Source: Elusimicrobiota bacterium
Lineage (GTDB): Bacteria; Elusimicrobiota; Elusimicrobia; UBA1565; UBA9628
Direction of reading: 5' to 3'
Length of the DNA: 54,446 bases
Assembly: GCA_003151975.1 (NCBI GenBank)
Contig: PLZD01000046.1
Coordinates: forward strand, 1 to 54,446
Both the position numbers and the translations under genes were made by a program. Each line of letters opens with the position of its first letter. Position 1 is the first letter of the stretch. Positions 1 to 54,446 of the stretch are shown here, piece after piece. The notes below the pieces were generated by a model. That model was not told the origin of the DNA, did not search any database, and saw only the letters and a list, made by a program, of their open reading frames with translations.

Positions 1-1739
1 TCGGCGGCACGTATTTTCCTCCGGAGCCGCGCTGGGGCCAGCCTGGTTTCCCGCAGCTGCTCAAGCGTATCGCGGATTTATGGAAGACCAAGCGTGCCGA
101 GATCGATTTGGACGCGGCCAAGCTCGCCGACGCCCTCAATTCCTACGCGACCGCGGCGGCAGGCAAGGAAAATCTCGATCCCGCCTGGCTCGACCGGGCG
201 TTTCACGGGTACGAGGGCGCTTTCGATCCGGAGCACTCGGGCTTCGGCGGCGCGCCGAAATTCCCGATGCCGGTCAACCAGGCTTTCTTGCTGCGCTACC
301 ACGCGCGCGCGGGTTCCGCGCGGGCGCTCGAGATCGCCGCGGAAACTTTGCGCGCGATGGCGCGCGGCGGCATCTGCGACCAGCTCGGCGGCGGCTTTCA
401 CCGCTACTCGACCGACGCGCAATGGCGCGTGCCGCACTTCGAGAAGATGCTCTACGACAATGCCCAGCTCGCGGCCAATTTCATCGAGGCATTTCAGGCG
501 ACCCGCGACGAGGAATTCTCCCGCGGGGCGCGCGAGACCTTGGACTATATCCTGCGCGACATGACCGCGCCCGAGGGCGGCTTCTATTCGGCGGAAGACG
601 CCGACAGCCTGCCGCCGGAGCTCGCCGCCAAGGGCGTCAAGGACGAGGGCCACGCGCACAAGACGGAAGGAGCCTTCTATCTTTGGAGCGAAAAAGAAAT
701 TCGCGAGATCTTGGGCGCGGAGGCCGACGATTTCATCCGCGCCTACGGCGTCAAGGCGGACGGAAACGCCCCGCACGATCCGCACGGAGAATTCGCGGGC
801 AAGAACGTCCTGCATCTCGAACGGCCTGAAGATCACGCGAAGCTCGCGGCGGCACGCGCCAAGCTTTTTGCCGTGCGCGCCAAGCGTCCGCGGCCTGGGC
901 TCGACGACAAGGTTCTGACCTCGTGGAACGGCCTGATGATCTCGGCCCTGGCCAAGGCAGCGCAAGCCTTCGGAGAGCCGCGCTATCTCGGCGCGGCCGC
1001 GAAGGCGGCGCATTTTTTGCGCGCCGAGCTTTACGATTCCAAGGCGCGCTCGCTTTGGCGCCGCTGGCGCAAGGGGGAGAAGGCTGTCCCCGGCATGGCC
1101 GAGGACTTCGCGTTTCTGGCGCAAGGCCTGCTGGATCTCTTCGAGGCGAGCTTCGATCCCCAATGGCTCGCGTGGGCGCTGGAGCTGACCGAGCGTCAGC
1201 AAGAGTTGTTCGGCTCGAAGGACGGCGGCCTCTACATGACCGAGGACGCCAAGGACAAGAGCCTGCTGTTGCGCGTCATGGAAGATTCCGACAACGTCGA
1301 GCCGAGCGCGAGCTCGGTGGGCGCGATGAATCTTCTGCGCCTCGCGCAGTTCGCGGGCAGGAAGGATTTCTCGGATGCCGCGCGCAGGACGCTCGAGCGT
1401 TTCGGCCCGATGATGCGCGAGCGGCCGCTCTCCCAAGCCTACATGCTGTGCGCCGCCGACTACGCCCTGTCCAAGCCGCGTCAAATCGTGATCGCCGGCG
1501 GCGCCGACGAGCCCGGGACGGCGGCGATGCTCGCCGCGGTTCACGAGCGCTTCATGCCGAGCAAGATTCTGCTGCGAGTCGGCGACGACAACCGCGCGAA
1601 GCTCGCCAAGCTGGTTCCTTTTATAAGCAACCTCGTTCCCGTCGGCGGCAAACCCACCGCGTATCTCTGCGAGAATTACGCCTGCAAATTGCCGACCAAC
1701 GACCTCGCACAGTTCAAGGCTCTCCTCGATGGAAAATGA
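1..1739 (+). CDS. YyaL/SPATA20-type thioredoxin-domain protein (DUF255 family), 5' end missing
   Basis: The reading frame is open from base 3 and continues left of the window. It enters at GGTYFPP, the conserved end of the thioredoxin-like DUF255 domain, so the CxxC part lies outside. What follows is the (alpha/alpha)6 barrel typical of YyaL/SPATA20: FGGAPKFP, DQLGGGFHRYSTD, WRVPHFEKMLYDNAQ, EGGFYSAEDADS and VLTSWNGLMI are all family signatures. The substrate of the family is not established; the barrel resembles N-acylglucosamine 2-epimerases. The stop overlaps the start of the next gene by 11 bases, so the two are probably co-translated. The identification is firm; the catalytic role is unknown. 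Confidence 0.93.
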   Translation, partial: GGTYFPPEPRWGQPGFPQLLKRIADLWKTKRAEIDLDAAKLADALNSYATAAAGKENLDPAWLDRAFHGYEGAFDPEHSGFGGAPKFPMPVNQAFLLRYHARAGSARALEIAAETLRAMARGGICDQLGGGFHRYSTDAQWRVPHFEKMLYDNAQLAANFIEAFQATRDEEFSRGARETLDYILRDMTAPEGGFYSAEDADSLPPELAAKGVKDEGHAHKTEGAFYLWSEKEIREILGAEADDFIRAYGVKADGNAPHDPHGEFAGKNVLHLERPEDHAKLAAARAKLFAVRAKRPRPGLDDKVLTSWNGLMISALAKAAQAFGEPRYLGAAAKAAHFLRAELYDSKARSLWRRWRKGEKAVPGMAEDFAFLAQGLLDLFEASFDPQWLAWALELTERQQELFGSKDGGLYMTEDAKDKSLLLRVMEDSDNVEPSASSVGAMNLLRLAQFAGRKDFSDAARRTLERFGPMMRERPLSQAYMLCAADYALSKPRQIVIAGGADEPGTAAMLAAVHERFMPSKILLRVGDDNRAKLAKLVPFISNLVPVGGKPTAYLCENYACKLPTNDLAQFKALLDGK

Positions 1740-3138
1740 GCCGCTGACTCCCGAGCAAGCCGCCAAGAAGGCCCGCGGCAAGGCCGCGCATCGCATGTCG
1801 ATGCTCGCCATCGGCTGGTTCTGGGTCGTTTGCGCGGCGATCGCGACGTATCTGGTTTTTAGCAAGGGCGATCTGCCGGCGTTCATGTACGGGCATTGGA
1901 GAATGCCTGCGGCCGCCGCCCTGCCCGCGATCCGCAAGCCCGCTTCGCCGCCGCTCGTGAAATGGCGCGATTGGAATTCCGACTCGCTGAAGTTCGCGCT
2001 GCAAGAAAACCGGCTGATTTTTCTCGACGTGACTGCGGCGTCTTCGCGGGACGCGCACGTGCGGGATGAAACGACGTACAGCGACCCCGCGGTCGCTAAG
2101 CTTCTTTCCGATACCTTCGTCGCGATCAGGACGGACGCCGACGCGCGACCCGACCTCGCTTTGCGCTATCAATCGGCGGATCGGCCCACTGCGGCGATCT
2201 TAATCCCCACCGGGGAACTCCTGAATTGGGGAACCCCGATGTCGCCCGCCGCGCTGATCCATTGGTCTTCGATGCAAGCCGATGCGTACAGACCCAATCC
2301 CTCGAAAGTTGCCGAGGCCTTGCGGAAATCGGCAGCCGCCCGACTCGATTCGGTACCGCCGGCGGCGCCGAGCGAATCATCCGCGCGTCCCGAGGATGCG
2401 GTGTGGGGCGGGTTCTTCCATGGCGCGGGGAGATTTGAGAAGGTGCTCCGAGATCAGATCGATGTAAAGAGCAGCTGGCGCTATGTCTCCCGCTTCCTGC
2501 TGGATCCCAACGGCGGGTACTACGCCGGGCAGGACTGCGAACTTCGCCGCAAGGACGGCAGCGTCATGGAGGGCGTACATTACTTCGCTCAGGATGAAGC
2601 GCGGCGCGCGGCGCTGGGCATGCCGGCTATCGACCAGCGCTTCTTCGCCGCCGACAACGGCCGGATGGCCGCCGCCGTGCTCGACGAGAAATCGATGGAT
2701 GCGCAAGCGCGGCTCCACTCGATCAAGACGTTGGACCGCTGGTGGAAGCGCGGCGTTTACGAAGGCGAGGTCCGCCATCAGCTGACCATGGGAGTACAAG
2801 GTTTGCTTCGCGACCAAATCGGGTTGGCCGCGGGATTTGTCGCCGCGTACGAGGCCACGGGTGATCGCAGTCAGCTCGATCGCGCCGCCGCGCTGGTGCG
2901 CGCCGCCGAGACCCGCCTCATGGATGAGAAGAGCAAGGCGCTGTTCGACCGGCCCGCCTGGCATGAACTGCCGGAGCCGACGGACCAGCTCCTTGTTCCG
3001 GCGCAGAATCGCGAGGCGGTGGCTTTGTACGAGCGGCTCGTGAAGGACCTGCCCGTCGGCGATCCCTTGCGCGAGCGTCTTAAGCCGAGGATCAACGACA
3101 TCGACGCTTGGCTCGGAATCCGCGCGGCGTCGAACTGA
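1729..3138 (+). CDS. Membrane-anchored YyaL-like paralogue with cysteine-less thioredoxin domain
   Basis: 469 residues. One membrane helix lies at about residues 24-45, then a thioredoxin-like part at about 75-175, then a helical barrel-like C-terminal half (residues 220-465, with NGGYYAGQDCE, DQRFFAADNGRMA and GVQGLLRDQIGLAAGF). The segment FLDVTAASSRDAHVRDE sits where YyaL proteins carry the CHWCH motif, and both cysteines are gone. The spacing after it (DPAVAKLL, FVAIRTDADARPDL) still follows the family. It overlaps the complete-type YyaL gene by 11 bases. A structural or scaffolding partner of that protein is my inference. GAGCCGCTGAC after the ATG gives no strong ribosome site, in keeping with translational coupling. 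Confidence 0.8.
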   Translation: MENEPLTPEQAAKKARGKAAHRMSMLAIGWFWVVCAAIATYLVFSKGDLPAFMYGHWRMPAAAALPAIRKPASPPLVKWRDWNSDSLKFALQENRLIFLDVTAASSRDAHVRDETTYSDPAVAKLLSDTFVAIRTDADARPDLALRYQSADRPTAAILIPTGELLNWGTPMSPAALIHWSSMQADAYRPNPSKVAEALRKSAAARLDSVPPAAPSESSARPEDAVWGGFFHGAGRFEKVLRDQIDVKSSWRYVSRFLLDPNGGYYAGQDCELRRKDGSVMEGVHYFAQDEARRAALGMPAIDQRFFAADNGRMAAAVLDEKSMDAQARLHSIKTLDRWWKRGVYEGEVRHQLTMGVQGLLRDQIGLAAGFVAAYEATGDRSQLDRAAALVRAAETRLMDEKSKALFDRPAWHELPEPTDQLLVPAQNREAVALYERLVKDLPVGDPLRERLKPRINDIDAWLGIRAASN

Positions 3139-3140
3139 TT

Positions 3141-3169
3141 GCTTGCCGTTCCTTCCTCTGATGACTATA
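3141..3169 (+). promoter_or_regulatory. Sigma70-like promoter TTGCCG-N17-TATAAT
   Basis: -35 TTGCCG at 3141-3146, 17-base spacer, perfect -10 TATAAT at 3164-3169. It lies just after the stop of the YyaL-like gene and 30 bases before the ATG at 3200. A longer reading frame starting at 3143 would begin inside this promoter, which supports the ATG at 3200. Confidence 0.7.
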
Positions 3170-3199
3170 ATGGCAAGAAGAAGATGTAAGGGGGAAAAC

Positions 3200-3580
3200 A
3201 TGAAGAACTACGCGATCGCTTTGCTGTCCGTTTCGATGCTCGCCGGAGCCGCCTTGGCCCACGACGGAGAAATGAAGGGCGCCAAGGAACCCGTGCAGAC
3301 GATGCAGGGGGAAGTCGTCGACCTCGCGTGTTACGCCGCTCACGAGGGCAAGGGAGACAAGCACGCTCAGTGCGCGAAGGAATGCCTCAAGGGCGGCGCG
3401 CCCGCGGGCCTGCTGACCAAGGACGGCAAGGTCTTCGTCCTCGTCAACTCGCATGAGGCGGAAAAGGCCTACCAGAGCCTCAAGGACCTCGGCGGCGAGC
3501 AGGCCAAGATCACCGGCCAAGTGTCGAAGCGCGGCGGCCTTCAGGCCTTCATCGTCGAGAAAGTCGAAAAGGCGCAGTAG
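3200..3580 (+). CDS. Small exported protein with clustered cysteines and histidines
   Basis: 126 residues, with AAGGGGGA 6 bases before the ATG. The N-terminus (MKNYAIALLSVSMLAGAALA) is a clear Sec signal peptide, so the protein is periplasmic. The mature part contains GEVVDLACYAAHEGKGDKHA followed by QCAKECLKGG: three cysteines and three histidines in one loop that could bind a metal or heme. After it comes a beta-rich part (DGKVFVLVN, AKITGQVSKRGGL) suggestive of an OB-like fold. I do not recognise a named family. It is followed after 12 bases by a DUF2231 membrane protein and is probably in one transcript with it. Function unknown. Confidence 0.85.
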   Translation: MKNYAIALLSVSMLAGAALAHDGEMKGAKEPVQTMQGEVVDLACYAAHEGKGDKHAQCAKECLKGGAPAGLLTKDGKVFVLVNSHEAEKAYQSLKDLGGEQAKITGQVSKRGGLQAFIVEKVEKAQ

Positions 3581-3592
3581 CCTCTCGACGCG

Positions 3593-4018
3593 ATGAGGTG
3601 GTACCTGCTGCACCCGGCCGCGGTGCACTTCCCCATCGCTCTGCTTTGCCTGGGTTTGGCGGCGGCTTGGCTCTCTCTGAGCCGCCGCGCGCCGGCCTGG
3701 CTTGAGCCGGCGGTCTCCTGGCTTCTTTGGCTCGGGAGCCTCGCCGCTTGGTGCGCGATGGGCCTCGGGCTGTTGGCCGAAAAGACCGCGCCTCACGTGC
3801 CTCCCGCCTGGGAGGCGTTGGCCGACCACAAGACGCTGGGGTTCTGGAGCGTGGGTTTGTTTACGGCTCTCTCGCTCTGGAGAAAGCTCTGGCCGGAGCG
3901 CTGGCGCCTGCCGTTCGCGTTGGCGTGGGCGCTCTGCGTCGTCGTCCTGCTTGCGACAGCCTATCATGGCGGGCAAGTGGTTTTTGACTTCGGAATGGGC
4001 GTCGGATCACCGAACTAA
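3593..4018 (+). CDS. DUF2231-type small integral membrane protein
   Basis: 141 residues with four hydrophobic helices (about 8-27, 42-61, 82-98, 108-125). HPAAVHFPIAL at the N-terminus, DHKTLGFWS in the middle and AYHGGQVVFDFGMGV at the C-terminus are the histidine-containing signatures of the DUF2231 membrane family. Members often sit beside cytochrome genes, and heme binding has been suggested on that basis. It follows the small exported cysteine-rich protein by 12 bases, and the oxidase cluster begins about 0.8 kb downstream on the other strand. Its role is not known. Confidence 0.8.
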   Translation: MRWYLLHPAAVHFPIALLCLGLAAAWLSLSRRAPAWLEPAVSWLLWLGSLAAWCAMGLGLLAEKTAPHVPPAWEALADHKTLGFWSVGLFTALSLWRKLWPERWRLPFALAWALCVVVLLATAYHGGQVVFDFGMGVGSPN

Positions 4019-4123
4019 GCGTCCAAGAAAGTCCTGGCGCCGTCAGCATAAATTAATAACTCCCCGACGATGCCCCTCGCCGGAACGTTGCGTCATTCTA
4101 GGTTGAGCGCAGGAGGCATCGCC

Positions 4124-4768
4124 ATGAAACTCAATGGGAGGCTGGTGTTGGGAGGTCTCATCGCTTTCTTCGGCTTGGCTTTGGCCGGCGCTATCGCTTT
4201 AGGTTCGATGGACCGGGCGCAGGCGCGCGAGGACCGGACGACGGCGTCGGGCCAAGTGAAGTCGATGGCGGAAGTCCGGGCCTTGATCGCGGGCTGGCCC
4301 GTGGAGTCGCGCCTGGCGGCTGCGGTGTTGCTCGAGAAGCATGGGGTCCCCGACTCGGCGGCGCCCGGAGCCCTCATTTGGCGCGATCGCGGCAACTGGA
4401 TGCGCATCGCCGCCTACCGATTCCCGCAATGGTCCGAGAGCGGGGTCGTCGAGCACAGCGTGCGCTACGAGGTGCCGGTGGAGAGCTGGGAGCTCACCGA
4501 CAAAGTCGGTCTTGGCGTGAGCTACGAGCCCATCGGCCAAGTGCTCTCGGCGTCTTCCGGAAGCGAGGCGAGCAACATCCTCGCGCTCAACGTGGCGGTC
4601 GACGTGTTCCAAGGCCGCAAGAGCGTCGCGGAAGGCCGGGAGTTCTACGCGAGGATCGCGGACCTGGCCTCCTCGGGGAAATCGTCTCCGTACACGGCGG
4701 GCCTCAAGTTCAAACCTGAACCGTTGCGCCGAGTCCGCCAGCCCGGCCAGCTGTGGCCGATGCCGTAA
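4124..4768 (+). CDS. Exported or membrane-anchored protein of unknown function
   Basis: 214 residues. The start is chosen because AGGAGG lies 7 bases before this ATG and a hydrophobic N-terminus follows (residues 8-27, VLGGLIAFFGLALAGAIAL); an in-frame start 54 bases upstream would hide that signal. The rest is soluble and rich in short helices and strands (WPVESRLAAAVLLEKHGVPD, WMRIAAYRFPQWSESG). I recognise no family. It ends 12 bases from the convergent cytochrome c gene with no obvious terminator hairpin between. Confidence 0.75.
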   Translation: MKLNGRLVLGGLIAFFGLALAGAIALGSMDRAQAREDRTTASGQVKSMAEVRALIAGWPVESRLAAAVLLEKHGVPDSAAPGALIWRDRGNWMRIAAYRFPQWSESGVVEHSVRYEVPVESWELTDKVGLGVSYEPIGQVLSASSGSEASNILALNVAVDVFQGRKSVAEGREFYARIADLASSGKSSPYTAGLKFKPEPLRRVRQPGQLWPMP

Positions 4769-4780
4769 CGCCGCGAGGGC

Positions 4781-5491
4781 TTAGAAGTCGTCTTTCTTCA
4801 CGGCGGCCGCGGCGGCGCCGGTAGGCTTGAGCGAGATCAGGAAGTCGGCGACGGCGGAGATTTCTTCGTCCTTGAGGACGTCTCCCCACTTGGGCATGGA
4901 GAGCATTGGCGCGGGCGCGCTGGGATCGGCCGGCGTCGGCGTCACGCCGCCGCGAATTTTAGCGACGAGCTCGGGCTTGGTATAGGTCTCGTAGACCTTG
5001 CTCAAGGACGGAATCTGGTTGCCGACGACGTTGTTGTTGGGGTAGCCGCCGCGGCCGTTCTGGGAGTGGCAGGCCACGCAGCCCGCCTTGTTGAACAGGA
5101 CCTCGCCGCGCTTGGCCGATTCTTCGCCGGCCTCGGGCCGGTTCCAGGGCCGGCCGGTTTGGTCCCAGGCCTGGCCCTTTTGGGTCGAGAGGAAGGCCAC
5201 GAGCGAACTCCGCTGTTCTTCGTTGAGGTTGAAGTTCGGCATCACCGTCTGCGGGCGCCAAGAGTGCGGATTCTTGAGCCACATGTCGAGCCACGCGGAG
5301 CTCTTGCGGAAGCCGATGAAAGTGAGGTTCGGGCCCCAGTTGCCGCCCTTGTCGCCGATGGCGTGGCACTTGATGCAGCCGTAGCCGTTGAAATACGCCT
5401 CGCCGCGCGCGACGGGTTCGGTGCTATTCTGGCAGGCGGAGAGTCCCGCGAGCGCGCAGATGAGGACGACGAGCCTGGTGTTGAGTCGCAT
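4781..5491 (-). CDS. Diheme cytochrome c lipoprotein
   Basis: 236 residues from the ATG at 5491. The N-terminus MRLNTRLVVLICALAGLSAC is a lipoprotein signal with LSAC box, so the protein is expected on a membrane facing the periplasm. Two heme c motifs, CIKCH and CVACH, are each followed by a methionine ligand candidate (VMPNF and SMPKWG), giving two fused class I cytochrome c domains. It closes the oxidase operon, overlapping ctaB by one base (TGATG), and most likely delivers electrons to the oxidase CuA site. A paralogue lies at 13297-13980. An upstream in-frame ATG at 5587 would lie inside ctaB and destroy the signal peptide. Confidence 0.93.
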   Translation of the reverse strand: MRLNTRLVVLICALAGLSACQNSTEPVARGEAYFNGYGCIKCHAIGDKGGNWGPNLTFIGFRKSSAWLDMWLKNPHSWRPQTVMPNFNLNEEQRSSLVAFLSTQKGQAWDQTGRPWNRPEAGEESAKRGEVLFNKAGCVACHSQNGRGGYPNNNVVGNQIPSLSKVYETYTKPELVAKIRGGVTPTPADPSAPAPMLSMPKWGDVLKDEEISAVADFLISLKPTGAAAAAVKKDDF

Positions 5492-6330
5492 CAGACGCCT
5501 CCGATCAAGAGCATGACGAAGAGAATGGGAAGATAGGCCAAAGAAGCGAGAAAGAGCCGCCGCGTGTCGGTCGGAGCCAAGGTCCAACTCGCCCTAAGTC
5601 CCAGGCCGAGGAACGCGGTGCTCAGGAGCAGAGCCCCGATTCCGTAGCGCACCCCCGCCATGCCGAGGAAGATCGGCATGAGGCTGGCGAGCAGGACCGT
5701 CAACGAGTGCACGGCGATCTGCGCGGCGGTCAGGCCGCCCGCGGGATCGACGACGGGCATCACCCGGAAGCCGGCGCGCGCGTAATCCTCGCGGTACAGC
5801 CAGAAGAGAGCCAGGAAGTGGGGGATCTGCCACAGAAACTGGATGGTGAAGAGCGCCCAGGCTTGGATAGAGAGACTCCCGACGCCGGCGGCCCAGCCGA
5901 TCAGCGGGGGTGCTGCTCCCGCGGCCGCCCCAATCCAGGTTGTATGAGGTGTGACCTGTTTAAGTGGGGTGTACAGCGCGACGTAGGAGAAAATCGTGAG
6001 CGCCGTGATGGCGCAAGGCAGGCGCCCGGAGCAAAACCAGAGTATGCCGAGTCCGGCGGCGGCCAGAATGACCCCGAAGGCCAGGGCGGAGTTCTCACTG
6101 AGGCGTCCCGCCGGCAACGGACGGCCGGAAGTGCGCTTCATGAGGCCGTCGACTCTCTTCTCGAGCCATTGGTTGAGCGCGCCGCAGGCTCCAGACGAGA
6201 GGCCCGCGCCCAGCACGGTCCACCAGATCCGGGCGTCGGCTTCGGCGCCCGAAAGCAGGAAACCGAGGGCGGCCGTGGCCATGACCATGACCGCGATGCG
6301 CGGCTTGGCGAGGGTCAAATAATCCTTCAC
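5491..6330 (-). CDS. ctaB: Protoheme IX farnesyltransferase (heme O synthase)
   Basis: 279 residues, UbiA-type prenyltransferase with about eight or nine membrane helices. It converts heme B to heme O with farnesyl diphosphate, the first step towards the heme A of the oxidase encoded upstream. The first active-site motif is seen as NQWLEKRVDGLMKRTSGRPL, including the RT..RPLP signature, and a second polar loop carries YREDYARAGFRVMPVVD. The start is GTG at 6330 and overlaps the stop of the small protein upstream as GTGA. No heme A synthase (ctaA) is in the window. Confidence 0.95.
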   Translation of the reverse strand: MKDYLTLAKPRIAVMVMATAALGFLLSGAEADARIWWTVLGAGLSSGACGALNQWLEKRVDGLMKRTSGRPLPAGRLSENSALAFGVILAAAGLGILWFCSGRLPCAITALTIFSYVALYTPLKQVTPHTTWIGAAAGAAPPLIGWAAGVGSLSIQAWALFTIQFLWQIPHFLALFWLYREDYARAGFRVMPVVDPAGGLTAAQIAVHSLTVLLASLMPIFLGMAGVRYGIGALLLSTAFLGLGLRASWTLAPTDTRRLFLASLAYLPILFVMLLIGGV

Positions 6331-6542
6331 GAGTGCGCCTCGGACGCCGCGCGGCCCTGCTCGATGCGCCGGACCGCGAGGAAGATTCCCGTCATGGCGC
6401 CGAAGGTGAGCCCGATGAGCACGAAGATTCCGATGCTGATGCCGGTGATCAATCCGACCTGATCGGTCTTGCCGAAGCAGACCGCGCAGGCCGAAGCGGT
6501 CCGAAGAGCTCCGGACGCCAGCAGCGAAAAAGCGAGGCTCAT
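6327..6542 (-). CDS. Small oxidase-operon membrane protein with CAVC motif
   Basis: 71 residues with a hydrophobic N-terminus, a SACAVCFGK motif at about residues 17-25, and one long helix at about 32-57 (ITGISIGIFVLIGLTFGAMT). Short proteins of this shape are common in cytochrome oxidase operons of diverse bacteria, but they have no assigned function. The cysteine pair could take part in copper or redox handling during oxidase assembly; that is inference. It overlaps ctaB by four bases and follows the next small gene by one base. Confidence 0.75.
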   Translation of the reverse strand: MSLAFSLLASGALRTASACAVCFGKTDQVGLITGISIGIFVLIGLTFGAMTGIFLAVRRIEQGRAASEAHS

Positions 6543-6543
6543 A

Positions 6544-6738
6544 TCAGCTCAACGTGCGGTAGTGTCGCACGAACCAGGTGAGATAAACGAGTCCGGCCAG
6601 GCCTCCGGCGGCGGCGATCACGATCCCGTGCCAGTCCGGCAGTCCCGCCGCGCGCTGAAGGTAAGACCAGCGACCCAGGAAGGCCATGAGGCCCTCGGAG
6701 CAGGCGATGAAGAAAAGATGGAAGTGCTTGAGAGACAT
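6544..6738 (-). CDS. Small two-helix membrane protein of the oxidase operon
   Basis: 64 residues beginning MSLKHFHLFFIACSEGLMA. Two hydrophobic segments (about 5-20 and 39-55) enclose a short polar loop. The MSLK.FH..FI start is a recurring pattern in small proteins next to subunit IV genes in oxidase clusters; I know of no functional assignment. It lies 6 bases after subunit IV and one base before the next small gene, so it is firmly within the operon. Confidence 0.72.
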   Translation of the reverse strand: MSLKHFHLFFIACSEGLMAFLGRWSYLQRAAGLPDWHGIVIAAAGGLAGLVYLTWFVRHYRTLS

Positions 6739-6744
6739 CGAAAA

Positions 6745-7098
6745 CTAGCGCGCGGGCGCTTCCGCCGCTTCGGCCTGCGCGCCGACGGCCGCATGTTCGA
6801 CCCTGCGGCTCGAGGTCCAGTTGCTGTCGGTGATCGGCAGGACGAAGAGGACGATCAAAAAGAACACGGTGATCGCGATCAAGCCGTAAATGATCGCGCG
6901 TTCGCCCTTGAGGTGCATGAAGAACGCCGCGACGAGCGCCGCCTTGATCGTGGCGATCGCCAGGCCCAGCGCGATCGCGGGGCCGGGCGGAAGATGGAGA
7001 TAGGACACGGTCACCGTGACGACGGTCAGCACCAGCAAGGCGCCGAAAACGAAGAGGTAGGGCCGGATGTCGTGGGCGTGCGCGGTTTGTTCGCTCAT
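6745..7098 (-). CDS. Cytochrome c oxidase subunit IV (prokaryotic type)
   Basis: 117 residues with three membrane helices (about 14-32, 40-62, 69-88). The pattern HDIRPYLFVFGALLVLTVVT, then IATIKAALVAAFFMHLKGE, is the signature of the bacterial subunit IV family, in which K and FMHL near the end of helix 2 are the most conserved. It is an accessory subunit of the heme-copper oxidase encoded just upstream. The C-terminal tail is alanine- and glutamate-rich and probably disordered. The gene follows subunit III with a one-base gap. Confidence 0.92.
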   Translation of the reverse strand: MSEQTAHAHDIRPYLFVFGALLVLTVVTVTVSYLHLPPGPAIALGLAIATIKAALVAAFFMHLKGERAIIYGLIAITVFFLIVLFVLPITDSNWTSSRRVEHAAVGAQAEAAEAPAR

Positions 7099-7099
7099 G

Positions 7100-7687
7100 T
7101 TATAGGAGGTAGAGTGCCGGGAACAGGAATATCCAGACGATGTCCACGAAGTGCCAGTAGAGCCCGGCGCCCTCGACGCGCCCGGCGAAGAGCGGATGCT
7201 CGAAGTCCTCGCCGCTGAGGTAAAGCAGTCCGGAGTTGACGATGATGCCGCAGATGACGTGGAATCCGTGCAGGCCGGTCATCGTGAAGTAGACCGCGTT
7301 AAAGATGCTGGTCGAGGGGAACTCGCCGTGCGCAAAATGCGCCCCGTACTCGAAGCCCTTGATCACGAGGAAGGCGAAGGAGAGCAGGATCGTCAGGCCC
7401 ATGTAGAGCTGGAACCCGCTCTTGTTCTTCTCGGACGCTTTCACATAGGCCAGAAGGATCGTGACGGAGGACGTGATCAGGACGAAGGTGTTGACCATGC
7501 CCATCGGGACGTTGAGCACGTCCCACCCGCGCGGCCAGGAGGCGGCGCCCATCCGCAGCACGAGGTAAGTGGTGAAGAGCGTTCCGAACAGCATGACTTC
7601 GGAGGCCAGGAAGAGCCAGATGCCGAGCTTGGCGTTGGTGACGCCGGAAGTCGGAGCGTCGGGATGGGCGGCGACCGCGGTGGACAT
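7100..7687 (-). CDS. ctaE: Cytochrome c oxidase subunit III
   Basis: 195 residues with about five membrane helices, the short form common in bacterial caa3-type operons. KLGIWLFLASEVMLFGTLF at the N-terminus, FTMTGLHGFHVICG and GLYWHFVDIVWIFLFPALYL at the C-terminus are hallmark subunit III motifs. It stabilises the catalytic subunit I in the membrane. The ATG at 7687 overlaps the stop of subunit I as TAATG, so translation is coupled. Confidence 0.96.
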   Translation of the reverse strand: MSTAVAAHPDAPTSGVTNAKLGIWLFLASEVMLFGTLFTTYLVLRMGAASWPRGWDVLNVPMGMVNTFVLITSSVTILLAYVKASEKNKSGFQLYMGLTILLSFAFLVIKGFEYGAHFAHGEFPSTSIFNAVYFTMTGLHGFHVICGIIVNSGLLYLSGEDFEHPLFAGRVEGAGLYWHFVDIVWIFLFPALYLL

Positions 7688-9426
7688 TAGGCCTTGGCCT
7701 CCTCATTCTGGGGGAACCAGTCGGTCTTGTGCCCCGGCAGGGAGTATTCGTACGGCCCGCGGTAGACGCGGGGAGTCTTGGCGAAATTGCCGTGCGGAGG
7801 AGGCGAGGGACAAGCCCATTCGAGGGTCGTCGCCTGCCAGGGATTTTCCTCGGAGATCTCTCCGTGCCACATGCTCTTGAAGAAATTGTAGATGAAGGGC
7901 AGCTGGAACAGGAACAGCAGCCACGCGAAGACCGAGCTCACGATGTGCAGCGGCTGGGTCGGAATGTTGTGGTGCGCCGCGGTCGGATCGAAGTAGCGTC
8001 GGTTCTGGCCCGCCATGCCCTGGATGAACATCGGGAAGAAGATGCCGTTCATGCAGATGACCGTGCCCCAGAAATGGATCTTGCCCAAGGTCTCGTCCAT
8101 CTTGCGGCCGTACCATTTCGGGAACCAGTAGTAGGTGCCCGCGAAGAGAGCGATGATCGAGCCGGTCACGACGACGTAATGGAAATGGCCGATGACGTAG
8201 TAGGTGTCATGGAGATAAATGTCCGTGGTCGTGAGGCCCAAAGGCAATCCCGTGAGGCCGCCGATGCCGAACAGCGGCAGGAAGGCGAGCGCGAACATCA
8301 TGGGGACCGTGAACCGGATCGAGCCGCCCTTGAGGCTGAAGATCATGCAGGTCAGGATCGCCACCGAGGGCACCGAGATGATCATCGTGGTGACGAGGAA
8401 GAAGTTGCCGAGCATCGGGCTCATGCCGGACAGAAACATGTGGTGGGCCCAGACGATGAAGGACATGATGCCGAGCGAGATCATCGAACCCACCATGGTC
8501 TTGTAGCCGTGCAGAGGCTTGCGCGTGCCGCTGGCGATGATTTCGCTGACGATGCCCATCGGCGGCAGGACGAGGACGTAGACCTCGGGGTGCGCGAGGA
8601 ACCAGAACAGATGCTGCCAGAGCAGCGGCTGTCCGCCGCCGGAGGCTTTCAGCGGCTGGCCGAGAATGATGAGGCCGGACGGCAGGTAGAAGCTCGTGCC
8701 CATGACACGGTCGGCGAGCTGCAGGACCGCCGCCGCCTCGAGCGGGGGGAATGCCAGCAGCAAGAGAACGGAAGTCACGAGCTGGGCCCAAACGAAGATC
8801 GGCAGGCGGTCGAGGCTCAGTCCGGGAGCGCGCATGTTCAAGCCCGTCACGAGGAAGTTGATCGCGCCGAGCAAGGATGAGGTGATGATGACGACCATCG
8901 AGAGCAGCCACACCGTCTGGCCGGGGTTGATGATGGCCAGCGGCGCATATGAGGTCCAGCCCGACTGCGCGGGCCCGCCGGGCATTATGAAGGAAGAAAG
9001 CATCATCAGGCCGCCCGGCAAATAGAGCCAGTAGGACATCATGTTGAGCCGCGGGAAGGCCATGTCCGGCGCGCCGATCTGCAGCGGCATGATGTAGTTG
9101 CCGAAGGCGCCGACGGCCAGGGGTACGATGCCGAGGAAGACCATGATCGTGCCGTGCATCGCGCCGAGCTGGTTGTAGAACTCGCCCGTCATGACGCCGT
9201 TGGGGGCCAGCGACGAGGACAAAAGCCCTCCTATTAGAGGAATAGGGTGGCCCGGGAAGGCCAGTTGCCAGCGCATGAGCATCATCAGCGAGAAGCCGAT
9301 GAGCAGGAATATGAAGGAAGTGATCAGGTACTGGAGGCCGATGACCTTGTGGTCCACGGAGAAGACATACTTCTCCCAGAAAGTCAGCTCGTGGTGGCCG
9401 CCGTGATGTTCGTCGTGCGTGTTCAT
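7687..9426 (-). CDS. ctaD: Cytochrome c oxidase subunit I
   Basis: 579 residues from the ATG at 9426, which overlaps the ctaC stop as TAATG. This is the catalytic heme-copper subunit that reduces O2 and pumps protons. Visible are the heme a ligand in AMHGTIMVF, the HPEVYVLVLPP motif (about residue 278) with the CuB histidine, cross-linked tyrosine and the D-channel glutamate of A-type oxidases, the CuB pair in AHHMFLSGM (about 326), and GHFHYVVV (about 413) for hemes a3 and a. A frame extending to 9555 overlaps ctaC and is an arginine-rich shadow. An alternative ATG lies six bases upstream. Confidence 0.97.
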   Translation of the reverse strand: MNTHDEHHGGHHELTFWEKYVFSVDHKVIGLQYLITSFIFLLIGFSLMMLMRWQLAFPGHPIPLIGGLLSSSLAPNGVMTGEFYNQLGAMHGTIMVFLGIVPLAVGAFGNYIMPLQIGAPDMAFPRLNMMSYWLYLPGGLMMLSSFIMPGGPAQSGWTSYAPLAIINPGQTVWLLSMVVIITSSLLGAINFLVTGLNMRAPGLSLDRLPIFVWAQLVTSVLLLLAFPPLEAAAVLQLADRVMGTSFYLPSGLIILGQPLKASGGGQPLLWQHLFWFLAHPEVYVLVLPPMGIVSEIIASGTRKPLHGYKTMVGSMISLGIMSFIVWAHHMFLSGMSPMLGNFFLVTTMIISVPSVAILTCMIFSLKGGSIRFTVPMMFALAFLPLFGIGGLTGLPLGLTTTDIYLHDTYYVIGHFHYVVVTGSIIALFAGTYYWFPKWYGRKMDETLGKIHFWGTVICMNGIFFPMFIQGMAGQNRRYFDPTAAHHNIPTQPLHIVSSVFAWLLFLFQLPFIYNFFKSMWHGEISEENPWQATTLEWACPSPPPHGNFAKTPRVYRGPYEYSLPGHKTDWFPQNEEAKA

Positions 9427-10208
9427 TACCATGACTCCGCGGCCTTCGTGGGCGCTTCCTGCTTGACGGGCGCGTGGCTCTTGAGCCAGGCGTCGAAATC
9501 TTCGGGAGTGTCGACGATGACGTCGGCGCGCATGAAGCTGTGCGCGAAGCCGCAAAGCTGGGCGCAGGAGAGTTCGTACTTTCCGACCGCCGTAGGCGTG
9601 ACCCAGACGGGGATGACCATGCCGGGCATGGCGTCCTGCTTGATGCGGAACTCGGGGATGAAGAAGCTGTGGATGACGTCCTTCGAGGACAGGCGGATCA
9701 AGGTCGGCTTGCCCAGCGGCATGTGGATTTCGTTAGCCAGGACGACGTCATCCTGGGCGTCCTTGTCGTCGCGGTCGAGCCCGATGGGGTTCGAGAAGTG
9801 GACGAGCTTGGGATCGCGGCGGCCGAACTTTCCGTCGGCGCCCGGGTAGTGGATGTTCCAAGCGAACTGCTCGGCGATGATGTCGACCTGGTTGGCCTCG
9901 CCGGGCTGCGGGAAGTTCATTTTGATCTTGCTCCAGGAAGGGATCGCGTAGAAGACGATCAGGCCGATCTCGAAGACCATGACCACGATGTCGGGCGCCA
10001 GGCTCTTGAGCGCGCCGTGCTCATGCTCGCGCTCGGCGGGCACGCCGTCGCGGCGCCGATACTTAAGGAGGAGGTAGGTGAAGAAGATGCCCCACAGCAC
10101 GAAGATCGCGACCATCGCGACATGGATCAGAATGATGCCGAAGTCGATGTCGTGAGCGTACGAGGACGCCGCGACGGGCAAGCCCCAGCCATAATTATTG
10201 CCGTTCAT
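9426..10208 (-). CDS. ctaC: Cytochrome c oxidase subunit II
   Basis: 260 residues. Two membrane helices (about 25-47 and 74-93) are followed by a periplasmic cupredoxin domain carrying the CuA site. The ligand set is seen as CAQLCGFAHSFM near residues 215-226, plus the histidine in VIHSFFIPEFR. There is no fused cytochrome c domain, so an external cytochrome is needed; the diheme lipoprotein at the end of the operon is the obvious candidate. I chose the ATG at 10208 because the longer frame (ATG at 10259) would start upstream of the -10 box of a good promoter. Confidence 0.94.
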   Translation of the reverse strand: MNGNNYGWGLPVAASSYAHDIDFGIILIHVAMVAIFVLWGIFFTYLLLKYRRRDGVPAEREHEHGALKSLAPDIVVMVFEIGLIVFYAIPSWSKIKMNFPQPGEANQVDIIAEQFAWNIHYPGADGKFGRRDPKLVHFSNPIGLDRDDKDAQDDVVLANEIHMPLGKPTLIRLSSKDVIHSFFIPEFRIKQDAMPGMVIPVWVTPTAVGKYELSCAQLCGFAHSFMRADVIVDTPEDFDAWLKSHAPVKQEAPTKAAESW

Positions 10209-10223
10209 CGTTGAGGTGACAAT

Positions 10224-10252
10224 AGTGTACCGAACTGGAACCTGGATTGCAA
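10224..10252 (-). promoter_or_regulatory. Promoter of the cytochrome oxidase operon, TTGCAA-N17-TACACT
   Basis: Read on the minus strand: -35 TTGCAA (10252-10247), 17-base spacer, -10 TACACT (10229-10224). The ATG of ctaC follows 15 bases after the -10 box, so the untranslated leader would be only about 8 bases. No strong ribosome-binding site is visible in it. Confidence 0.65.
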
Positions 10253-10352
10253 TATCCATTCTTTGCCATTGAGTGACAAATGGTAGCGATTGGACTAATT
10301 GTTGCTGGGATCACTTCGGAGGAGACGGCGCCGCAGGCGTCCCGCCGGGACC

Positions 10353-11417
10353 TCAACTGACGCTGTTTTGAGGCCGGGCGTCGCGCTTGAGCGCGCCCGA
10401 GAGCCCTTCGATGGCCTTGAGAACTCCGGGGCTCTCCTCGGCGAGCAGTTGCTGCCCCGCGACAGACTCGCAGAGCCGCCCCAGGAGGAGATTGCACTCG
10501 CCGACGCGCTCGAGGATGAGGTTGAGGCCGTATTCGTCCTGGGTGTCGTTTCTCTTTTGACGCGACATGGCGACGTACTCGCTGACGGCGAAGACCACCT
10601 CGTTGAGCGAGCGTGAGGCGTCGTTGGCGATCTTCGTGACTTCGTCGAGGCGTCCCTGCGCCTGCTCGAGCCGCGCGGCCAAGCCCTTGAGGCTCGTGCA
10701 CAAGGCGCCGAGCTCGTCCGCGCGGTCCGGCTCGATCGAGATGCGGAAGCGTCCGGAGCGGATGGCCTTGACGGCGAACTGGATCCGGGCGATGTTGTCC
10801 GCGGCGTAGCCGACGACGCTGCGCGTCCAAAGGAAAAAGAGCAGGCAAGTCATTCCGGTGAAGATGCCGGCCGCGGCGAACGAAGTGTAGGTCCAGAGTT
10901 GGGCTTGGCGCTCGTTCTCGAGCCGGCCGGTGCGCTCCTCGCGCAGGCGTTCGCTGACGGCGCCGGAGACGTAGCGATCGATCATGGGCCGCAGCCGGGA
11001 GTCATAGAGCGCGGCGGCGTCCTTGGAGCGTCCTCCGCGCTTGAGATGATCGATCTTGGCGAGGAGATTGCCCGAGGCGAAGACGAAGCGCGAAAGTTTG
11101 TCGAGTTCGGCGCTCTCCTCGGGAGAGACCTCGGAGCGCGCCGCGGAGCGAGTCTGGCCCAGCCGCAGCGACGCCTCGCGACGCGCGGCCTCGGCTTGCG
11201 CCATGCTCTTGGTCGACTTCGAGTAACGGCGCAAATGGCGGAGACTCAGCGCCGCCGCGTGTACTCGCTGGCTGTACGCGGCCCACGCGAGCGAATGCGT
11301 CGCGGTGGAGTCCTGATTGGAAAGACTCCAAAAAAGGCCCGCCAGGCTCAGCAGATACGCCGAGACCAGCAAGCCCTGCGCCCAATACAGCTTTGTGAAG
11401 AATGATTTAGGCTTCAT
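10353..11417 (-). CDS. HAMP-domain membrane protein without kinase or methyl-accepting output domain
   Basis: 354 residues. Helix 1 (about 10-32) and helix 2 (about 173-198, FAAAGIFTGMTCLLFFLW) flank a mostly helical periplasmic domain of about 140 residues, like the four-helix-bundle sensors of chemoreceptors. A HAMP-like stretch follows (residues 200-250, GRFRISIEPDRADELGALCT) and then a coiled coil (GLAARLEQAQGRLDEVTKIA) with no catalytic domain. There are no H-box, ATP-binding, GGDEF or MCP signatures. It has its own promoter and lies next to the oxidase operon. A sensor that works through a separate partner, or a diverged chemoreceptor relative, are both possible. Confidence 0.8.
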   Translation of the reverse strand: MKPKSFFTKLYWAQGLLVSAYLLSLAGLFWSLSNQDSTATHSLAWAAYSQRVHAAALSLRHLRRYSKSTKSMAQAEAARREASLRLGQTRSAARSEVSPEESAELDKLSRFVFASGNLLAKIDHLKRGGRSKDAAALYDSRLRPMIDRYVSGAVSERLREERTGRLENERQAQLWTYTSFAAAGIFTGMTCLLFFLWTRSVVGYAADNIARIQFAVKAIRSGRFRISIEPDRADELGALCTSLKGLAARLEQAQGRLDEVTKIANDASRSLNEVVFAVSEYVAMSRQKRNDTQDEYGLNLILERVGECNLLLGRLCESVAGQQLLAEESPGVLKAIEGLSGALKRDARPQNSVS

Positions 11418-11455
11418 CAGCGGGCGAATGCGGAGGGGGGCGCCTGCCTTCTATT

Positions 11456-11484
11456 AGTGTAGACCCGACGGGGCTGACTGTCAA
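11456..11484 (-). promoter_or_regulatory. Promoter TTGACA-N17-TACACT for the HAMP protein gene
   Basis: Minus strand: consensus -35 TTGACA (11484-11479), 17-base spacer, -10 TACACT (11461-11456). The ATG lies at 11417. It stands back to back with the plus-strand promoter at 11516-11544; the 31 bases between hold two TTGTC-type half sites (TTGTCGGC and TTGTCAGC). Confidence 0.75.
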
Positions 11485-11515
11485 CCCCAAAATTGTCGGC
11501 GATTGTCAGCGGGTC

Positions 11516-11544
11516 TTGACGTAACGGTCTGCCGCGAGTATCCT
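11516..11544 (+). promoter_or_regulatory. Promoter TTGACG-N17-TATCCT giving a probably leaderless mRNA
   Basis: -35 TTGACG at 11516-11521, 17-base spacer, -10 TATCCT at 11539-11544. The ATG of the DUF3568 lipoprotein is only six bases after the -10 box, so transcription would start at or beside the A of ATG. No ribosome-binding site exists in the interval. Confidence 0.65.
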
Positions 11545-11550
11545 CTCCGC

Positions 11551-11943
11551 ATGCTGAGGGCCTTGAGTTATCTGGCGCTGGCCGCGGCCGCGGCCCTATC
11601 GGGCTGCGCGACTGCCGCGGTGACGGGTGCTTCCGACTCCATCGGCTATACCTTCACGCAAGTGGCTTACCGGTCATTCACCGTTCCCAAGGGGCAGGTC
11701 CATTCCGCGGTCCTCCAGGCGCTGTCGAAAATGCAGATCCAGAAGACCAAGGACGAGAAAAGCGACGACAGCATCGAGGTCGACGCCAGGACCAAGGACT
11801 TGACCATCGTCATCACCATGCATTCGATAACGCCGAAGGTCACCAAGGTCAGCGTGAACGCGAGCAAATACCTCGTCATCAAGGACAAGACCGTCGCCGT
11901 GGAGATCCTGACTCAAGCCGCCCAGATCATGGGCGTCCGCTAG
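11551..11943 (+). CDS. DUF3568-like lipoprotein
   Basis: 130 residues. MLRALSYLALAAAAALSGC is a lipoprotein signal with the acylated cysteine at residue 19. The mature part begins with a short helix and continues as a small alpha/beta domain (YRSFTVPKGQVHSAVLQALS, DDSIEVDARTKDLTIVITMH, ITPKVTKVSVNASKY), matching the layout of DUF3568 proteins, which are small envelope lipoproteins of unknown role. The start is fixed by the lipobox and by a promoter whose -10 box ends six bases upstream. It converges with the TAXI gene with only one base between stop codons. Confidence 0.85.
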   Translation: MLRALSYLALAAAAALSGCATAAVTGASDSIGYTFTQVAYRSFTVPKGQVHSAVLQALSKMQIQKTKDEKSDDSIEVDARTKDLTIVITMHSITPKVTKVSVNASKYLVIKDKTVAVEILTQAAQIMGVR

Positions 11944-11944
11944 C

Positions 11945-13297
11945 TCAGGAGGGGACCGCGCCCGCGGTCAGGCCCGAGCGCACGAAACCGATGTGGCCGC
12001 GCAGCTCGTAGAACTGAGTCGCGTAGGTCACGGGCACGTCCATCCGGTTGACCTCTTCCTCGATGCGTTCGATGCGGTGAAGCAGCGCCGCCCTCTGCTC
12101 GGGAGTCGGGCTCATGGTCCCCTCATGCTCGACTTTCAGCAGGAGCCGGTACCAGCGGTAAATGACGAGGTTGATCCGCCACTTCAGGATGGCGGGGATG
12201 GCGCGGAATCCCGGGATGATGATCACGAGCAAAGGCAGCGCGGTGACGAGGATCCGGTCCACCATGCTCGCCACCCAGAACGGAAGAAAGCGGTAGAAGA
12301 AGCTCTTGCCCGACTTGTAGAAGTGCTGGGCGGCCGCGCTTAACCGGAACTCGTGCTCCTGGGGCGAGGGGAACTCCCCTTGGTGTTTGAACAACCCGGG
12401 GCGCGCGTGGACTTCCTGCGCGGCCTCCAGCAGCAAGTCGGTCAGCGCCGGGTCCAGGGACGGGCGCGCGATGATCTCCACGGTGGGCCCGATCAGATCG
12501 ACGTCGGCGGGGGGCAAGTCCTTGCCGAAGTCGATGGCGCCGCGCGGCATCACCATTTTATTCAGATAGTTGAAGCGCCGGACATAGGCGTCGGCTTGAA
12601 CGAAGCTGAAGAGCCTGATCGATTGATCCTTGAGCATCTCGCGGATGAGCTCGGAAGGCGCGGAGTCTCCCATGAGGAAGACGGCGTCGAGGCGGCCTTC
12701 TTTTAGCGCTTTGACCGCGTCGAGCGGCTCGGCGGGAGACAAAGTCGTCGCGCCTCCGGGCTTGATGCCGTTGTCGGCGAGCAAGGTCAGCGCCAGCGAG
12801 TGGGTGCCGCTTCCTTCCGGGCCTATCCCCAGCCGTTTGCCTTCAAATTGGGACAACACGCCCGCCGGTCGCGCGGCGCGATAAAAGATCAGCAGCGGCT
12901 GATGATTGACGCTGCCAAGAGAGACGAGGTTCTTTGCATGAGTCTCGTCGGCGACGCCGCCCTCGACGAGGCCGACGTCGACTTTCGACTTCGGGTCGAT
13001 GAGCCGCCGCAGGTTTTCCGGCGAGCCTTCGGAATCAAGATTGCGCAGCTCGACATGGCTGCGCTTGAGGATCTCGGCGTATTTTTCCGCGTTCTTTTCA
13101 AAACCGCTGCCCGGCCGCCCGCTGGTGATCGTGATGACCATCGGCGGGGCGGAATGAAAGAACCAGAACACCGCGAAGGCCGTCGCGAGCGTCGCGAAGC
13201 CGACGGCGACGGCGGCGACCTTGGGATCCAATCCGAACATCTCCGCGACGGAGTACCTGATGCCCGCCGGTTGACCGGCTTTTGGCGTCTGCGCCAT
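11945..13297 (-). CDS. TAXI-family solute-binding protein with membrane helices at both ends (orphan)
   Basis: 450 residues. An N-terminal helix (about 25-47) anchors a periplasmic binding domain of the TAXI type: ITITSGRPGSGFEKNAEKYA, VDVGLVEGG and LGIGPEGSGTHSLALTLLAD are typical ligand-pocket segments. Near residues 340-385 lies a second hydrophobic region (VASMVDRILVTALPLLVIII), then a cytosolic coiled coil (ALLHRIERIEEEVNRMD). TAXI proteins normally serve TRAP transporters, but no permease genes (DctQ/DctM) lie nearby. Instead the gene overlaps a diheme cytochrome c gene by one base (TAATG). Its ligand and partner are unknown; sensing or signalling is a plausible inference. Confidence 0.85.
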   Translation of the reverse strand: MAQTPKAGQPAGIRYSVAEMFGLDPKVAAVAVGFATLATAFAVFWFFHSAPPMVITITSGRPGSGFEKNAEKYAEILKRSHVELRNLDSEGSPENLRRLIDPKSKVDVGLVEGGVADETHAKNLVSLGSVNHQPLLIFYRAARPAGVLSQFEGKRLGIGPEGSGTHSLALTLLADNGIKPGGATTLSPAEPLDAVKALKEGRLDAVFLMGDSAPSELIREMLKDQSIRLFSFVQADAYVRRFNYLNKMVMPRGAIDFGKDLPPADVDLIGPTVEIIARPSLDPALTDLLLEAAQEVHARPGLFKHQGEFPSPQEHEFRLSAAAQHFYKSGKSFFYRFLPFWVASMVDRILVTALPLLVIIIPGFRAIPAILKWRINLVIYRWYRLLLKVEHEGTMSPTPEQRAALLHRIERIEEEVNRMDVPVTYATQFYELRGHIGFVRSGLTAGAVPS

Positions 13298-13980
13298 TAG
13301 AAATCCGCTCCTGGAGACGAGGTCCCCGGCTTGAGAGAGAATAGATACTCGACCACCGCGTTGATGTCGTCGTCCGAGAGCGTCTCTCCCCACTTCGGCA
13401 TCGCGACCAGCGGCTCGGGGCCCGCGGGATCGGCTTTCGCGGGAGTCACGCCATTCTTGATCTTGCGCGCGAGCTCGGCCTTCGTGTAGGTCTGGGAGAC
13501 GGAGGCCAGCGCGGGGATCGCGCTGCCTTTCACGTTGTTGTTGGGATAGCCGCCGCGTCCGTCCTTGCCGTGGCAGGCGATGCAGCCGGCGCGGCCGTAG
13601 ATCAGAAGCCCGCGGCCGATCGGCTTGTCCTTGAGTTCGGGGGAGTTCCAGGGCAGTCCCGACGCGAAATCTTGGCCGCGCAGCGTGGCGAGATAATCCG
13701 CGATAGCCTCGCGCGCCTTCTCGGAAAGCTCCGGGCTCGGCATCAAAGTGCCGGGACGCCAGGCTTGCGGGCTCTTGAGCCAGGTGTCCAGCCATAGCCT
13801 CGAGTGCCGGAAGCCGACCAAGGTCAGGTCGGGGCCGCCGTCGGAGCCGTCGGCGCCGATGCGATGGCAGGCCCGGCAGTTGAGCGCCTCGTAATAGGCG
13901 CGGCCGGCGTTCTCGACTTTCGGCTTTTGGCCGCAGGCGGAGAGAAGGACGAGGCACAACGCGGCGGCGATTTTTGTCAT
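13297..13980 (-). CDS. Diheme cytochrome c lipoprotein (paralogue of 4781-5491)
   Basis: 227 residues. MTKIAAALCLVLLSAC is a lipoprotein signal. Heme c motifs CRACH and CIACH each have a downstream methionine (LMPS and AMPKWG). The protein matches the cytochrome at 4781-5491 along its whole length, sharing GGYPNNNV, TYTKAEL and MPKWG. It is co-translated with the TAXI protein downstream rather than with an oxidase, suggesting a different electron partner or a duplicated electron donor. The upstream 76 bases to tatA are shared by divergent transcription. Confidence 0.93.
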   Translation of the reverse strand: MTKIAAALCLVLLSACGQKPKVENAGRAYYEALNCRACHRIGADGSDGGPDLTLVGFRHSRLWLDTWLKSPQAWRPGTLMPSPELSEKAREAIADYLATLRGQDFASGLPWNSPELKDKPIGRGLLIYGRAGCIACHGKDGRGGYPNNNVKGSAIPALASVSQTYTKAELARKIKNGVTPAKADPAGPEPLVAMPKWGETLSDDDINAVVEYLFSLKPGTSSPGADF

Positions 13981-14010
13981 TGGAATCGTGGGACGGATTC
14001 TACCAAAAAA

Positions 14011-14019
14011 TGATAAAAT
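14011..14019 (+). promoter_or_regulatory. Extended -10 element TGATAAAAT upstream of tatA
   Basis: TGA-TAAAAT at 14011-14019 fits an extended -10 promoter, with no convincing -35. The tatA ATG is 37 bases downstream with a GAGAGGTGAG ribosome site between. A minus-strand TAGAAT in the same intergenic region could serve the divergent cytochrome gene. Confidence 0.45.
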
Positions 14020-14056
14020 GTGCTGGTCGTCAAAGGCGCAGCGAGAGGTGAGTCAG

Positions 14057-14248
14057 ATGGGCGATTTCAGCATCGGCGAGTTGGTGGTCATTCTGGTCGT
14101 GGGCTTGATCCTGTTCGGGCCCAACAAGATCCCTGAGTTCGCGCGTCAGTGCGGCCGCGCCGTCAACATGTTCAAGCAGGGACTGCGCGAGGGCCTCGAA
14201 GAGGAGCCGGTCAAGAAGACCGAGTCTCCCTCCGTCAAGGCCTCCTAA
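14057..14248 (+). CDS. tatA: Sec-independent translocase subunit TatA
   Basis: 63 residues. The start is the ATG at 14057 (GGTGAG five bases upstream), giving MGDFSIGELVVILVVGLILF, the family's short periplasmic end and single helix with the conserved glutamate. FGPNKIPEFARQCGRAVNMF forms the conserved FGP hinge and amphipathic helix, then a charged tail. TatA multimers form the pore that moves folded proteins across the inner membrane with TatC, encoded two genes downstream. A frame extending 23 codons upstream adds nothing TatA-like. Confidence 0.93.
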   Translation: MGDFSIGELVVILVVGLILFGPNKIPEFARQCGRAVNMFKQGLREGLEEEPVKKTESPSVKAS

Positions 14249-14258
14249 GCAAGGCCCG

Positions 14259-14651
14259 TTGCCCCGAAAAAAGCGCGTGACGGTCTTCGCGGCCGGATGC
14301 TTCAACCGCGTCCATAAGGCCCATGTCCGCATGCTGCAGACGGCGCGAGCGCTTGGAGACGAGCTCGTGGTGGTTCTCTCCAACGACGCTCACAACCGCA
14401 AGGCCAACTGCGTTCCGTCCGCCCAGCGTCTGAAGTGGATGAAGAAGCTTGGGCTGGCCGACCGCGTCCTCGTCGGCAAGCCCGACAGCTTCGCCGCGTC
14501 CTTGCGCGAGATCAAGCCGCAGGTGCTGGTCCTCGGCTACGACCAGCGGCTCCCGGACGCCGAGACCGCCAAGGTCGTCGCGGAGCTGGGCGTCGAGATC
14601 GTGACGATGCCCTGGTTCCCCGGCAAAGACGAAACCTGCCCGCTGCCCTGA
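14259..14651 (+). CDS. Cytidylyltransferase-fold nucleotidyltransferase (FAD synthase RibL-like)
   Basis: 130 residues with a TTG start at 14259 (AAGG upstream); a GTG at 14277 is an alternative. TVFAAGCFNRVHKAHVRMLQ is the nucleotide-binding loop of the cytidylyltransferase superfamily; the usual HxGH reads HKAH here. VLGYDQRLPD replaces the common ISSTxIR region and resembles the C-terminal part of archaeal-type FAD synthases and glycerol-3-phosphate cytidylyltransferases. The enzyme should transfer a nucleotide monophosphate to a phosphorylated substrate, not identified here. It lies between tatA and tatC with gaps of 10 and 6 bases, so it belongs to the tat operon. Confidence 0.8.
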   Translation: MPRKKRVTVFAAGCFNRVHKAHVRMLQTARALGDELVVVLSNDAHNRKANCVPSAQRLKWMKKLGLADRVLVGKPDSFAASLREIKPQVLVLGYDQRLPDAETAKVVAELGVEIVTMPWFPGKDETCPLP

Positions 14652-14657
14652 TTCAAA

Positions 14658-15374
14658 ATGAGCACGGCTGAAATTGCGATCGTTCCCGAGCTCCTGGATG
14701 ACCCTCCGATGCCTTTCACGGAGCACTTGGTTGAACTGCGCCGGCGCATCATTTGGGCGCTCTCGATCTGGGGCGCCGGTTCCGCGCTCGCCTTCTACTA
14801 CTCCGACAAATTCCTCGATTGGCTCGCGCGGCCTGTCGGTCAACTTGTGTTTATTGCTCCAGCTGAAGCATTCCACACGAGGATCAAGCTGGCGTTGTAT
14901 TGCGGCGTCTTGATCACTTTGCCGCTCTTGCTCCACCAAGTCTGGCTCTTCACGGCGCGCGCGCTGGACCGGCGCTGGCGGCGCCGCCTGCTGACGATGG
15001 TTCCGCTCTCTTACGGATTGTTCATGGGGGGCGTCGCCATTAGCCTCTACGGCGTCGTGCCCGCGGCGATGAAGTTCTTCCTGTCCTACGGCTCGGCGGG
15101 CGTCAAGCCGCTGATCACTCTGAGCGCCTACTTGAGCTTCGTCGAGACGATCTCGCTGGCCTTCGGCGCCGTGTTCCAGTTCCCGCTCGTGCTCTACATC
15201 CTGAATTGGATGGGGATCCTCCAGAAGAGCCAGCTGATTCCGCTGCGCCGGGTCATCTATTTCGCCTGCTTCGTTTTCCCGGCCCTGTTCACGCCCGACG
15301 TCGTCGGCCAGATCTCGCTGGCCGTTTCCACGATCATCCTATTCGAGCTCTCCCTGCTCGCGATGAAGTCGTGA
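14658..15374 (+). CDS. tatC: Sec-independent translocase subunit TatC
   Basis: 238 residues with six membrane helices. MPFTEHLVELRRRIIWALSI is the TatC N-terminal signature that binds twin-arginine signals, and FIAPAEAFHTRIKLALYCGV carries the conserved glutamate region after helix 1. A later segment PALFTPDVVGQISLAV matches the TatC F.TPPD pattern with one proline changed to aspartate. Together with TatA it exports folded, cofactor-bearing proteins. No TatB is seen. The stop overlaps the next gene's GTG start as GTGA. Confidence 0.95.
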   Translation: MSTAEIAIVPELLDDPPMPFTEHLVELRRRIIWALSIWGAGSALAFYYSDKFLDWLARPVGQLVFIAPAEAFHTRIKLALYCGVLITLPLLLHQVWLFTARALDRRWRRRLLTMVPLSYGLFMGGVAISLYGVVPAAMKFFLSYGSAGVKPLITLSAYLSFVETISLAFGAVFQFPLVLYILNWMGILQKSQLIPLRRVIYFACFVFPALFTPDVVGQISLAVSTIILFELSLLAMKS

Positions 15375-16033
15375 CGCGCCCGGAATCCCGGGGCGAGATC
15401 GCGCTCTCCATCGCCGCGTTCTTCGGATCGCTGGCGCTCAACGCGGCAGCCGTGCGCTTCGTCGAGTCCGCGGGAAATCTCGTGAGCCCGGTGCCCGACA
15501 CGGTGCTCAAACACTTGCCGCTGGTCGACACGCGCTTCGTCTACCTCTGGGGCGCGGCTTTGTTTATCATTGTGGCGTTCGCCGCGACTTTGACGCTCGA
15601 GCGTGGCCGCCTCGGCTACATCGCGCGCCTCTACGCCGCGCTCATCGCGGTCCGCAGCGGGCTCATGGTGCTCACGCCGATGCACGTGCCGGTAGGCGAG
15701 ATGACGCTGGAGGGGCATCCGGCCTTCGCGGCGGTGCGCTACTTCACGGTGCATAACGACTTATTCTTCTCGCTTCACACCGCGCTGCCGTTCTTAGGCT
15801 TCCTCGCATTCAGAAATAGGCCCGTGAAGCTGGCGTGCCTGGGATTCTCCATCGTGCTTGCGGCCGCGGTGCTCTTGGGCCGCAACCACTACTCGATCGA
15901 CGTGGCGGGAGCCTACCTGATCACTTATTCGGTGTTCCGGCTGGTCCCGGCCCCGGAGGCGCGGGCGCCGCGGACTGACCCTGCCCGCCGATCTGAGCCG
16001 CGGGAAGAGCGGGCGGCGCTGACGGCGGCGTAG
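15371..16033 (+). CDS. PAP2-related / sphingomyelin-synthase-like membrane protein
   Basis: 220 residues with a GTG start at 15371 overlapping the tatC stop by four bases. There are about six membrane helices. HNDLFFSLHTALPFLGFLAF and LLGRNHYSIDVAGAYLITYS supply the histidine, histidine and aspartate of the lipid phosphatase / sphingomyelin synthase catalytic triad (SLHT and HYSID). It may transfer or remove a phospho-head group of a membrane lipid; the substrate is unknown. The last 37 codons, rich in arginine and proline, overlap the 3' end of the convergent gene at 15921-16478. Confidence 0.82.
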   Translation: MTRPESRGEIALSIAAFFGSLALNAAAVRFVESAGNLVSPVPDTVLKHLPLVDTRFVYLWGAALFIIVAFAATLTLERGRLGYIARLYAALIAVRSGLMVLTPMHVPVGEMTLEGHPAFAAVRYFTVHNDLFFSLHTALPFLGFLAFRNRPVKLACLGFSIVLAAAVLLGRNHYSIDVAGAYLITYSVFRLVPAPEARAPRTDPARRSEPREERAALTAA

Positions 16034-16478
16034 CCGTCGCGGCGGCGGGCGCCGGCTTGGCTTCGACGGGCTTCTTCTTGGGTTTGGGCGGCGGGATCAG
16101 CCGCATTTTCTTGACGGCCCATTCCGTGCCCGAAAAATCGACGACGAAGTCGGCCTTCAATTTCTCGTGGGTGTTGCCGTCCTCGAGGCTCACGCGTCCC
16201 GAGAACAGTCCCTCGCCGCCTTCGACCGGCTGGACTCCCTTGACGTCCTTGTTGACCAGCTTGAGCATGCGCACGGTGCCCGACGCCTTGTCTTTGAGCG
16301 GCCAATAGCCGTCGCGGGTGCGCGCGGCGATGAAGGACTCCACGACGGTGGGGAAGTTCATGCGCGCGTCATCGAGAGACATCGGGCCGCCGCCGACCGT
16401 GACGTGCGTTTCCACGTCCTGGGCCGCGGCCGGAAGGGCCGCGGCTAAGACGAGAATCAGCGCGCAGAAAATCTTCAT
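15921..16478 (-). CDS. Exported protein with proline/alanine-rich tail
   Basis: 185 residues from MKIFCALILVLAAALPAAAQ, a Sec signal peptide. The mature domain (residues 20-140: MNFPTVVESFIAARTRDGYW, LFSGRVSLEDGNTHEKLKAD, FVVDFSGTEWAVKKMRLIPP) looks like a compact beta-rich periplasmic domain. It is followed by a lysine/proline and then alanine/proline tail of about 45 residues. That tail overlaps the 3' end of the convergent lipid-phosphatase-like gene by 113 bases. I recognise no family. An in-frame ATG 16 codons upstream is less likely because the signal peptide begins at 16478. Confidence 0.75.
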   Translation of the reverse strand: MKIFCALILVLAAALPAAAQDVETHVTVGGGPMSLDDARMNFPTVVESFIAARTRDGYWPLKDKASGTVRMLKLVNKDVKGVQPVEGGEGLFSGRVSLEDGNTHEKLKADFVVDFSGTEWAVKKMRLIPPPKPKKKPVEAKPAPAAATATPPSAPPALPAAQIGGQGQSAAPAPPGPGPAGTPNK

Positions 16479-16549
16479 CAATTCATTGAACCAAAAAAGC
16501 GCGGCCCCCGCCAGGGCGCCGAGCAATCTTGTAGAATAGCCCGTTTCCC

Positions 16550-17767
16550 ATGGGCCTCGACTCCATCTACATCTTCTTCGCGGTCAACTACTTCGCCCAG
16601 GGCATGGGCGGGATCGCCTACGAGCCGATTTCGTACCTGCTCAAGGACGGCTTGGGGCTCAAAGCGGCCGAGAGCGCGAACTTCACCTTCTGGATGACGC
16701 TGCCGTTCCTGATCAAGCCGCTCTACGGCTTCGTGACGGACCTGCTTCCCATCAAGAGGTATCGCCGCCGGCCGCACATCGTGATCGTCGCGGGGCTATC
16801 CGCCGCCGCGTTCCTAGCGCTCTCCGGCATGACGCGCTACTCGTACGCGTCGCTGCTGGTTCTGCTCTTTCTCGTCAACGTCGGGACCGTCGGCTCCGAC
16901 GTGGTGTGCGACGCCGTCATGGTCGAGCAGGGAAAGAAGGGCGGCACGACGGGCGTCTTCCAGGCCGTGCAGATCGCGACGCTCTACGCCGCCTTGGTCG
17001 TCTCGGGCCTCGGGGGCGGCTGGCTGACGGCGCATGCGAGCTACCGGCAGATCTTCGCGCTCTCGGCCGTTTTTCCGGTGATGATCATGGGCTCGTCGTT
17101 CTGGGCGCGCGAGAGCGCCGTCGAAGGCGCGCTAAAAAAAGGGACCGTCGGACTGCGCGACCTGGCGCGCCGGCGCGAGTTCTGGGCGCTGTGCGCGATC
17201 ATCTTCCTCTGGAGTTTCTATCCGTTTCTAGGGACGGCCCAGTTTTATCACCAAACAGAGCGGCTGGGCCTGAAGCCCGTCTTCATCGGCTTCTTGGCCA
17301 CGCTGAGCGGCGTCGCCGGCGTCGCAGGAGCGGCGTTCTATGGCCGCGTCATCGGCAAGCGCTGGAGCACGGCGACGATGGTTCGCGCGGCGGTGATCCT
17401 CGGCGCGCCTTTGAGCCTCAGCTTTCTTTTCTACGTCGGCCCGATTTCGGTCGCGATCGTCACCGTGATCTGGGGCGCGGCCGGCGTGACCCTGCGGCTG
17501 GCGTTGATGGATCTCGCCGCGCAGTCGTGTCCTGAGGGCGGCGAGGCGACGGCGTTCGCCGTCTACATGTCGGTGTTCAACCTCGCGGCCTCCGCGTCGA
17601 ACACGCTCGGGGGGAACTTCTATGAGATCCTCAAGACGAGGCTGGCGGGCACCGCCGATCCGGCGTACGGCGCGATGGTCGCGCTGACCTTGATTGGATC
17701 TGGGTGCACGCTGGCGTGCTGGCCGCTGCTGAAATTTGCGATTCCGCCGGAGCGTTCCTCGGCTTAG
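16550..17767 (+). CDS. Major facilitator, BT1 / folate-biopterin transporter-like
   Basis: 405 residues with about 12 membrane helices. The N-terminus VNYFAQGMGGIAYEPISYLL and LPFLIKPLYGFVTDLLPIKR followed by YRRRPHIV match the BT1/FBT family pattern (KP.YG..SD..PI..YRR). Family members in protists and plants move folates and pterins; bacterial ones are mostly uncharacterised. A TAGAAT -10-like box lies 12 bases before the ATG, leaving a very short leader. It ends in a four-base overlap with the convergent ROK kinase. Confidence 0.85.
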   Translation: MGLDSIYIFFAVNYFAQGMGGIAYEPISYLLKDGLGLKAAESANFTFWMTLPFLIKPLYGFVTDLLPIKRYRRRPHIVIVAGLSAAAFLALSGMTRYSYASLLVLLFLVNVGTVGSDVVCDAVMVEQGKKGGTTGVFQAVQIATLYAALVVSGLGGGWLTAHASYRQIFALSAVFPVMIMGSSFWARESAVEGALKKGTVGLRDLARRREFWALCAIIFLWSFYPFLGTAQFYHQTERLGLKPVFIGFLATLSGVAGVAGAAFYGRVIGKRWSTATMVRAAVILGAPLSLSFLFYVGPISVAIVTVIWGAAGVTLRLALMDLAAQSCPEGGEATAFAVYMSVFNLAASASNTLGGNFYEILKTRLAGTADPAYGAMVALTLIGSGCTLACWPLLKFAIPPERSSA

Positions 17768-18693
17768 GGGCGGCGCGCCAAGGCGACCGCGCCGAGAAGG
17801 ACGGCGTCGTCGCCGAGCTGGGACGCCACGGCGCGGCAGCGGCCGACGCGCTTAAAGAAAGGATCTCGGTCGAGGGCCCTTTGTACGATCGGCAGGATGA
17901 AGCCGCCGCAGGCCTCGATGAGGCCGCCGCCGAAGAGGAAGAGCTCGGGGTCGAAGGCGTGGCGCAAAGACACGCAGGCCGAACCCAGGTGCTCGGAGGC
18001 ACGGCGCAGAGCGCGCGTGATGATTCTGTCCTTGCGCTTGAGGCCCTTGGCGAGGACCTTGCTTTTGATCCGCGACTTGTCCCTCTCGCCGCGCGCGCGG
18101 TGAATCTCGCGCTCGATGGCGGTGCGGCTGGAGAAGGCTTCCAGGCAGCCGCGATTGCCGCAGCCGCAGAGAGGGCCGGCGGGGTCGACGATGAGGTGCC
18201 CGAGTTCCGCGGCGGCGCCGTGAGCGCCGAGCAAGAGCGTCCCGTCGACAATAACGCCGCCGCCCACGCCGGTGCCGGGGAAAATGCCGACCAAATTGCG
18301 GGCGCCCTTGGCGCCGCCCAGCCACTGTTCTCCCAGGACGCCGAGGTTGACGTCGTTGCCAAGGCGAACCTTAAGGCCCAAGAGCTTCTCGAGTTTGCCG
18401 GCCAACGGATAGCCGGAGAGGGAGATATTCGGCGCGCTGACCACGCGGCGGCCCTCGGGGTCGATGATGCCCGGCGCGCCCAGGCCCACGCCGCGGATGT
18501 CCTTGAGCCTCAAGCCGCGCTGGGCGACCACGCTCTTGATGACGCCTGTGATCACCTTCAGGATCTGCTTGGGCTTGGCCCCGCGCGGAGTCGCGGTCTT
18601 GTCGCGCGAGAGGATCTTGCCTTTGTGGTCCGCCAACGCCGCGGAGATCTTAGTGCCGCCCACGTCCACGCCGACGTAGAAGTTGCTGGGCAT
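17764..18693 (-). CDS. ROK-family sugar kinase (glucokinase-like)
   Basis: 309 residues. VGVDVGGTKISAAL is the ATP phosphate-binding start, LGNDVNLGVLGEQWLGGAKG carries the catalytic aspartate (GND), FPGTGVGGGVIVDG the second glycine loop, and CGCGNRGCLEAFSS the ROK zinc-binding cysteine cluster. The family phosphorylates glucose or N-acetyl-hexosamines; the substrate cannot be read here. There is no helix-turn-helix domain, so it is a kinase and not a ROK repressor. It follows the NlpC/P60 gene by 15 bases, last in a three-gene operon. Confidence 0.92.
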   Translation of the reverse strand: MPSNFYVGVDVGGTKISAALADHKGKILSRDKTATPRGAKPKQILKVITGVIKSVVAQRGLRLKDIRGVGLGAPGIIDPEGRRVVSAPNISLSGYPLAGKLEKLLGLKVRLGNDVNLGVLGEQWLGGAKGARNLVGIFPGTGVGGGVIVDGTLLLGAHGAAAELGHLIVDPAGPLCGCGNRGCLEAFSSRTAIEREIHRARGERDKSRIKSKVLAKGLKRKDRIITRALRRASEHLGSACVSLRHAFDPELFLFGGGLIEACGGFILPIVQRALDRDPFFKRVGRCRAVASQLGDDAVLLGAVALARRP

Positions 18694-18708
18694 GGCCGCG
18701 GGTTTCTT

Positions 18709-20063
18709 CTAGGGAACTACTCTGCGAGCGCCCAGATACCGGGGCAGGTAGTACTTTTGGTCGAGATTCGTGATGATGACGCCGTGGGAGGACGAGGCCT
18801 CGATGAACTTGCGATTTTTCGCATCCACAACCATGCCCACATGCGAAACACCGACTCCCATAGTGTTGAAGAACACGAGGTCGCCCTCGTGGAGTTCCGT
18901 CTTCGAGTTGACGTGCTCGCCGATCTTGTACTGGTCGCGGCTGACGCGCGGGATCTTCACGCGGTTGTCGCCGTAGCTGCTCATCGTCAGGCCGGAGCAG
19001 TCGATGCCGCTGTGCGTGACGCCGCCCCAGACGTAAGGAGTTCCTAAATAAGTGCGAGCCGAAGTATTCAAATTCGGCCAGAGCTTCGACATTTGCAAGC
19101 CGAGCGCCGCGGGCGTCGAATCGGCGGGGGGCGTGGGCGGCGCGGTTTTCTTCGGGCGGCTTGAGGTCGTCCCTTCGCTGGTCGGCTTCGAGCCTCTCTG
19201 CGGAATGGATTGCGGGCCCTCGGCGGGCAGCGGATGCGGCGCGATTTCAGGCTGGGTCTTCTCGACGGGGGCCGCTTTCGATTCGGGCTTGGGCTCTTCC
19301 GGGACGGCCGCTTGAGGCGCGGGCTCCTCCACCTTGGGCTTTGCCTCATAGACGGGCGGCGGAATCGGCTTGCGGTTGTAGACGCCTTCGTAATCCGGAA
19401 GCTCCGGCTTGCCGCCGGTGCGCTTGAGCGTGCGGAAATATTCGGTCGCCTTCGCGGTGAGAGCGCCGGGGCGAGCCGACTCATCCTTCTGCATCGTTCC
19501 GAAGACGTAGGTCGCGTAATCCTTGAGATCGAGTCCTTCTTTCGCGGCACCGACCAGGCCCCACTTGAGCGTGTTGAAGGTCGAGTCGTCCCAGTCCTTC
19601 TCCAGCGCGTTGCGCACGAGGTCGGCGGCGACGGCGTCGGGCACATTATTCTGCGCCATCTCGTTGTAGCCGTTGGCCCACGTGCTGATCTTGTCTTCGG
19701 GGATTTTCTTGCGGTAGCCGTAGAGCGCGATGCCCTCGACGACGTCGGCCGGCGCGCCTCGGCCGATGGCTTGGTAGGCCGCGAAGGCCACGTCGGCGAT
19801 GCGCTCGGGATCGGTGCCGTCGAAAGTTCCCTCGACGATCATGCGCATCACGACTTGGGCACCTTGCGGCTGGTCGGGGTGGACGACTTGAAAACGATAG
19901 TCGGCGAAGCGGTCGGAGATCGCGGCGAGGAGCTTGGCGCGATCGGCGGGGGTGTAAGCCTTGTCCTGGTTGACCGCCGCGGTCACGTACTCAATGAGGT
20001 TTTGCTTGGGCTGGGCCGCGGCGGGGGAGGAGAGAGCGAGAACGAGGGGAAGAAGAAGCTTCA

Positions 20064-20064
<1 letters not shown>
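18709..20064 (-). CDS. Exported NlpC/P60 cysteine hydrolase
   Basis: 451 residues. The signal peptide is [18 protein letters not shown]; the ATG at 20064 overlaps the protease stop as TGATG, and the codon before it is TTG. A helical N-terminal domain (20-200) is followed by a long proline/glutamate/lysine-rich linker (about 225-320) and a C-terminal NlpC/P60 domain. The domain has the catalytic cysteine in [18 protein letters not shown] (about residue 357) and the histidine in [10 protein letters not shown] (about 408). Such enzymes cut D-Glu-diaminopimelate bonds in peptidoglycan stem peptides. The linker suggests reach through the cell wall. Confidence 0.92.
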
Positions 20065-21878
<1,814 letters not shown>

Positions 21879-21888
21879 GATTCGCTAG

Positions 21889-21917
21889 ACTTTAACAGAC
21901 GCGACATCCTTTGTCAA
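21889..21917 (-). promoter_or_regulatory. Promoter TTGACA-N17-TAAAGT for the protease operon
   Basis: Minus strand: consensus -35 TTGACA (21917-21912), 17-base spacer, -10 TAAAGT (21894-21889). The ATG at 21878 is 10 bases beyond the -10 box, so the leader would be about 3-4 bases, or about 9-10 if the ATG at 21872 is used. Confidence 0.72.
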
Positions 21918-21958
21918 TACTGGACCGGCTTCCGGGCTCTGTGACTTCAGTCCGCGTC

Positions 21959-21987
21959 TTGCGGTGAAGCGGCGGGAGAGCTAGAAT
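21959..21987 (+). promoter_or_regulatory. Promoter TTGCGG-N17-TAGAAT, leaderless arrangement
   Basis: -35 TTGCGG at 21959-21964, 17-base spacer, -10 TAGAAT at 21982-21987. The ATG of the large AsmA-like gene begins six bases later, at 21994, so the mRNA should start at the ATG itself. Confidence 0.6.
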
Positions 21988-21993
21988 GCCTAC

Positions 21994-24900
21994 ATGCGCC
22001 GCGTTCCGCTCCTGTTGAAGATCGCCGCCGGTTTGGCGGCATTGTTCGTCGTCGCGGCCGTCCTCGGCACGATCGCGCTGAAGAAATATCTGCCGCCCGA
22101 GAAAGTCCGCGAGCTCATCACGGAGAATTCTCGGAAGTACCTGCATCGCGAGGTCCGCATGCAAAGCCTCGACCTCAACGCGATCAAGGGCCTAGTCATC
22201 GGCGGCCTCGAGGTTTCCGAGAATCCCGACTTCAACGCCGGCACCTTCGCGAAGGCCGACGGTTTCCAGCTGCGCGTGCGCCTGGCGCCGCTGCTGCACG
22301 GCAGCGTCGCCGTCGACCGGCTCGCGGTCTCGGGGCTGCGCCTGACCATCAAAAAGGACGAGGACGGCCTCTTTAACTTCTCCGACATCGCGGGTTCGAC
22401 GGGCACCTCGGCGGGCGGTACCGCCGCCAAGGGCCTGCCGCTCGTGCTCGACGTGCGGCAATTGTCGATCAGCGACGGCCAGGTCTCGTACGCCGATGCC
22501 GGAACGGGCGACCAACTCGCGCTCTCGGCCATCTCGGCCCAGCTGACCGACCTCTCGCTCGACGACGACACCAAGGTCTCGCTCTCGCTGAAGGCGGACG
22601 GTCATCTGTCGAAGAGGCCGGTCAAAGCGTCCGTCGAATTCCTCGGCAGCGTCAACGCGGCCAAGCTGAACCTCGACAAAGTCTCGGTCGCCATGAAGAA
22701 GGCGGTCGTCTCGACGCCGCAAGGAAGCGCGTCGCTCTCGGGGACGATCAAGGGGGCTCGCTCGCCCGAGGTCGATCTCACCGCGGAAGTGACTTTGTCC
22801 GGCGCGTCCCCCGTCAAGGCGGAGGTCAAAGGGACGATCACCGACATCTCCTCCCAAAGTCCGTCGGCGTCCCTTGCCGTCAAGGCGCATCTTCCCGCGC
22901 TTAAGGCCTCGGACCTCAAGGCCTTCGGCCTGCCGGCCGATGTCCCGGTCCCGCAGTCCGACGTGGACACCCAGTTCGAGTTGGCGGGCGAGCTCGTCAC
23001 GCTCAAGACGCTTCACTTCAAGACCGCGGCGGCGACGCTTGACGCCTCGGGCACGATCGACCACATCCGAGCGACACCGGCGCCCGCGCTCGAAGTCTCG
23101 GCGAAGGCCGATCTGCCCGCGCTCGCCTCGGCCGATCTCGCGTTCCTGAAGGCGCGCGGCGTGAAAATCCCCGACGGCCTCTCGCTGCCCGCGTGCAAAG
23201 TCGACGCGAGCGTCCAGCTCAAGGCCGACTCGGCGGCGATCAAGTCGCTGCATCTTGCCGGCCAGGGCGCGACGCTCGACGTTTCGGGGATCATCGATCA
23301 TCTTCACACCAACCCCACTCCCGCGCTCGACGTCTCGGCCAAGCTCGATTTGGCCGGCCTCTCCTCGTCGGACCTCGCGCCGCTGCGCGCGCTGGGCGCG
23401 CCCGTGCCCGACGGACTCTCTCTGCCCGCGTTCAAGCTCGAGGCCAACGCGCATCTGGAAGGCGACGGCGCCTCCATCAAGTCCCTGCATTACGCCACGG
23501 ACGGCGGGACCCTGGACGCTTCGGGCTCGGTGCGCGGCCTGCGCTCGGGCAAGCCCGCGCCGGATCTTTCCGTCGCGTTGAAGGCGAGCGCGCCGAAAAT
23601 CACGCCGGTGGTGACCGCGCTCATGAAGGCGTATAAGATCGAAGTTCCGCCCGGGCTTTCGTCGCGCTCCGGCGAGGTCGACACGCAATTCCATTTGACG
23701 GCCGACGCGGCGGACCTGAAATCGTTCCACCTCGTCTCGCAGGGGAGCGCGATCGACGCCTCGGGGCGCGTGCAGGGGCTTGCCTCCGGCAATTATCAGC
23801 CTGCGCTCGACGTGGCGGCCAGGCTCGACGTTCCGGAGGTGACTTCGGACGACCTCGTCTTCCTCAAGTCCTACAAGATCGACGTTCCCGCGGGAATGAG
23901 CCTGCCGCCGGCGAAGGTCGACGCGAAGCTGCACTACACGCCCGACGATGTCACGGTGTCCGAGCTGAGCTTCAAAAACAAATACGCCGACGCCAAAGCG
24001 TCCGGGGCCGTGCACAAGATGCGTTCGGGGCATCCGCAAGGCACGGTCAACGGCTCCGCGATCTTGCACATGCCCGCGCTCACCGCCAAGGACCTCGCCT
24101 TTTTGAAAATGATCCCGAAGCTCAGCGTGCCGGATTCCGTCGCCTGGCCGGCGACGGAGGCCGACGCGCAATTTGTTTTCGGCGGTTCGGACATCAGCCT
24201 TCCCAAGCTTCATGTGAAGAACGCGATCCTCGCCATCGACGGCTCGGGCGCCGTCAAGAACCTCGCGACCGACCCGACGATCTCGGTCAGCGCCAAGACG
24301 TCTCTGCCTGCCTTCGCCTCCGCCGATATTGCCTTCGTCCCCGGGATTCCGACGGATCTCAAATTCCCGGCCTCGACGATAGAGCTGCGCAACCTGGCCG
24401 CGAGCCGCGACGCGGTCAGCTTCGACTTCTTGAAGCTCGAGGCGGGGAAGAACTCGGTCGAAGCCAAGGGCCTCGTGAAGAATCTGAAATCGGGCGCGCC
24501 GCTCTTCAAGCTGACGGTGATCTGCCCCGGCTTCGTCTTGGAAGAGCTCACCGATCTCTCGCCGCAGACGCGGCAGATGGGCCTCAAGGGCATCGGGCGC
24601 TTCAAGATTTTCATCGCCGGCGAGCCGACGAAGGGCACCGCGGCCTACACCGGCGACATGGAAGTCCGCGGCGTCAGGATGGATGTGCAGGGTTTCAAAC
24701 TCGCGAATTTCTCAGGAAAGGGAAGCTTCGACGACACGCTGATCGACTTTCCGGTCAAGGACGGCGGCATCAAGGGCGACATCGACGACGGGCATCTCGA
24801 GATGGACCTCAGCGTCAAGAACTACCTCAAGAGCCCGCAGATCGACATTCAGGACGGCTCGCTCACCGCGCTCGACGCGGGCAAGCTGCTGGCGGCTAAA

Positions 24901-25539
24901 GAAGCGTCATCTAAGAACAAGACCGAAGGCGCGCCGGCCGCGATCAAGCCCTTCGGCATCAAGATATGGAACGCGTTCACGATTACCAAGCTCACGCATC
25001 CCAACGCGACCGTCGACAAGATCTCCATGCAGTGCGACCTCTCGGGGATCACGCCGGACATGAAGAAGCTGGACGGGAAGGCGAAGTTCAGCACGCAGGG
25101 CGGCCATCTCCTCGACGTGGAGAAGCTGGCGGGCCATCACGTCCTCTTCAAGCTCATGGCCTTGCCCTTGATCACGATGCGGGCGCTGCACCTGTTCCCC
25201 AACTTGGGAGACATCGCCTTCAACCAGCTCGAGGGGGACTACGACATCACGAAGGGAGTCGTGACCGTCAACAAGTTCTTGCTCGACGGCGACAGGCTAA
25301 ACGTCAACGTCAACGAGGGAGCGCTGGATTTTCCGAACGACCAGCAGCACATGGATATCAGCGTGAAGGCCGGCGTGATTTCCAAGCACATGGTGTCCTG
25401 CGGCTCCATCTCGAACCCGAACACCGACTGCAAAAGTATCGTGCGGAAGGTCATCGACTCCGGCGAAGGCATGGGCAAGCTGCCCCTCAACGTGATCGAG
25501 ACCGGCGCCGATCAGGTCGAGAAGGCCCTGCCGAAGTAG
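21994..25539 (+). CDS. Giant AsmA-like envelope protein with seven internal repeats
   Basis: 1181 residues. An N-terminal membrane helix (about 8-30) is followed by the AsmA start pattern (LPPEKVRELITENSRKYLHR, VIGGLEVSENPDFN). Between residues about 300 and 850 there are about seven tandem units of 79 residues, each beginning like LPALASADLAFLKARGVKIP and containing IKSLHL..QGATLDVSG. The C-terminal AsmA part follows (FKIFIAGEPTKGTAAYTGDM, LSGITPDMKKLDGKAKF). AsmA/TamB/YhdP-like proteins form a hydrophobic groove that carries phospholipids across the periplasm; the repeats would lengthen it, which is inference. A shorter paralogue lies at 28964-30460. It starts six bases after a -10 box. Confidence 0.88.
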   Translation: MRRVPLLLKIAAGLAALFVVAAVLGTIALKKYLPPEKVRELITENSRKYLHREVRMQSLDLNAIKGLVIGGLEVSENPDFNAGTFAKADGFQLRVRLAPLLHGSVAVDRLAVSGLRLTIKKDEDGLFNFSDIAGSTGTSAGGTAAKGLPLVLDVRQLSISDGQVSYADAGTGDQLALSAISAQLTDLSLDDDTKVSLSLKADGHLSKRPVKASVEFLGSVNAAKLNLDKVSVAMKKAVVSTPQGSASLSGTIKGARSPEVDLTAEVTLSGASPVKAEVKGTITDISSQSPSASLAVKAHLPALKASDLKAFGLPADVPVPQSDVDTQFELAGELVTLKTLHFKTAAATLDASGTIDHIRATPAPALEVSAKADLPALASADLAFLKARGVKIPDGLSLPACKVDASVQLKADSAAIKSLHLAGQGATLDVSGIIDHLHTNPTPALDVSAKLDLAGLSSSDLAPLRALGAPVPDGLSLPAFKLEANAHLEGDGASIKSLHYATDGGTLDASGSVRGLRSGKPAPDLSVALKASAPKITPVVTALMKAYKIEVPPGLSSRSGEVDTQFHLTADAADLKSFHLVSQGSAIDASGRVQGLASGNYQPALDVAARLDVPEVTSDDLVFLKSYKIDVPAGMSLPPAKVDAKLHYTPDDVTVSELSFKNKYADAKASGAVHKMRSGHPQGTVNGSAILHMPALTAKDLAFLKMIPKLSVPDSVAWPATEADAQFVFGGSDISLPKLHVKNAILAIDGSGAVKNLATDPTISVSAKTSLPAFASADIAFVPGIPTDLKFPASTIELRNLAASRDAVSFDFLKLEAGKNSVEAKGLVKNLKSGAPLFKLTVICPGFVLEELTDLSPQTRQMGLKGIGRFKIFIAGEPTKGTAAYTGDMEVRGVRMDVQGFKLANFSGKGSFDDTLIDFPVKDGGIKGDIDDGHLEMDLSVKNYLKSPQIDIQDGSLTALDAGKLLAAKEASSKNKTEGAPAAIKPFGIKIWNAFTITKLTHPNATVDKISMQCDLSGITPDMKKLDGKAKFSTQGGHLLDVEKLAGHHVLFKLMALPLITMRALHLFPNLGDIAFNQLEGDYDITKGVVTVNKFLLDGDRLNVNVNEGALDFPNDQQHMDISVKAGVISKHMVSCGSISNPNTDCKSIVRKVIDSGEGMGKLPLNVIETGADQVEKALPK
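22891..24540 (+). repeat. Seven diverged 237-base coding repeats inside the AsmA-like gene
   Basis: The translated units start at residues near 300, 378, 457, 537, 616, 694 and 772 and share the order L-P-A-L-x-S-x-D-L, then V-P-x-G-L-S-L-P, V-D-A, I-K-S-L-H-L, L-D-A-S-G-x-x, P-A-L-x-V-S-A. Units 2 and 3 are the closest pair; units 6 and 7 are the most diverged. Boundaries are approximate, read by eye. Confidence 0.75.
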
Positions 25540-25542
25540 GTC

Positions 25543-27837
25543 TTATTCGGGCCGCGAGCGCCGCCGCGTCGGACGCTTGGTCGGCTTGGGCCCGGAATCG
25601 TCGCCCGACCCGTCGTCGGCCGGAGGCGTGACCGCGGTTCCCGTCGGGAACAGCTTCGTGATCAAATCGCCCAGCGCCTTGCCGTAGCCCGCGAACGCCG
25701 TTCGCAGGTCGTCGGCCGTGATCTGATACTGCTCGTCGGGCTGCACGCCCAAGTTCTCGATGGGCTTTCCGATCGGGCGCATCGCGATGGTCCAGGTATA
25801 AGCCAGGTGCTCAATGCCGAACTGGTTCGGGAACTCGACGGATTTTACCGCGCCGCCGGCGCCCGAGGTGCGCACGCCGAAGAGCGTGGCGCGCTTGTTG
25901 TCCTGCATCACCGCCGCGAAGAAGTCCGCCGCCGAGAAGTCGAGCTCGTTGATCAGCACGATGATCGGCTTGGTGTACTGCACCGTCGGATTCGGTTTGA
26001 TCTGCTCGACTCCGAAGATATAAGTCGGGTTCGTGAGGCGCCGCCCCGCCTTGAGCTCGGAGAGGATGAACTTCGCGTAGTTCACCAGAGGCTGGACCAT
26101 CGCGGCGGGGCCCGAAGCAAATCCCGCCATCATCTCGTGCAGGACGTCTTCCATCTCCTGCATGATGCCCGGGTCCGAGGCCTGCTGAAGAATCTGCGCG
26201 GCGAGCATCGCGTCGCTCTCATCGATCATGAGGCGGTGCTTGGCGACGGACATCGGCTTATCGGTCAGCATGGAGGCGAGGTCGTTCATGAAGAACATGT
26301 CGCCGCCGGGGTTGTTGACCTGGTCGATGACCAGCCCGTCGGTCTCCGCCTGCAGTTTCTCGACGAGCTTTTCGAGAAGGGCTGAGGCCTGGTCGGTGTT
26401 GCCGCCGCCCATGTAGTCGGGAATGCGGAGATAGCCGATCTTGCGGCCCGAGGCGTCCTCGTAGATCTTCACGACGAACGGGATTTGCGCCGCGATCTGC
26501 GGCGGGAGCTCCCAGACGACCTTGCCGAGATCGGGCACATAGGTCTTCTTGCCGCCAATCATGAAGCCGTTGTCCGGGTTGGCCGCGGCCATCTCGGAGA
26601 ACGGACCGGCGAACGGATGCGCCATCGAGGGCACGAACTTCTGAAGCAGATTGCGCACCGCTTCGCGCGCGCCCTTCTTGGCAGGAGCGGGCGGAGGCGT
26701 CTTGAGCGGGTCGTCGTTCTCGGGGCCGAGCACGGGGCCGCGCGTGGGCACGTCGGTCGGGATCATCTCGGGCTGGTAGTTCCAGTCGAGCTTCGCGGCG
26801 TGCAGCGCTCCGTCGGCCGTGCGAACTGTCAATTCTACGGGGCCTTGCGGGACGTCCATCCCGCTGCGCCGGGCGCGGTTGGTCAGGTGCATCTCGTTCA
26901 ATCGCGCGTCCGTCTCCGGCGTGTTGGGGATTTTGGTGAAAGCGTCAACGACCTGGCTGATGTCATGGCCGCCGAACTTGACGACTTCGTCTCCGGGCTC
27001 GTACGGGAACTGGGATTTGGGCAGCGCGCCGCGGTCGATGTAGGCGATGAAGTGCTTGCCATTGGCGCTGAGGATCATGAGGGGGAGGCTCGCCTTCTCC
27101 GTGGAGTAGAAGCCGATGCTGGCGTGGTAGTCTTGGGAAGCCGCGACGAAATCGGCGAGTATGCCCTGAAATTCATGCTGGGACATGCCGGGCTTGGCGA
27201 GGATCTTCGCGCGGGCCTTCTGGTATTCGGCCACGAAGTCGACGCCGCGATGGCTCTGCTTCCACTCGATCGGGGCGTAGTGCTCGGTGTAGACGCGCAC
27301 GACCTGCTTGAGCGTCGCGAGCTTCTCGTTCTGGTCCGGCGTCTGACCGGAAGCGTCGACGGAGCTGGAGCCCGCGTTCGAGGAGCCGCCGCCGATGCTC
27401 TGCTGAATCTTATCGCCGAGGTCGGAAGCGTCGCCGTCTGCCGCGTTGCCGACCGGTCCCGCGGCCTCCAGCTCGTTGGAGACCTGCTTCGAAATCTGAC
27501 CGAGGCTTGCCGCGGGAGTCTGCGGAGCCTGGAAAGGAGCCGAGAAAGCCTGGGCCGTCTCGATGTTCGCCTCAGGCAGCGCCGGGATCGCCGTCATCGC
27601 GGGACCGAGTTGCGGGAGTTCGAGAGTCGTGGGAGATTTTATCGCGGCATCGAGGCCGTGGATGGCGTTGAGATCGAGGGTCGGAGCAGTGAAGGGCCGG
27701 ACGCCGAGAATGGGCCTCATCGACATGTCCCTGGCCCCGGCTTCGACATCGATGGCGGCGGCGGGCAGCGACGGCACGAGGATGGACAAAGAAAGGAAGA
27801 GCGAGGTGAATTTTCTCCGGCCGTTGGCGGTTGTCAT
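25543..27837 (-). CDS. Exported S41 (C-terminal processing type) serine peptidase
   Basis: 764 residues. The signal peptide is SLFLSLSILVPSLPAAAIDV. A low-complexity region of about 130 residues rich in A, P, T and Q follows, then a region like the S41 helical cap with a PDZ-like piece (YEPGDEVVKFGGHDISQV). The catalytic core has DGLVIDQVNNPGGDMFFMND and the nucleophile in ELDFSAADFFAAVMQDNKRA (Ser about 634), followed by FGVRTSGAGG. Tail-specific peptidases cut exported proteins near their C-termini. The N-terminal low-complexity stretch is unusual for the family. It ends three bases from the convergent AsmA-like gene. Confidence 0.87.
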   Translation of the reverse strand: MTTANGRRKFTSLFLSLSILVPSLPAAAIDVEAGARDMSMRPILGVRPFTAPTLDLNAIHGLDAAIKSPTTLELPQLGPAMTAIPALPEANIETAQAFSAPFQAPQTPAASLGQISKQVSNELEAAGPVGNAADGDASDLGDKIQQSIGGGSSNAGSSSVDASGQTPDQNEKLATLKQVVRVYTEHYAPIEWKQSHRGVDFVAEYQKARAKILAKPGMSQHEFQGILADFVAASQDYHASIGFYSTEKASLPLMILSANGKHFIAYIDRGALPKSQFPYEPGDEVVKFGGHDISQVVDAFTKIPNTPETDARLNEMHLTNRARRSGMDVPQGPVELTVRTADGALHAAKLDWNYQPEMIPTDVPTRGPVLGPENDDPLKTPPPAPAKKGAREAVRNLLQKFVPSMAHPFAGPFSEMAAANPDNGFMIGGKKTYVPDLGKVVWELPPQIAAQIPFVVKIYEDASGRKIGYLRIPDYMGGGNTDQASALLEKLVEKLQAETDGLVIDQVNNPGGDMFFMNDLASMLTDKPMSVAKHRLMIDESDAMLAAQILQQASDPGIMQEMEDVLHEMMAGFASGPAAMVQPLVNYAKFILSELKAGRRLTNPTYIFGVEQIKPNPTVQYTKPIIVLINELDFSAADFFAAVMQDNKRATLFGVRTSGAGGAVKSVEFPNQFGIEHLAYTWTIAMRPIGKPIENLGVQPDEQYQITADDLRTAFAGYGKALGDLITKLFPTGTAVTPPADDGSGDDSGPKPTKRPTRRRSRPE

Positions 27838-27844
27838 AGGTGAT

Positions 27845-27850
27845 AGTCTA
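27845..27850 (-). promoter_or_regulatory. -10-like box TAGACT seven bases before the S41 peptidase ATG
   Basis: Minus-strand TAGACT at 27850-27845 with the ATG at 27837. The hexamer at the -35 distance (TAAGAG) is poor, so this box is reported on its spacing alone, which matches other leaderless candidates in the window. Confidence 0.35.
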
Positions 27851-27942
27851 CTCCGTAAAGCGCCTTCCTCTTATAGGGCTTTTGGGCATCGGAAAGCGGT
27901 CTTGGGGCCTACGCCGTCCGTCACCAATAGTCCCGGTTGGGC

Positions 27943-27971
27943 TTGAACTTCGACGGAAGCGGGGTTATACT
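27943..27971 (+). promoter_or_regulatory. Promoter TTGAAC-N17-TATACT for the J-domain gene
   Basis: -35 TTGAAC at 27943-27948, 17-base spacer, -10 TATACT at 27966-27971; the ATG follows at 28004, leaving a leader of about 26 bases. Confidence 0.65.
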
Positions 27972-28003
27972 TCGGGGAACAGCCCGAACCGGTCCAGAGT
28001 TCC

Positions 28004-28552
28004 ATGACTCGCGGCCAAGCCCTGCAGACGCTCGGACTAGACGCGCAAGCCGATCACGAAACGATCCGGCGCAGGTATCGACGGCTCTGCCTGAAGCTCC
28101 ATCCCGACCTATTTCAAGACCCGCGCGAGAAAGCCGAGGCCAACGGCGCGTTCCTGAGAGTCAGGGACGCCTACGAGTTTTTCAAAACGAACCGCAGCCT
28201 GTTCCGCGGCGCGGCCGAGGGCCGGCGCCGGGCGGTCGTCGAGGAGCACGACGAATGGCATCGCGAGATGGAGGGCTTGCTCAAGAGGCGGCGCAGGGAG
28301 CAGGCCGCGCGCGGCGGCCAGTCTTGGGCGCAATCCGCGAGCGATTGGTGGGAGAGGCTCGGCGAGGCTCAGATTCGCACGCTGACGACCATCCTGCTTT
28401 GCGCGATCATCCTGGTTCCGCCGCTGATGGTTCTGGGAGCCGCGTATCTGCGGGTCTTCGTCCGAAGCCTGTCGATCGGCGACGCGGTCTTCGGCGTCGC
28501 GTTTATCGCCTTGTGCCGGAGCTTGGCGCGCGACATCCGCGCCAAGCGCTGA
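28004..28552 (+). CDS. Membrane-anchored J-domain (DnaJ-like) co-chaperone
   Basis: 182 residues. The J domain occupies residues 1-70 with the HPD motif at 33-35 (LCLKLHPDLFQDPREKAEAN), which stimulates Hsp70 ATPase. A basic, arginine-rich helix (about 75-110) follows, then two hydrophobic helices near residues 128-148 and 155-170. No zinc-finger or substrate-binding DnaJ domains are present, so it resembles DjlA/DjlC-like membrane co-chaperones with the domain order reversed (J first). It may recruit DnaK to the inner membrane; the client is unknown. Confidence 0.88.
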   Translation: MTRGQALQTLGLDAQADHETIRRRYRRLCLKLHPDLFQDPREKAEANGAFLRVRDAYEFFKTNRSLFRGAAEGRRRAVVEEHDEWHREMEGLLKRRRREQAARGGQSWAQSASDWWERLGEAQIRTLTTILLCAIILVPPLMVLGAAYLRVFVRSLSIGDAVFGVAFIALCRSLARDIRAKR

Positions 28553-28571
28553 AGCGCCGGCCCGCCCGCCG

Positions 28572-28886
28572 TCAGGCGACTTGCTTGGCGATCTGCGTCC
28601 AGGCCTTCTTGACCTCGTTGGTGACGCGCTTGAGCTCGGAGGAGCTGACCTTGCTCAGCTTGAGGTACTTGACGGCGACCTCGTCGACGAGATTCTCATA
28701 GGCTTCCTGATTGATTTCCTTGAGGTCCTTCATCTTCTCGAGGACTTCTTCCTTCATGTTCTCGGCCCAGTCCGCGATTTTCGCGCGGTTCTTGGCGCCG
28801 CGCTTGCCGGCGAAAAAGTAGGCGCCCGCCGCGGCGATGGCCGCCAGCCCGATTCCAGCGCCGATGATCTTGGTTCCCTTTTTCAT
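28572..28886 (-). CDS. Small YtxH-like membrane-anchored coiled-coil protein
   Basis: 104 residues: a lysine start, a helix rich in alanine and glycine (IIGAGIGLAAIAAAGAYFFA), then FAGKRGAKNRAKIADW and a long amphipathic, lysine/glutamate-rich helix. This layout is that of YtxH-type proteins, which are often stress-related, but no enzymatic motif exists. GGGAGAA lies six bases before the ATG. It has its own strong promoter just after the asmA stop. Confidence 0.8.
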   Translation of the reverse strand: MKKGTKIIGAGIGLAAIAAAGAYFFAGKRGAKNRAKIADWAENMKEEVLEKMKDLKEINQEAYENLVDEVAVKYLKLSKVSSSELKRVTNEVKKAWTQIAKQVA

Positions 28887-28924
28887 GGTCGTTCTCCCTG
28901 TAAAAAATATTTAATCAACGCCCT

Positions 28925-28953
28925 ATTATGTACCCGCATCTGCGACTTGTCAA
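28925..28953 (-). promoter_or_regulatory. Promoter TTGACA-N17-CATAAT for the YtxH-like gene
   Basis: Minus strand: -35 TTGACA (28953-28948), 17-base spacer, -10 CATAAT (28930-28925). It begins 11 bases after the stop of the upstream AsmA-family gene, so the YtxH-like gene can be expressed independently of the lipoprotein operon. Confidence 0.75.
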
Positions 28954-28963
28954 TGGCAAACGG

Positions 28964-30460
28964 CTACTTCTTAAAGATGTTGAAGCCTTTCAGGATGCTG
29001 GTGGCCTGCTTGATGACGTCCTTGCCCGGATTGAGCAGCGCGGAAAGCCGCGGTTTTATCGAGGGCTTGTCGAAGGTCCCGGTCACGTCGACGACGACCG
29101 GCCCGATCGAGGCGATCAGATTAAGACGCTGGGCTCCGAGGTCGGCGGTGCCGCTCGTCCTGACCTCGGCCACCGCGCTGTCCATGTGAAAATCCTTGAT
29201 CGTCATGACGCCGCGGTCGAAGGAGTAATCGCCGACGACTTCCGTGAACAGGAGGTTGTTCAAGCCGGGGAGGATGGGCCCGAGGACTTTGCCTATGCTC
29301 TGAACGATCGTGACGGGAAACATGAGCGCCTTGACGATGCCGTTGCGCTGCGGCTGGGACCCGGAGCTCGCGATCGTGCCGCCCGCGATGTGCAGATGGG
29401 CGGTGCCCGCGACCCGGCGCATGTCGGGAGTGATGCCGGAGAGGTCCCAGGTCAAGGTCGTCTCGTTGACCTTGGCGTTCCCGTAGGTCATCTTGCCGAG
29501 GACGGCTTTGCCCTTGGTCTTGAGCGGCGGCGCGTTCGATGCGGCGACGGGCGCGGGCGCCGGGGCGGCCTTGGTTCCCTTCCCCGCAGCTTCAGAGGGG
29601 GTCCCTGAGCCCATCGTGGCCTGCTTGACGGCCAGCAGGCGGTCTAGGTCCAGCTCGCTCAAGCTTGCGTCGAGCTGAACGTCGGGCGCGCTGAGGTAGT
29701 CGCGCGCCGTCATGGCGAGTTTTAAATCACCCTGATCGAAACGGCCGTGAAAGCCGCTCACCTCCACTTTCTTGGGATCGAGCGCGAGCTCGCCGGAGAC
29801 GTCGAGCTTGAGGCCCGAGACTTCGGCCGCGAGCTTGGAGAGCGTCGCCGAGACCTTGCCGGTGGATTGGTCCAGCGCCAAGTCCTTGGCGACCGCGTCG
29901 ATGCCGGAGAGCTTGACGTTCATGCCGGTTCCCGCGTCCGAGTATTCGATCAGGCCATCGGAGAGGGAGGCTTTGCCGACCTTGAGTTCGAAGGCGATCG
30001 GCGGCGCCGCGCCCGCCGGCTCCGCTTTTTTTTGGACCTTCTTGCTCTGGGGCGGCGCGGCCGCGAGGTCGTCGAAGTTGAATTTGCCTTTCTTATCCTT
30101 CTTGACGACGATGATCGGGCCCTCGACGGAGATCTCGTCAATAACGACTTTTTTGTGCAGCAGGGGCATGAGCTCGACTCTGAGCGTGAACCCCTCGACG
30201 CCCAGGAATTTGCCGGCCGCAAAATCGGGTTTCTCGGAGACTTCGAGCCCTTCTAGCGTGAGGCCGCGCAGGCCGACCGAGACGCCTCGCAGGCGCACCT
30301 CGCGGTGCAGGGACTCGGACGCCTTCTCCACGACGAGCTTCTGGATCTTCTCCGGGGGCAGGAGGATCTTGATCGCAACGCCCGCGGCGACGACGAAGGC
30401 AAGTCCGGCGCCGGCGCCCCACAAGAGGAGTTTCACGAAGCTGAAGCCGGTCTTGGCCAT
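28964..30460 (-). CDS. AsmA-family envelope protein (short paralogue)
   Basis: 498 residues with an N-terminal helix (about 9-32), then LLPPEKIQKLVVEKASESLH and LRGLTLEGLEVSEKPDFAAG, closely parallel to the 1181-residue protein at 21994. Its middle lacks the 79-residue repeats. The C-terminal part carries the shared LSGITPDMRRVAGTAHLHIA and a hydrophobic end helix region (GNINFK-like ending GFNIFKK). A low-complexity alanine/proline stretch lies near residues 285-310. It is the last gene of the LPP20-LpoB lipoprotein operon, 10 bases after the preceding gene. A role in lipid transfer to the outer membrane is inferred from the family. Confidence 0.87.
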   Translation of the reverse strand: MAKTGFSFVKLLLWGAGAGLAFVVAAGVAIKILLPPEKIQKLVVEKASESLHREVRLRGVSVGLRGLTLEGLEVSEKPDFAAGKFLGVEGFTLRVELMPLLHKKVVIDEISVEGPIIVVKKDKKGKFNFDDLAAAPPQSKKVQKKAEPAGAAPPIAFELKVGKASLSDGLIEYSDAGTGMNVKLSGIDAVAKDLALDQSTGKVSATLSKLAAEVSGLKLDVSGELALDPKKVEVSGFHGRFDQGDLKLAMTARDYLSAPDVQLDASLSELDLDRLLAVKQATMGSGTPSEAAGKGTKAAPAPAPVAASNAPPLKTKGKAVLGKMTYGNAKVNETTLTWDLSGITPDMRRVAGTAHLHIAGGTIASSGSQPQRNGIVKALMFPVTIVQSIGKVLGPILPGLNNLLFTEVVGDYSFDRGVMTIKDFHMDSAVAEVRTSGTADLGAQRLNLIASIGPVVVDVTGTFDKPSIKPRLSALLNPGKDVIKQATSILKGFNIFKK

Positions 30461-30470
30461 CGGAACTGCC

Positions 30471-31481
30471 TTACTGGTTCTCGAAGTAGGTCGTCACGGC
30501 CTCGTTGATCTGGCTCGAGACTTTCTTGGCCAGCGCCACGCGCGTGCGCCGCACGGCTTCGCTGTAGTCGGCCGATGACTCGCGGTCCGTCGCGTCGAAC
30601 TGGCTGAAGACTTTTTCGGTCTTGCCGTCCTTGAGCGTGACGGTCAGCGTCGTGCGCGCCCAGCGCCACTTGGAGCCGTCACCCTGCTGTTCGTTGGTCG
30701 CGACCTCGCCCTCGACGATGATGTCTCCTCCGCCAGAAGACTTAGCCTGGAGGCCGAAGTCGTTGAGGCCCTTCACGATGCCGGTCTTGATCTGCGTGGC
30801 GCTGTCGCCCGTGAGGCCGACGACGACGTCGAGCTCGGAGACGGCTTTGGCTGCCGCGGGCTTGACGGACGCCGCGTCGACGGGGCTCTCCGGGGCCTTG
30901 CCGGCCGGGTCGAGAACGCGGAGCTCGGCCACGAGGTCCTCGCGCGCCTTGAGCACGGTCAGAAGGCGCAGAGACGCCTTGACGCGGGGGAACTTGTCGG
31001 CCGCTTTCTCCATCTGATCCTTCAGCGCGACAGAGTCCTTGTCGAATTGGGCGAGCTTGTCGTTGACGGCGAGGATCGCCTTTTGGCGGTCGAGCACGGC
31101 CAGCGCGTAGTATTCCCTGGTCGCGGAATCCTGCCAGTTCTCGGCGATCTCGACGCCCTCGAGAGCTTTCTTCGAGAGGGTCTGCACCGTATCCGAGATC
31201 GTCTGCTGGAAATCGTTGGTCTGCCCTTTGGCGCCCGCGGTGTTGCTTTCGGTCTCGGTGAGGCTCGTCCTGACTTTGACCTGGGTCGAGAAGATTTTGG
31301 AGATCTCGCCCCGGGACCGGTCCTCGGCGTCCTGGCGGCTGTCGCCTTGACCGACCCCGACGAGGTATTTCTCGCGAGGGTATTCCATGCTCGAACCGTC
31401 GATCCAATCGGGTTTGGGCTCGCCGGCGCGGCAAGTGATCGCGGCCAGCAGGGCAGTCAAGATAAAGAGTGCGCGTTTCAT
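30471..31481 (-). CDS. LPP20-family exported protein
   Basis: 336 residues; GGAGG lies seven bases before the ATG. A signal peptide (MKRALFILTALLAAITCRA) precedes the LPP20-type domain, recognised by PDWIDGS, YLVGVGQGDSRQDAEDRSRG and the following EISKIFSTQV helix. A second alpha/beta domain starts near residue 205 (SELDVVVGLTGDSATQIKTG), resembling the C-terminal part of similar proteins. Function unknown. The family recurs with LpoB and COG3014 genes, as here, so it probably acts in the same envelope assembly. The gene follows COG3014 by 21 bases. Confidence 0.8.
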   Translation of the reverse strand: MKRALFILTALLAAITCRAGEPKPDWIDGSSMEYPREKYLVGVGQGDSRQDAEDRSRGEISKIFSTQVKVRTSLTETESNTAGAKGQTNDFQQTISDTVQTLSKKALEGVEIAENWQDSATREYYALAVLDRQKAILAVNDKLAQFDKDSVALKDQMEKAADKFPRVKASLRLLTVLKAREDLVAELRVLDPAGKAPESPVDAASVKPAAAKAVSELDVVVGLTGDSATQIKTGIVKGLNDFGLQAKSSGGGDIIVEGEVATNEQQGDGSKWRWARTTLTVTLKDGKTEKVFSQFDATDRESSADYSEAVRRTRVALAKKVSSQINEAVTTYFENQ

Positions 31482-31502
31482 GTGAACCTCCGAACGACCT
31501 TC

Positions 31503-32864
31503 CTACAACGCCGTTCTATAGCTGAGATAAGTCCGTTTCGACTTCGATATTTCAACGTCTTTAAAAAGATGCGTCGCCAGAACACGCCCCGCGCCGTCTT
31601 TGAAATTAACGGTGACATCGTGCTTCCCCGCAGGCAGCTTGAGGCGCGCCATGCGGATCTGCGAGGGCAACGTGGACCATGAGCGGGTGTCGGCGATCTC
31701 GGTCGCCGCGGCCGTTCCGTGAGCCGCCAAGCGCGCGGCCGCGGTCTCGGCGATGCAGTTCCAGGAATTAGCGCCGTACCTGCGCGCGCATTGATCCTTG
31801 GCCGCCTTGACGATCGCCTCGGCAAGGACGAACTTGATCGTGGCGCGGGCGATCGCGCGCACGCGAATCATTGCGTTGCGGTCGCGCAGGGTCTTCATCG
31901 CGATCGCCGAGACGTCTTCCATGAGCAGGGTATTGGAGACGCTCGTGCCGTCGACGTTGACCTCCGAGGCCACGATCGCATAAGGGTCCTGGCGGTATTC
32001 CGGATAGGCCACCGTGATGGCGTTGCCCAGCACGCCGGCTCGCAGGCCGTTCTCGAACTGCTGCTTCTGCGGATCGTCGGACTGGCGGACTAAAGCGACG
32101 CCTTCTCCCCAAGCGACTTGAAAGGTCTTTGAAATCTTGATCGGCGCGATTCCGTTGTAGTGCAGGAAGACCAGCTCTCCCGTCGAGCCGTCATCGGCCG
32201 CCAATGCGAAGTTGGGCGCCGGCGTGTTGTAGTCCTTGGCGTACCATGAGTAGGCCGCATTGGCCGCGTCCATGGAGATGCGCGCGTCGTCGGGCTGGCC
32301 CTCGTCGGTGTAGAGCAGCGCGTCGAGATAGCGCGCGAAGGCGTCGTCCTTGTAGGCGTTCTTGGTTCCGAGCTTGTCGTTGAGCTGTTGAAGGAAAAGT
32401 TCGACCTTGCGCGACTCGACGAGCGCCTCGTCCGGCTGGCCGAGAAAAATGTAGTTGAGCGCGCGGAAGACGTTGGCCAAGACGCGCTCGTAGGGCTCTC
32501 CGGCGTAGTCGACCGTGTTGTCGTTGAGCAGGAGCATGCCCGCGGATTTCGTGACGCTCTTGGTGAAGAGCTCGTCCATTCTCTGCTCGGCGGTATCGAA
32601 GCTCTGGTCGCTCTCCTTGTATTTGCCTTCGTGGTGCTCGATGAGCCCCTTGTCGAGGTAGTACAGCACCATGTTCTTCTTGCCGTACGATCCTTCCTTG
32701 AGTCCGTCGACGAAGCTCTCGGCGCCCGCGAAATTTTGCTGGGCGAGCATGCCGTCCAGCTTTCTCTTTGCGGAGGCCGACGGGCCGGAGCCGCAGCCGC
32801 AGAAGAGCAAAAGGGCGGCGCCCGCCAGAGCGAATCTGGCGGGCGCCGCATTCCCGTAGAGCAT
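31503..32864 (-). CDS. COG3014-family lipoprotein
   Basis: 453 residues. The N-terminus has a hydrophobic signal ending LLLFCGC; the lipobox is imperfect, with cysteine 24 the probable lipidation site. A TPR-like helical region (residues 35-215) contains the diagnostic NDNTVDYAGEPYERVLANVF and FRALNYIFLGQPDEALVESR. A beta-rich C-terminal part (KLPAGKHDVTVNFKDGAGRV) ends the protein. COG3014 proteins accompany lpoB and LPP20 genes in several phyla; their role is unknown. A 15-bp perfect hairpin sits in codons 5-17. Confidence 0.85.
   Translation of the reverse strand: MLYGNAAPARFALAGAALLLFCGCGSGPSASAKRKLDGMLAQQNFAGAESFVDGLKEGSYGKKNMVLYYLDKGLIEHHEGKYKESDQSFDTAEQRMDELFTKSVTKSAGMLLLNDNTVDYAGEPYERVLANVFRALNYIFLGQPDEALVESRKVELFLQQLNDKLGTKNAYKDDAFARYLDALLYTDEGQPDDARISMDAANAAYSWYAKDYNTPAPNFALAADDGSTGELVFLHYNGIAPIKISKTFQVAWGEGVALVRQSDDPQKQQFENGLRAGVLGNAITVAYPEYRQDPYAIVASEVNVDGTSVSNTLLMEDVSAIAMKTLRDRNAMIRVRAIARATIKFVLAEAIVKAAKDQCARRYGANSWNCIAETAAARLAAHGTAAATEIADTRSWSTLPSQIRMARLKLPAGKHDVTVNFKDGAGRVLATHLFKDVEISKSKRTYLSYRTAL
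32815..32849 (-). repeat. Strong GC hairpin just inside the COG3014 gene
   Basis: Arms GCGGCGCCCGCCAG (32815-32828) and CTGGCGGGCGCCGC (32836-32849) are perfect complements, and the A/T at 32829/32835 extend the stem to 15 bp with a five-base loop. It begins 15 bases after the start codon. In the transcript it is followed by CCTTTTGCTCTTC, a weak U-rich run. Confidence 0.8.
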
Positions 32865-32872
32865 GACCTACT

Positions 32873-33469
32873 TCACCAGCCGGCTTTGGAGCGCTGCACG
32901 AACTTCTTGATCTTCTTTTCCCCGTTCCATGCGATCTGATTGGTCGTCATGTTGAGGAGCTTGAGGTTCGTCTGATACAGGACGACGGTCTTGCCGCCCT
33001 CGCTGTCCTGGATCTCGCTGATCGTGCCGCTGAGCACGAAGTCGGCTCCGGACTCCTGGCCGTTGGCCTTGCGAGTCTCGTCGGAGGCGTTGGTATCCTG
33101 ATCCAGGCGCTCGTCGCGCACGTCGCCGCGCTCGCCCTTCGACGCGACGAACTGGACCTTGCCCGAGTTGATGAGCTCGCGCTGGAGGTCCTCGACGAAG
33201 GTGTCGGTGGCGATGTGCTCGTTGCTCTTGTTGCGCACGGTGCCCACGATGACCGTCGGCTGTTTCGAGCCGAAGTTGGACAGCCAAGGCCTAGACAAGC
33301 AGTCGTGGATCATCTCCTCGGCCACCAGGCGCGAGTCGGTGTCGTTCCAGTGGCCGCTGATGTCCTTGACGTCCGTCGCGTCCATGCGCTTGACCTCGGT
33401 CCCGCCGCAGCCCGAAAGGACGGGGATGAGCACGGCAAAGCCCGCAAGGGCGATGAGTCCCTTTTTCAT
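32873..33469 (-). CDS. lpoB: Penicillin-binding protein activator LpoB
   Basis: 198 residues. MKKGLIALAGFAVLIPVLSGC is a lipoprotein signal with cysteine 21 acylated. The body follows the LpoB pattern closely: DISGHWNDTDSRLVAEEMIH, PWLSNF, TVIVGTVRNKSNEHIATDTF, LINSGKVQFVASKGER, RKANGQESGADFVLSG. In enterobacteria LpoB is an outer-membrane lipoprotein that reaches through peptidoglycan to activate PBP1B. Here the N-terminal linker is short, so the reach would be smaller. GGAG lies eight bases before the ATG. Confidence 0.92.
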   Translation of the reverse strand: MKKGLIALAGFAVLIPVLSGCGGTEVKRMDATDVKDISGHWNDTDSRLVAEEMIHDCLSRPWLSNFGSKQPTVIVGTVRNKSNEHIATDTFVEDLQRELINSGKVQFVASKGERGDVRDERLDQDTNASDETRKANGQESGADFVLSGTISEIQDSEGGKTVVLYQTNLKLLNMTTNQIAWNGEKKIKKFVQRSKAGW

Positions 33470-33490
33470 GAATTCTCCGAGGCGCCCGGC

Positions 33491-34069
33491 TTAGTGAGTC
33501 TTCGTCTCTTCGGCCTGGAGGTCGTCGAAAGCCTTGTCCGCGTTGGCCTTGACGTAATCCCGGACCTTGCTGTCGAGCTCTTTGGAATCCTCGAGGCTCG
33601 CCGCGACGGCCTTCATGTCGAGCTTGCAGAGCGCGAACATGGTGCCGTCCGTCGGATCCTTCCAATGGTCGACGATGATGGCGCCGTGCAGGGTGAACTT
33701 GGCGAAGGACTTCAGCGTCTGGCTGACCATCTGCTCTTCGCTGGACTTGCTCATGTCGCCGGCCGTGGTCGAGGCCATGTAGTCCTTTGACAGAACCGCG
33801 ACGTAGTCGTTCATGATCTTGGCGATTTCGGCGCGAGCCCGGTCGTCGGAGGCCGTGACCGAGAGGGCGCGATTGCGGATGCCCTGGGCGATGCCGACTC
33901 CGTAGAAGACTCCGGCGCCGCCGTCCTTGAAGGCGCCGCTTCCCTTATTAACCCAATCGGGTGACTGAGCCGCGACGGGTCCTTTCACAGTTCCTGGCCC
34001 GCAGGCCGCCATCGTGGCGACGATCGCGGCGATCGACAAAAGGGCGCTGATCTTGCTGAAGTTCTTCAT
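33491..34069 (-). CDS. LPP20-family lipoprotein
   Basis: 192 residues; GAGGAGG lies seven bases before the ATG. MKNFSKISALLSIAAIVATM with AAC forms a lipoprotein signal (cysteine 23). The LPP20 domain is seen as SPDWVNKGSGAFKDGGAGVF, YGVGIAQGIRNRALSVTASD and DDRARAEIAKIMNDYVAVLS, followed by ALCKLDMKAVAASLEDSK. It is the first gene of the envelope operon lpp20-lpoB-COG3014-lpp20-asmA and has a consensus promoter and an upstream CRP-type site. Confidence 0.87.
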   Translation of the reverse strand: MKNFSKISALLSIAAIVATMAACGPGTVKGPVAAQSPDWVNKGSGAFKDGGAGVFYGVGIAQGIRNRALSVTASDDRARAEIAKIMNDYVAVLSKDYMASTTAGDMSKSSEEQMVSQTLKSFAKFTLHGAIIVDHWKDPTDGTMFALCKLDMKAVAASLEDSKELDSKVRDYVKANADKAFDDLQAEETKTH

Positions 34070-34108
34070 TCGAATCCTCCTCGGCTTCTTATACGCCTTA
34101 TCAGCGAC

Positions 34109-34137
34109 AGTCTAACAGACCGGTATTACCTTGTCAA
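34109..34137 (-). promoter_or_regulatory. Promoter TTGACA-N17-TAGACT of the LPP20-LpoB operon
   Basis: Minus strand: consensus -35 TTGACA (34137-34132), 17-base spacer, -10 TAGACT (34114-34109). The leader to the ATG at 34069 is about 33 bases and holds a strong ribosome site. Confidence 0.8.
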
Positions 34138-34152
34138 GACGAACCGGGGCGA

Positions 34153-34168
34153 TGTGACTGATGTCACA
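34153..34168. promoter_or_regulatory. Perfect CRP-type operator TGTGA-N6-TCACA
   Basis: TGTGA at 34153-34157 and TCACA at 34164-34168 with six bases between; one more base pair each side (A...T) extends the symmetry. The centre is about 58 bases upstream of the predicted start of the LPP20 operon and about 60 upstream of the predicted start of orn, the usual distance of a class I activator site for both. Confidence 0.7.
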
Positions 34169-34208
34169 TCAATGCTTCTCATTTAAGCCGCGACGCCCGA
34201 TCTTTTTG

Positions 34209-34214
34209 TATGAT
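34209..34214 (+). promoter_or_regulatory. -10 box TATGAT of orn
   Basis: TATGAT at 34209-34214, eight bases before the orn ATG, with no recognisable -35. A weak -35 fits a promoter that depends on the CRP-type site upstream. Confidence 0.45.
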
Positions 34215-34222
34215 GACCCGCG

Positions 34223-34762
34223 ATGCAGGACGAAAAAAACCTCGCTTGGCTGGACCTCGAGATGACGGGCCTAGAGCCTGCGACCGACGTCATCATGGAG
34301 ATCGCCACCATCGTGACCGACAGCGAGCTCAACGTGCTGGCCGAGGGCCCCGTAATGGCCATTCATCAGCCCAAGACCGTCCTCGATCACATGGACCCGT
34401 GGTGCATCGACCAGCACGGCCGCTCGGGCCTGACCGCGAAGTGCTTGGAGTCGTCGATTTCCGTCGCGGAAGCTCAAGCGCGCACGGTCGAGTTCATCGC
34501 TCAGTACTGCCCCGAGCGCAAGGCGCCGCTCTGCGGCAACACGATCGGCCAGGACCGGCGCTTCCTTGTGAAGTACATGCCCGTCCTGCACGAGTTCTTC
34601 CATTACCGCTCCATCGATGTCTCGACCGTCAAGGAACTGGTCTCGCGCTGGTATCCGGACGACAAGTATCAGTATTCGAAGACCAAACAGCACGAAGCGC
34701 TCGAGGACATCCGCGAGTCGATCGCCGAACTGAAGCACTACCGCAAGACCGTCTTCAAGTAA
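34223..34762 (+). CDS. orn: Oligoribonuclease
   Basis: 179 residues, the normal family length. DEDDh exonuclease motifs are present: WLDLEMTGLEPATDVIMEIA (first D and E), CGNTIGQDRRFLVKYMP (second D), and KQHEALEDIRESIAELKHYR (H and last D). It degrades 2-5 nucleotide RNAs, including pGpG, to mononucleotides. The gene starts eight bases after a -10 box, so its mRNA is probably almost leaderless. It is followed by small unrelated genes with short gaps. Confidence 0.96.
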   Translation: MQDEKNLAWLDLEMTGLEPATDVIMEIATIVTDSELNVLAEGPVMAIHQPKTVLDHMDPWCIDQHGRSGLTAKCLESSISVAEAQARTVEFIAQYCPERKAPLCGNTIGQDRRFLVKYMPVLHEFFHYRSIDVSTVKELVSRWYPDDKYQYSKTKQHEALEDIRESIAELKHYRKTVFK

Positions 34763-34775
34763 ACATTCGCCCGAC

Positions 34776-35030
34776 ATGATCTTGGAATGTCTTCTGATCC
34801 TCGCGGCATTCGCGGCCTTCCCGTTCGCGTGCCGGTATTTCTATGAGTGGCACCAGGACACGGACGGCTCCGCTCTGTCGAAATGGGCCTTCCTCATTTT
34901 CTTCTTCTTATTTTTCGAGCTGGTCTCCTGGCTGATGACGCCGCAGTCCTTCGAGAAAGATTTCACGGCCTTTGCGATGATGGGCGTTGATTTCCTCGTG
35001 GCGCTGGTTCTCGCCAACCACAGGCGCTGA
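34776..35030 (+). CDS. Small three-helix membrane protein, unknown
   Basis: 84 residues: hydrophobic helices at about 1-18, 37-54 and 63-78, separated by YEWHQDTDGSALSKWA and MTPQSFEKDFTAFA. It follows orn by 13 bases, and its stop overlaps the ATG of the TPR gene by one base (TGATG), so all three may share a transcript. No family recognised. Confidence 0.65.
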   Translation: MILECLLILAAFAAFPFACRYFYEWHQDTDGSALSKWAFLIFFFLFFELVSWLMTPQSFEKDFTAFAMMGVDFLVALVLANHRR

Positions 35031-35518
35031 TGAAACCGTCAAATTTGAAAGGCGCGATCCGGCTGCGCGAAGCGGGGCAGCATTCGGAAGCCCGGGCGAT
35101 TCTTCTTGAGCTTCTGTCGGCCCGGCCGAAGGATCCAATTCTGAACTACCAATGCGCCTGGGTGCACGACGCGCTGGGCCGCGAACGCGCCGCCATCCCG
35201 TACTACGAGCGCGCCATTCGGTACGGCTTGCGCGGCGCGGATTTGGAGGGAGCCCTGCTCGGGCTCGGGAGCAGTTATCGCTGCGTCGGCGCCTACAAGC
35301 TCGCGATCAAGACGCTGGCGCGGGGGCAAAAGCGTTTCTCGAAGTCCCGGCAGTTCGATCCGTTTCTCGCGATGGCTCACTTCAACGCCGGGAACCGGGA
35401 TACTGCGATGGAAATCCTGCTGCGCTGCGTCGCCCAAACGAGCAAGGATCCCGGGATCGTCAAATACAAACGCGCGATCGAGTTCTACGCCGACAAGCTC
35501 GACAAGATTTATAATTAG
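35030..35518 (+). CDS. Tetratricopeptide-repeat protein
   Basis: 162 residues, soluble, no signal. Repeats can be read at about 5-35 (AIRLREAGQHSEARAILLEL), 40-72 (NYQCAWVHDALGRERAAIPY), 75-110 and 115-145 (MAHFNAGNRDTAMEILLRCV), with a closing helix. It resembles short bacillary TPR proteins of the TPR_5 type, which are protein-binding modules without known enzymatic role. Translationally coupled to the small membrane protein upstream. Confidence 0.85.
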   Translation: MKPSNLKGAIRLREAGQHSEARAILLELLSARPKDPILNYQCAWVHDALGRERAAIPYYERAIRYGLRGADLEGALLGLGSSYRCVGAYKLAIKTLARGQKRFSKSRQFDPFLAMAHFNAGNRDTAMEILLRCVAQTSKDPGIVKYKRAIEFYADKLDKIYN

Positions 35519-35520
35519 CC

Positions 35521-35769
35521 ATGGACTTCAAGGTTGAGTCGGTCGCGGGCGGGCAGAAGTCGGTCGTCTTCGCGCGGCAGATCGGCGAGGGGGCTTTCGC
35601 TCTTTCCGCGGCGCCGACCTTGTCGGGCGCCGCGATCAAGAAATCCTACAGCAAGCTCAACTCGACCAACAACGACGGCACTCCTCGGCCCAGTCTCTTC
35701 GCGTTTCAGCTCGTCACAGCCACCGACATCGAGAAGTTCCACGTCGGCGACAAAGTCACTCTCGGCTGA
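35521..35769 (+). CDS. Small soluble beta-rich protein, unknown
   Basis: 82 residues beginning MDFKVESVAGGQKSVVFARQ and ending KFHVGDKVTLG. Alternating hydrophobic residues suggest a small beta-barrel or OB/KOW-like fold. It starts two bases after the TPR stop; a TATAAT hexamer spans the TPR stop at 35510-35515 but has no -35. Coding bias resembles the neighbours, and no overlapping gene exists, so I consider it real. No family recognised. Confidence 0.6.
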   Translation: MDFKVESVAGGQKSVVFARQIGEGAFALSAAPTLSGAAIKKSYSKLNSTNNDGTPRPSLFAFQLVTATDIEKFHVGDKVTLG

Positions 35770-35801
35770 ATCCCGCTCCCGCAAACTGGCCGCCGCCAAT
35801 C

Positions 35802-36602
35802 TCATCGCAGAGCATCCTTAAGTTTAAAGGTCCAGGCCGGGACGCCGCATCCTTGCTTAATAAGCCTTCGACGCAAAGCGTCTGAGTCGAGAGCTTTTGC
35901 AAGCTTGGCGTCATCCGTCAAAAACGCGCCGCGGACCCGGCCGTCCTTATCGAACGCATCGAGAGGGATCATCTTGAGAGGGTCGCGTTCGTCTCCCGCG
36001 AACGCAAGAACGCGCTCACGCAGCAGCACCGCGTTCGACCATCGCACCCAATAGGCCGGCGTGTCGTCGTCCCCGCTATGCGTTTGGATCTCGGCGCAGG
36101 TCCAAGCCGATTCCTGGCTCGCACGCAACGCCGCCTGACCGACTCCATCCCTCTCGAGAAGGATCAAGGCGAGCGCGTCCGCGTGCACCTCCATCTGCTT
36201 CCAGTTCGCGTCCTTGAGAAAGTTAGAGCGCTTGTGCGCATCCCATTGAAGAACGTGGCTGATTTCGTGCGCAAGAATGCCGCTCAGCGCGTCGGGTTCG
36301 CGAGGTTGGCGCAAGGCACCGAGGGTCACGGCAAGTCGCCGATCCTCCCCGTTGTATGTGGCACTGACCCGCTCCTTCATCTTGAGCGCCATCGGATTAA
36401 GCGTCACGCCCGCCTTTGCCTCTAAGCGGGCGGCCATGCCCTCGACTTCATGAAAGTGATCGCAATCCTGGCTGGAGAGCGTCGAGTCCGCTATTGTCCG
36501 CCCCTGATCCTTGGGATCGACAAATACGGGAGGAGAACAAGCATCGGCTGCGATGCTCGGAGAGGCGAACGAGGTCAAAACTGCCAAGTATATGACAATC
36601 AT
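35802..36602 (-). CDS. Exported M48-like zinc metallopeptidase
   Basis: 266 residues from the ATG at 36602 (MIVIYLAVLTSFASPSIAAD, a signal peptide); an in-frame ATG lies eight codons upstream. ILAHEISHVLQWDAHK supplies HExxH near residue 111, and MEVHADALAL about 27 residues later supplies the third ligand glutamate with the AD pair typical of M48-like gluzincins. Six cysteines (including DAC, QDCDH, TCAEI, QGC) may form disulphides. It converges with the small beta-rich gene with a 32-base gap. Substrate unknown. Confidence 0.82.
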   Translation of the reverse strand: MIVIYLAVLTSFASPSIAADACSPPVFVDPKDQGRTIADSTLSSQDCDHFHEVEGMAARLEAKAGVTLNPMALKMKERVSATYNGEDRRLAVTLGALRQPREPDALSGILAHEISHVLQWDAHKRSNFLKDANWKQMEVHADALALILLERDGVGQAALRASQESAWTCAEIQTHSGDDDTPAYWVRWSNAVLLRERVLAFAGDERDPLKMIPLDAFDKDGRVRGAFLTDDAKLAKALDSDALRRRLIKQGCGVPAWTFKLKDALR

Positions 36603-36648
36603 TCGAAGGTCAGTTTCTCCTGTCATTCATTCGGTCGGCCTATCACAT

Positions 36649-37806
36649 TCAGCCGCCGGGAACCGGGAGCGGCGCCAACTTGTAATCGACGACCCACTCG
36701 TGATGCAGATAGCCGGGCTTGGTCGTGATCGTCACGGCCCAGGTTTTTGGAACCACTTTCGAGTAAGTCCGCCAATCGACCTTCAAAGATTCGATCGAAC
36801 GGCCGGGACGCCAGGACTGCACATGCAAATAATATCCCGATGAATTGCGGCCGTGATATTCATGCTTGTCGAGGACCACGGCCCAGCGCGTCGTCGCCGG
36901 TCCCGTGTCGTTGTGGCTGTTGGCCCAGTTCGCGATGGCCCAGCCGCCCAGCGGGAAGATCATGACCGCCACGAAGGCGGACTGCACGATGCCGGTCACG
37001 AACCAAGATTTTCCCTTGAGCGCGGCGGCGACGACCAGCATGAAGGCGCCGGCGCCCAGCACGCCGAAGCGGATCGACTCCAGGAAGAACGCGCCCGAGT
37101 CCAGCGGCGCGCCGATGATCCCCGTCATCGAGGAGCAGAAGATGAGGACCACCATCACTCCGACGGCCGCGAAAAACAGCTGTTGAAACTGCTTCTGGCT
37201 GAGACCCGAGGGCGCGACGAAAGGCAGGCCTTGCGGCAGTTCCTCGGCGAGCGCGGCGATGGGCGGCAGGGAGTCGCGGATGAAGTCGACGGTCAGGCCC
37301 TCCTTGGGCTGAAACGGGATCCGGACGACCTTTAGGCCTTCCTCGCCCAGCTCGATGCGCGCCCAGCCTGAGTCGAGGAGCTTCATGACGGCCTCGCGCT
37401 TTTTCGGCGACGAGAAGTAGGCCGAGGCGAAGGCGTCGTCATCGGAGACGACATGCACGCGCTCGTCGAAAGCGGGATCGTTCGATTTGATCTTGCCCTC
37501 GAGGCCGAGCCCTTCGAAGAAGCGATCGGCCGAGCCCTCGCGCGCGAGAGTAAACGAGCCTGGAGAAGAGACCGAAGTGATGAGCGACAAGCTGCTCGGC
37601 TGATTCTTCCCGCCCGGGTGATAGACGGTGCGCACTTGGTGCGCCCCAACCGTCATGGTCCGGCTCGTGCCTTCGCCCTGGGCTCCGAACTGAGAGAGCT
37701 GGTCGAAGAACTTGGCGCGGGAGCGTCCCTGCTGAACTCCCAGAATGACGATGCCGACGAAGACGACGAGGAAAAGTCCGATGATCAGGAGCGCGCCCGC
37801 GTCCAT
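36649..37806 (-). CDS. Membrane protein of unknown function
   Basis: 385 residues: an N-terminal helix (about 5-23), a soluble alpha/beta region of about 180 residues (EGTSRTMTVGAHQVRTVYHP, RVHVVSDDDAFASAYFSSPK), then three helices between about 205 and 295, and a C-terminal beta-rich domain with RWAVVLDKHEYHGRNSSGYY and WRPGRSIESLKVDWRTYSKV. The last domain looks extracytoplasmic. I recognise no family. It follows the aspartic protease by 43 bases and may share its transcript. Confidence 0.72.
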   Translation of the reverse strand: MDAGALLIIGLFLVVFVGIVILGVQQGRSRAKFFDQLSQFGAQGEGTSRTMTVGAHQVRTVYHPGGKNQPSSLSLITSVSSPGSFTLAREGSADRFFEGLGLEGKIKSNDPAFDERVHVVSDDDAFASAYFSSPKKREAVMKLLDSGWARIELGEEGLKVVRIPFQPKEGLTVDFIRDSLPPIAALAEELPQGLPFVAPSGLSQKQFQQLFFAAVGVMVVLIFCSSMTGIIGAPLDSGAFFLESIRFGVLGAGAFMLVVAAALKGKSWFVTGIVQSAFVAVMIFPLGGWAIANWANSHNDTGPATTRWAVVLDKHEYHGRNSSGYYLHVQSWRPGRSIESLKVDWRTYSKVVPKTWAVTITTKPGYLHHEWVVDYKLAPLPVPGG

Positions 37807-37849
37807 GGGTCAAGCTTAGCCCGGGACCGGCTTTAAGTCAAGGCGGGCG

Positions 37850-38929
37850 CTACTTGAGCTCTTCGAGGATGAGCGTCCCGCCGGTGCTGTCGATGCGGAA
37901 CTGGAAATGCTTGAGGAAGGACATCCCGAGCAGGCCGTCGGCGCCGGGGACCGTGACGCCCGAGAGCGCCGCGAGAGAGCCGTCGACCCGCGACTTGCCG
38001 ACTTCGAGCGAGTCGAGCCTGACGGCCTTCACTTCCTCGGCGCGCCCGTCGGCGAGCGTCACCTTCATATTGCCGGCGTCGGCGGACGCGGGAAGCTTCA
38101 GCAGGTCTGAGATGTTCTTGTTGAGGACGGTCACCGTCGCGCCGGTGTCGACCATCAGCCGCGCCGTCACGGTCCCATTGATCGTGGCGGTCACGATGAT
38201 GTGCGGGCCGCGCTTCTCGGAGCGCACGGAGTCCGAGGTGAACTCGGCGCGCATCTTGCGCGCCTCGCCCTTGGCCCAAGCGTAGTAGTCCGCCTCCCAG
38301 CCCTTGGCGTCCTTGGATAATTCCAGAAAATCGTCCGACTTCAAATATTCTTCCAGAGAGGCCAGGGCATTGGCGTAGGCGCTTTGAGACGGGTCGCCCT
38401 CCTGCTCTTTCACGGCGGAGTTCTGGGCCGAGGAGACGGCCGCCGACAGGCGGGCGGAGACGGTGTTGACGTCGGCGACGAGCCGATTGTAGCGCTCGGG
38501 ATCGGCCTGCGGCCTGGCGAGCGCGAGATTGCGCATGAGGGCGTCGCGCCGCCGCTTGAGATCCTTGATCTCGCCGAGGGCGTCGCCTCCCGATTCCTGT
38601 TCGTCCTGATTCTCGGACTTCGACGCATGCGCCTTGTCCCGGGCGTCCTTGGCGGCCTGGTAGAGCGCGTTGAGGCTCCCGGCCTGCGCGGGGAACTTCA
38701 GGCCCGCCTCGAATTGGCGGCGCGCTATCTCTTTATTGGGAGCGCGGTGGATTTTCGCGATGTCGGAGCGCTGGAGCGTCACGCTGCCGTAGCCGATGTC
38801 GACTTCGACCTCGCTGGCGGTTTGGGACTTCACGACGCCCTCGACTTGGTTGCCGTTTTTAAGGAAGACGGTGTCCCCGCGGGCGGGGACGGCGCTAACG
38901 GCCATGAGCAGGGCTACGACCGTCCGCAC
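37850..38929 (-). CDS. Exported retropepsin-like aspartic protease (clan AA)
   Basis: 359 residues. The start is GTG at 38929, six codons before a hydrophobic signal (VVALLMAVSAVPARG). An N-terminal beta domain (residues 20-65, DTVFLKNGNQVEGVVKSQTA) is followed by a long helical, charged region and a C-terminal retropepsin domain: TARLMVDTGATVTVLNKNIS with catalytic DTGA near residue 259, and PGADGLLGMSFLKHFQFRID. One DTG per chain means it must act as a dimer. It follows the zinc-ribbon gene by five bases at the end of the hopanoid/isoprenoid gene array. The longer frame to 39049 overlaps that gene and lacks a signal. Confidence 0.82.
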   Translation of the reverse strand: MRTVVALLMAVSAVPARGDTVFLKNGNQVEGVVKSQTASEVEVDIGYGSVTLQRSDIAKIHRAPNKEIARRQFEAGLKFPAQAGSLNALYQAAKDARDKAHASKSENQDEQESGGDALGEIKDLKRRRDALMRNLALARPQADPERYNRLVADVNTVSARLSAAVSSAQNSAVKEQEGDPSQSAYANALASLEEYLKSDDFLELSKDAKGWEADYYAWAKGEARKMRAEFTSDSVRSEKRGPHIIVTATINGTVTARLMVDTGATVTVLNKNISDLLKLPASADAGNMKVTLADGRAEEVKAVRLDSLEVGKSRVDGSLAALSGVTVPGADGLLGMSFLKHFQFRIDSTGGTLILEELK

Positions 38930-38934
38930 GCGGC

Positions 38935-39222
38935 TCAGTTGCCGTCGGAGCGGCGCTGGTGGTCCTTGATGCCTTCGCAAGCGCACCAGTCGGGATGCGG
39001 CTGGCCGTCTTTCCAGCCCGATTTTTCGAGCTCGTCCTTGACCCAGCACGGGTAGCAGAGCATGAGGCGGTTGATCGGCTTGTTCTCGCCGCAGCGGCGG
39101 CAGAGGCCGCGGGAAGGGGGAACGCGCTGCTTGACCTTCGCGGGGTCCTTCTCGTCTTTTTCCTCGATGTCGGGGGCCGGCGCTTCTTTGATTCCGGTCA
39201 GCACTTCTTCGGCGGTGATCAT
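38935..39222 (-). CDS. Small zinc-ribbon protein
   Basis: 95 residues. LCRRCGENKPINRLMLCYPC forms a four-cysteine zinc-ribbon (CxxC...CxxC), and a further cysteine pair occurs in DWCACEG. A proline- and acid-rich N-terminus (APAPDIEEKDEKDPAKVK) is probably disordered. It lies one base after the second zinc-ribbon gene and five bases before the protease gene. No named family; protein or RNA binding are both possible. Confidence 0.75.
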   Translation of the reverse strand: MITAEEVLTGIKEAPAPDIEEKDEKDPAKVKQRVPPSRGLCRRCGENKPINRLMLCYPCWVKDELEKSGWKDGQPHPDWCACEGIKDHQRRSDGN

Positions 39223-39223
39223 G

Positions 39224-39418
39224 TTATGGGCACACTCCGCGATTGCATTTTGCGCACCACCCCGCGATGCGTCCAGCGGGGTTCTTACGGTTGAGCTTCA
39301 AGTAGCCTTTGCAGCCCGGGCAGTAGACGTCGAGCGTCGCGAGCTCCATCTTGGAATAATCTTTCTCGAAGACGGCGGCGTTGTCGTGGCGCGGCTGCAG
39401 CCACTTGCCGGTCACCAT
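39224..39418 (-). CDS. Zinc-ribbon miniprotein
   Basis: 64 residues. VYCPGCKGYLKLN and GWCAKCNRGVCP give a C4 zinc ribbon with about 19 residues between pairs, plus one extra cysteine. It starts one base after the ispH stop and ends one base before the next small gene, so it sits inside the operon. No family recognised. Confidence 0.75.
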   Translation of the reverse strand: MVTGKWLQPRHDNAAVFEKDYSKMELATLDVYCPGCKGYLKLNRKNPAGRIAGWCAKCNRGVCP

Positions 39419-39419
39419 C

Positions 39420-40397
39420 TCAGACTTTTCCCTTCATGATCTTTTCGAGCTCGTAGGGCAGTGAGAAATGCATGTCTTCCTCGACCGTCTCGAACTCCTC
39501 GACGTCGGTGACTCCGAAGCGGTCCTGGCAATACTTTACCACTTCTTGAACGAGGATCTCGGGTGCGGAGGCTCCAGCCGTCAGGCCGAGCGACTTGACG
39601 CCGGTCATCCAGGCGTCTTGAATGTCGGCGGCGCGCTCGATGAGATACGAGCGCACGCCCTTGGACTTGGCCACCTCGCACAGCCGCAGCGAGTTCGACG
39701 AGTTCGGCGCGCCGAGCACCAGCAGCAGGTCGACGTGGGGCACCACCGCCTTGACCGCGTTCTGGCGGTTCTGCGTCGCGTAGCAGATGTCGTCTTTGGC
39801 GGGCGCGTGCAGGTTGGGGAAGCGGCGCTTGAGTACGGCGACGATCTCGCGCGTGTCGTCGAGCGAGAGCGTGGTCTGAGTGAGGTAGGCCACCTTGTCG
39901 GGATCGGGCAGCGAGACCTTCTCGGCGTCCTCGACGCTGCCCACGACCTTCATGTGCTCGGGCGCCTCGCCGAGCGTGCCGATGGTCTCGACGTGGTCGG
40001 CGTGGCCGATCAAGATGATCGTGTAGCCGCGCTTGGCCAGGGCGATGGCCTCGAGGTGCACCTTCGTGACCAGCGGGCAGGTGGCGTCGATCGCGTTGAG
40101 CTTGCGCTCCTTGGCCTCCTGGACGACCGCGGGGCTGACGCCGTGCGCGGAGAAGATCAGCCAGGAGCCCGCGGGGACCTCGGCCAGGTCCTCGACGAAC
40201 ACGGCGCCCTTGGCGCGCAGGCCGTCGACGACGTAGCGGTTGTGAATGATCTCATGGCGCACGTAGACGGGCTTGCCGCAGACCTCGAGCGCCTTCTCGA
40301 CGACGTCGATGGCTCTAACGACGCCGGCGCAAAACCCGCGCAGGCGCGCCAGCACGAGTTTCTCGATCTTGATCTTATGAGGCGTGGTTGTCGTCAT
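39420..40397 (-). CDS. ispH: 4-hydroxy-3-methylbut-2-enyl diphosphate reductase
   Basis: 325 residues. The last step of the MEP pathway: it reduces HMBPP to IPP and DMAPP with a [4Fe-4S] cluster. The three cluster cysteines are seen in RGFCAGVVRAI (C23), IDATCPLVTK (C107) and DDICYATQNRQ (C205), with HEIIHNRYVV and GHADHVET as substrate-binding histidine regions. The ATG at 40397 overlaps the dxs stop as ATGA; a longer frame to 40442 would run into dxs. Confidence 0.97.
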   Translation of the reverse strand: MTTTTPHKIKIEKLVLARLRGFCAGVVRAIDVVEKALEVCGKPVYVRHEIIHNRYVVDGLRAKGAVFVEDLAEVPAGSWLIFSAHGVSPAVVQEAKERKLNAIDATCPLVTKVHLEAIALAKRGYTIILIGHADHVETIGTLGEAPEHMKVVGSVEDAEKVSLPDPDKVAYLTQTTLSLDDTREIVAVLKRRFPNLHAPAKDDICYATQNRQNAVKAVVPHVDLLLVLGAPNSSNSLRLCEVAKSKGVRSYLIERAADIQDAWMTGVKSLGLTAGASAPEILVQEVVKYCQDRFGVTDVEEFETVEEDMHFSLPYELEKIMKGKV

Positions 40398-42295
40398 ATG
40401 GCGGCAGCGACCTCCTTCTCTTTGAACTCCCGGCCCAGCCACGACGCCACGCGGCGCGCGATCTTGGGCGCGGACAGGCCGACTTGATCGTAAAGGATGT
40501 TGGGCGCGCCGTGCTCGACGAAGCCGTCGGGCAGGCCGATGCGCAGGACTTGCGCCTCGGTGCCTTCGAGGGCCTCGAGCACCGCCGAGCCGAAGCCGCC
40601 CTGCAGGACGTTCTCTTCGACGGTCACCAAGCGCGTGGAGCGCGAGAGCGCCTCCTTGATGATTTCCAAGTCCAAGGGCTTAACGAAGCGCATGTTGATG
40701 ACGCCGGCAGAGACCCCGACATCGTCAAGCAAGTGCGCGGCCTCGACGGCGGGGTGCACGCGATTGCCGATGGCGAGTATGGTCACGTCGGAGCCGTCCT
40801 TCCAGCGCACGCCGCGGCCTATGGGCAGCGCCTTGGGCTCGTCGTCCACGGGAACGCCCACCGACGCGCCGCGGGGGTACCGGATGGAAACCGGGCCGTT
40901 GAGCGCCAGCGCCGTGTGGAGCATGTGCTGGAGCTCGTTCTCGTCGGCCGGCGCCATGACGGTCATGTTCGGGATCATGCGCAGATATGAGAAATCGAAG
41001 ACTCCGTGATGAGTCGGTCCGTCCTCGCCGACGAGGCCGGCGCGGTCGAGACATAAGATCACGGGCAGCTTTTGCAGGCAGATGTCGTGCTCGATCTGGT
41101 CGTAGGCGCGCTGCAGGAAGGTTGAGTAAATGGCGACGACGGGACGGTAGCCCTCGGCGGCAAGTCCCCCGGCGAAGGTCACGGCGTGCTCTTCGGCCAG
41201 GCCCACGTCGAAGTAGCGCTTCGGGAAGCGGTCGCGGAAGGCGTCGAGGCCCGTGCCTTCCGGCATCGCGGCCGTGATGCCGACGATGCGCGGATCCAAC
41301 TCGGCTTCACGCAGCAAGAACTTCGAGAAAGCGGCCGTATACGACGGAGGGGGAGGCTTGGGCGTCGGGTTCTTGAGGAACTTGGCGGTGGCGGGGTCGA
41401 ACTTCGTCGGGCCGTGCCAGGTGTAGGCGTCGGCCTCGGCGGGCGCGTAGCCCTTGCCCTTCTTGGTCACGCAATGCAGAAGCACGGGGCCCTTCATGTC
41501 CTTGAGGTGCTTGAGCACCTCGACGAGCCGCTCGATGTCGTGGCCGTCGACGGGGCCGAAATACGCGAAGCCCATCTCCTCGAAGAGCATGCCCGGAAAC
41601 AGAAGCACCTTCGCGCGCTTGATGATGCGCGTGATCGTGGCGCCGTACATCTTCGAGCGGGCCAGGAAATTCTTGACCTTCTTTTCCGCGTTCTGGACGG
41701 CGCCGACGGTGAGGAGTTTCGTCAGGAACGAGCCCCAGGCCCCTACCCGCTGAGAGATGAACATTTGGTTGTCGTTGAGTATGACGAGCAGGTCGGACTG
41801 GATTTGGCCGGCGTTCTGCAGCCCTTCATAACTCTCGCCGCCGGTCATGCAGCCGTCGGAGACGATCGCCACGACCTTGTTCTTGTCGCCCTTGAGATCC
41901 CGCGCCACGGCCATGCCGAGAGCGGCCGAGATCGCCGTCGACGCGTGCCCCGCGCCGAAGGCGTCGTAAGGAGACTCGGAGCGCTTGAGGAAGCCCGAGA
42001 TGCCGCCGAACTGGCGGATGCGCGCGAGCGCCTCGCGGCGGCCGGTCAGGATCTTGTGGCAGTACGTCTGGTGGCCCGTGTCCCAGACGAGCTTGTCGTC
42101 GGGCGTGTTGTAGACGTAGTGCAGGGCGGTGGTGATCTCGCAGGCGCCGAGGCTTGAGCCGAAGTGGCCGCCGATTTTCGAGATGACGTCGATGATGTAC
42201 TCGCGGATCTCGGCGCAGACCTTGGGAAGCTTGTTCGTCGGCAGCTTGCGCAGGTCGGCGGGCGAGTCGATCTTGGGCAGAAGTTCCAGAGCCAT
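40394..42295 (-). CDS. dxs: 1-deoxy-D-xylulose-5-phosphate synthase
   Basis: 633 residues, normal length. It condenses pyruvate with glyceraldehyde 3-phosphate, the entry to the MEP pathway. Visible are GGHFGSSLGACE, the thiamine diphosphate motif SDGCMTGGESYEGLQNAG with NDNQMFIS, FEEMGFAYFGPVDGHD, and LDRAGLVGEDGPTHHGVFD in the second domain. The usual first glycine of GDG is serine. The start at 42295 overlaps the ispA stop (TAATG). A reading frame running to 43030 is a shadow across ispA. Confidence 0.97.
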   Translation of the reverse strand: MALELLPKIDSPADLRKLPTNKLPKVCAEIREYIIDVISKIGGHFGSSLGACEITTALHYVYNTPDDKLVWDTGHQTYCHKILTGRREALARIRQFGGISGFLKRSESPYDAFGAGHASTAISAALGMAVARDLKGDKNKVVAIVSDGCMTGGESYEGLQNAGQIQSDLLVILNDNQMFISQRVGAWGSFLTKLLTVGAVQNAEKKVKNFLARSKMYGATITRIIKRAKVLLFPGMLFEEMGFAYFGPVDGHDIERLVEVLKHLKDMKGPVLLHCVTKKGKGYAPAEADAYTWHGPTKFDPATAKFLKNPTPKPPPPSYTAAFSKFLLREAELDPRIVGITAAMPEGTGLDAFRDRFPKRYFDVGLAEEHAVTFAGGLAAEGYRPVVAIYSTFLQRAYDQIEHDICLQKLPVILCLDRAGLVGEDGPTHHGVFDFSYLRMIPNMTVMAPADENELQHMLHTALALNGPVSIRYPRGASVGVPVDDEPKALPIGRGVRWKDGSDVTILAIGNRVHPAVEAAHLLDDVGVSAGVINMRFVKPLDLEIIKEALSRSTRLVTVEENVLQGGFGSAVLEALEGTEAQVLRIGLPDGFVEHGAPNILYDQVGLSAPKIARRVASWLGREFKEKEVAAAI

Positions 42296-43212
42296 TATTT
42301 GTCCCTCGCGATGATGTAGTCGGCTAAATCGTGGAGCGGTTTTGCTTTGGCGCCGAAGGGCGCCAGCAGGAGATGAGCTTTCGAAATTAAATCTGCGGCA
42401 AGTTTGCGCGAGGCGTCGATGCCGTAGAGCCGCGCGTAAGTCAGCTTGTCGTTTTGAGCGTCCGAGCCTTTCTTCCCGAGCTTCTTCTTGTCCCCGACGA
42501 CGTCGAGGATGTCGTCGGCGATTTGGAAGGCCAGGCCGATGGCCTCGCCGTAAGAGCGAAGATTCTTGCGCTGTCGCGGCGTGCCGCCCGCGAGCACCGC
42601 TCCGGCCTCGAGGCTCGCGATGATGAGCGCTGCCGTCTTGTGCAGATGAATGTACTCGAGCGCTTTCTTGGGGTTGAAGCCGTGGTTTTTGCTTTTCCAA
42701 CCCTCGGCTTCCAAGTCGGCGACTTGGCCGCCCACCATGCCCTGGGTGCCGGCGCCCAGCGCGACGATGCGGATGAGCTCGGCGGCGGCCTTGCCGTCGA
42801 GCTTGAGCTGAGCGGCGTTCGCGGCGGCGGCCTCGAAGGCGTAGGTCAGCAGGCCGTCGCCCGCGAGGATGGCCATTGCCTCGCCGAAGACTTTGTGGTT
42901 GGTGGGCTTGCCGCGGCGCAGATCGTCGTCGTCCATCGCGGGAAGATCGTCGTGGATGAGAGAATAGGTGTGGATCATCTCGAGCGCGCAGGCCGTCTTG
43001 ACGGTCCGACGCGCCGCGAGACCGCAGCATTCCGCGGCCGCCATGACGAGCACGGGCCGCAGACGCTTGCCGCCCGCGAAAATCGAGTAGCTCATCGCCT
43101 TGACGATGGTCTTGGGTTCTTCCTTTCTACCGGCAAGCAGGATCCTGAGCTCGGCGTCGACGAGCGCGCCGCGCGAGGTCATGTAAGCGTCAAGCGTGGC
43201 GGGCATGCTCAT
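42295..43212 (-). CDS. ispA: Polyprenyl diphosphate synthase (farnesyl/geranylgeranyl type)
   Basis: 305 residues. It elongates DMAPP with IPP; in this setting farnesyl diphosphate for squalene and hopanoids is the likely product. The first aspartate-rich motif is HDDLPAMDDDDLRRG, with the two-residue insertion typical of bacterial FPP synthases, and the second is IADDILDVVGDKKKLGKKG. IFAGGKRLRPVLV is the conserved IPP-binding start. The ATG at 43212 overlaps the upstream stop as ATGA; an ATG at 43206 is an alternative. Confidence 0.93.
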   Translation of the reverse strand: MSMPATLDAYMTSRGALVDAELRILLAGRKEEPKTIVKAMSYSIFAGGKRLRPVLVMAAAECCGLAARRTVKTACALEMIHTYSLIHDDLPAMDDDDLRRGKPTNHKVFGEAMAILAGDGLLTYAFEAAAANAAQLKLDGKAAAELIRIVALGAGTQGMVGGQVADLEAEGWKSKNHGFNPKKALEYIHLHKTAALIIASLEAGAVLAGGTPRQRKNLRSYGEAIGLAFQIADDILDVVGDKKKLGKKGSDAQNDKLTYARLYGIDASRKLAADLISKAHLLLAPFGAKAKPLHDLADYIIARDK

Positions 43213-43934
43213 AAATGGGGGAGGAACTCCTTCAGGAACCGGCCGAGGCTCGCGATCGCGCGCTTCTGCTTCAGGCCGGTCGCGATCATGACGGGAAGAT
43301 CAAAGAGGTTGGTCAGGACATAGCCAGCCAATGAGAGCGCGTCCTCTCCTTTGGGCATCGCGCGCGGCAGGCGGTCGTTGAGGCCGTCGAGCACGACGCG
43401 GACGGGGACCATCGGGATCTCTCGATCCTCAGCCCATGTGCGCAAGGCTTGCGTCTCCATGTCGACGGCGCTGGCGCGCAGCGTGACGCCGAGCGCGCGC
43501 TTCTCGTCGGGAGATGCGAGCACTTTGTCTGAATGCGCGATTTTGCCGAAATGGATGGCGGCGCCCTGCGCATGGGCGATCTTGCGGGCCAGCGGCGGCA
43601 AGGCCGCATCGGCGCCGCGTATGTCGCAGACGATGTCGCCCGAATTAATCCCGGGCTGCAGAGCGCCGGCAAAGCCCGCGCTCAACGCCAAGCCGAAAAT
43701 CTCGGACGAAAGTTCCGCGAGGGCTTCCCCCGCCTTGGCCGGGCCCACTCCCGTCTGGACCAGCATCACGCCGCGGTCGCCGAGCGCGCCTTTCCAGCGG
43801 CCCGCGCCGGCGATTTTGAGGCCGAGGAATTCGGCGAGCGGCTGGGCCTCCCAGCGCGTGGCGGCGCAGATCAGCACCGGCCCGGTGGTCGGCGTCGGCG
43901 TCGCTTCTTCGGTCTCAGATTCCACGAGAATCAT
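43209..43934 (-). CDS. hpnG: Hopanoid-associated nucleosidase/phosphorylase
   Basis: 241 residues from the ATG at 43934. It is a nucleoside phosphorylase superfamily protein: LICAATRWEAQPLAEFLG, QTGVGPAKAGEALAEL, LSAGFAGALQPGINSGDIV and SAVDMETQALRTWA follow the MTA/SAH nucleosidase layout. HpnG removes adenine from adenosylhopane to give ribosylhopane. The location next to hpnA and hpnH supports that assignment. ATGA overlap with hpnA; ATGA overlap with ispA downstream. Confidence 0.88.
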   Translation of the reverse strand: MILVESETEEATPTPTTGPVLICAATRWEAQPLAEFLGLKIAGAGRWKGALGDRGVMLVQTGVGPAKAGEALAELSSEIFGLALSAGFAGALQPGINSGDIVCDIRGADAALPPLARKIAHAQGAAIHFGKIAHSDKVLASPDEKRALGVTLRASAVDMETQALRTWAEDREIPMVPVRVVLDGLNDRLPRAMPKGEDALSLAGYVLTNLFDLPVMIATGLKQKRAIASLGRFLKEFLPHL

Positions 43935-44947
43935 TTTACAGCCAGGGCCGCCTCGCGCTTGATGTAGCCGTTGGCGCGAAACCACGCCGCCGCGTCGGAC
44001 AGGGCCTGGCGCGCCGGCGTCGGCGTGTAGCCGAGCTCGGCCTTGGCCTTGTCGGAAGAAAACCACATGTAGTACTTCGCCATGCGCACCGCGTCGAGCG
44101 GCGCCAGCGGCTCGCCGCCGAACATTCTCGCCCTCGCTGTATCGAGGGCGCCGAAGGCGTAGGCCACCGCGTAAGGCGTCTTGAAGGAAGGCCCGGGAAA
44201 GCCGGTCACTTCGGCCAAAGTGTCGAGCACTTGCTTGAGCGTCATGTTCTCGCCGCCCAGAATGTAGCGCTGGCCGACGCGTCCCTTTTGGGCGGCCAGC
44301 AGATGGCCGCGCGCGACGTCGGCGACGTGCACGATGTTCATGCCGGTGTCGATGTAGGACGGGATGCGGCCGTTCATGAAATCCACGACGATGCGGCCGG
44401 TCGGAGTCGGCTTGATGTCGTAAGGCCCGATGGGCGCGGCGGGATTGACCACCACGACCGGGCGGCCATTGGAGGCGAGCTTGAGAGCCGCTCGCTCGCC
44501 GAGAAATTTAGACTTCTTGTAGTCGCTGACGATTTCCGCGGCCGAGAAATAATCGGAAGTCTCGTTGGCCGTAAATTTCCCCTTCGGCGGCTTGATCGCC
44601 GCGACCGACGAGCAGACGACGATTTTCTCGCAGCCCGCTTGGGTCGCGGCTTCGACGAGGTTGACCGTCCCATCGACGTTGGCGGCGTACATTTCGGCTG
44701 GGTGGGGGACCCAGATGCGGTAGTCGGCGGCGACGTGGAACGCGTAGCGCGCGCCCGCGCAGCCGGCCTCAAGCTGCTTCGTATCGCTGAGATCGCCCTC
44801 GACAATTTCGACCTTGAGACCGTCAAGGTTTTTTCGGTTGGAGCCGGGGCGTGCGAGCGCCTTGACCTTGAACCCCTTCTCTATCAGCAGCCGGACGAGG
44901 TTGGCGCCGACAAACCCCGTGCCGCCCGTGACGAAGGCTGAGTCCAC
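43931..44947 (-). CDS. hpnA: Hopanoid-associated NAD-dependent sugar epimerase
   Basis: 338 residues, extended short-chain dehydrogenase. FVTGGTGFVGANLVRLLIEK is the NAD-binding glycine motif, VVCSSVAAIKPPKG and SDYKKSKFLGERAAL supply the serine and the YxxxK catalytic pair (Y...K). VHVADVARGHLLAAQKGRVG is characteristic of the HpnA group. HpnA recurs in hopanoid loci; its exact reaction is unsettled. It begins directly after the hpnH stop with no intervening base. Confidence 0.92.
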   Translation of the reverse strand: MDSAFVTGGTGFVGANLVRLLIEKGFKVKALARPGSNRKNLDGLKVEIVEGDLSDTKQLEAGCAGARYAFHVAADYRIWVPHPAEMYAANVDGTVNLVEAATQAGCEKIVVCSSVAAIKPPKGKFTANETSDYFSAAEIVSDYKKSKFLGERAALKLASNGRPVVVVNPAAPIGPYDIKPTPTGRIVVDFMNGRIPSYIDTGMNIVHVADVARGHLLAAQKGRVGQRYILGGENMTLKQVLDTLAEVTGFPGPSFKTPYAVAYAFGALDTARARMFGGEPLAPLDAVRMAKYYMWFSSDKAKAELGYTPTPARQALSDAAAWFRANGYIKREAALAVK

Positions 44948-46063
44948 TTAGTGCTTGGTCCCCGCGAGAGACTTGTTCTCTTCGCGCGCGACTTGCTCCT
45001 CGTACGAGCCGGAGCGGTCGTAGGAGAGCTGGACTTTTTTGGGTCCCTTGATCGTCGCGAAATCCGCGACGAGCTCGAAGAACTTGCCGAAGCTCGAGAA
45101 CGCTTCCTTGACGGAGGACGGCTCGAAGCCGCAATGCGTCATGCAGTTGGCGCACTTCGGGTTGCCCGAGGCGTGGCCGTACTGCGACCAGTCGGTGGTC
45201 TCCAATAATTCCTTGTAGGATTTGGCGTAGCCGCCCTCGGCCATGAGGTAGCAGGGCCGCTGCCAGCCGAAGACGTTGCGCAGGGGGTTGCCCCACGGCG
45301 TGCAGTCGTACTCGCGCTTGCCTTCGAGGAAGTCCATATAGAACGGCGAGTGGTTGAACGCCCAACCCTTCGTGCGCCAGTCCTTCAAGGCCTCGGCGAA
45401 CCACTTCTTGGTTTCCGAGTTCTTGAGGAACAGCTCCTGCTCGGGGGCCTTCTCGTAGGCGTAGCCGGGCGAGATCATCATGCCGTCGATGCCCATCGCC
45501 ATGTTGTCGTCGAAGAACCGGCGGAACTCCTGAGCGTCCTCGCCGAGAAAGATCGTCGAGTTGGTCATCACGGTAAATCCCAAGCTCTTGGCGAGCTTGA
45601 TGGCGCGCGTCGCGGTCTTGTAGACGCCATCCTGGCAGACCATGCGGTCGTGGGTCTTCTCTACGCCGTCGAGGTGGACCGAGAAGATGAGATAAGGCGA
45701 GGGCTCGAACTTGTGGATGTTCTTCTCGAGCAGGAGCGCGTTGGTGCACAAGTAAATCGTCTTCTTGCGTTTGATCAGGCCGTCGACGATCTTGTCGATC
45801 TCGGGGTGGATCAAGGGCTCGCCGCCGGCGATCGAAACGACGGGCGCGCCGCACTCCTCGACCGACTCGAAGCATTCCTCGGGGGTCAGGCGCTTGCGCA
45901 GGATCTCGGTGGGATACTGAATCTTGCCGCAGCCCGCGCACTCGAGGTTGCAGGCAAAGAGCGGCTCGAGCATCATGACGATCGGATATTTCTCGACGCC
46001 TTTCATGCGCTGGCCGACGAGGAACTTGAACACGGACAACTGCGACTGCATCGACATGGGCAT
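44948..46063 (-). CDS. hpnH: Adenosylhopane synthase HpnH (radical SAM)
   Basis: 371 residues from MPMSMQSQ, with AGGAG nine bases before the ATG; ATGs at 46057 and 46051 are alternatives. The radical SAM cluster motif CxxxCxxC is at residues 38-45 (FACNLECAGCGKI). SIAGGEPLIHPE is the SAM-binding GGEP segment, and a second cysteine group (CANCMTHCGF) lies near the C-terminus. HpnH couples the adenosyl radical to diploptene, the first step of C35 hopanoid side-chain formation. It follows shc by five bases. Confidence 0.95.
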   Translation of the reverse strand: MPMSMQSQLSVFKFLVGQRMKGVEKYPIVMMLEPLFACNLECAGCGKIQYPTEILRKRLTPEECFESVEECGAPVVSIAGGEPLIHPEIDKIVDGLIKRKKTIYLCTNALLLEKNIHKFEPSPYLIFSVHLDGVEKTHDRMVCQDGVYKTATRAIKLAKSLGFTVMTNSTIFLGEDAQEFRRFFDDNMAMGIDGMMISPGYAYEKAPEQELFLKNSETKKWFAEALKDWRTKGWAFNHSPFYMDFLEGKREYDCTPWGNPLRNVFGWQRPCYLMAEGGYAKSYKELLETTDWSQYGHASGNPKCANCMTHCGFEPSSVKEAFSSFGKFFELVADFATIKGPKKVQLSYDRSGSYEEQVAREENKSLAGTKH

Positions 46064-46068
46064 TGCGT

Positions 46069-48141
46069 TTATCTCCTGCCGAGGGCCGGCGCTTGGCGCT
46101 GGCTCAGCGTACGCTGGTAGATCCCCAGCGCTTGCAACGGGAAGTATTGTCTGTAGAGCGGGTATTCGAGGTAGAAAACCTTCGGGAAGCCCGTGCCGGT
46201 CCACTCCGTCTCGTCCCAGCAGCCGTCCTCTTTCTGGTTCGCGATGAGCCAGTCGACGCCGCGGCGGACCGAGTCGTCGTTGACGCCGGCCGCCAGCAGG
46301 CCCATGATGGCCCAAGCGGTCTGCGTCGGGGTGGCGGCGCCGCAGCGGCCCTTGAGCGACGGGTCGGCGTAGGTCGCGCACGTCTCGCCCCAACCGCCGT
46401 CTTCGCGCTGGACCGACTTGAGCCAGTTCGCCGCGCGCTGGATGTAGTCTTGGCTCATGTCCTCGTCGACGGCGTGCAGGCCCTTCAAGACCTGCCAGGT
46501 TCCGTAAATGTAGTTGACGCACCAGCGGCCAAACCACGAGCCGTCGGTCTCCTGCTCGCGCTGCAGGAAGCGCACGGCCTTGTCGACGGCGGGGTACGAT
46601 TGATCGTAGCCGATCTTGCCGAGCAGCTCGAGCACGCGGCCCGTGATGTCGGAGTAAGGCGGGTCGATCATCGCGTTGTGGTCGGCGAAAGGAATCTTCG
46701 TGAGGATCGTCTTGGTGTTTTCTTTGTCGAACGCGGCCCAACCACCGAGCGAGGACTGCATCGAGAGCACCCAGTTGAGGCCGCGCAAGCAGGCCTTCTC
46801 GCGGTTTTGCGCGAGGGGCTCGTCCAAATAAACGTGGCGCAGGGCGAGCATGACCATCGCCGAGTCGTCAACGTCGGCGTAATACGAGTTGGCGAACTGG
46901 AAGCACCAGCCGCCGGCCTGTCCTTTGGGATTGGTGAACTTCCAATCGCCCTCGATCTTGATTTCCTGGCGGATGAGCCAGTCGGTCGCCTTGACGAGCC
47001 GAGGATCGTTGCGCTCGATGCCGGCTTCGGCCAACGAGATGACGGCGATCGCGGTATCCCAGACCGGAGACCAAGACGGCTGATATTCGAGCTCGTCTTC
47101 TTTGATCGCGTCCTGGCCCTGGAGCGGCGAGGGGACTTCCATCTTGTCGAGGAACTGCAGCTGTTCGACGAGGCGCGGGTCGGTGTCGGGGTAGCCCAAG
47201 CACTTCATCGCCATGACGGTGTTGACGACGCCCGGATAAATCGCGCCGAGGCCGTCGGAGCCCTGAAGGCGCTCGAGCATCCAGTCCTCGGCCAAGCGCA
47301 GCGCCCAGACGCGGATCCAGTGGCCGCCCTTGCCCTCGATCGTCTTGAGACCCTCGTCCCACATGAGGAAGAAGGTCGTCCAGGAAATCAGGCTGTGCGG
47401 ACCGACGGCTTCTTTGAGCGTGATATGCCTGGCGGTATTCGGAAACAGCTCGTCGAGCACGGCGTGCGGCGGGCAGGGGATCGCGGGCTGGTACGACCAC
47501 ACGATCGACAGCGGCACGACGATCGAGCGCGTCCAGGCGCTCATCTCGTAGATGTTGAAGTAGAACCAATTCGGGAAGAGCATGAGCTCGGGCGGAATGG
47601 TGGGCACGCCGCGCCAGTCGTATTGGCCGAAGAGCGCCATGTAGAACTTCGTGTAGGTGTTGACCTTGTGAATGCCGCCGAGCTGGGCGATCTTCTTTCG
47701 GGCGGCGGCCATGCGCGGCTCGTTGGGCGTGTGGCCGGCGAACTTGAGCGCCCAGTACGCCTTGACGGTCGCCGAAATCTCGGCCGGGCCGTTCCTATAG
47801 ATGGGCCAGCCGCCGTCGGGCAGCTGCTGGGAGATGATGCGGTTGGCGAGCTTGCGGACCTTGACGGAGTTGCCGCGGCCGAGGAAGTTGAGCAGCATGA
47901 CCGTATCGGATTCGAGCGTCGTGTCGGCCTTGAGCGCGCTGTACCAGTAGCCTTCCTCGGGGTGCTGCATCTTGAGCAGGGCGTCTTTGGCCTTCGAAAT
48001 GGTCTCGCGGAGGTCGCTGGGGACCTCGCGGTCGGAAACGGGGCGGTCGAGGCGGGGCTTGAGGTGTTCGGCCCAGTCCTTGGGCTTGCGGTTGCGGCTC
48101 CGGGTGGGGGAAAGCAGCGCCGACAAGATGTCTTTGATCAT
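46069..48141 (-). CDS. shc: Squalene-hopene cyclase
   Basis: 690 residues. It cyclises squalene to hopene and hopanol at the membrane. The catalytic acid motif DxDD is seen as SYYADVDDSAMVMLA near residue 422, and several QW-type repeats are present (VQREDGGWGETCATYADPSL, NQKEDGCWDETEWTGTGFPK, REQETDGSWFGRWCVNYIYG). LYRQYFPLQALGIYQR is the typical C-terminal signature. First gene of the hopanoid array with its own promoter 9 bases upstream. Confidence 0.97.
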   Translation of the reverse strand: MIKDILSALLSPTRSRNRKPKDWAEHLKPRLDRPVSDREVPSDLRETISKAKDALLKMQHPEEGYWYSALKADTTLESDTVMLLNFLGRGNSVKVRKLANRIISQQLPDGGWPIYRNGPAEISATVKAYWALKFAGHTPNEPRMAAARKKIAQLGGIHKVNTYTKFYMALFGQYDWRGVPTIPPELMLFPNWFYFNIYEMSAWTRSIVVPLSIVWSYQPAIPCPPHAVLDELFPNTARHITLKEAVGPHSLISWTTFFLMWDEGLKTIEGKGGHWIRVWALRLAEDWMLERLQGSDGLGAIYPGVVNTVMAMKCLGYPDTDPRLVEQLQFLDKMEVPSPLQGQDAIKEDELEYQPSWSPVWDTAIAVISLAEAGIERNDPRLVKATDWLIRQEIKIEGDWKFTNPKGQAGGWCFQFANSYYADVDDSAMVMLALRHVYLDEPLAQNREKACLRGLNWVLSMQSSLGGWAAFDKENTKTILTKIPFADHNAMIDPPYSDITGRVLELLGKIGYDQSYPAVDKAVRFLQREQETDGSWFGRWCVNYIYGTWQVLKGLHAVDEDMSQDYIQRAANWLKSVQREDGGWGETCATYADPSLKGRCGAATPTQTAWAIMGLLAAGVNDDSVRRGVDWLIANQKEDGCWDETEWTGTGFPKVFYLEYPLYRQYFPLQALGIYQRTLSQRQAPALGRR

Positions 48142-48150
48142 AAGTCAGAC

Positions 48151-48180
48151 ATTATAGCAGTTGGCGTCGCGTTCGTTCAA
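48151..48180 (-). promoter_or_regulatory. Promoter TTGAAC-N18-TATAAT of the hopanoid operon
   Basis: Minus strand: -35 TTGAAC (48180-48175), 18-base spacer, perfect -10 TATAAT (48156-48151). The shc ATG at 48141 is nine bases beyond the -10 box, predicting a leader of about two bases and no ribosome-binding site. Confidence 0.75.
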
Positions 48181-48188
48181 TGAACGAA
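48172..48188. promoter_or_regulatory. 17-bp palindrome over the -35 box of shc (candidate operator)
   Basis: TTCGTTCA-A-TGAACGAA at 48172-48188 is a perfect inverted repeat with a one-base centre. It covers the -35 hexamer of the shc promoter, a typical repressor position (TetR-like operators have this size). No regulator gene is nearby. Confidence 0.6.
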
Positions 48189-48248
48189 GCTGCCAGTGAG
48201 ACGTTTTACTAATAATTTATTTGACTTTATTGGATTTTGGTGGGTTGA

Positions 48249-48332
48249 AAAATTCGTAACCGGTTACGAATTTTGGGAAACCGGTTTCCCATTTTAGCGG
48301 GGGGTGAAAAATTGAAAACCGGTTCTCAATTT
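48249..48332. repeat. Three palindromes centred on ACCGGT
   Basis: Site 1 at 48249-48274 is a perfect 26-bp palindrome with core CGTAACCGGTTACG. Site 2 at 48274-48291 is a perfect 18-bp palindrome with core GGGAAACCGGTTTCCC. Site 3 at 48309-48332 is 24 bp with one mismatched pair (core GAAAACCGGTTCTC). Centres are 21 and 38 bases apart. Sites 1 and 3 also share the flank TGAAAAATT as direct repeats 59 bases apart. A central CG with this symmetry resembles LacI/GalR-family operators. They lie 70-150 bases upstream of the shc -35 box. The remainder of 48189-48358 is AT-rich and shows no gene. Confidence 0.8.
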
Positions 48333-48358
48333 CTTGGGCCAGCAATCGCCTGGATTCT

Positions 48359-48435
48359 GAGCTAACGCCTGCGTCAGCGGCGCGCGCTAACGGCGATCCT
48401 CACTGGCGCGCGTCCGCTGAACGCGATGTTAGAGC
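48359..48435 (-). mobile_element. attC-like recombination site of an integron gene cassette
   Basis: In the gene direction (minus) the order is GCTCTAAC (48435-48428), an arm TCAGCGG-A-CGCGCG (48420-48407), an 18-base loop, the complementary arm CGCGCG-CCGCTGA (48386-48374), and GTTAG (48366-48362). The arms pair over 14 bp apart from an unpaired T at 48413 and an unpaired A at 48421 on the plus strand, eight bases apart like the extrahelical bases T12'' and G20'' of known attC sites. The outer CTAAC/GTTAG boxes pair too. The lipoprotein stop codon lies inside, as is usual for cassette genes. Confidence 0.65.
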
Positions 48436-48870
48436 GCGATCCTTCTTTTCTCCCGGGCATGAACCTTTAACTATGAACCTCGATACTGTGTCCTGTTTGG
48501 GATCCGTTAAGTCTGGTTGCGAACCGACCGTAATCATATCAGTGTGAAGTGAGATTGAAAATTCGCATGACGAGCCACAGGAAGGAAGACTGCGGTCAAC
48601 TGAATAGGCTACGGAAAACTTTTTTGACTCTCCCACGCCGATGTCTTGAGCTGTAGTCGAAGAGGCATGCACGAATGGTGCGAGCGATGGGGGTTGGACG
48701 GACGGCAAAAGCGTAACGCCCTCAAGCGCGCCATCCGACGGTGCTTTATTCTGGATCTCCATCTCAATTGTGCCTGAATCTCCAGGCGTTACGCAGGTCC
48801 GGCGCGGAGCGCAGGCGATGGACGAAGAGACTATTACAGCAAGAATAATTCCCTTAGCGCGCCTTTTCAT
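48400..48870 (-). CDS. Cassette lipoprotein B, unknown function
   Basis: 156 residues. MKRRAKGIILAVIVSSSIAC is a lipoprotein signal (cysteine 20). The mature part starts TCVTPGDSGTIEMEIQ and runs as a beta-rich, Ig-like domain (LLPSVQPPSLAPFVHASSTT, VGESKKFSVAYSVDRSLPSC). It is related to the upstream gene: both carry C-V-x-P-G-D-x-G-x-I after the signal, a VTL/VTV strand and a final RFVVK-like strand with a cysteine. The start overlaps the upstream gene by 17 bases. Codon use is less GC-biased than in the neighbours. Its last codons run into the attC-like site. Confidence 0.75.
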   Translation of the reverse strand: MKRRAKGIILAVIVSSSIACAPRRTCVTPGDSGTIEMEIQNKAPSDGALEGVTLLPSVQPPSLAPFVHASSTTAQDIGVGESKKFSVAYSVDRSLPSCGSSCEFSISLHTDMITVGSQPDLTDPKQDTVSRFIVKGSCPGEKKDRALTSRSADARQ

Positions 48871-49270
48871 TTGGGCAACGTTTTTTTACAACGAATCTTG
48901 CCAAGCCTGCGTCCTTTGGATTATCCGGATCGGAATAGGCATCCGGATTTGGGATTGACTCGCTGAGCTGCACGTTTCGCTTCCCTGCCTTTGCATTTGG
49001 GCCGATCTCGTAGTCGATCAGGAAGACTTTCGTCGTGCCGGAAGAAATATTTACTGGCCCGATTTGAGAACTCTGACGAACTTTGAAATCCAGGTTTGGG
49101 TCTGCTGAAATCTTAACAGTGACGCCTTCGAGAGGAAGGCCCATCTCACCTGCCCTGACCGGAAAGTCTATCGATCCAGTGTCGCCTGGACTCACGCATA
49201 ATCGCGATCCAGCGCAACCCGTTAATCCGAAAGCAAGAGCGGCGATCGATGGAATGCTTTTCTTTGACAT
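48854..49270 (-). CDS. Cassette lipoprotein A, unknown function
   Basis: 138 residues; AAGGAA lies four bases before the ATG. MSKKSIPSIAALAFGLTGC is a lipoprotein signal (cysteine 19). The mature domain (LCVSPGDTGSIDFPVRAGEM, TVKISADPNLDFKVRQSSQI, NISSGTTKVFLIDYEIGPNA) looks like a single beta-sandwich of the kind seen in CARDB/NEW3-type domains. It is a paralogue of the downstream lipoprotein. The ribosome site lies within the first bases after the cassette boundary at 49282-49291. Confidence 0.75.
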   Translation of the reverse strand: MSKKSIPSIAALAFGLTGCAGSRLCVSPGDTGSIDFPVRAGEMGLPLEGVTVKISADPNLDFKVRQSSQIGPVNISSGTTKVFLIDYEIGPNAKAGKRNVQLSESIPNPDAYSDPDNPKDAGLARFVVKKRCPNEKAR

Positions 49271-49281
49271 TGTTCCTTACG

Positions 49282-49291
49282 GCGCTCTAAC
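49282..49291 (-). mobile_element. 5' boundary of the gene cassette (inverted copy of the attC end)
   Basis: GCGCTCTAAC at 49282-49291 is the exact reverse complement of GTTAGAGCGC at 48428-48437. In a gene cassette the first bases (G|TTRRRY) match the outer box of its own attC in just this way, so the cassette would run from about 49290 to 48366 (about 925 bp). Confidence 0.6.
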
Positions 49292-49303
49292 GACAATTAG
49301 ACT

Positions 49304-49436
49304 GGTCGGCCTAATTCTAGCCGGTCGGCCATAACTAAAATTGACGAACTTCGATTAAAGTGTAGCCCCACAACGAGAAGTTAGCAAGTTGGATATGGGC
49401 GGCCCTAAATTTTATGGCCGCCCCGGCCGGTCGGCC
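49304..49436. repeat. Three GGTCGGCC repeats between brnA and lipoprotein A
   Basis: GGTCGGCC occurs at 49304-49311, 49323-49330 and 49429-49436. The last two extend to a 14-base identity CCGGTCGGCCATAA (49321-49334 and 49427-49440). The first two flank a minus-strand TAGAAT that could be the -10 box of the lipoprotein pair. Confidence 0.6.
49397..49423 (-). terminator. Hairpin downstream of brnA
   Basis: GGGCGGCC (49397-49404) and GGCCGCCC (49416-49423) form a perfect 8-bp stem with an 11-base AT-rich loop. It begins 23 bases after the brnA stop. There is no clear T run, so termination is only possible, not shown. Confidence 0.4.
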
Positions 49437-49445
49437 ATAATTCAT

Positions 49446-49793
49446 TCAGACTTGCCGCGCCCTTGCACGCATTCGTGGCTTCCATGCGACATGGCCAAGA
49501 AGTTCGCGAGCTTTCTGCTCTTTGACGCTTTTCGGCGCGTGATGGCCGTTGGGATGAAGCCTCTCGTTGATCCACATTTTAATGATCGCTTGGCGAGACA
49601 CGTTCAGCTTCAGGGCTTCGCGGTCGAGCAACTCGATCATCCAAGAGGGGAAATCGACGTTGACGCGCCGGACTACGATCATATTCTTGATATCCAAATA
49701 AGGAGTGATATCCTCGTAGTTGTCGAACATCCGATCAAATTCTTCAGCGGTGATCGGCTTCACCTTTTTTCCGCTCCTCAATTTCGCTTTCAT
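49446..49793 (-). CDS. brnA: BrnA-like antitoxin
   Basis: 115 residues; GGAGAGG lies six bases before the ATG. VKPITAEEFDRMFDNYEDIT and RRVNVDFPSWMIELLDREAL with LNVSRQAIIKMWINERL form the BrnA pattern: a short toxin-wrapping part followed by a ribbon-helix-helix-like DNA-binding domain. It neutralises BrnT and represses its own operon in characterised systems. The start overlaps the end of brnT by 50 bases, more than usual. The C-terminal tail (PRMRARARQV) is basic. Confidence 0.88.
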   Translation of the reverse strand: MKAKLRSGKKVKPITAEEFDRMFDNYEDITPYLDIKNMIVVRRVNVDFPSWMIELLDREALKLNVSRQAIIKMWINERLHPNGHHAPKSVKEQKARELLGHVAWKPRMRARARQV

Positions 49794-50052
49794 AAATCCT
49801 CTCCAGACGCCGGTCGGCTCGATGGCAACTGATCAATCGGACGACTTCGTCCCTCATCGTGAACACCGCGACGTAGCACTTGCTCTCGATCCTTGCGAGA
49901 ATCGAGAAGCGCGTCTCGTCCAATACCGGCCTGGCCTCCGTGATGACGAAGTCGCCATCCCAGAGGCGTTGAGCCCATTCGAGATCGACGCCGTGCCGCT
50001 CTAGGTTCCGGCGGTTCTTCTCCGGATCGAACTCGAATCGCGTCTCATTCAT
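49744..50052 (-). CDS. brnT: BrnT-like toxin (RelE-fold ribonuclease)
   Basis: 102 residues from MNETRFEFDPEKNRRNLERH. FEFDPEKNRRNLERHGVDLE near the N-terminus and VRLISCHRADRRLERIYE near the C-terminus match BrnT, a ribosome-independent mRNA-cutting toxin. The basic/aromatic residues used for cutting (R, R, D, K-rich tail) are present in outline. Unlike most toxin pairs the toxin gene comes first, as in brnTA. A longer frame to 50139 passes through the operator palindrome and is rejected. Confidence 0.88.
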   Translation of the reverse strand: MNETRFEFDPEKNRRNLERHGVDLEWAQRLWDGDFVITEARPVLDETRFSILARIESKCYVAVFTMRDEVVRLISCHRADRRLERIYESEIEERKKGEADHR

Positions 50053-50053
50053 A

Positions 50054-50068
50054 GTATAACAGTTATAC
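50054..50068 (-). promoter_or_regulatory. Palindromic operator GTATAAC-A-GTTATAC at the brnTA promoter
   Basis: A perfect 15-bp palindrome directly before the brnT ATG. It contains -10-like hexamers on the minus strand (TATAAC at 50066-50061, TATACT at 50058-50053). Autorepression by BrnA bound here is the simple reading. Confidence 0.6.
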
Positions 50069-50087
50069 CTATCGCTTTCCAGGTTTT

Positions 50088-50101
50088 GGGCTCGTGAGCC
50101 C
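50088..50101. repeat. Short hairpin GGGCTC-GT-GAGCCC
   Basis: A six-base-pair stem with a two-base loop, followed on the plus strand by TTAATATATATA. It lies between the divergent brnT and permease genes and has no upstream plus-strand gene to terminate, so its role is unclear. Confidence 0.45.
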
Positions 50102-50180
50102 TTAATATATATACGATTGACCCCCTCAAATTGTTCCACTCATAAATCCGTTGCGTGCTATCTTTTGCTGAAAATTTGGT

Positions 50181-50186
50181 TATAAT
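50181..50186 (+). promoter_or_regulatory. -10 box TATAAT of the amino-acid permease gene
   Basis: Perfect TATAAT at 50181-50186 in an AT-rich context, with no good -35 at 16-18 bases. The ATG at 50225 has GGGAGGA five bases upstream; the leader would be about 32 bases. Confidence 0.5.
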
Positions 50187-50224
50187 ACCGCTCGCATTCG
50201 CCGAGACGGTCAGGGAGGACATCA

Positions 50225-51727
50225 ATGGAGCACATCTTCAAGACCAAGCCGCTCAAGATGCTGCTGGACGAGATGAAGGGCGAGAACCGCCTGCGCCGCG
50301 TGCTCGGGCCCCTGCATCTGACCAGCCTCGGCGTCGGCTGCATCATCGGCACCGGCATCTTCGTGCTGACCGGTGTGGCCGCCCACGACAAGGCCGGTCC
50401 CGCGCTCACGCTCTCGTTCTGCGTCGCCGGCCTCGCCTGCATTTTAGCCGCGCTCTGCTACGCGGAATTTGCCGCGATGGTTCCGGTTGCCGGTTCTGCT
50501 TATACCTACGCCTACGCGACGCTCGGCGAAGTCTTCGCCTGGATCATCGGCTGGGACCTCGTTCTCGAGTACACGGTCGCCTCGGCCACCGTCGCGCACG
50601 GCTGGTCGCACTACTTTCAGGATTTTATCAGCATCTTCGGCTTTCACATACCCAAGCACTTTTCCAACGCGCCATTTGACTTCTTACCGGCCACCGGGCA
50701 TTTGGTGCTTACTGGGACATGGTTCGATGCCCCCGCGATCGTGATCGCCGCCATTGTCACGGTCATCCTCGTGATCGGAATTCAGGAAAGCGCGACGATC
50801 AACACCGCGATGGTCATCATAAAGGTGGCGATCGTGCTCTTCGTGATCATCGTCGGAGCTTTTTATGTGAAGCCCGCGAACTGGCATCCCTTCGCGCCGT
50901 TCGGCTATACGGGCATCAGCATGTTCGGGAAGACTTTATTCGGCCAAACGGGCAAAGGAGGCGAACCGCTCGGAGTCCTCGCGGGCTCCGCCATGATCTT
51001 CTTCGCGTACATCGGCTTCGACTCCGTGTCGACTCACGCCGAGGAGGCCAAGAATCCCCAGCGCGACATCCCGATCGGCATCATGGCCTCGCTGGTTCTC
51101 TGCACGATTCTCTACATCGCCGTCTCGGCCGTGCTGACCGGCATGGTGCCCTACGACAAGATCAACATCGACGCGCCGGTCTCCGACGCGTTCCGGCAAG
51201 TCGGCCTGCCGTGGGCGCAGTTCCTGATCTCGCTGGGCGCGATCGCGGGCATCACCTCGGTCTTGCTCGTTCTCATGCTCTCGCAGCCGCGCGTGTTCTT
51301 GGCGATGGCGCGCGACGGACTGGTCCCGCCCTCGATCTTCGGCGCGATTCACGAGAAGTTCCGCACTCCCTACAAGTCCACGATCCTCACGGGCATCGTC
51401 GTCGCGACGCTTGGCGCTTTCATCCCGCTGCGCATACTCGCCGAGCTCGTCAACATCGGAACTTTGCTTGCCTTCGTGATCGTCTGCGCGGCGGTGCTCG
51501 TCATGCGGAAGATTCATCCCGAAGTCGAGCGGCCCTTCAAGTGCCCAATGGTGCCGATCGTGCCCATCGGGGGCATCCTGCTCTGTCTCATGCTCATGTT
51601 CTCGCTGCCCGCCGAGAACTGGATTCGGCTCATCGTCTGGCTGGCTATCGGCTTGGCGATCTATTTCGGCTACGGACGCCATCATAGCGTGCTCGCCAAA
51701 GAGCGCGCGGCCTCCGCGCGCGCGTGA
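50225..51727 (+). CDS. APC-superfamily amino-acid permease (cationic amino-acid transporter-like)
   Basis: 500 residues with about 12-13 membrane helices. LTSLGVGCIIGTGIFVLTGV is the conserved helix 1 substrate-binding break (IIGTGIF), then FAAMVPVAGSAYTYAYATLG, FFAYIGFDSVSTHAEEAKNP and RDIPIGI, all typical of the APC cationic amino-acid group (YfnA/CAT-like). The substrate cannot be settled from sequence. The stop overlaps the GTG of the following permease as GTGA. Confidence 0.92.
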   Translation: MEHIFKTKPLKMLLDEMKGENRLRRVLGPLHLTSLGVGCIIGTGIFVLTGVAAHDKAGPALTLSFCVAGLACILAALCYAEFAAMVPVAGSAYTYAYATLGEVFAWIIGWDLVLEYTVASATVAHGWSHYFQDFISIFGFHIPKHFSNAPFDFLPATGHLVLTGTWFDAPAIVIAAIVTVILVIGIQESATINTAMVIIKVAIVLFVIIVGAFYVKPANWHPFAPFGYTGISMFGKTLFGQTGKGGEPLGVLAGSAMIFFAYIGFDSVSTHAEEAKNPQRDIPIGIMASLVLCTILYIAVSAVLTGMVPYDKINIDAPVSDAFRQVGLPWAQFLISLGAIAGITSVLLVLMLSQPRVFLAMARDGLVPPSIFGAIHEKFRTPYKSTILTGIVVATLGAFIPLRILAELVNIGTLLAFVIVCAAVLVMRKIHPEVERPFKCPMVPIVPIGGILLCLMLMFSLPAENWIRLIVWLAIGLAIYFGYGRHHSVLAKERAASARA

Positions 51728-52644
51728 GCATCCGCGACGGCCTGCTGCTCGCGCTGGCCATCGTCACGGTTGCTTACTCGTGGTTTTGGGGCTCGCATCT
51801 TCTGCGCGAGACCCGCGAAGGCGGCGCGCCGAACGATCCCGTGCGCTGGCCGACGCCGCTCGAGCTCTTCATCGGCTTTTTGACCGATTTCTTCGATACC
51901 CTCGGCATCGGCTCGTACGCGCCGACGACCTCGCTGTTTAAATTCTTCAAGCTTGTCCCTGATGAAAATATTCCGGGCTCGCTCAACGTCGGCCACGCGA
52001 TCCCGACTTTCGCCGAAGCCTTCATCTACATCACGATCGTCGCGATGGACGGCAAGACGCTGGCGCTCATGATCCTGGCCTCCGTCGTGGGGGCTTGGCT
52101 CGGCGCGGGCGTCGTCGTGAAGCTGCCGCGGCGGTACATCCAAATCGGGATGGGCGTCGCTCTCGTCGCCGCGGCCGCCTTTTTCACGATGAAGAATCTC
52201 AAGATGTATCCGTTTGATGCCGCGACTCAATCGATGGAAGGCGGCTTGCTGGCGCTCGAAGGTCCGCGCTTGGCGATCGGGCTCGCCGGAATCTTCATCT
52301 TGGGCGCGCTCATGACGCTCGGGATCGGCGCCTACGCGCCCACGATGGTCCTCGTCAGCCTTCTGGGCATGGCGCCCACAGCCGCTTTCCCGATCATGAT
52401 GGGCGCCTGCGCTTTCCTGATCCCCGCGGCCGACGTCAAGTTCATCAAGAGCGGCCGCTACAGCCGGGCGCCCTGCCTGGGCCTCACGATCGGCGGCACG
52501 CCGGGTGTGCTCATCGCCGCCTTTATCGCGGAGAAGTTCTTCAAGCTTCCGATCTCCACGATCCGCTGGGGCGTGATCGCCGTGGTTCTCTACACCGCCG
52601 CGACGCTGCTGCGCTCGGCGATGGCCGAGCCCGCGAAAGCCTAG
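51724..52644 (+). CDS. TauE/SafE-family membrane permease
   Basis: 306 residues, GTG start at 51724 overlapping the upstream stop by four bases. About eight helices form two repeats, each with a related motif: FIGFLTDFFDTLGIGSYAPT in the first half and LMTLGIGAYAPTMVLVSLLG in the second, the inverted-repeat signature of TauE/SafE proteins, which export sulfite or small organic sulfonates or acids. A further match is CLGLTIGGTPGVLIAAFIAE. It is coupled to the amino-acid permease, so the two may handle related compounds. It converges with the efflux gene with a four-base overlap. Confidence 0.87.
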   Translation: MSIRDGLLLALAIVTVAYSWFWGSHLLRETREGGAPNDPVRWPTPLELFIGFLTDFFDTLGIGSYAPTTSLFKFFKLVPDENIPGSLNVGHAIPTFAEAFIYITIVAMDGKTLALMILASVVGAWLGAGVVVKLPRRYIQIGMGVALVAAAAFFTMKNLKMYPFDAATQSMEGGLLALEGPRLAIGLAGIFILGALMTLGIGAYAPTMVLVSLLGMAPTAAFPIMMGACAFLIPAADVKFIKSGRYSRAPCLGLTIGGTPGVLIAAFIAEKFFKLPISTIRWGVIAVVLYTAATLLRSAMAEPAKA

Positions 52645-54107
52645 TTAGCCTTCGGCTGGACGAGGCTGCCCGAGGGATAAGTCGCGCGCACCTTGTTCCA
52701 ATCAGGCATCAGCGTCTGGTTCCAGCCGCCGCCGAGATCGCGCATGAGGTTGACGCTGGCCGTCATGCGCCGCCCGAGGATTTGCGCGGAGCCGTTGAGG
52801 CTCGTCAAATAGATGTTCTGGGCCTGGATCACGTCCAGATAAGAAACCAAGCCGGCTTGGTAGCGCTCGAGTGTCAGCTTCAGCGATTCCTGCGCCGCCT
52901 TGAGCGCCAGGTCCTGCTGGCCGGCCTCGGTGGAGAGCCAGCGCAGCGCCGCGAGATCGTCCTCGACTTCCTGAAACGCGACGAGCACGGACTGCCGGTA
53001 GCCCGCCACCGCGCCGTCGTAAACGGCCCACGCCTGCTTGCGCTGGGCGCCGCGCTTGCCGAAGTCGATGATCGTCTCGCTGGCGGTCGCGCCGAGCGAA
53101 AAGAAGCGGCTCGACCACATCAGCACTTTGTTGGACGCGGTGTTCTCGAAGCCGCCGGTGGCCACGATGTTGATGACGGGGAAATACGCCGCGCGCGCCA
53201 GGCCCACGCCGGCGTTGGCCGCGTAGACCTGCCTTTCCGCGGCCGCGATGTCGGGACGGCGCTCGAGAAGCTGGGAGGGCAGTCCCGTCGGGATTTCCGG
53301 GGGCGGGGCCGCGATCGCGCCTCCCTCCATCGTAAAGCTGGAAGCCGAGACTCCGACGAGGACCGCGATGGCGTGCTCGAGCTGGGCGCGCGTGATCTGG
53401 AGGTCGCTGGCCTGCGCCCGCGTGCTCTCGAGTTGCGACTCGGCCTGGGACACGTCGGCCTGCGACGCGACGCCCGCGTTGAAGCGGTTGGTCGTCAGCT
53501 TGACGTTCGACTCGAAATCGAGCGTGGCCGAGCTTAGGTTTGTCTCCTGCATATCCGTGGCTTCCAGCGTGAAGTAGTCGGCGGCGAGCTGCGCCTGCAG
53601 GCTCAGCCGCGCGTTTTCGAGGTTGGCGGCACCCGCCTGCGCCTGGCCGACGGAGGTCTTGACCGAGAGCCTGATGGCGCCCCAAAGGTCGGGCTCCCAC
53701 GACGCGGTGCCGGGCGCCGAGTAGAGCGTGGAGTAGCTGTAGGTGTTCGTGCCCGCGGAGTAGGAACGCTGCCGCGTCGCCGAGGGATTGGCCGTCGCCG
53801 TCGGGAAGAAGCCCGTCAGGGCAGAGGAGACCAGCGCGCGCGACTGGCGGTACTGCGCTTCCGCCTGCTGAAGGCTTTGGTTGGCGGCGGCGCATTGCTC
53901 CTCGAGGCCATTGAGCTTGGCGTCGCCGAAAATCTCCCACCACTTGCCGCGCGGCAGCGAGTCCGACGGCGAGGCCGGCTTCCATTGCGAATCGCGCTCC
54001 TTGAAGCCGGCGGGTTCCGGCGTCTTGGGCGCGGCGTAATGAGGCTCGAAGCAGGCGCTCATGAGGGCGGCCGCCAGCGGCAGAACGAGAGGGATGATTC
54101 GTTTCAC
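52641..54107 (-). CDS. RND efflux outer-membrane lipoprotein (OprM/NodT family)
   Basis: 488 residues. MKRIIPLVLPLAAALMSAC is a lipoprotein signal. KWWEIFGDAKLNGLEEQCAA is the family start. Two repeated helical-barrel halves can be read (about 60-260 and 270-465), with LLERRPDIAAAERQVYAANA and LERYQAGLVSYLDVIQAQNI, the latter a hallmark of OprM-like channels. It forms the trimeric outer-membrane channel for the RND pump encoded just upstream (two bases apart). Confidence 0.93.
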   Translation of the reverse strand: MKRIIPLVLPLAAALMSACFEPHYAAPKTPEPAGFKERDSQWKPASPSDSLPRGKWWEIFGDAKLNGLEEQCAAANQSLQQAEAQYRQSRALVSSALTGFFPTATANPSATRQRSYSAGTNTYSYSTLYSAPGTASWEPDLWGAIRLSVKTSVGQAQAGAANLENARLSLQAQLAADYFTLEATDMQETNLSSATLDFESNVKLTTNRFNAGVASQADVSQAESQLESTRAQASDLQITRAQLEHAIAVLVGVSASSFTMEGGAIAAPPPEIPTGLPSQLLERRPDIAAAERQVYAANAGVGLARAAYFPVINIVATGGFENTASNKVLMWSSRFFSLGATASETIIDFGKRGAQRKQAWAVYDGAVAGYRQSVLVAFQEVEDDLAALRWLSTEAGQQDLALKAAQESLKLTLERYQAGLVSYLDVIQAQNIYLTSLNGSAQILGRRMTASVNLMRDLGGGWNQTLMPDWNKVRATYPSGSLVQPKAN

Positions 54108-54109
54108 TT

Positions 54110-54446
54110 TCAGGCTCCTTGCGCTCCGGCTTCGGCCGTCCCATGACGCGGCATATTGAGGTGCAGCCGCTGGGTCCAGCGTCCGAAGCGCTCCATATAG
54201 AGGTAGACCACGGGGGTCGTGAAGAGGGTGAGCATTTGGCTGACGATGAGGCCGCCGACGATGGCGATGCCCAAGGGGCGGCGCAGTTCGGAGCCGGTGC
54301 CGGTGCCGAAGGCCAGCGGGACCGCGCCCAAGAGGGCCGCCATGGTCGTCATCGTGATGGGGCGGAAGCGCAAGAGACAGGCTTCGAAAATGGCCTCGCG
54401 CGGCGTCTTGCCGTCCTTGCGTTCGGCCTCGAGCGCGAAGTCGATC
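54110..54446 (-). CDS. RND multidrug-type efflux permease, C-terminal end only
   Basis: The frame is open from the window edge (first full codon at 54445) to the stop at 54110, about 111 residues. [20 protein letters not shown] and [20 protein letters not shown], then [20 protein letters not shown] are the last cytoplasmic loop and final two helices of AcrB/MdtB-type permeases. The protein begins outside the window. It exports substrates from the inner membrane and periplasm with the outer-membrane factor downstream; a membrane-fusion protein gene is expected beyond the edge. Confidence 0.93.

Follow-up and report, generated by a model that had tools for sequence, protein, structure and literature searches.

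In a standard integron only the cassettes near the single attI and Pc are well expressed, and the remainder form a mostly silent reserve. Cassettes that are bounded by attC and have no integrase gene (intI) nearby are described as CALINs or as single attC sites lacking an integrase (IntegronFinder 2.0, PMC9024848), and their proposed origins are loss of intI or off-target insertion (PMC8618304). In the Shewanella prophage M16-3 an intI-less array, classed as a CALIN, begins with a copy of the attI found in the complete integron of the same prophage (PMC9892861). Extra attI sequence outside its usual place is also known from the Delta-attI-type cassettes of class 1 and 2 integrons, where it was shown to recombine (PMC12901181). 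For Xanthomonas, the part of the report drawn on here (PMC12444791) describes intI at one locus and attC clusters (CALINs) at several other chromosomal loci, and mentions neither attI nor Pc at those loci.

The locus described here lies in a 54,446-nucleotide stretch of DNA from an Elusimicrobiota bacterium (hereafter the window; contig C12), whose draft genome comprises 4.64 Mb in 68 contigs and is 96% complete. The locus resembles CALINs and single attC sites in its attC-bounded cassette without a nearby intI, but it is equipped with an attI and a candidate Pc of its own, an arrangement that recurs at ten intI-less loci. With one attC it stays below the default of at least two attC used for CALINs in IntegronFinder 2. 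Since that program recognises attI only in class 1 (PMC9024848), loci of this kind would be classed as plain CALINs or, if they have one attC, go unreported by default. Whereas the Shewanella case concerns one extra copy in one prophage, about ten dispersed loci with several attI subtypes are seen here, and whereas Delta-attI-type sequences are for the most part short pieces of attI that take the place of attC within arrays, here whole attI/Pc modules begin separate loci. A literature search of open-licence papers returned no report of a genome that combines a single intI with about ten loci headed by attI/Pc. Cassettes, CALINs, attI fragments in arrays and one case of a prophage CALIN that carries an attI are already known; many attI-headed loci per genome would appear to be new.

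The attC site and the lipoprotein cassette

The imperfect palindrome, its boxes and the 10-base exact inverted copy (49282-49291) were all present where an earlier note, made from the sequence of the window, had placed them (Table 1). In cassette orientation (minus strand) the site reads CTCTAAC-ATC-GCGTTCAGCGGACGCGCGC...GCGCGCGCCGCTGACGC-AGGC-GTTAGCT. The earlier count of 14 paired bases was too low, since five pairs in the R boxes and 17 in the stem were found. The two unpaired bases on one strand were recovered on the L'' arm, at 48413 and, within an AA run, at 48420 or 48421, giving a spacing of 7 or 8 instead of exactly eight. Folding of the plus strand, as the earlier note had suggested, gave -26.5 kcal/mol (z -2.8; 2 of 200 shuffles equally good).

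Table 1. Features of the cassette locus in the window.
Feature	Position	Strand	Basis or remark
attC	48360-48434	minus	R2 53.7 bits, E 6.7e-9; R1 64.2 bits (window site among the seeds); fold
R' box GTTAGCT of attC	48360-48366	minus	crossover 48366|48365
Gene cassette, 925 bp	48366-49290	minus	from G|TT at 49291|49290 to G|TT at 48366|48365
Lipoprotein B, 156 aa	48400-48870	minus	paralogue of A; tail encoded within attC
R'' box GCGCTCTAAC of attC	48428-48437	minus	complementary to the cassette's first bases
Lipoprotein A, 138 aa	48854-49270	minus	first cassette gene
attI/cassette junction box GTTAGAGCGC	49282-49291	minus	crossover 49291|49290
attI/Pc module, ~150 bp	49291-49438	minus	abuts cassette
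GGCCGACC repeats in attI/Pc module	49304-49311, 49323-49330, 49429-49436	minus	
Candidate promoter Pc	49359-49387	minus	TTGCTA (49387-49382), 17 nt, TACACT (49364-49359)
Putative terminator-like hairpin GGCCGACCGGCCGGGGCGGCC upstream of Pc	49416-49436	minus	conserved in copies
BrnA-like CopG/RHH antitoxin	49446-49793	minus	weak Pfam matches under cut-off; homologues beside BrnT in relatives
BrnT-like ribonuclease toxin	49744-50052	minus	PF04365, E 6.1e-17

A strict search for outer pairing missed most attC sites because the spacer between the R and L boxes is unpaired, and covariance models were used instead. Six related sites (four in this genome and two in the integron of a relative) have the same form with compensatory changes; in their alignment 91% of the cells are paired, 10 pairs are changed on both sides, and the covariation score is 0.41 as against 0.12 for shuffled alignments. 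Model R1 was built from these six sites and the window attC, which is thus one of its own seeds. Model R2 was built from 75 attC of the integrons of other organisms and contains no sequence of this genome, the finding of its members having depended on R1. In the genome-wide scan with R2 the window attC was the top match, and 14 further sites scored below it, on contigs C2, C37, C3, C52, C53, C11, C41 and C60. An Rfam search of the whole window returned no match.

R'', L'', L' and R' boxes with extrahelical bases thus stand at the 3' end of the cassette, and its first bases are exactly complementary to its own R'' box (GTTAGAGCGC / GCGCTCTAAC). A third exact copy of the 10-mer is present in the window at 36222-36231, and the number of matches with at most one mismatch (6, against 4.55 expected) is unremarkable; the 10-mer alone is therefore weak, but it gains weight because it is located exactly at the attI/cassette junction. 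The palindrome is a canonical attC, as the earlier note had supposed, and the unit that it closes, carrying two related lipoprotein genes and of the length then estimated (about 925 bp), is a real integron gene cassette. Two pairs of loci with differing attI subtypes, the window with C2:166229 (95%) and C2:166822 with C3, have attC cores of 95-97% identity, which would be compatible with exchange between platforms.

Between the cyclase gene and the attC (48249-48335) lie three palindromes with the common core AACCGGTT, namely AAAATTCGTAACCGGTTACGAATTTT, TGGGAAACCGGTTTCCCA and the imperfect AATTGAAAACCGGTTCTCAATT. Long perfect palindromes of similar style occur near the cassette loci on C53 (CGCAACGAATCAAAACCGGTTTTGATTCGTTGCG) and C3 (GAATCAAAATCGATTTTGATTC).

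The genes of lipoproteins A and B overlap, and the relationship proposed earlier for their products was borne out (31% identity, E 8e-14). A third relative is the sole gene of the cassette at C57:101539, which begins with GTTAGAGCGC as the window cassette does, and in the relative G019 a complete integron (contig C117; intI-attI-lipoprotein homologue-attC) has a homologue of lipoprotein A in its first cassette. A Pfam search of lipoprotein A gave no match. Function assignment from predicted structure was set aside, the model confidence being 61.7 and the matches being generic beta-sandwiches with poor superposition; we would tentatively regard the lipoproteins as probably membrane-anchored beta-sandwich accessory proteins. 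Lipoprotein-related sequences also match inside open frames of more than 2000 codons in relatives (L236, L237, L241, L242), which suggests a surface-protein domain common to these frames and the window lipoproteins.

The attI/Pc module and the toxin-antitoxin genes

The cassette is headed by an attI. A BLAST search with the module found an 89% identical copy over about 150 bp at C2:195867-196016, with unrelated flanks, and diverged copies on C57, C11, C52, C40 and C43; the remaining matches were weak (14-21 bp). All substantial copies lie at cassette or intI loci (the C43 copy at a contig end), and their outer flanks are non-homologous. The earlier note had considered a solitary cassette at a secondary site, a view that we abandon, since directly before the cassette stands an attI-like element which matches the intI-linked attI of relatives and has its 89% copy at another cassette locus. 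The insertion site is accordingly not an attG, that is, a site that is neither attI nor attC. An attI heads the locus, but no intI adjoins attI and array as it would in a complete integron. A second attI-like spot at 36630 was rejected, having a single GGCCGACC motif and no attC that could be found.

In most attI copies of this genome a -35/-10-like pair about 17 nt apart points into the cassette. A GC-rich hairpin lies upstream of this pair, and on C40 it directly follows intI and leads into a T-rich stretch. A consensus scan of the window called neither the candidate Pc nor the terminator; both putative assignments rest on conservation among the copies.

In relatives the order is intI, a toxin-antitoxin (TA) operon (BrnTA or MazEF), Pc, attI and cassettes, and the window has the same order minus intI (BrnTA, hairpin, Pc, attI, cassette). 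A TA operon directly downstream of intI and ahead of attI was observed at L247 (G019:C40), L248 (G019:C54), L252 (G005:C12) and L255 (G003:C121), placed as if it tied the integrase to its docking site. Among the loci compared, the closest matches of the window BrnTA are copies near attC in relatives and not the intI-linked ones, so that descent by simple loss of intI is no more than a possibility. A repeat of the form GTGGAACTTTTT-ACCCCCTCAATCGTATTCTCTT occurs before TA genes, intI and other genes (window 50105-50140; L009 1330-1420 and 2620-2660; L027 near 7540; L025 near 4460).

The squalene-hopene cyclase gene next to the locus occurs in 40 of 42 family genomes. Upstream of it, the lipoproteins and BrnTA were found in none of the 20 relatives examined. 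Where APC permease and TauE genes are near the cyclase in relatives the gene strand differs, and with gene order and strand so changed a clean empty site is not readable, only the absence of the lipoproteins and BrnTA. The picture that the earlier note had set against its own proposal, namely no match to an attC model and the same genes with the same flanks in distant relatives, is thus contradicted by the attC matches and by the absence of the genes (0/20).

The integron integrase and the dispersed loci

No intI lies in the window, as noted earlier, but the genome does encode one. A single integron integrase exceeds the curated cut-off genome-wide (C40:185-1114, 425 bits, full-length). In comparison with VchIntIA (2a3v) its R, HxxR, H and Y residues, which we take to be the catalytic ones, are conserved, as is the integron-specific stretch ahead of the final domain. 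The protein is thus a full-length tyrosine recombinase in which the catalytic residues and the integron-specific region are both in place. Its nearest relatives are found in genomes of Elusimicrobia, with that of isolate nzgw215 closest (70%), so that the window very probably belongs to this phylum. The gene is located at the end of its contig, and an attI copy follows on the 3' side; this copy has three GGTCGGCC repeats, has diverged from the subtype found in the window (75% over 68 bp), and reads G|AA where G|TT is expected.

The C40 and C43 ends share an identical 25 bp (L009 1-25, C40; L027 7630-7654, C43), and the start of C37 (L146 1-20) is similar to this end sequence. At C40 and C43 the expected attI junction reads G|AACGAGCC, an attC-like end (GGCTCG|TT) reversed, perhaps an inverted first cassette.

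Ten cassette loci without intI lie inside contigs: the window locus, two on C2, one each on C57, C11, C52, C3 and C41, and two on C53. Those at C2:165k, C3, C53:280k, C53:45k and C41 were reached from the attC side; two or three attC each are present at C2:165k, C52, C3, C53:280k and C41. One attI subtype occurs at four loci with non-homologous flanks. By eye an attI-like head is present at all ten, seven of which are firmly supported by a profile. This profile covers 25 positions, was built from ten attI beside intI, all outside this genome, and was applied at each locus to the 1.5 kb preceding the first attC, with 400 control windows. In the window it picks 49291|49290 with a score of 15.9, the control maximum being 12.4. 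It places the junction correctly in nine of the ten loci, with scores at or over the control maximum at C12, both C2 loci, C57, C11, C3 and C53:280k; C52 (p 0.04) and C41 (p 0.09) are placed correctly but weakly, and C53:45k, with a junction of G|AT, fails. Two of three dispersed loci pass in G013, a relative assembled as a single contig that contributed its main attI to the training set. Most dispersed attC loci of the relatives G022, G002 and G039 are without an attI-like core in this test and therefore look like ordinary CALINs.

Direct repeats in the flanks, such as an insertion might leave, were seen only at C41 (31 bp) and weakly at C57 (15 bp), with none at the window, so that neither a common footprint nor a common mechanism of insertion emerged. 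At C41 (L149, about locus 5260 and 3320) the 31 bp that end a ferredoxin-like gene (GGCATGGGCGTGAAGTACAAGTACGGCTGAG) recur immediately past the last attC, resembling flanks from tyrosine-recombinase integration.

Origin and possible use of the intI-less platforms

The attC, the attI and their exact junction can be read directly in the DNA. The explanation we prefer, and hold to be fairly probable, is that the window carries an integrase-less platform with a cassette inserted at its attI, transcribed from Pc and acted on by IntI in trans, with loss of intI, duplication of attI/Pc, or both, as its probable history. The platform would comprise the BrnTA operon, the terminator-like hairpin, the candidate Pc and attI, where the 925-bp cassette would have been inserted by standard attC x attI recombination at G|TT. 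Transcription from Pc would drive the lipoproteins, and capture and excision would be performed in trans by an IntI encoded elsewhere, the C40 IntI being the only candidate found. The ten intI-less loci probably stem from loss of intI off ancestral intI-TA-attI platforms, from attI/Pc duplication, or from both; the four attI copies of the same subtype in different neighbourhoods favour some duplication. Several points speak against this explanation: the C40 intI is at a contig end, its attI has diverged from the window subtype and reads G|AA, the consensus scan calls neither promoter nor terminator, the profile is weak at C52 and C41 and fails at C53:45k, and the window BrnTA is closest to copies near attC. 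The C40 IntI may be regarded as a candidate user of the window attI and not more.

The window locus could instead be the dead remnant of an integron that has lost intI, its attI and attC no longer in use. Loss of intI is a proposed route to CALINs (PMC8618304), BrnTA sits where relatives have a TA operon after intI, and some loci are degraded (the G|AT junction at C53:45k; a C57 R'' box reading CTATC). In the window, however, the attI junction, attC boxes, extrahelical bases and Pc position are intact, the single attI subtype at four loci suggests spread and not four separate losses, and attC cores are nearly identical between platforms; we consider a dead remnant unlikely.

Insertion by IntI at an attG-like site, leaving an ordinary single attC without integrase, is likewise a proposed CALIN origin (PMC8618304) and may suit the loci of G022, G002 and G039 that are without an attI-like core. 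Such an insertion would leave no common upstream sequence, whereas the element before the window cassette recurs at other cassette loci and is recognised by the profile from intI-linked attI, so that this origin is very improbable here. Loss of an adjacent intI by misassembly is conceivable in a draft of 68 contigs with intI and several cassette loci at contig ends, but the window locus is internal to a 54-kb contig and has ordinary genes to either side, and the same arrangement recurs at ten within-contig loci and at two of the single-contig G013; we give such an artefact slightly less credence still. A reading of the palindrome as some ordinary repeat or terminator resembling attC could be argued from its folding z-score, which by itself is modest, but a site that is the top R2 match of the genome, in the right place and orientation, closing a cassette that begins with bases matching the site's R'' box and adjoins an attI, makes a chance resemblance hardly credible.

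A wider reading of the integrase-less platforms, which we regard as possible but somewhat doubtful, is a distributed integron in which one IntI would serve about a dozen attI/Pc platforms around the chromosome, each with one to three cassettes behind a promoter and many expressed at once. If true, many docking sites with one integrase would escape the head-of-array limit on expression, and attI would be shown able to spread away from intI. Loci classed elsewhere as degraded CALINs may include working platforms, hidden because standard software omits the attI search outside class 1, and an intI-TA-attI platform minus its intI would be a candidate route to CALINs.

In G013 the integrase gene (G013:C1:2960333-2961256; L121, L180) has an in-frame TAG, yet about 30 attC lie alongside it.
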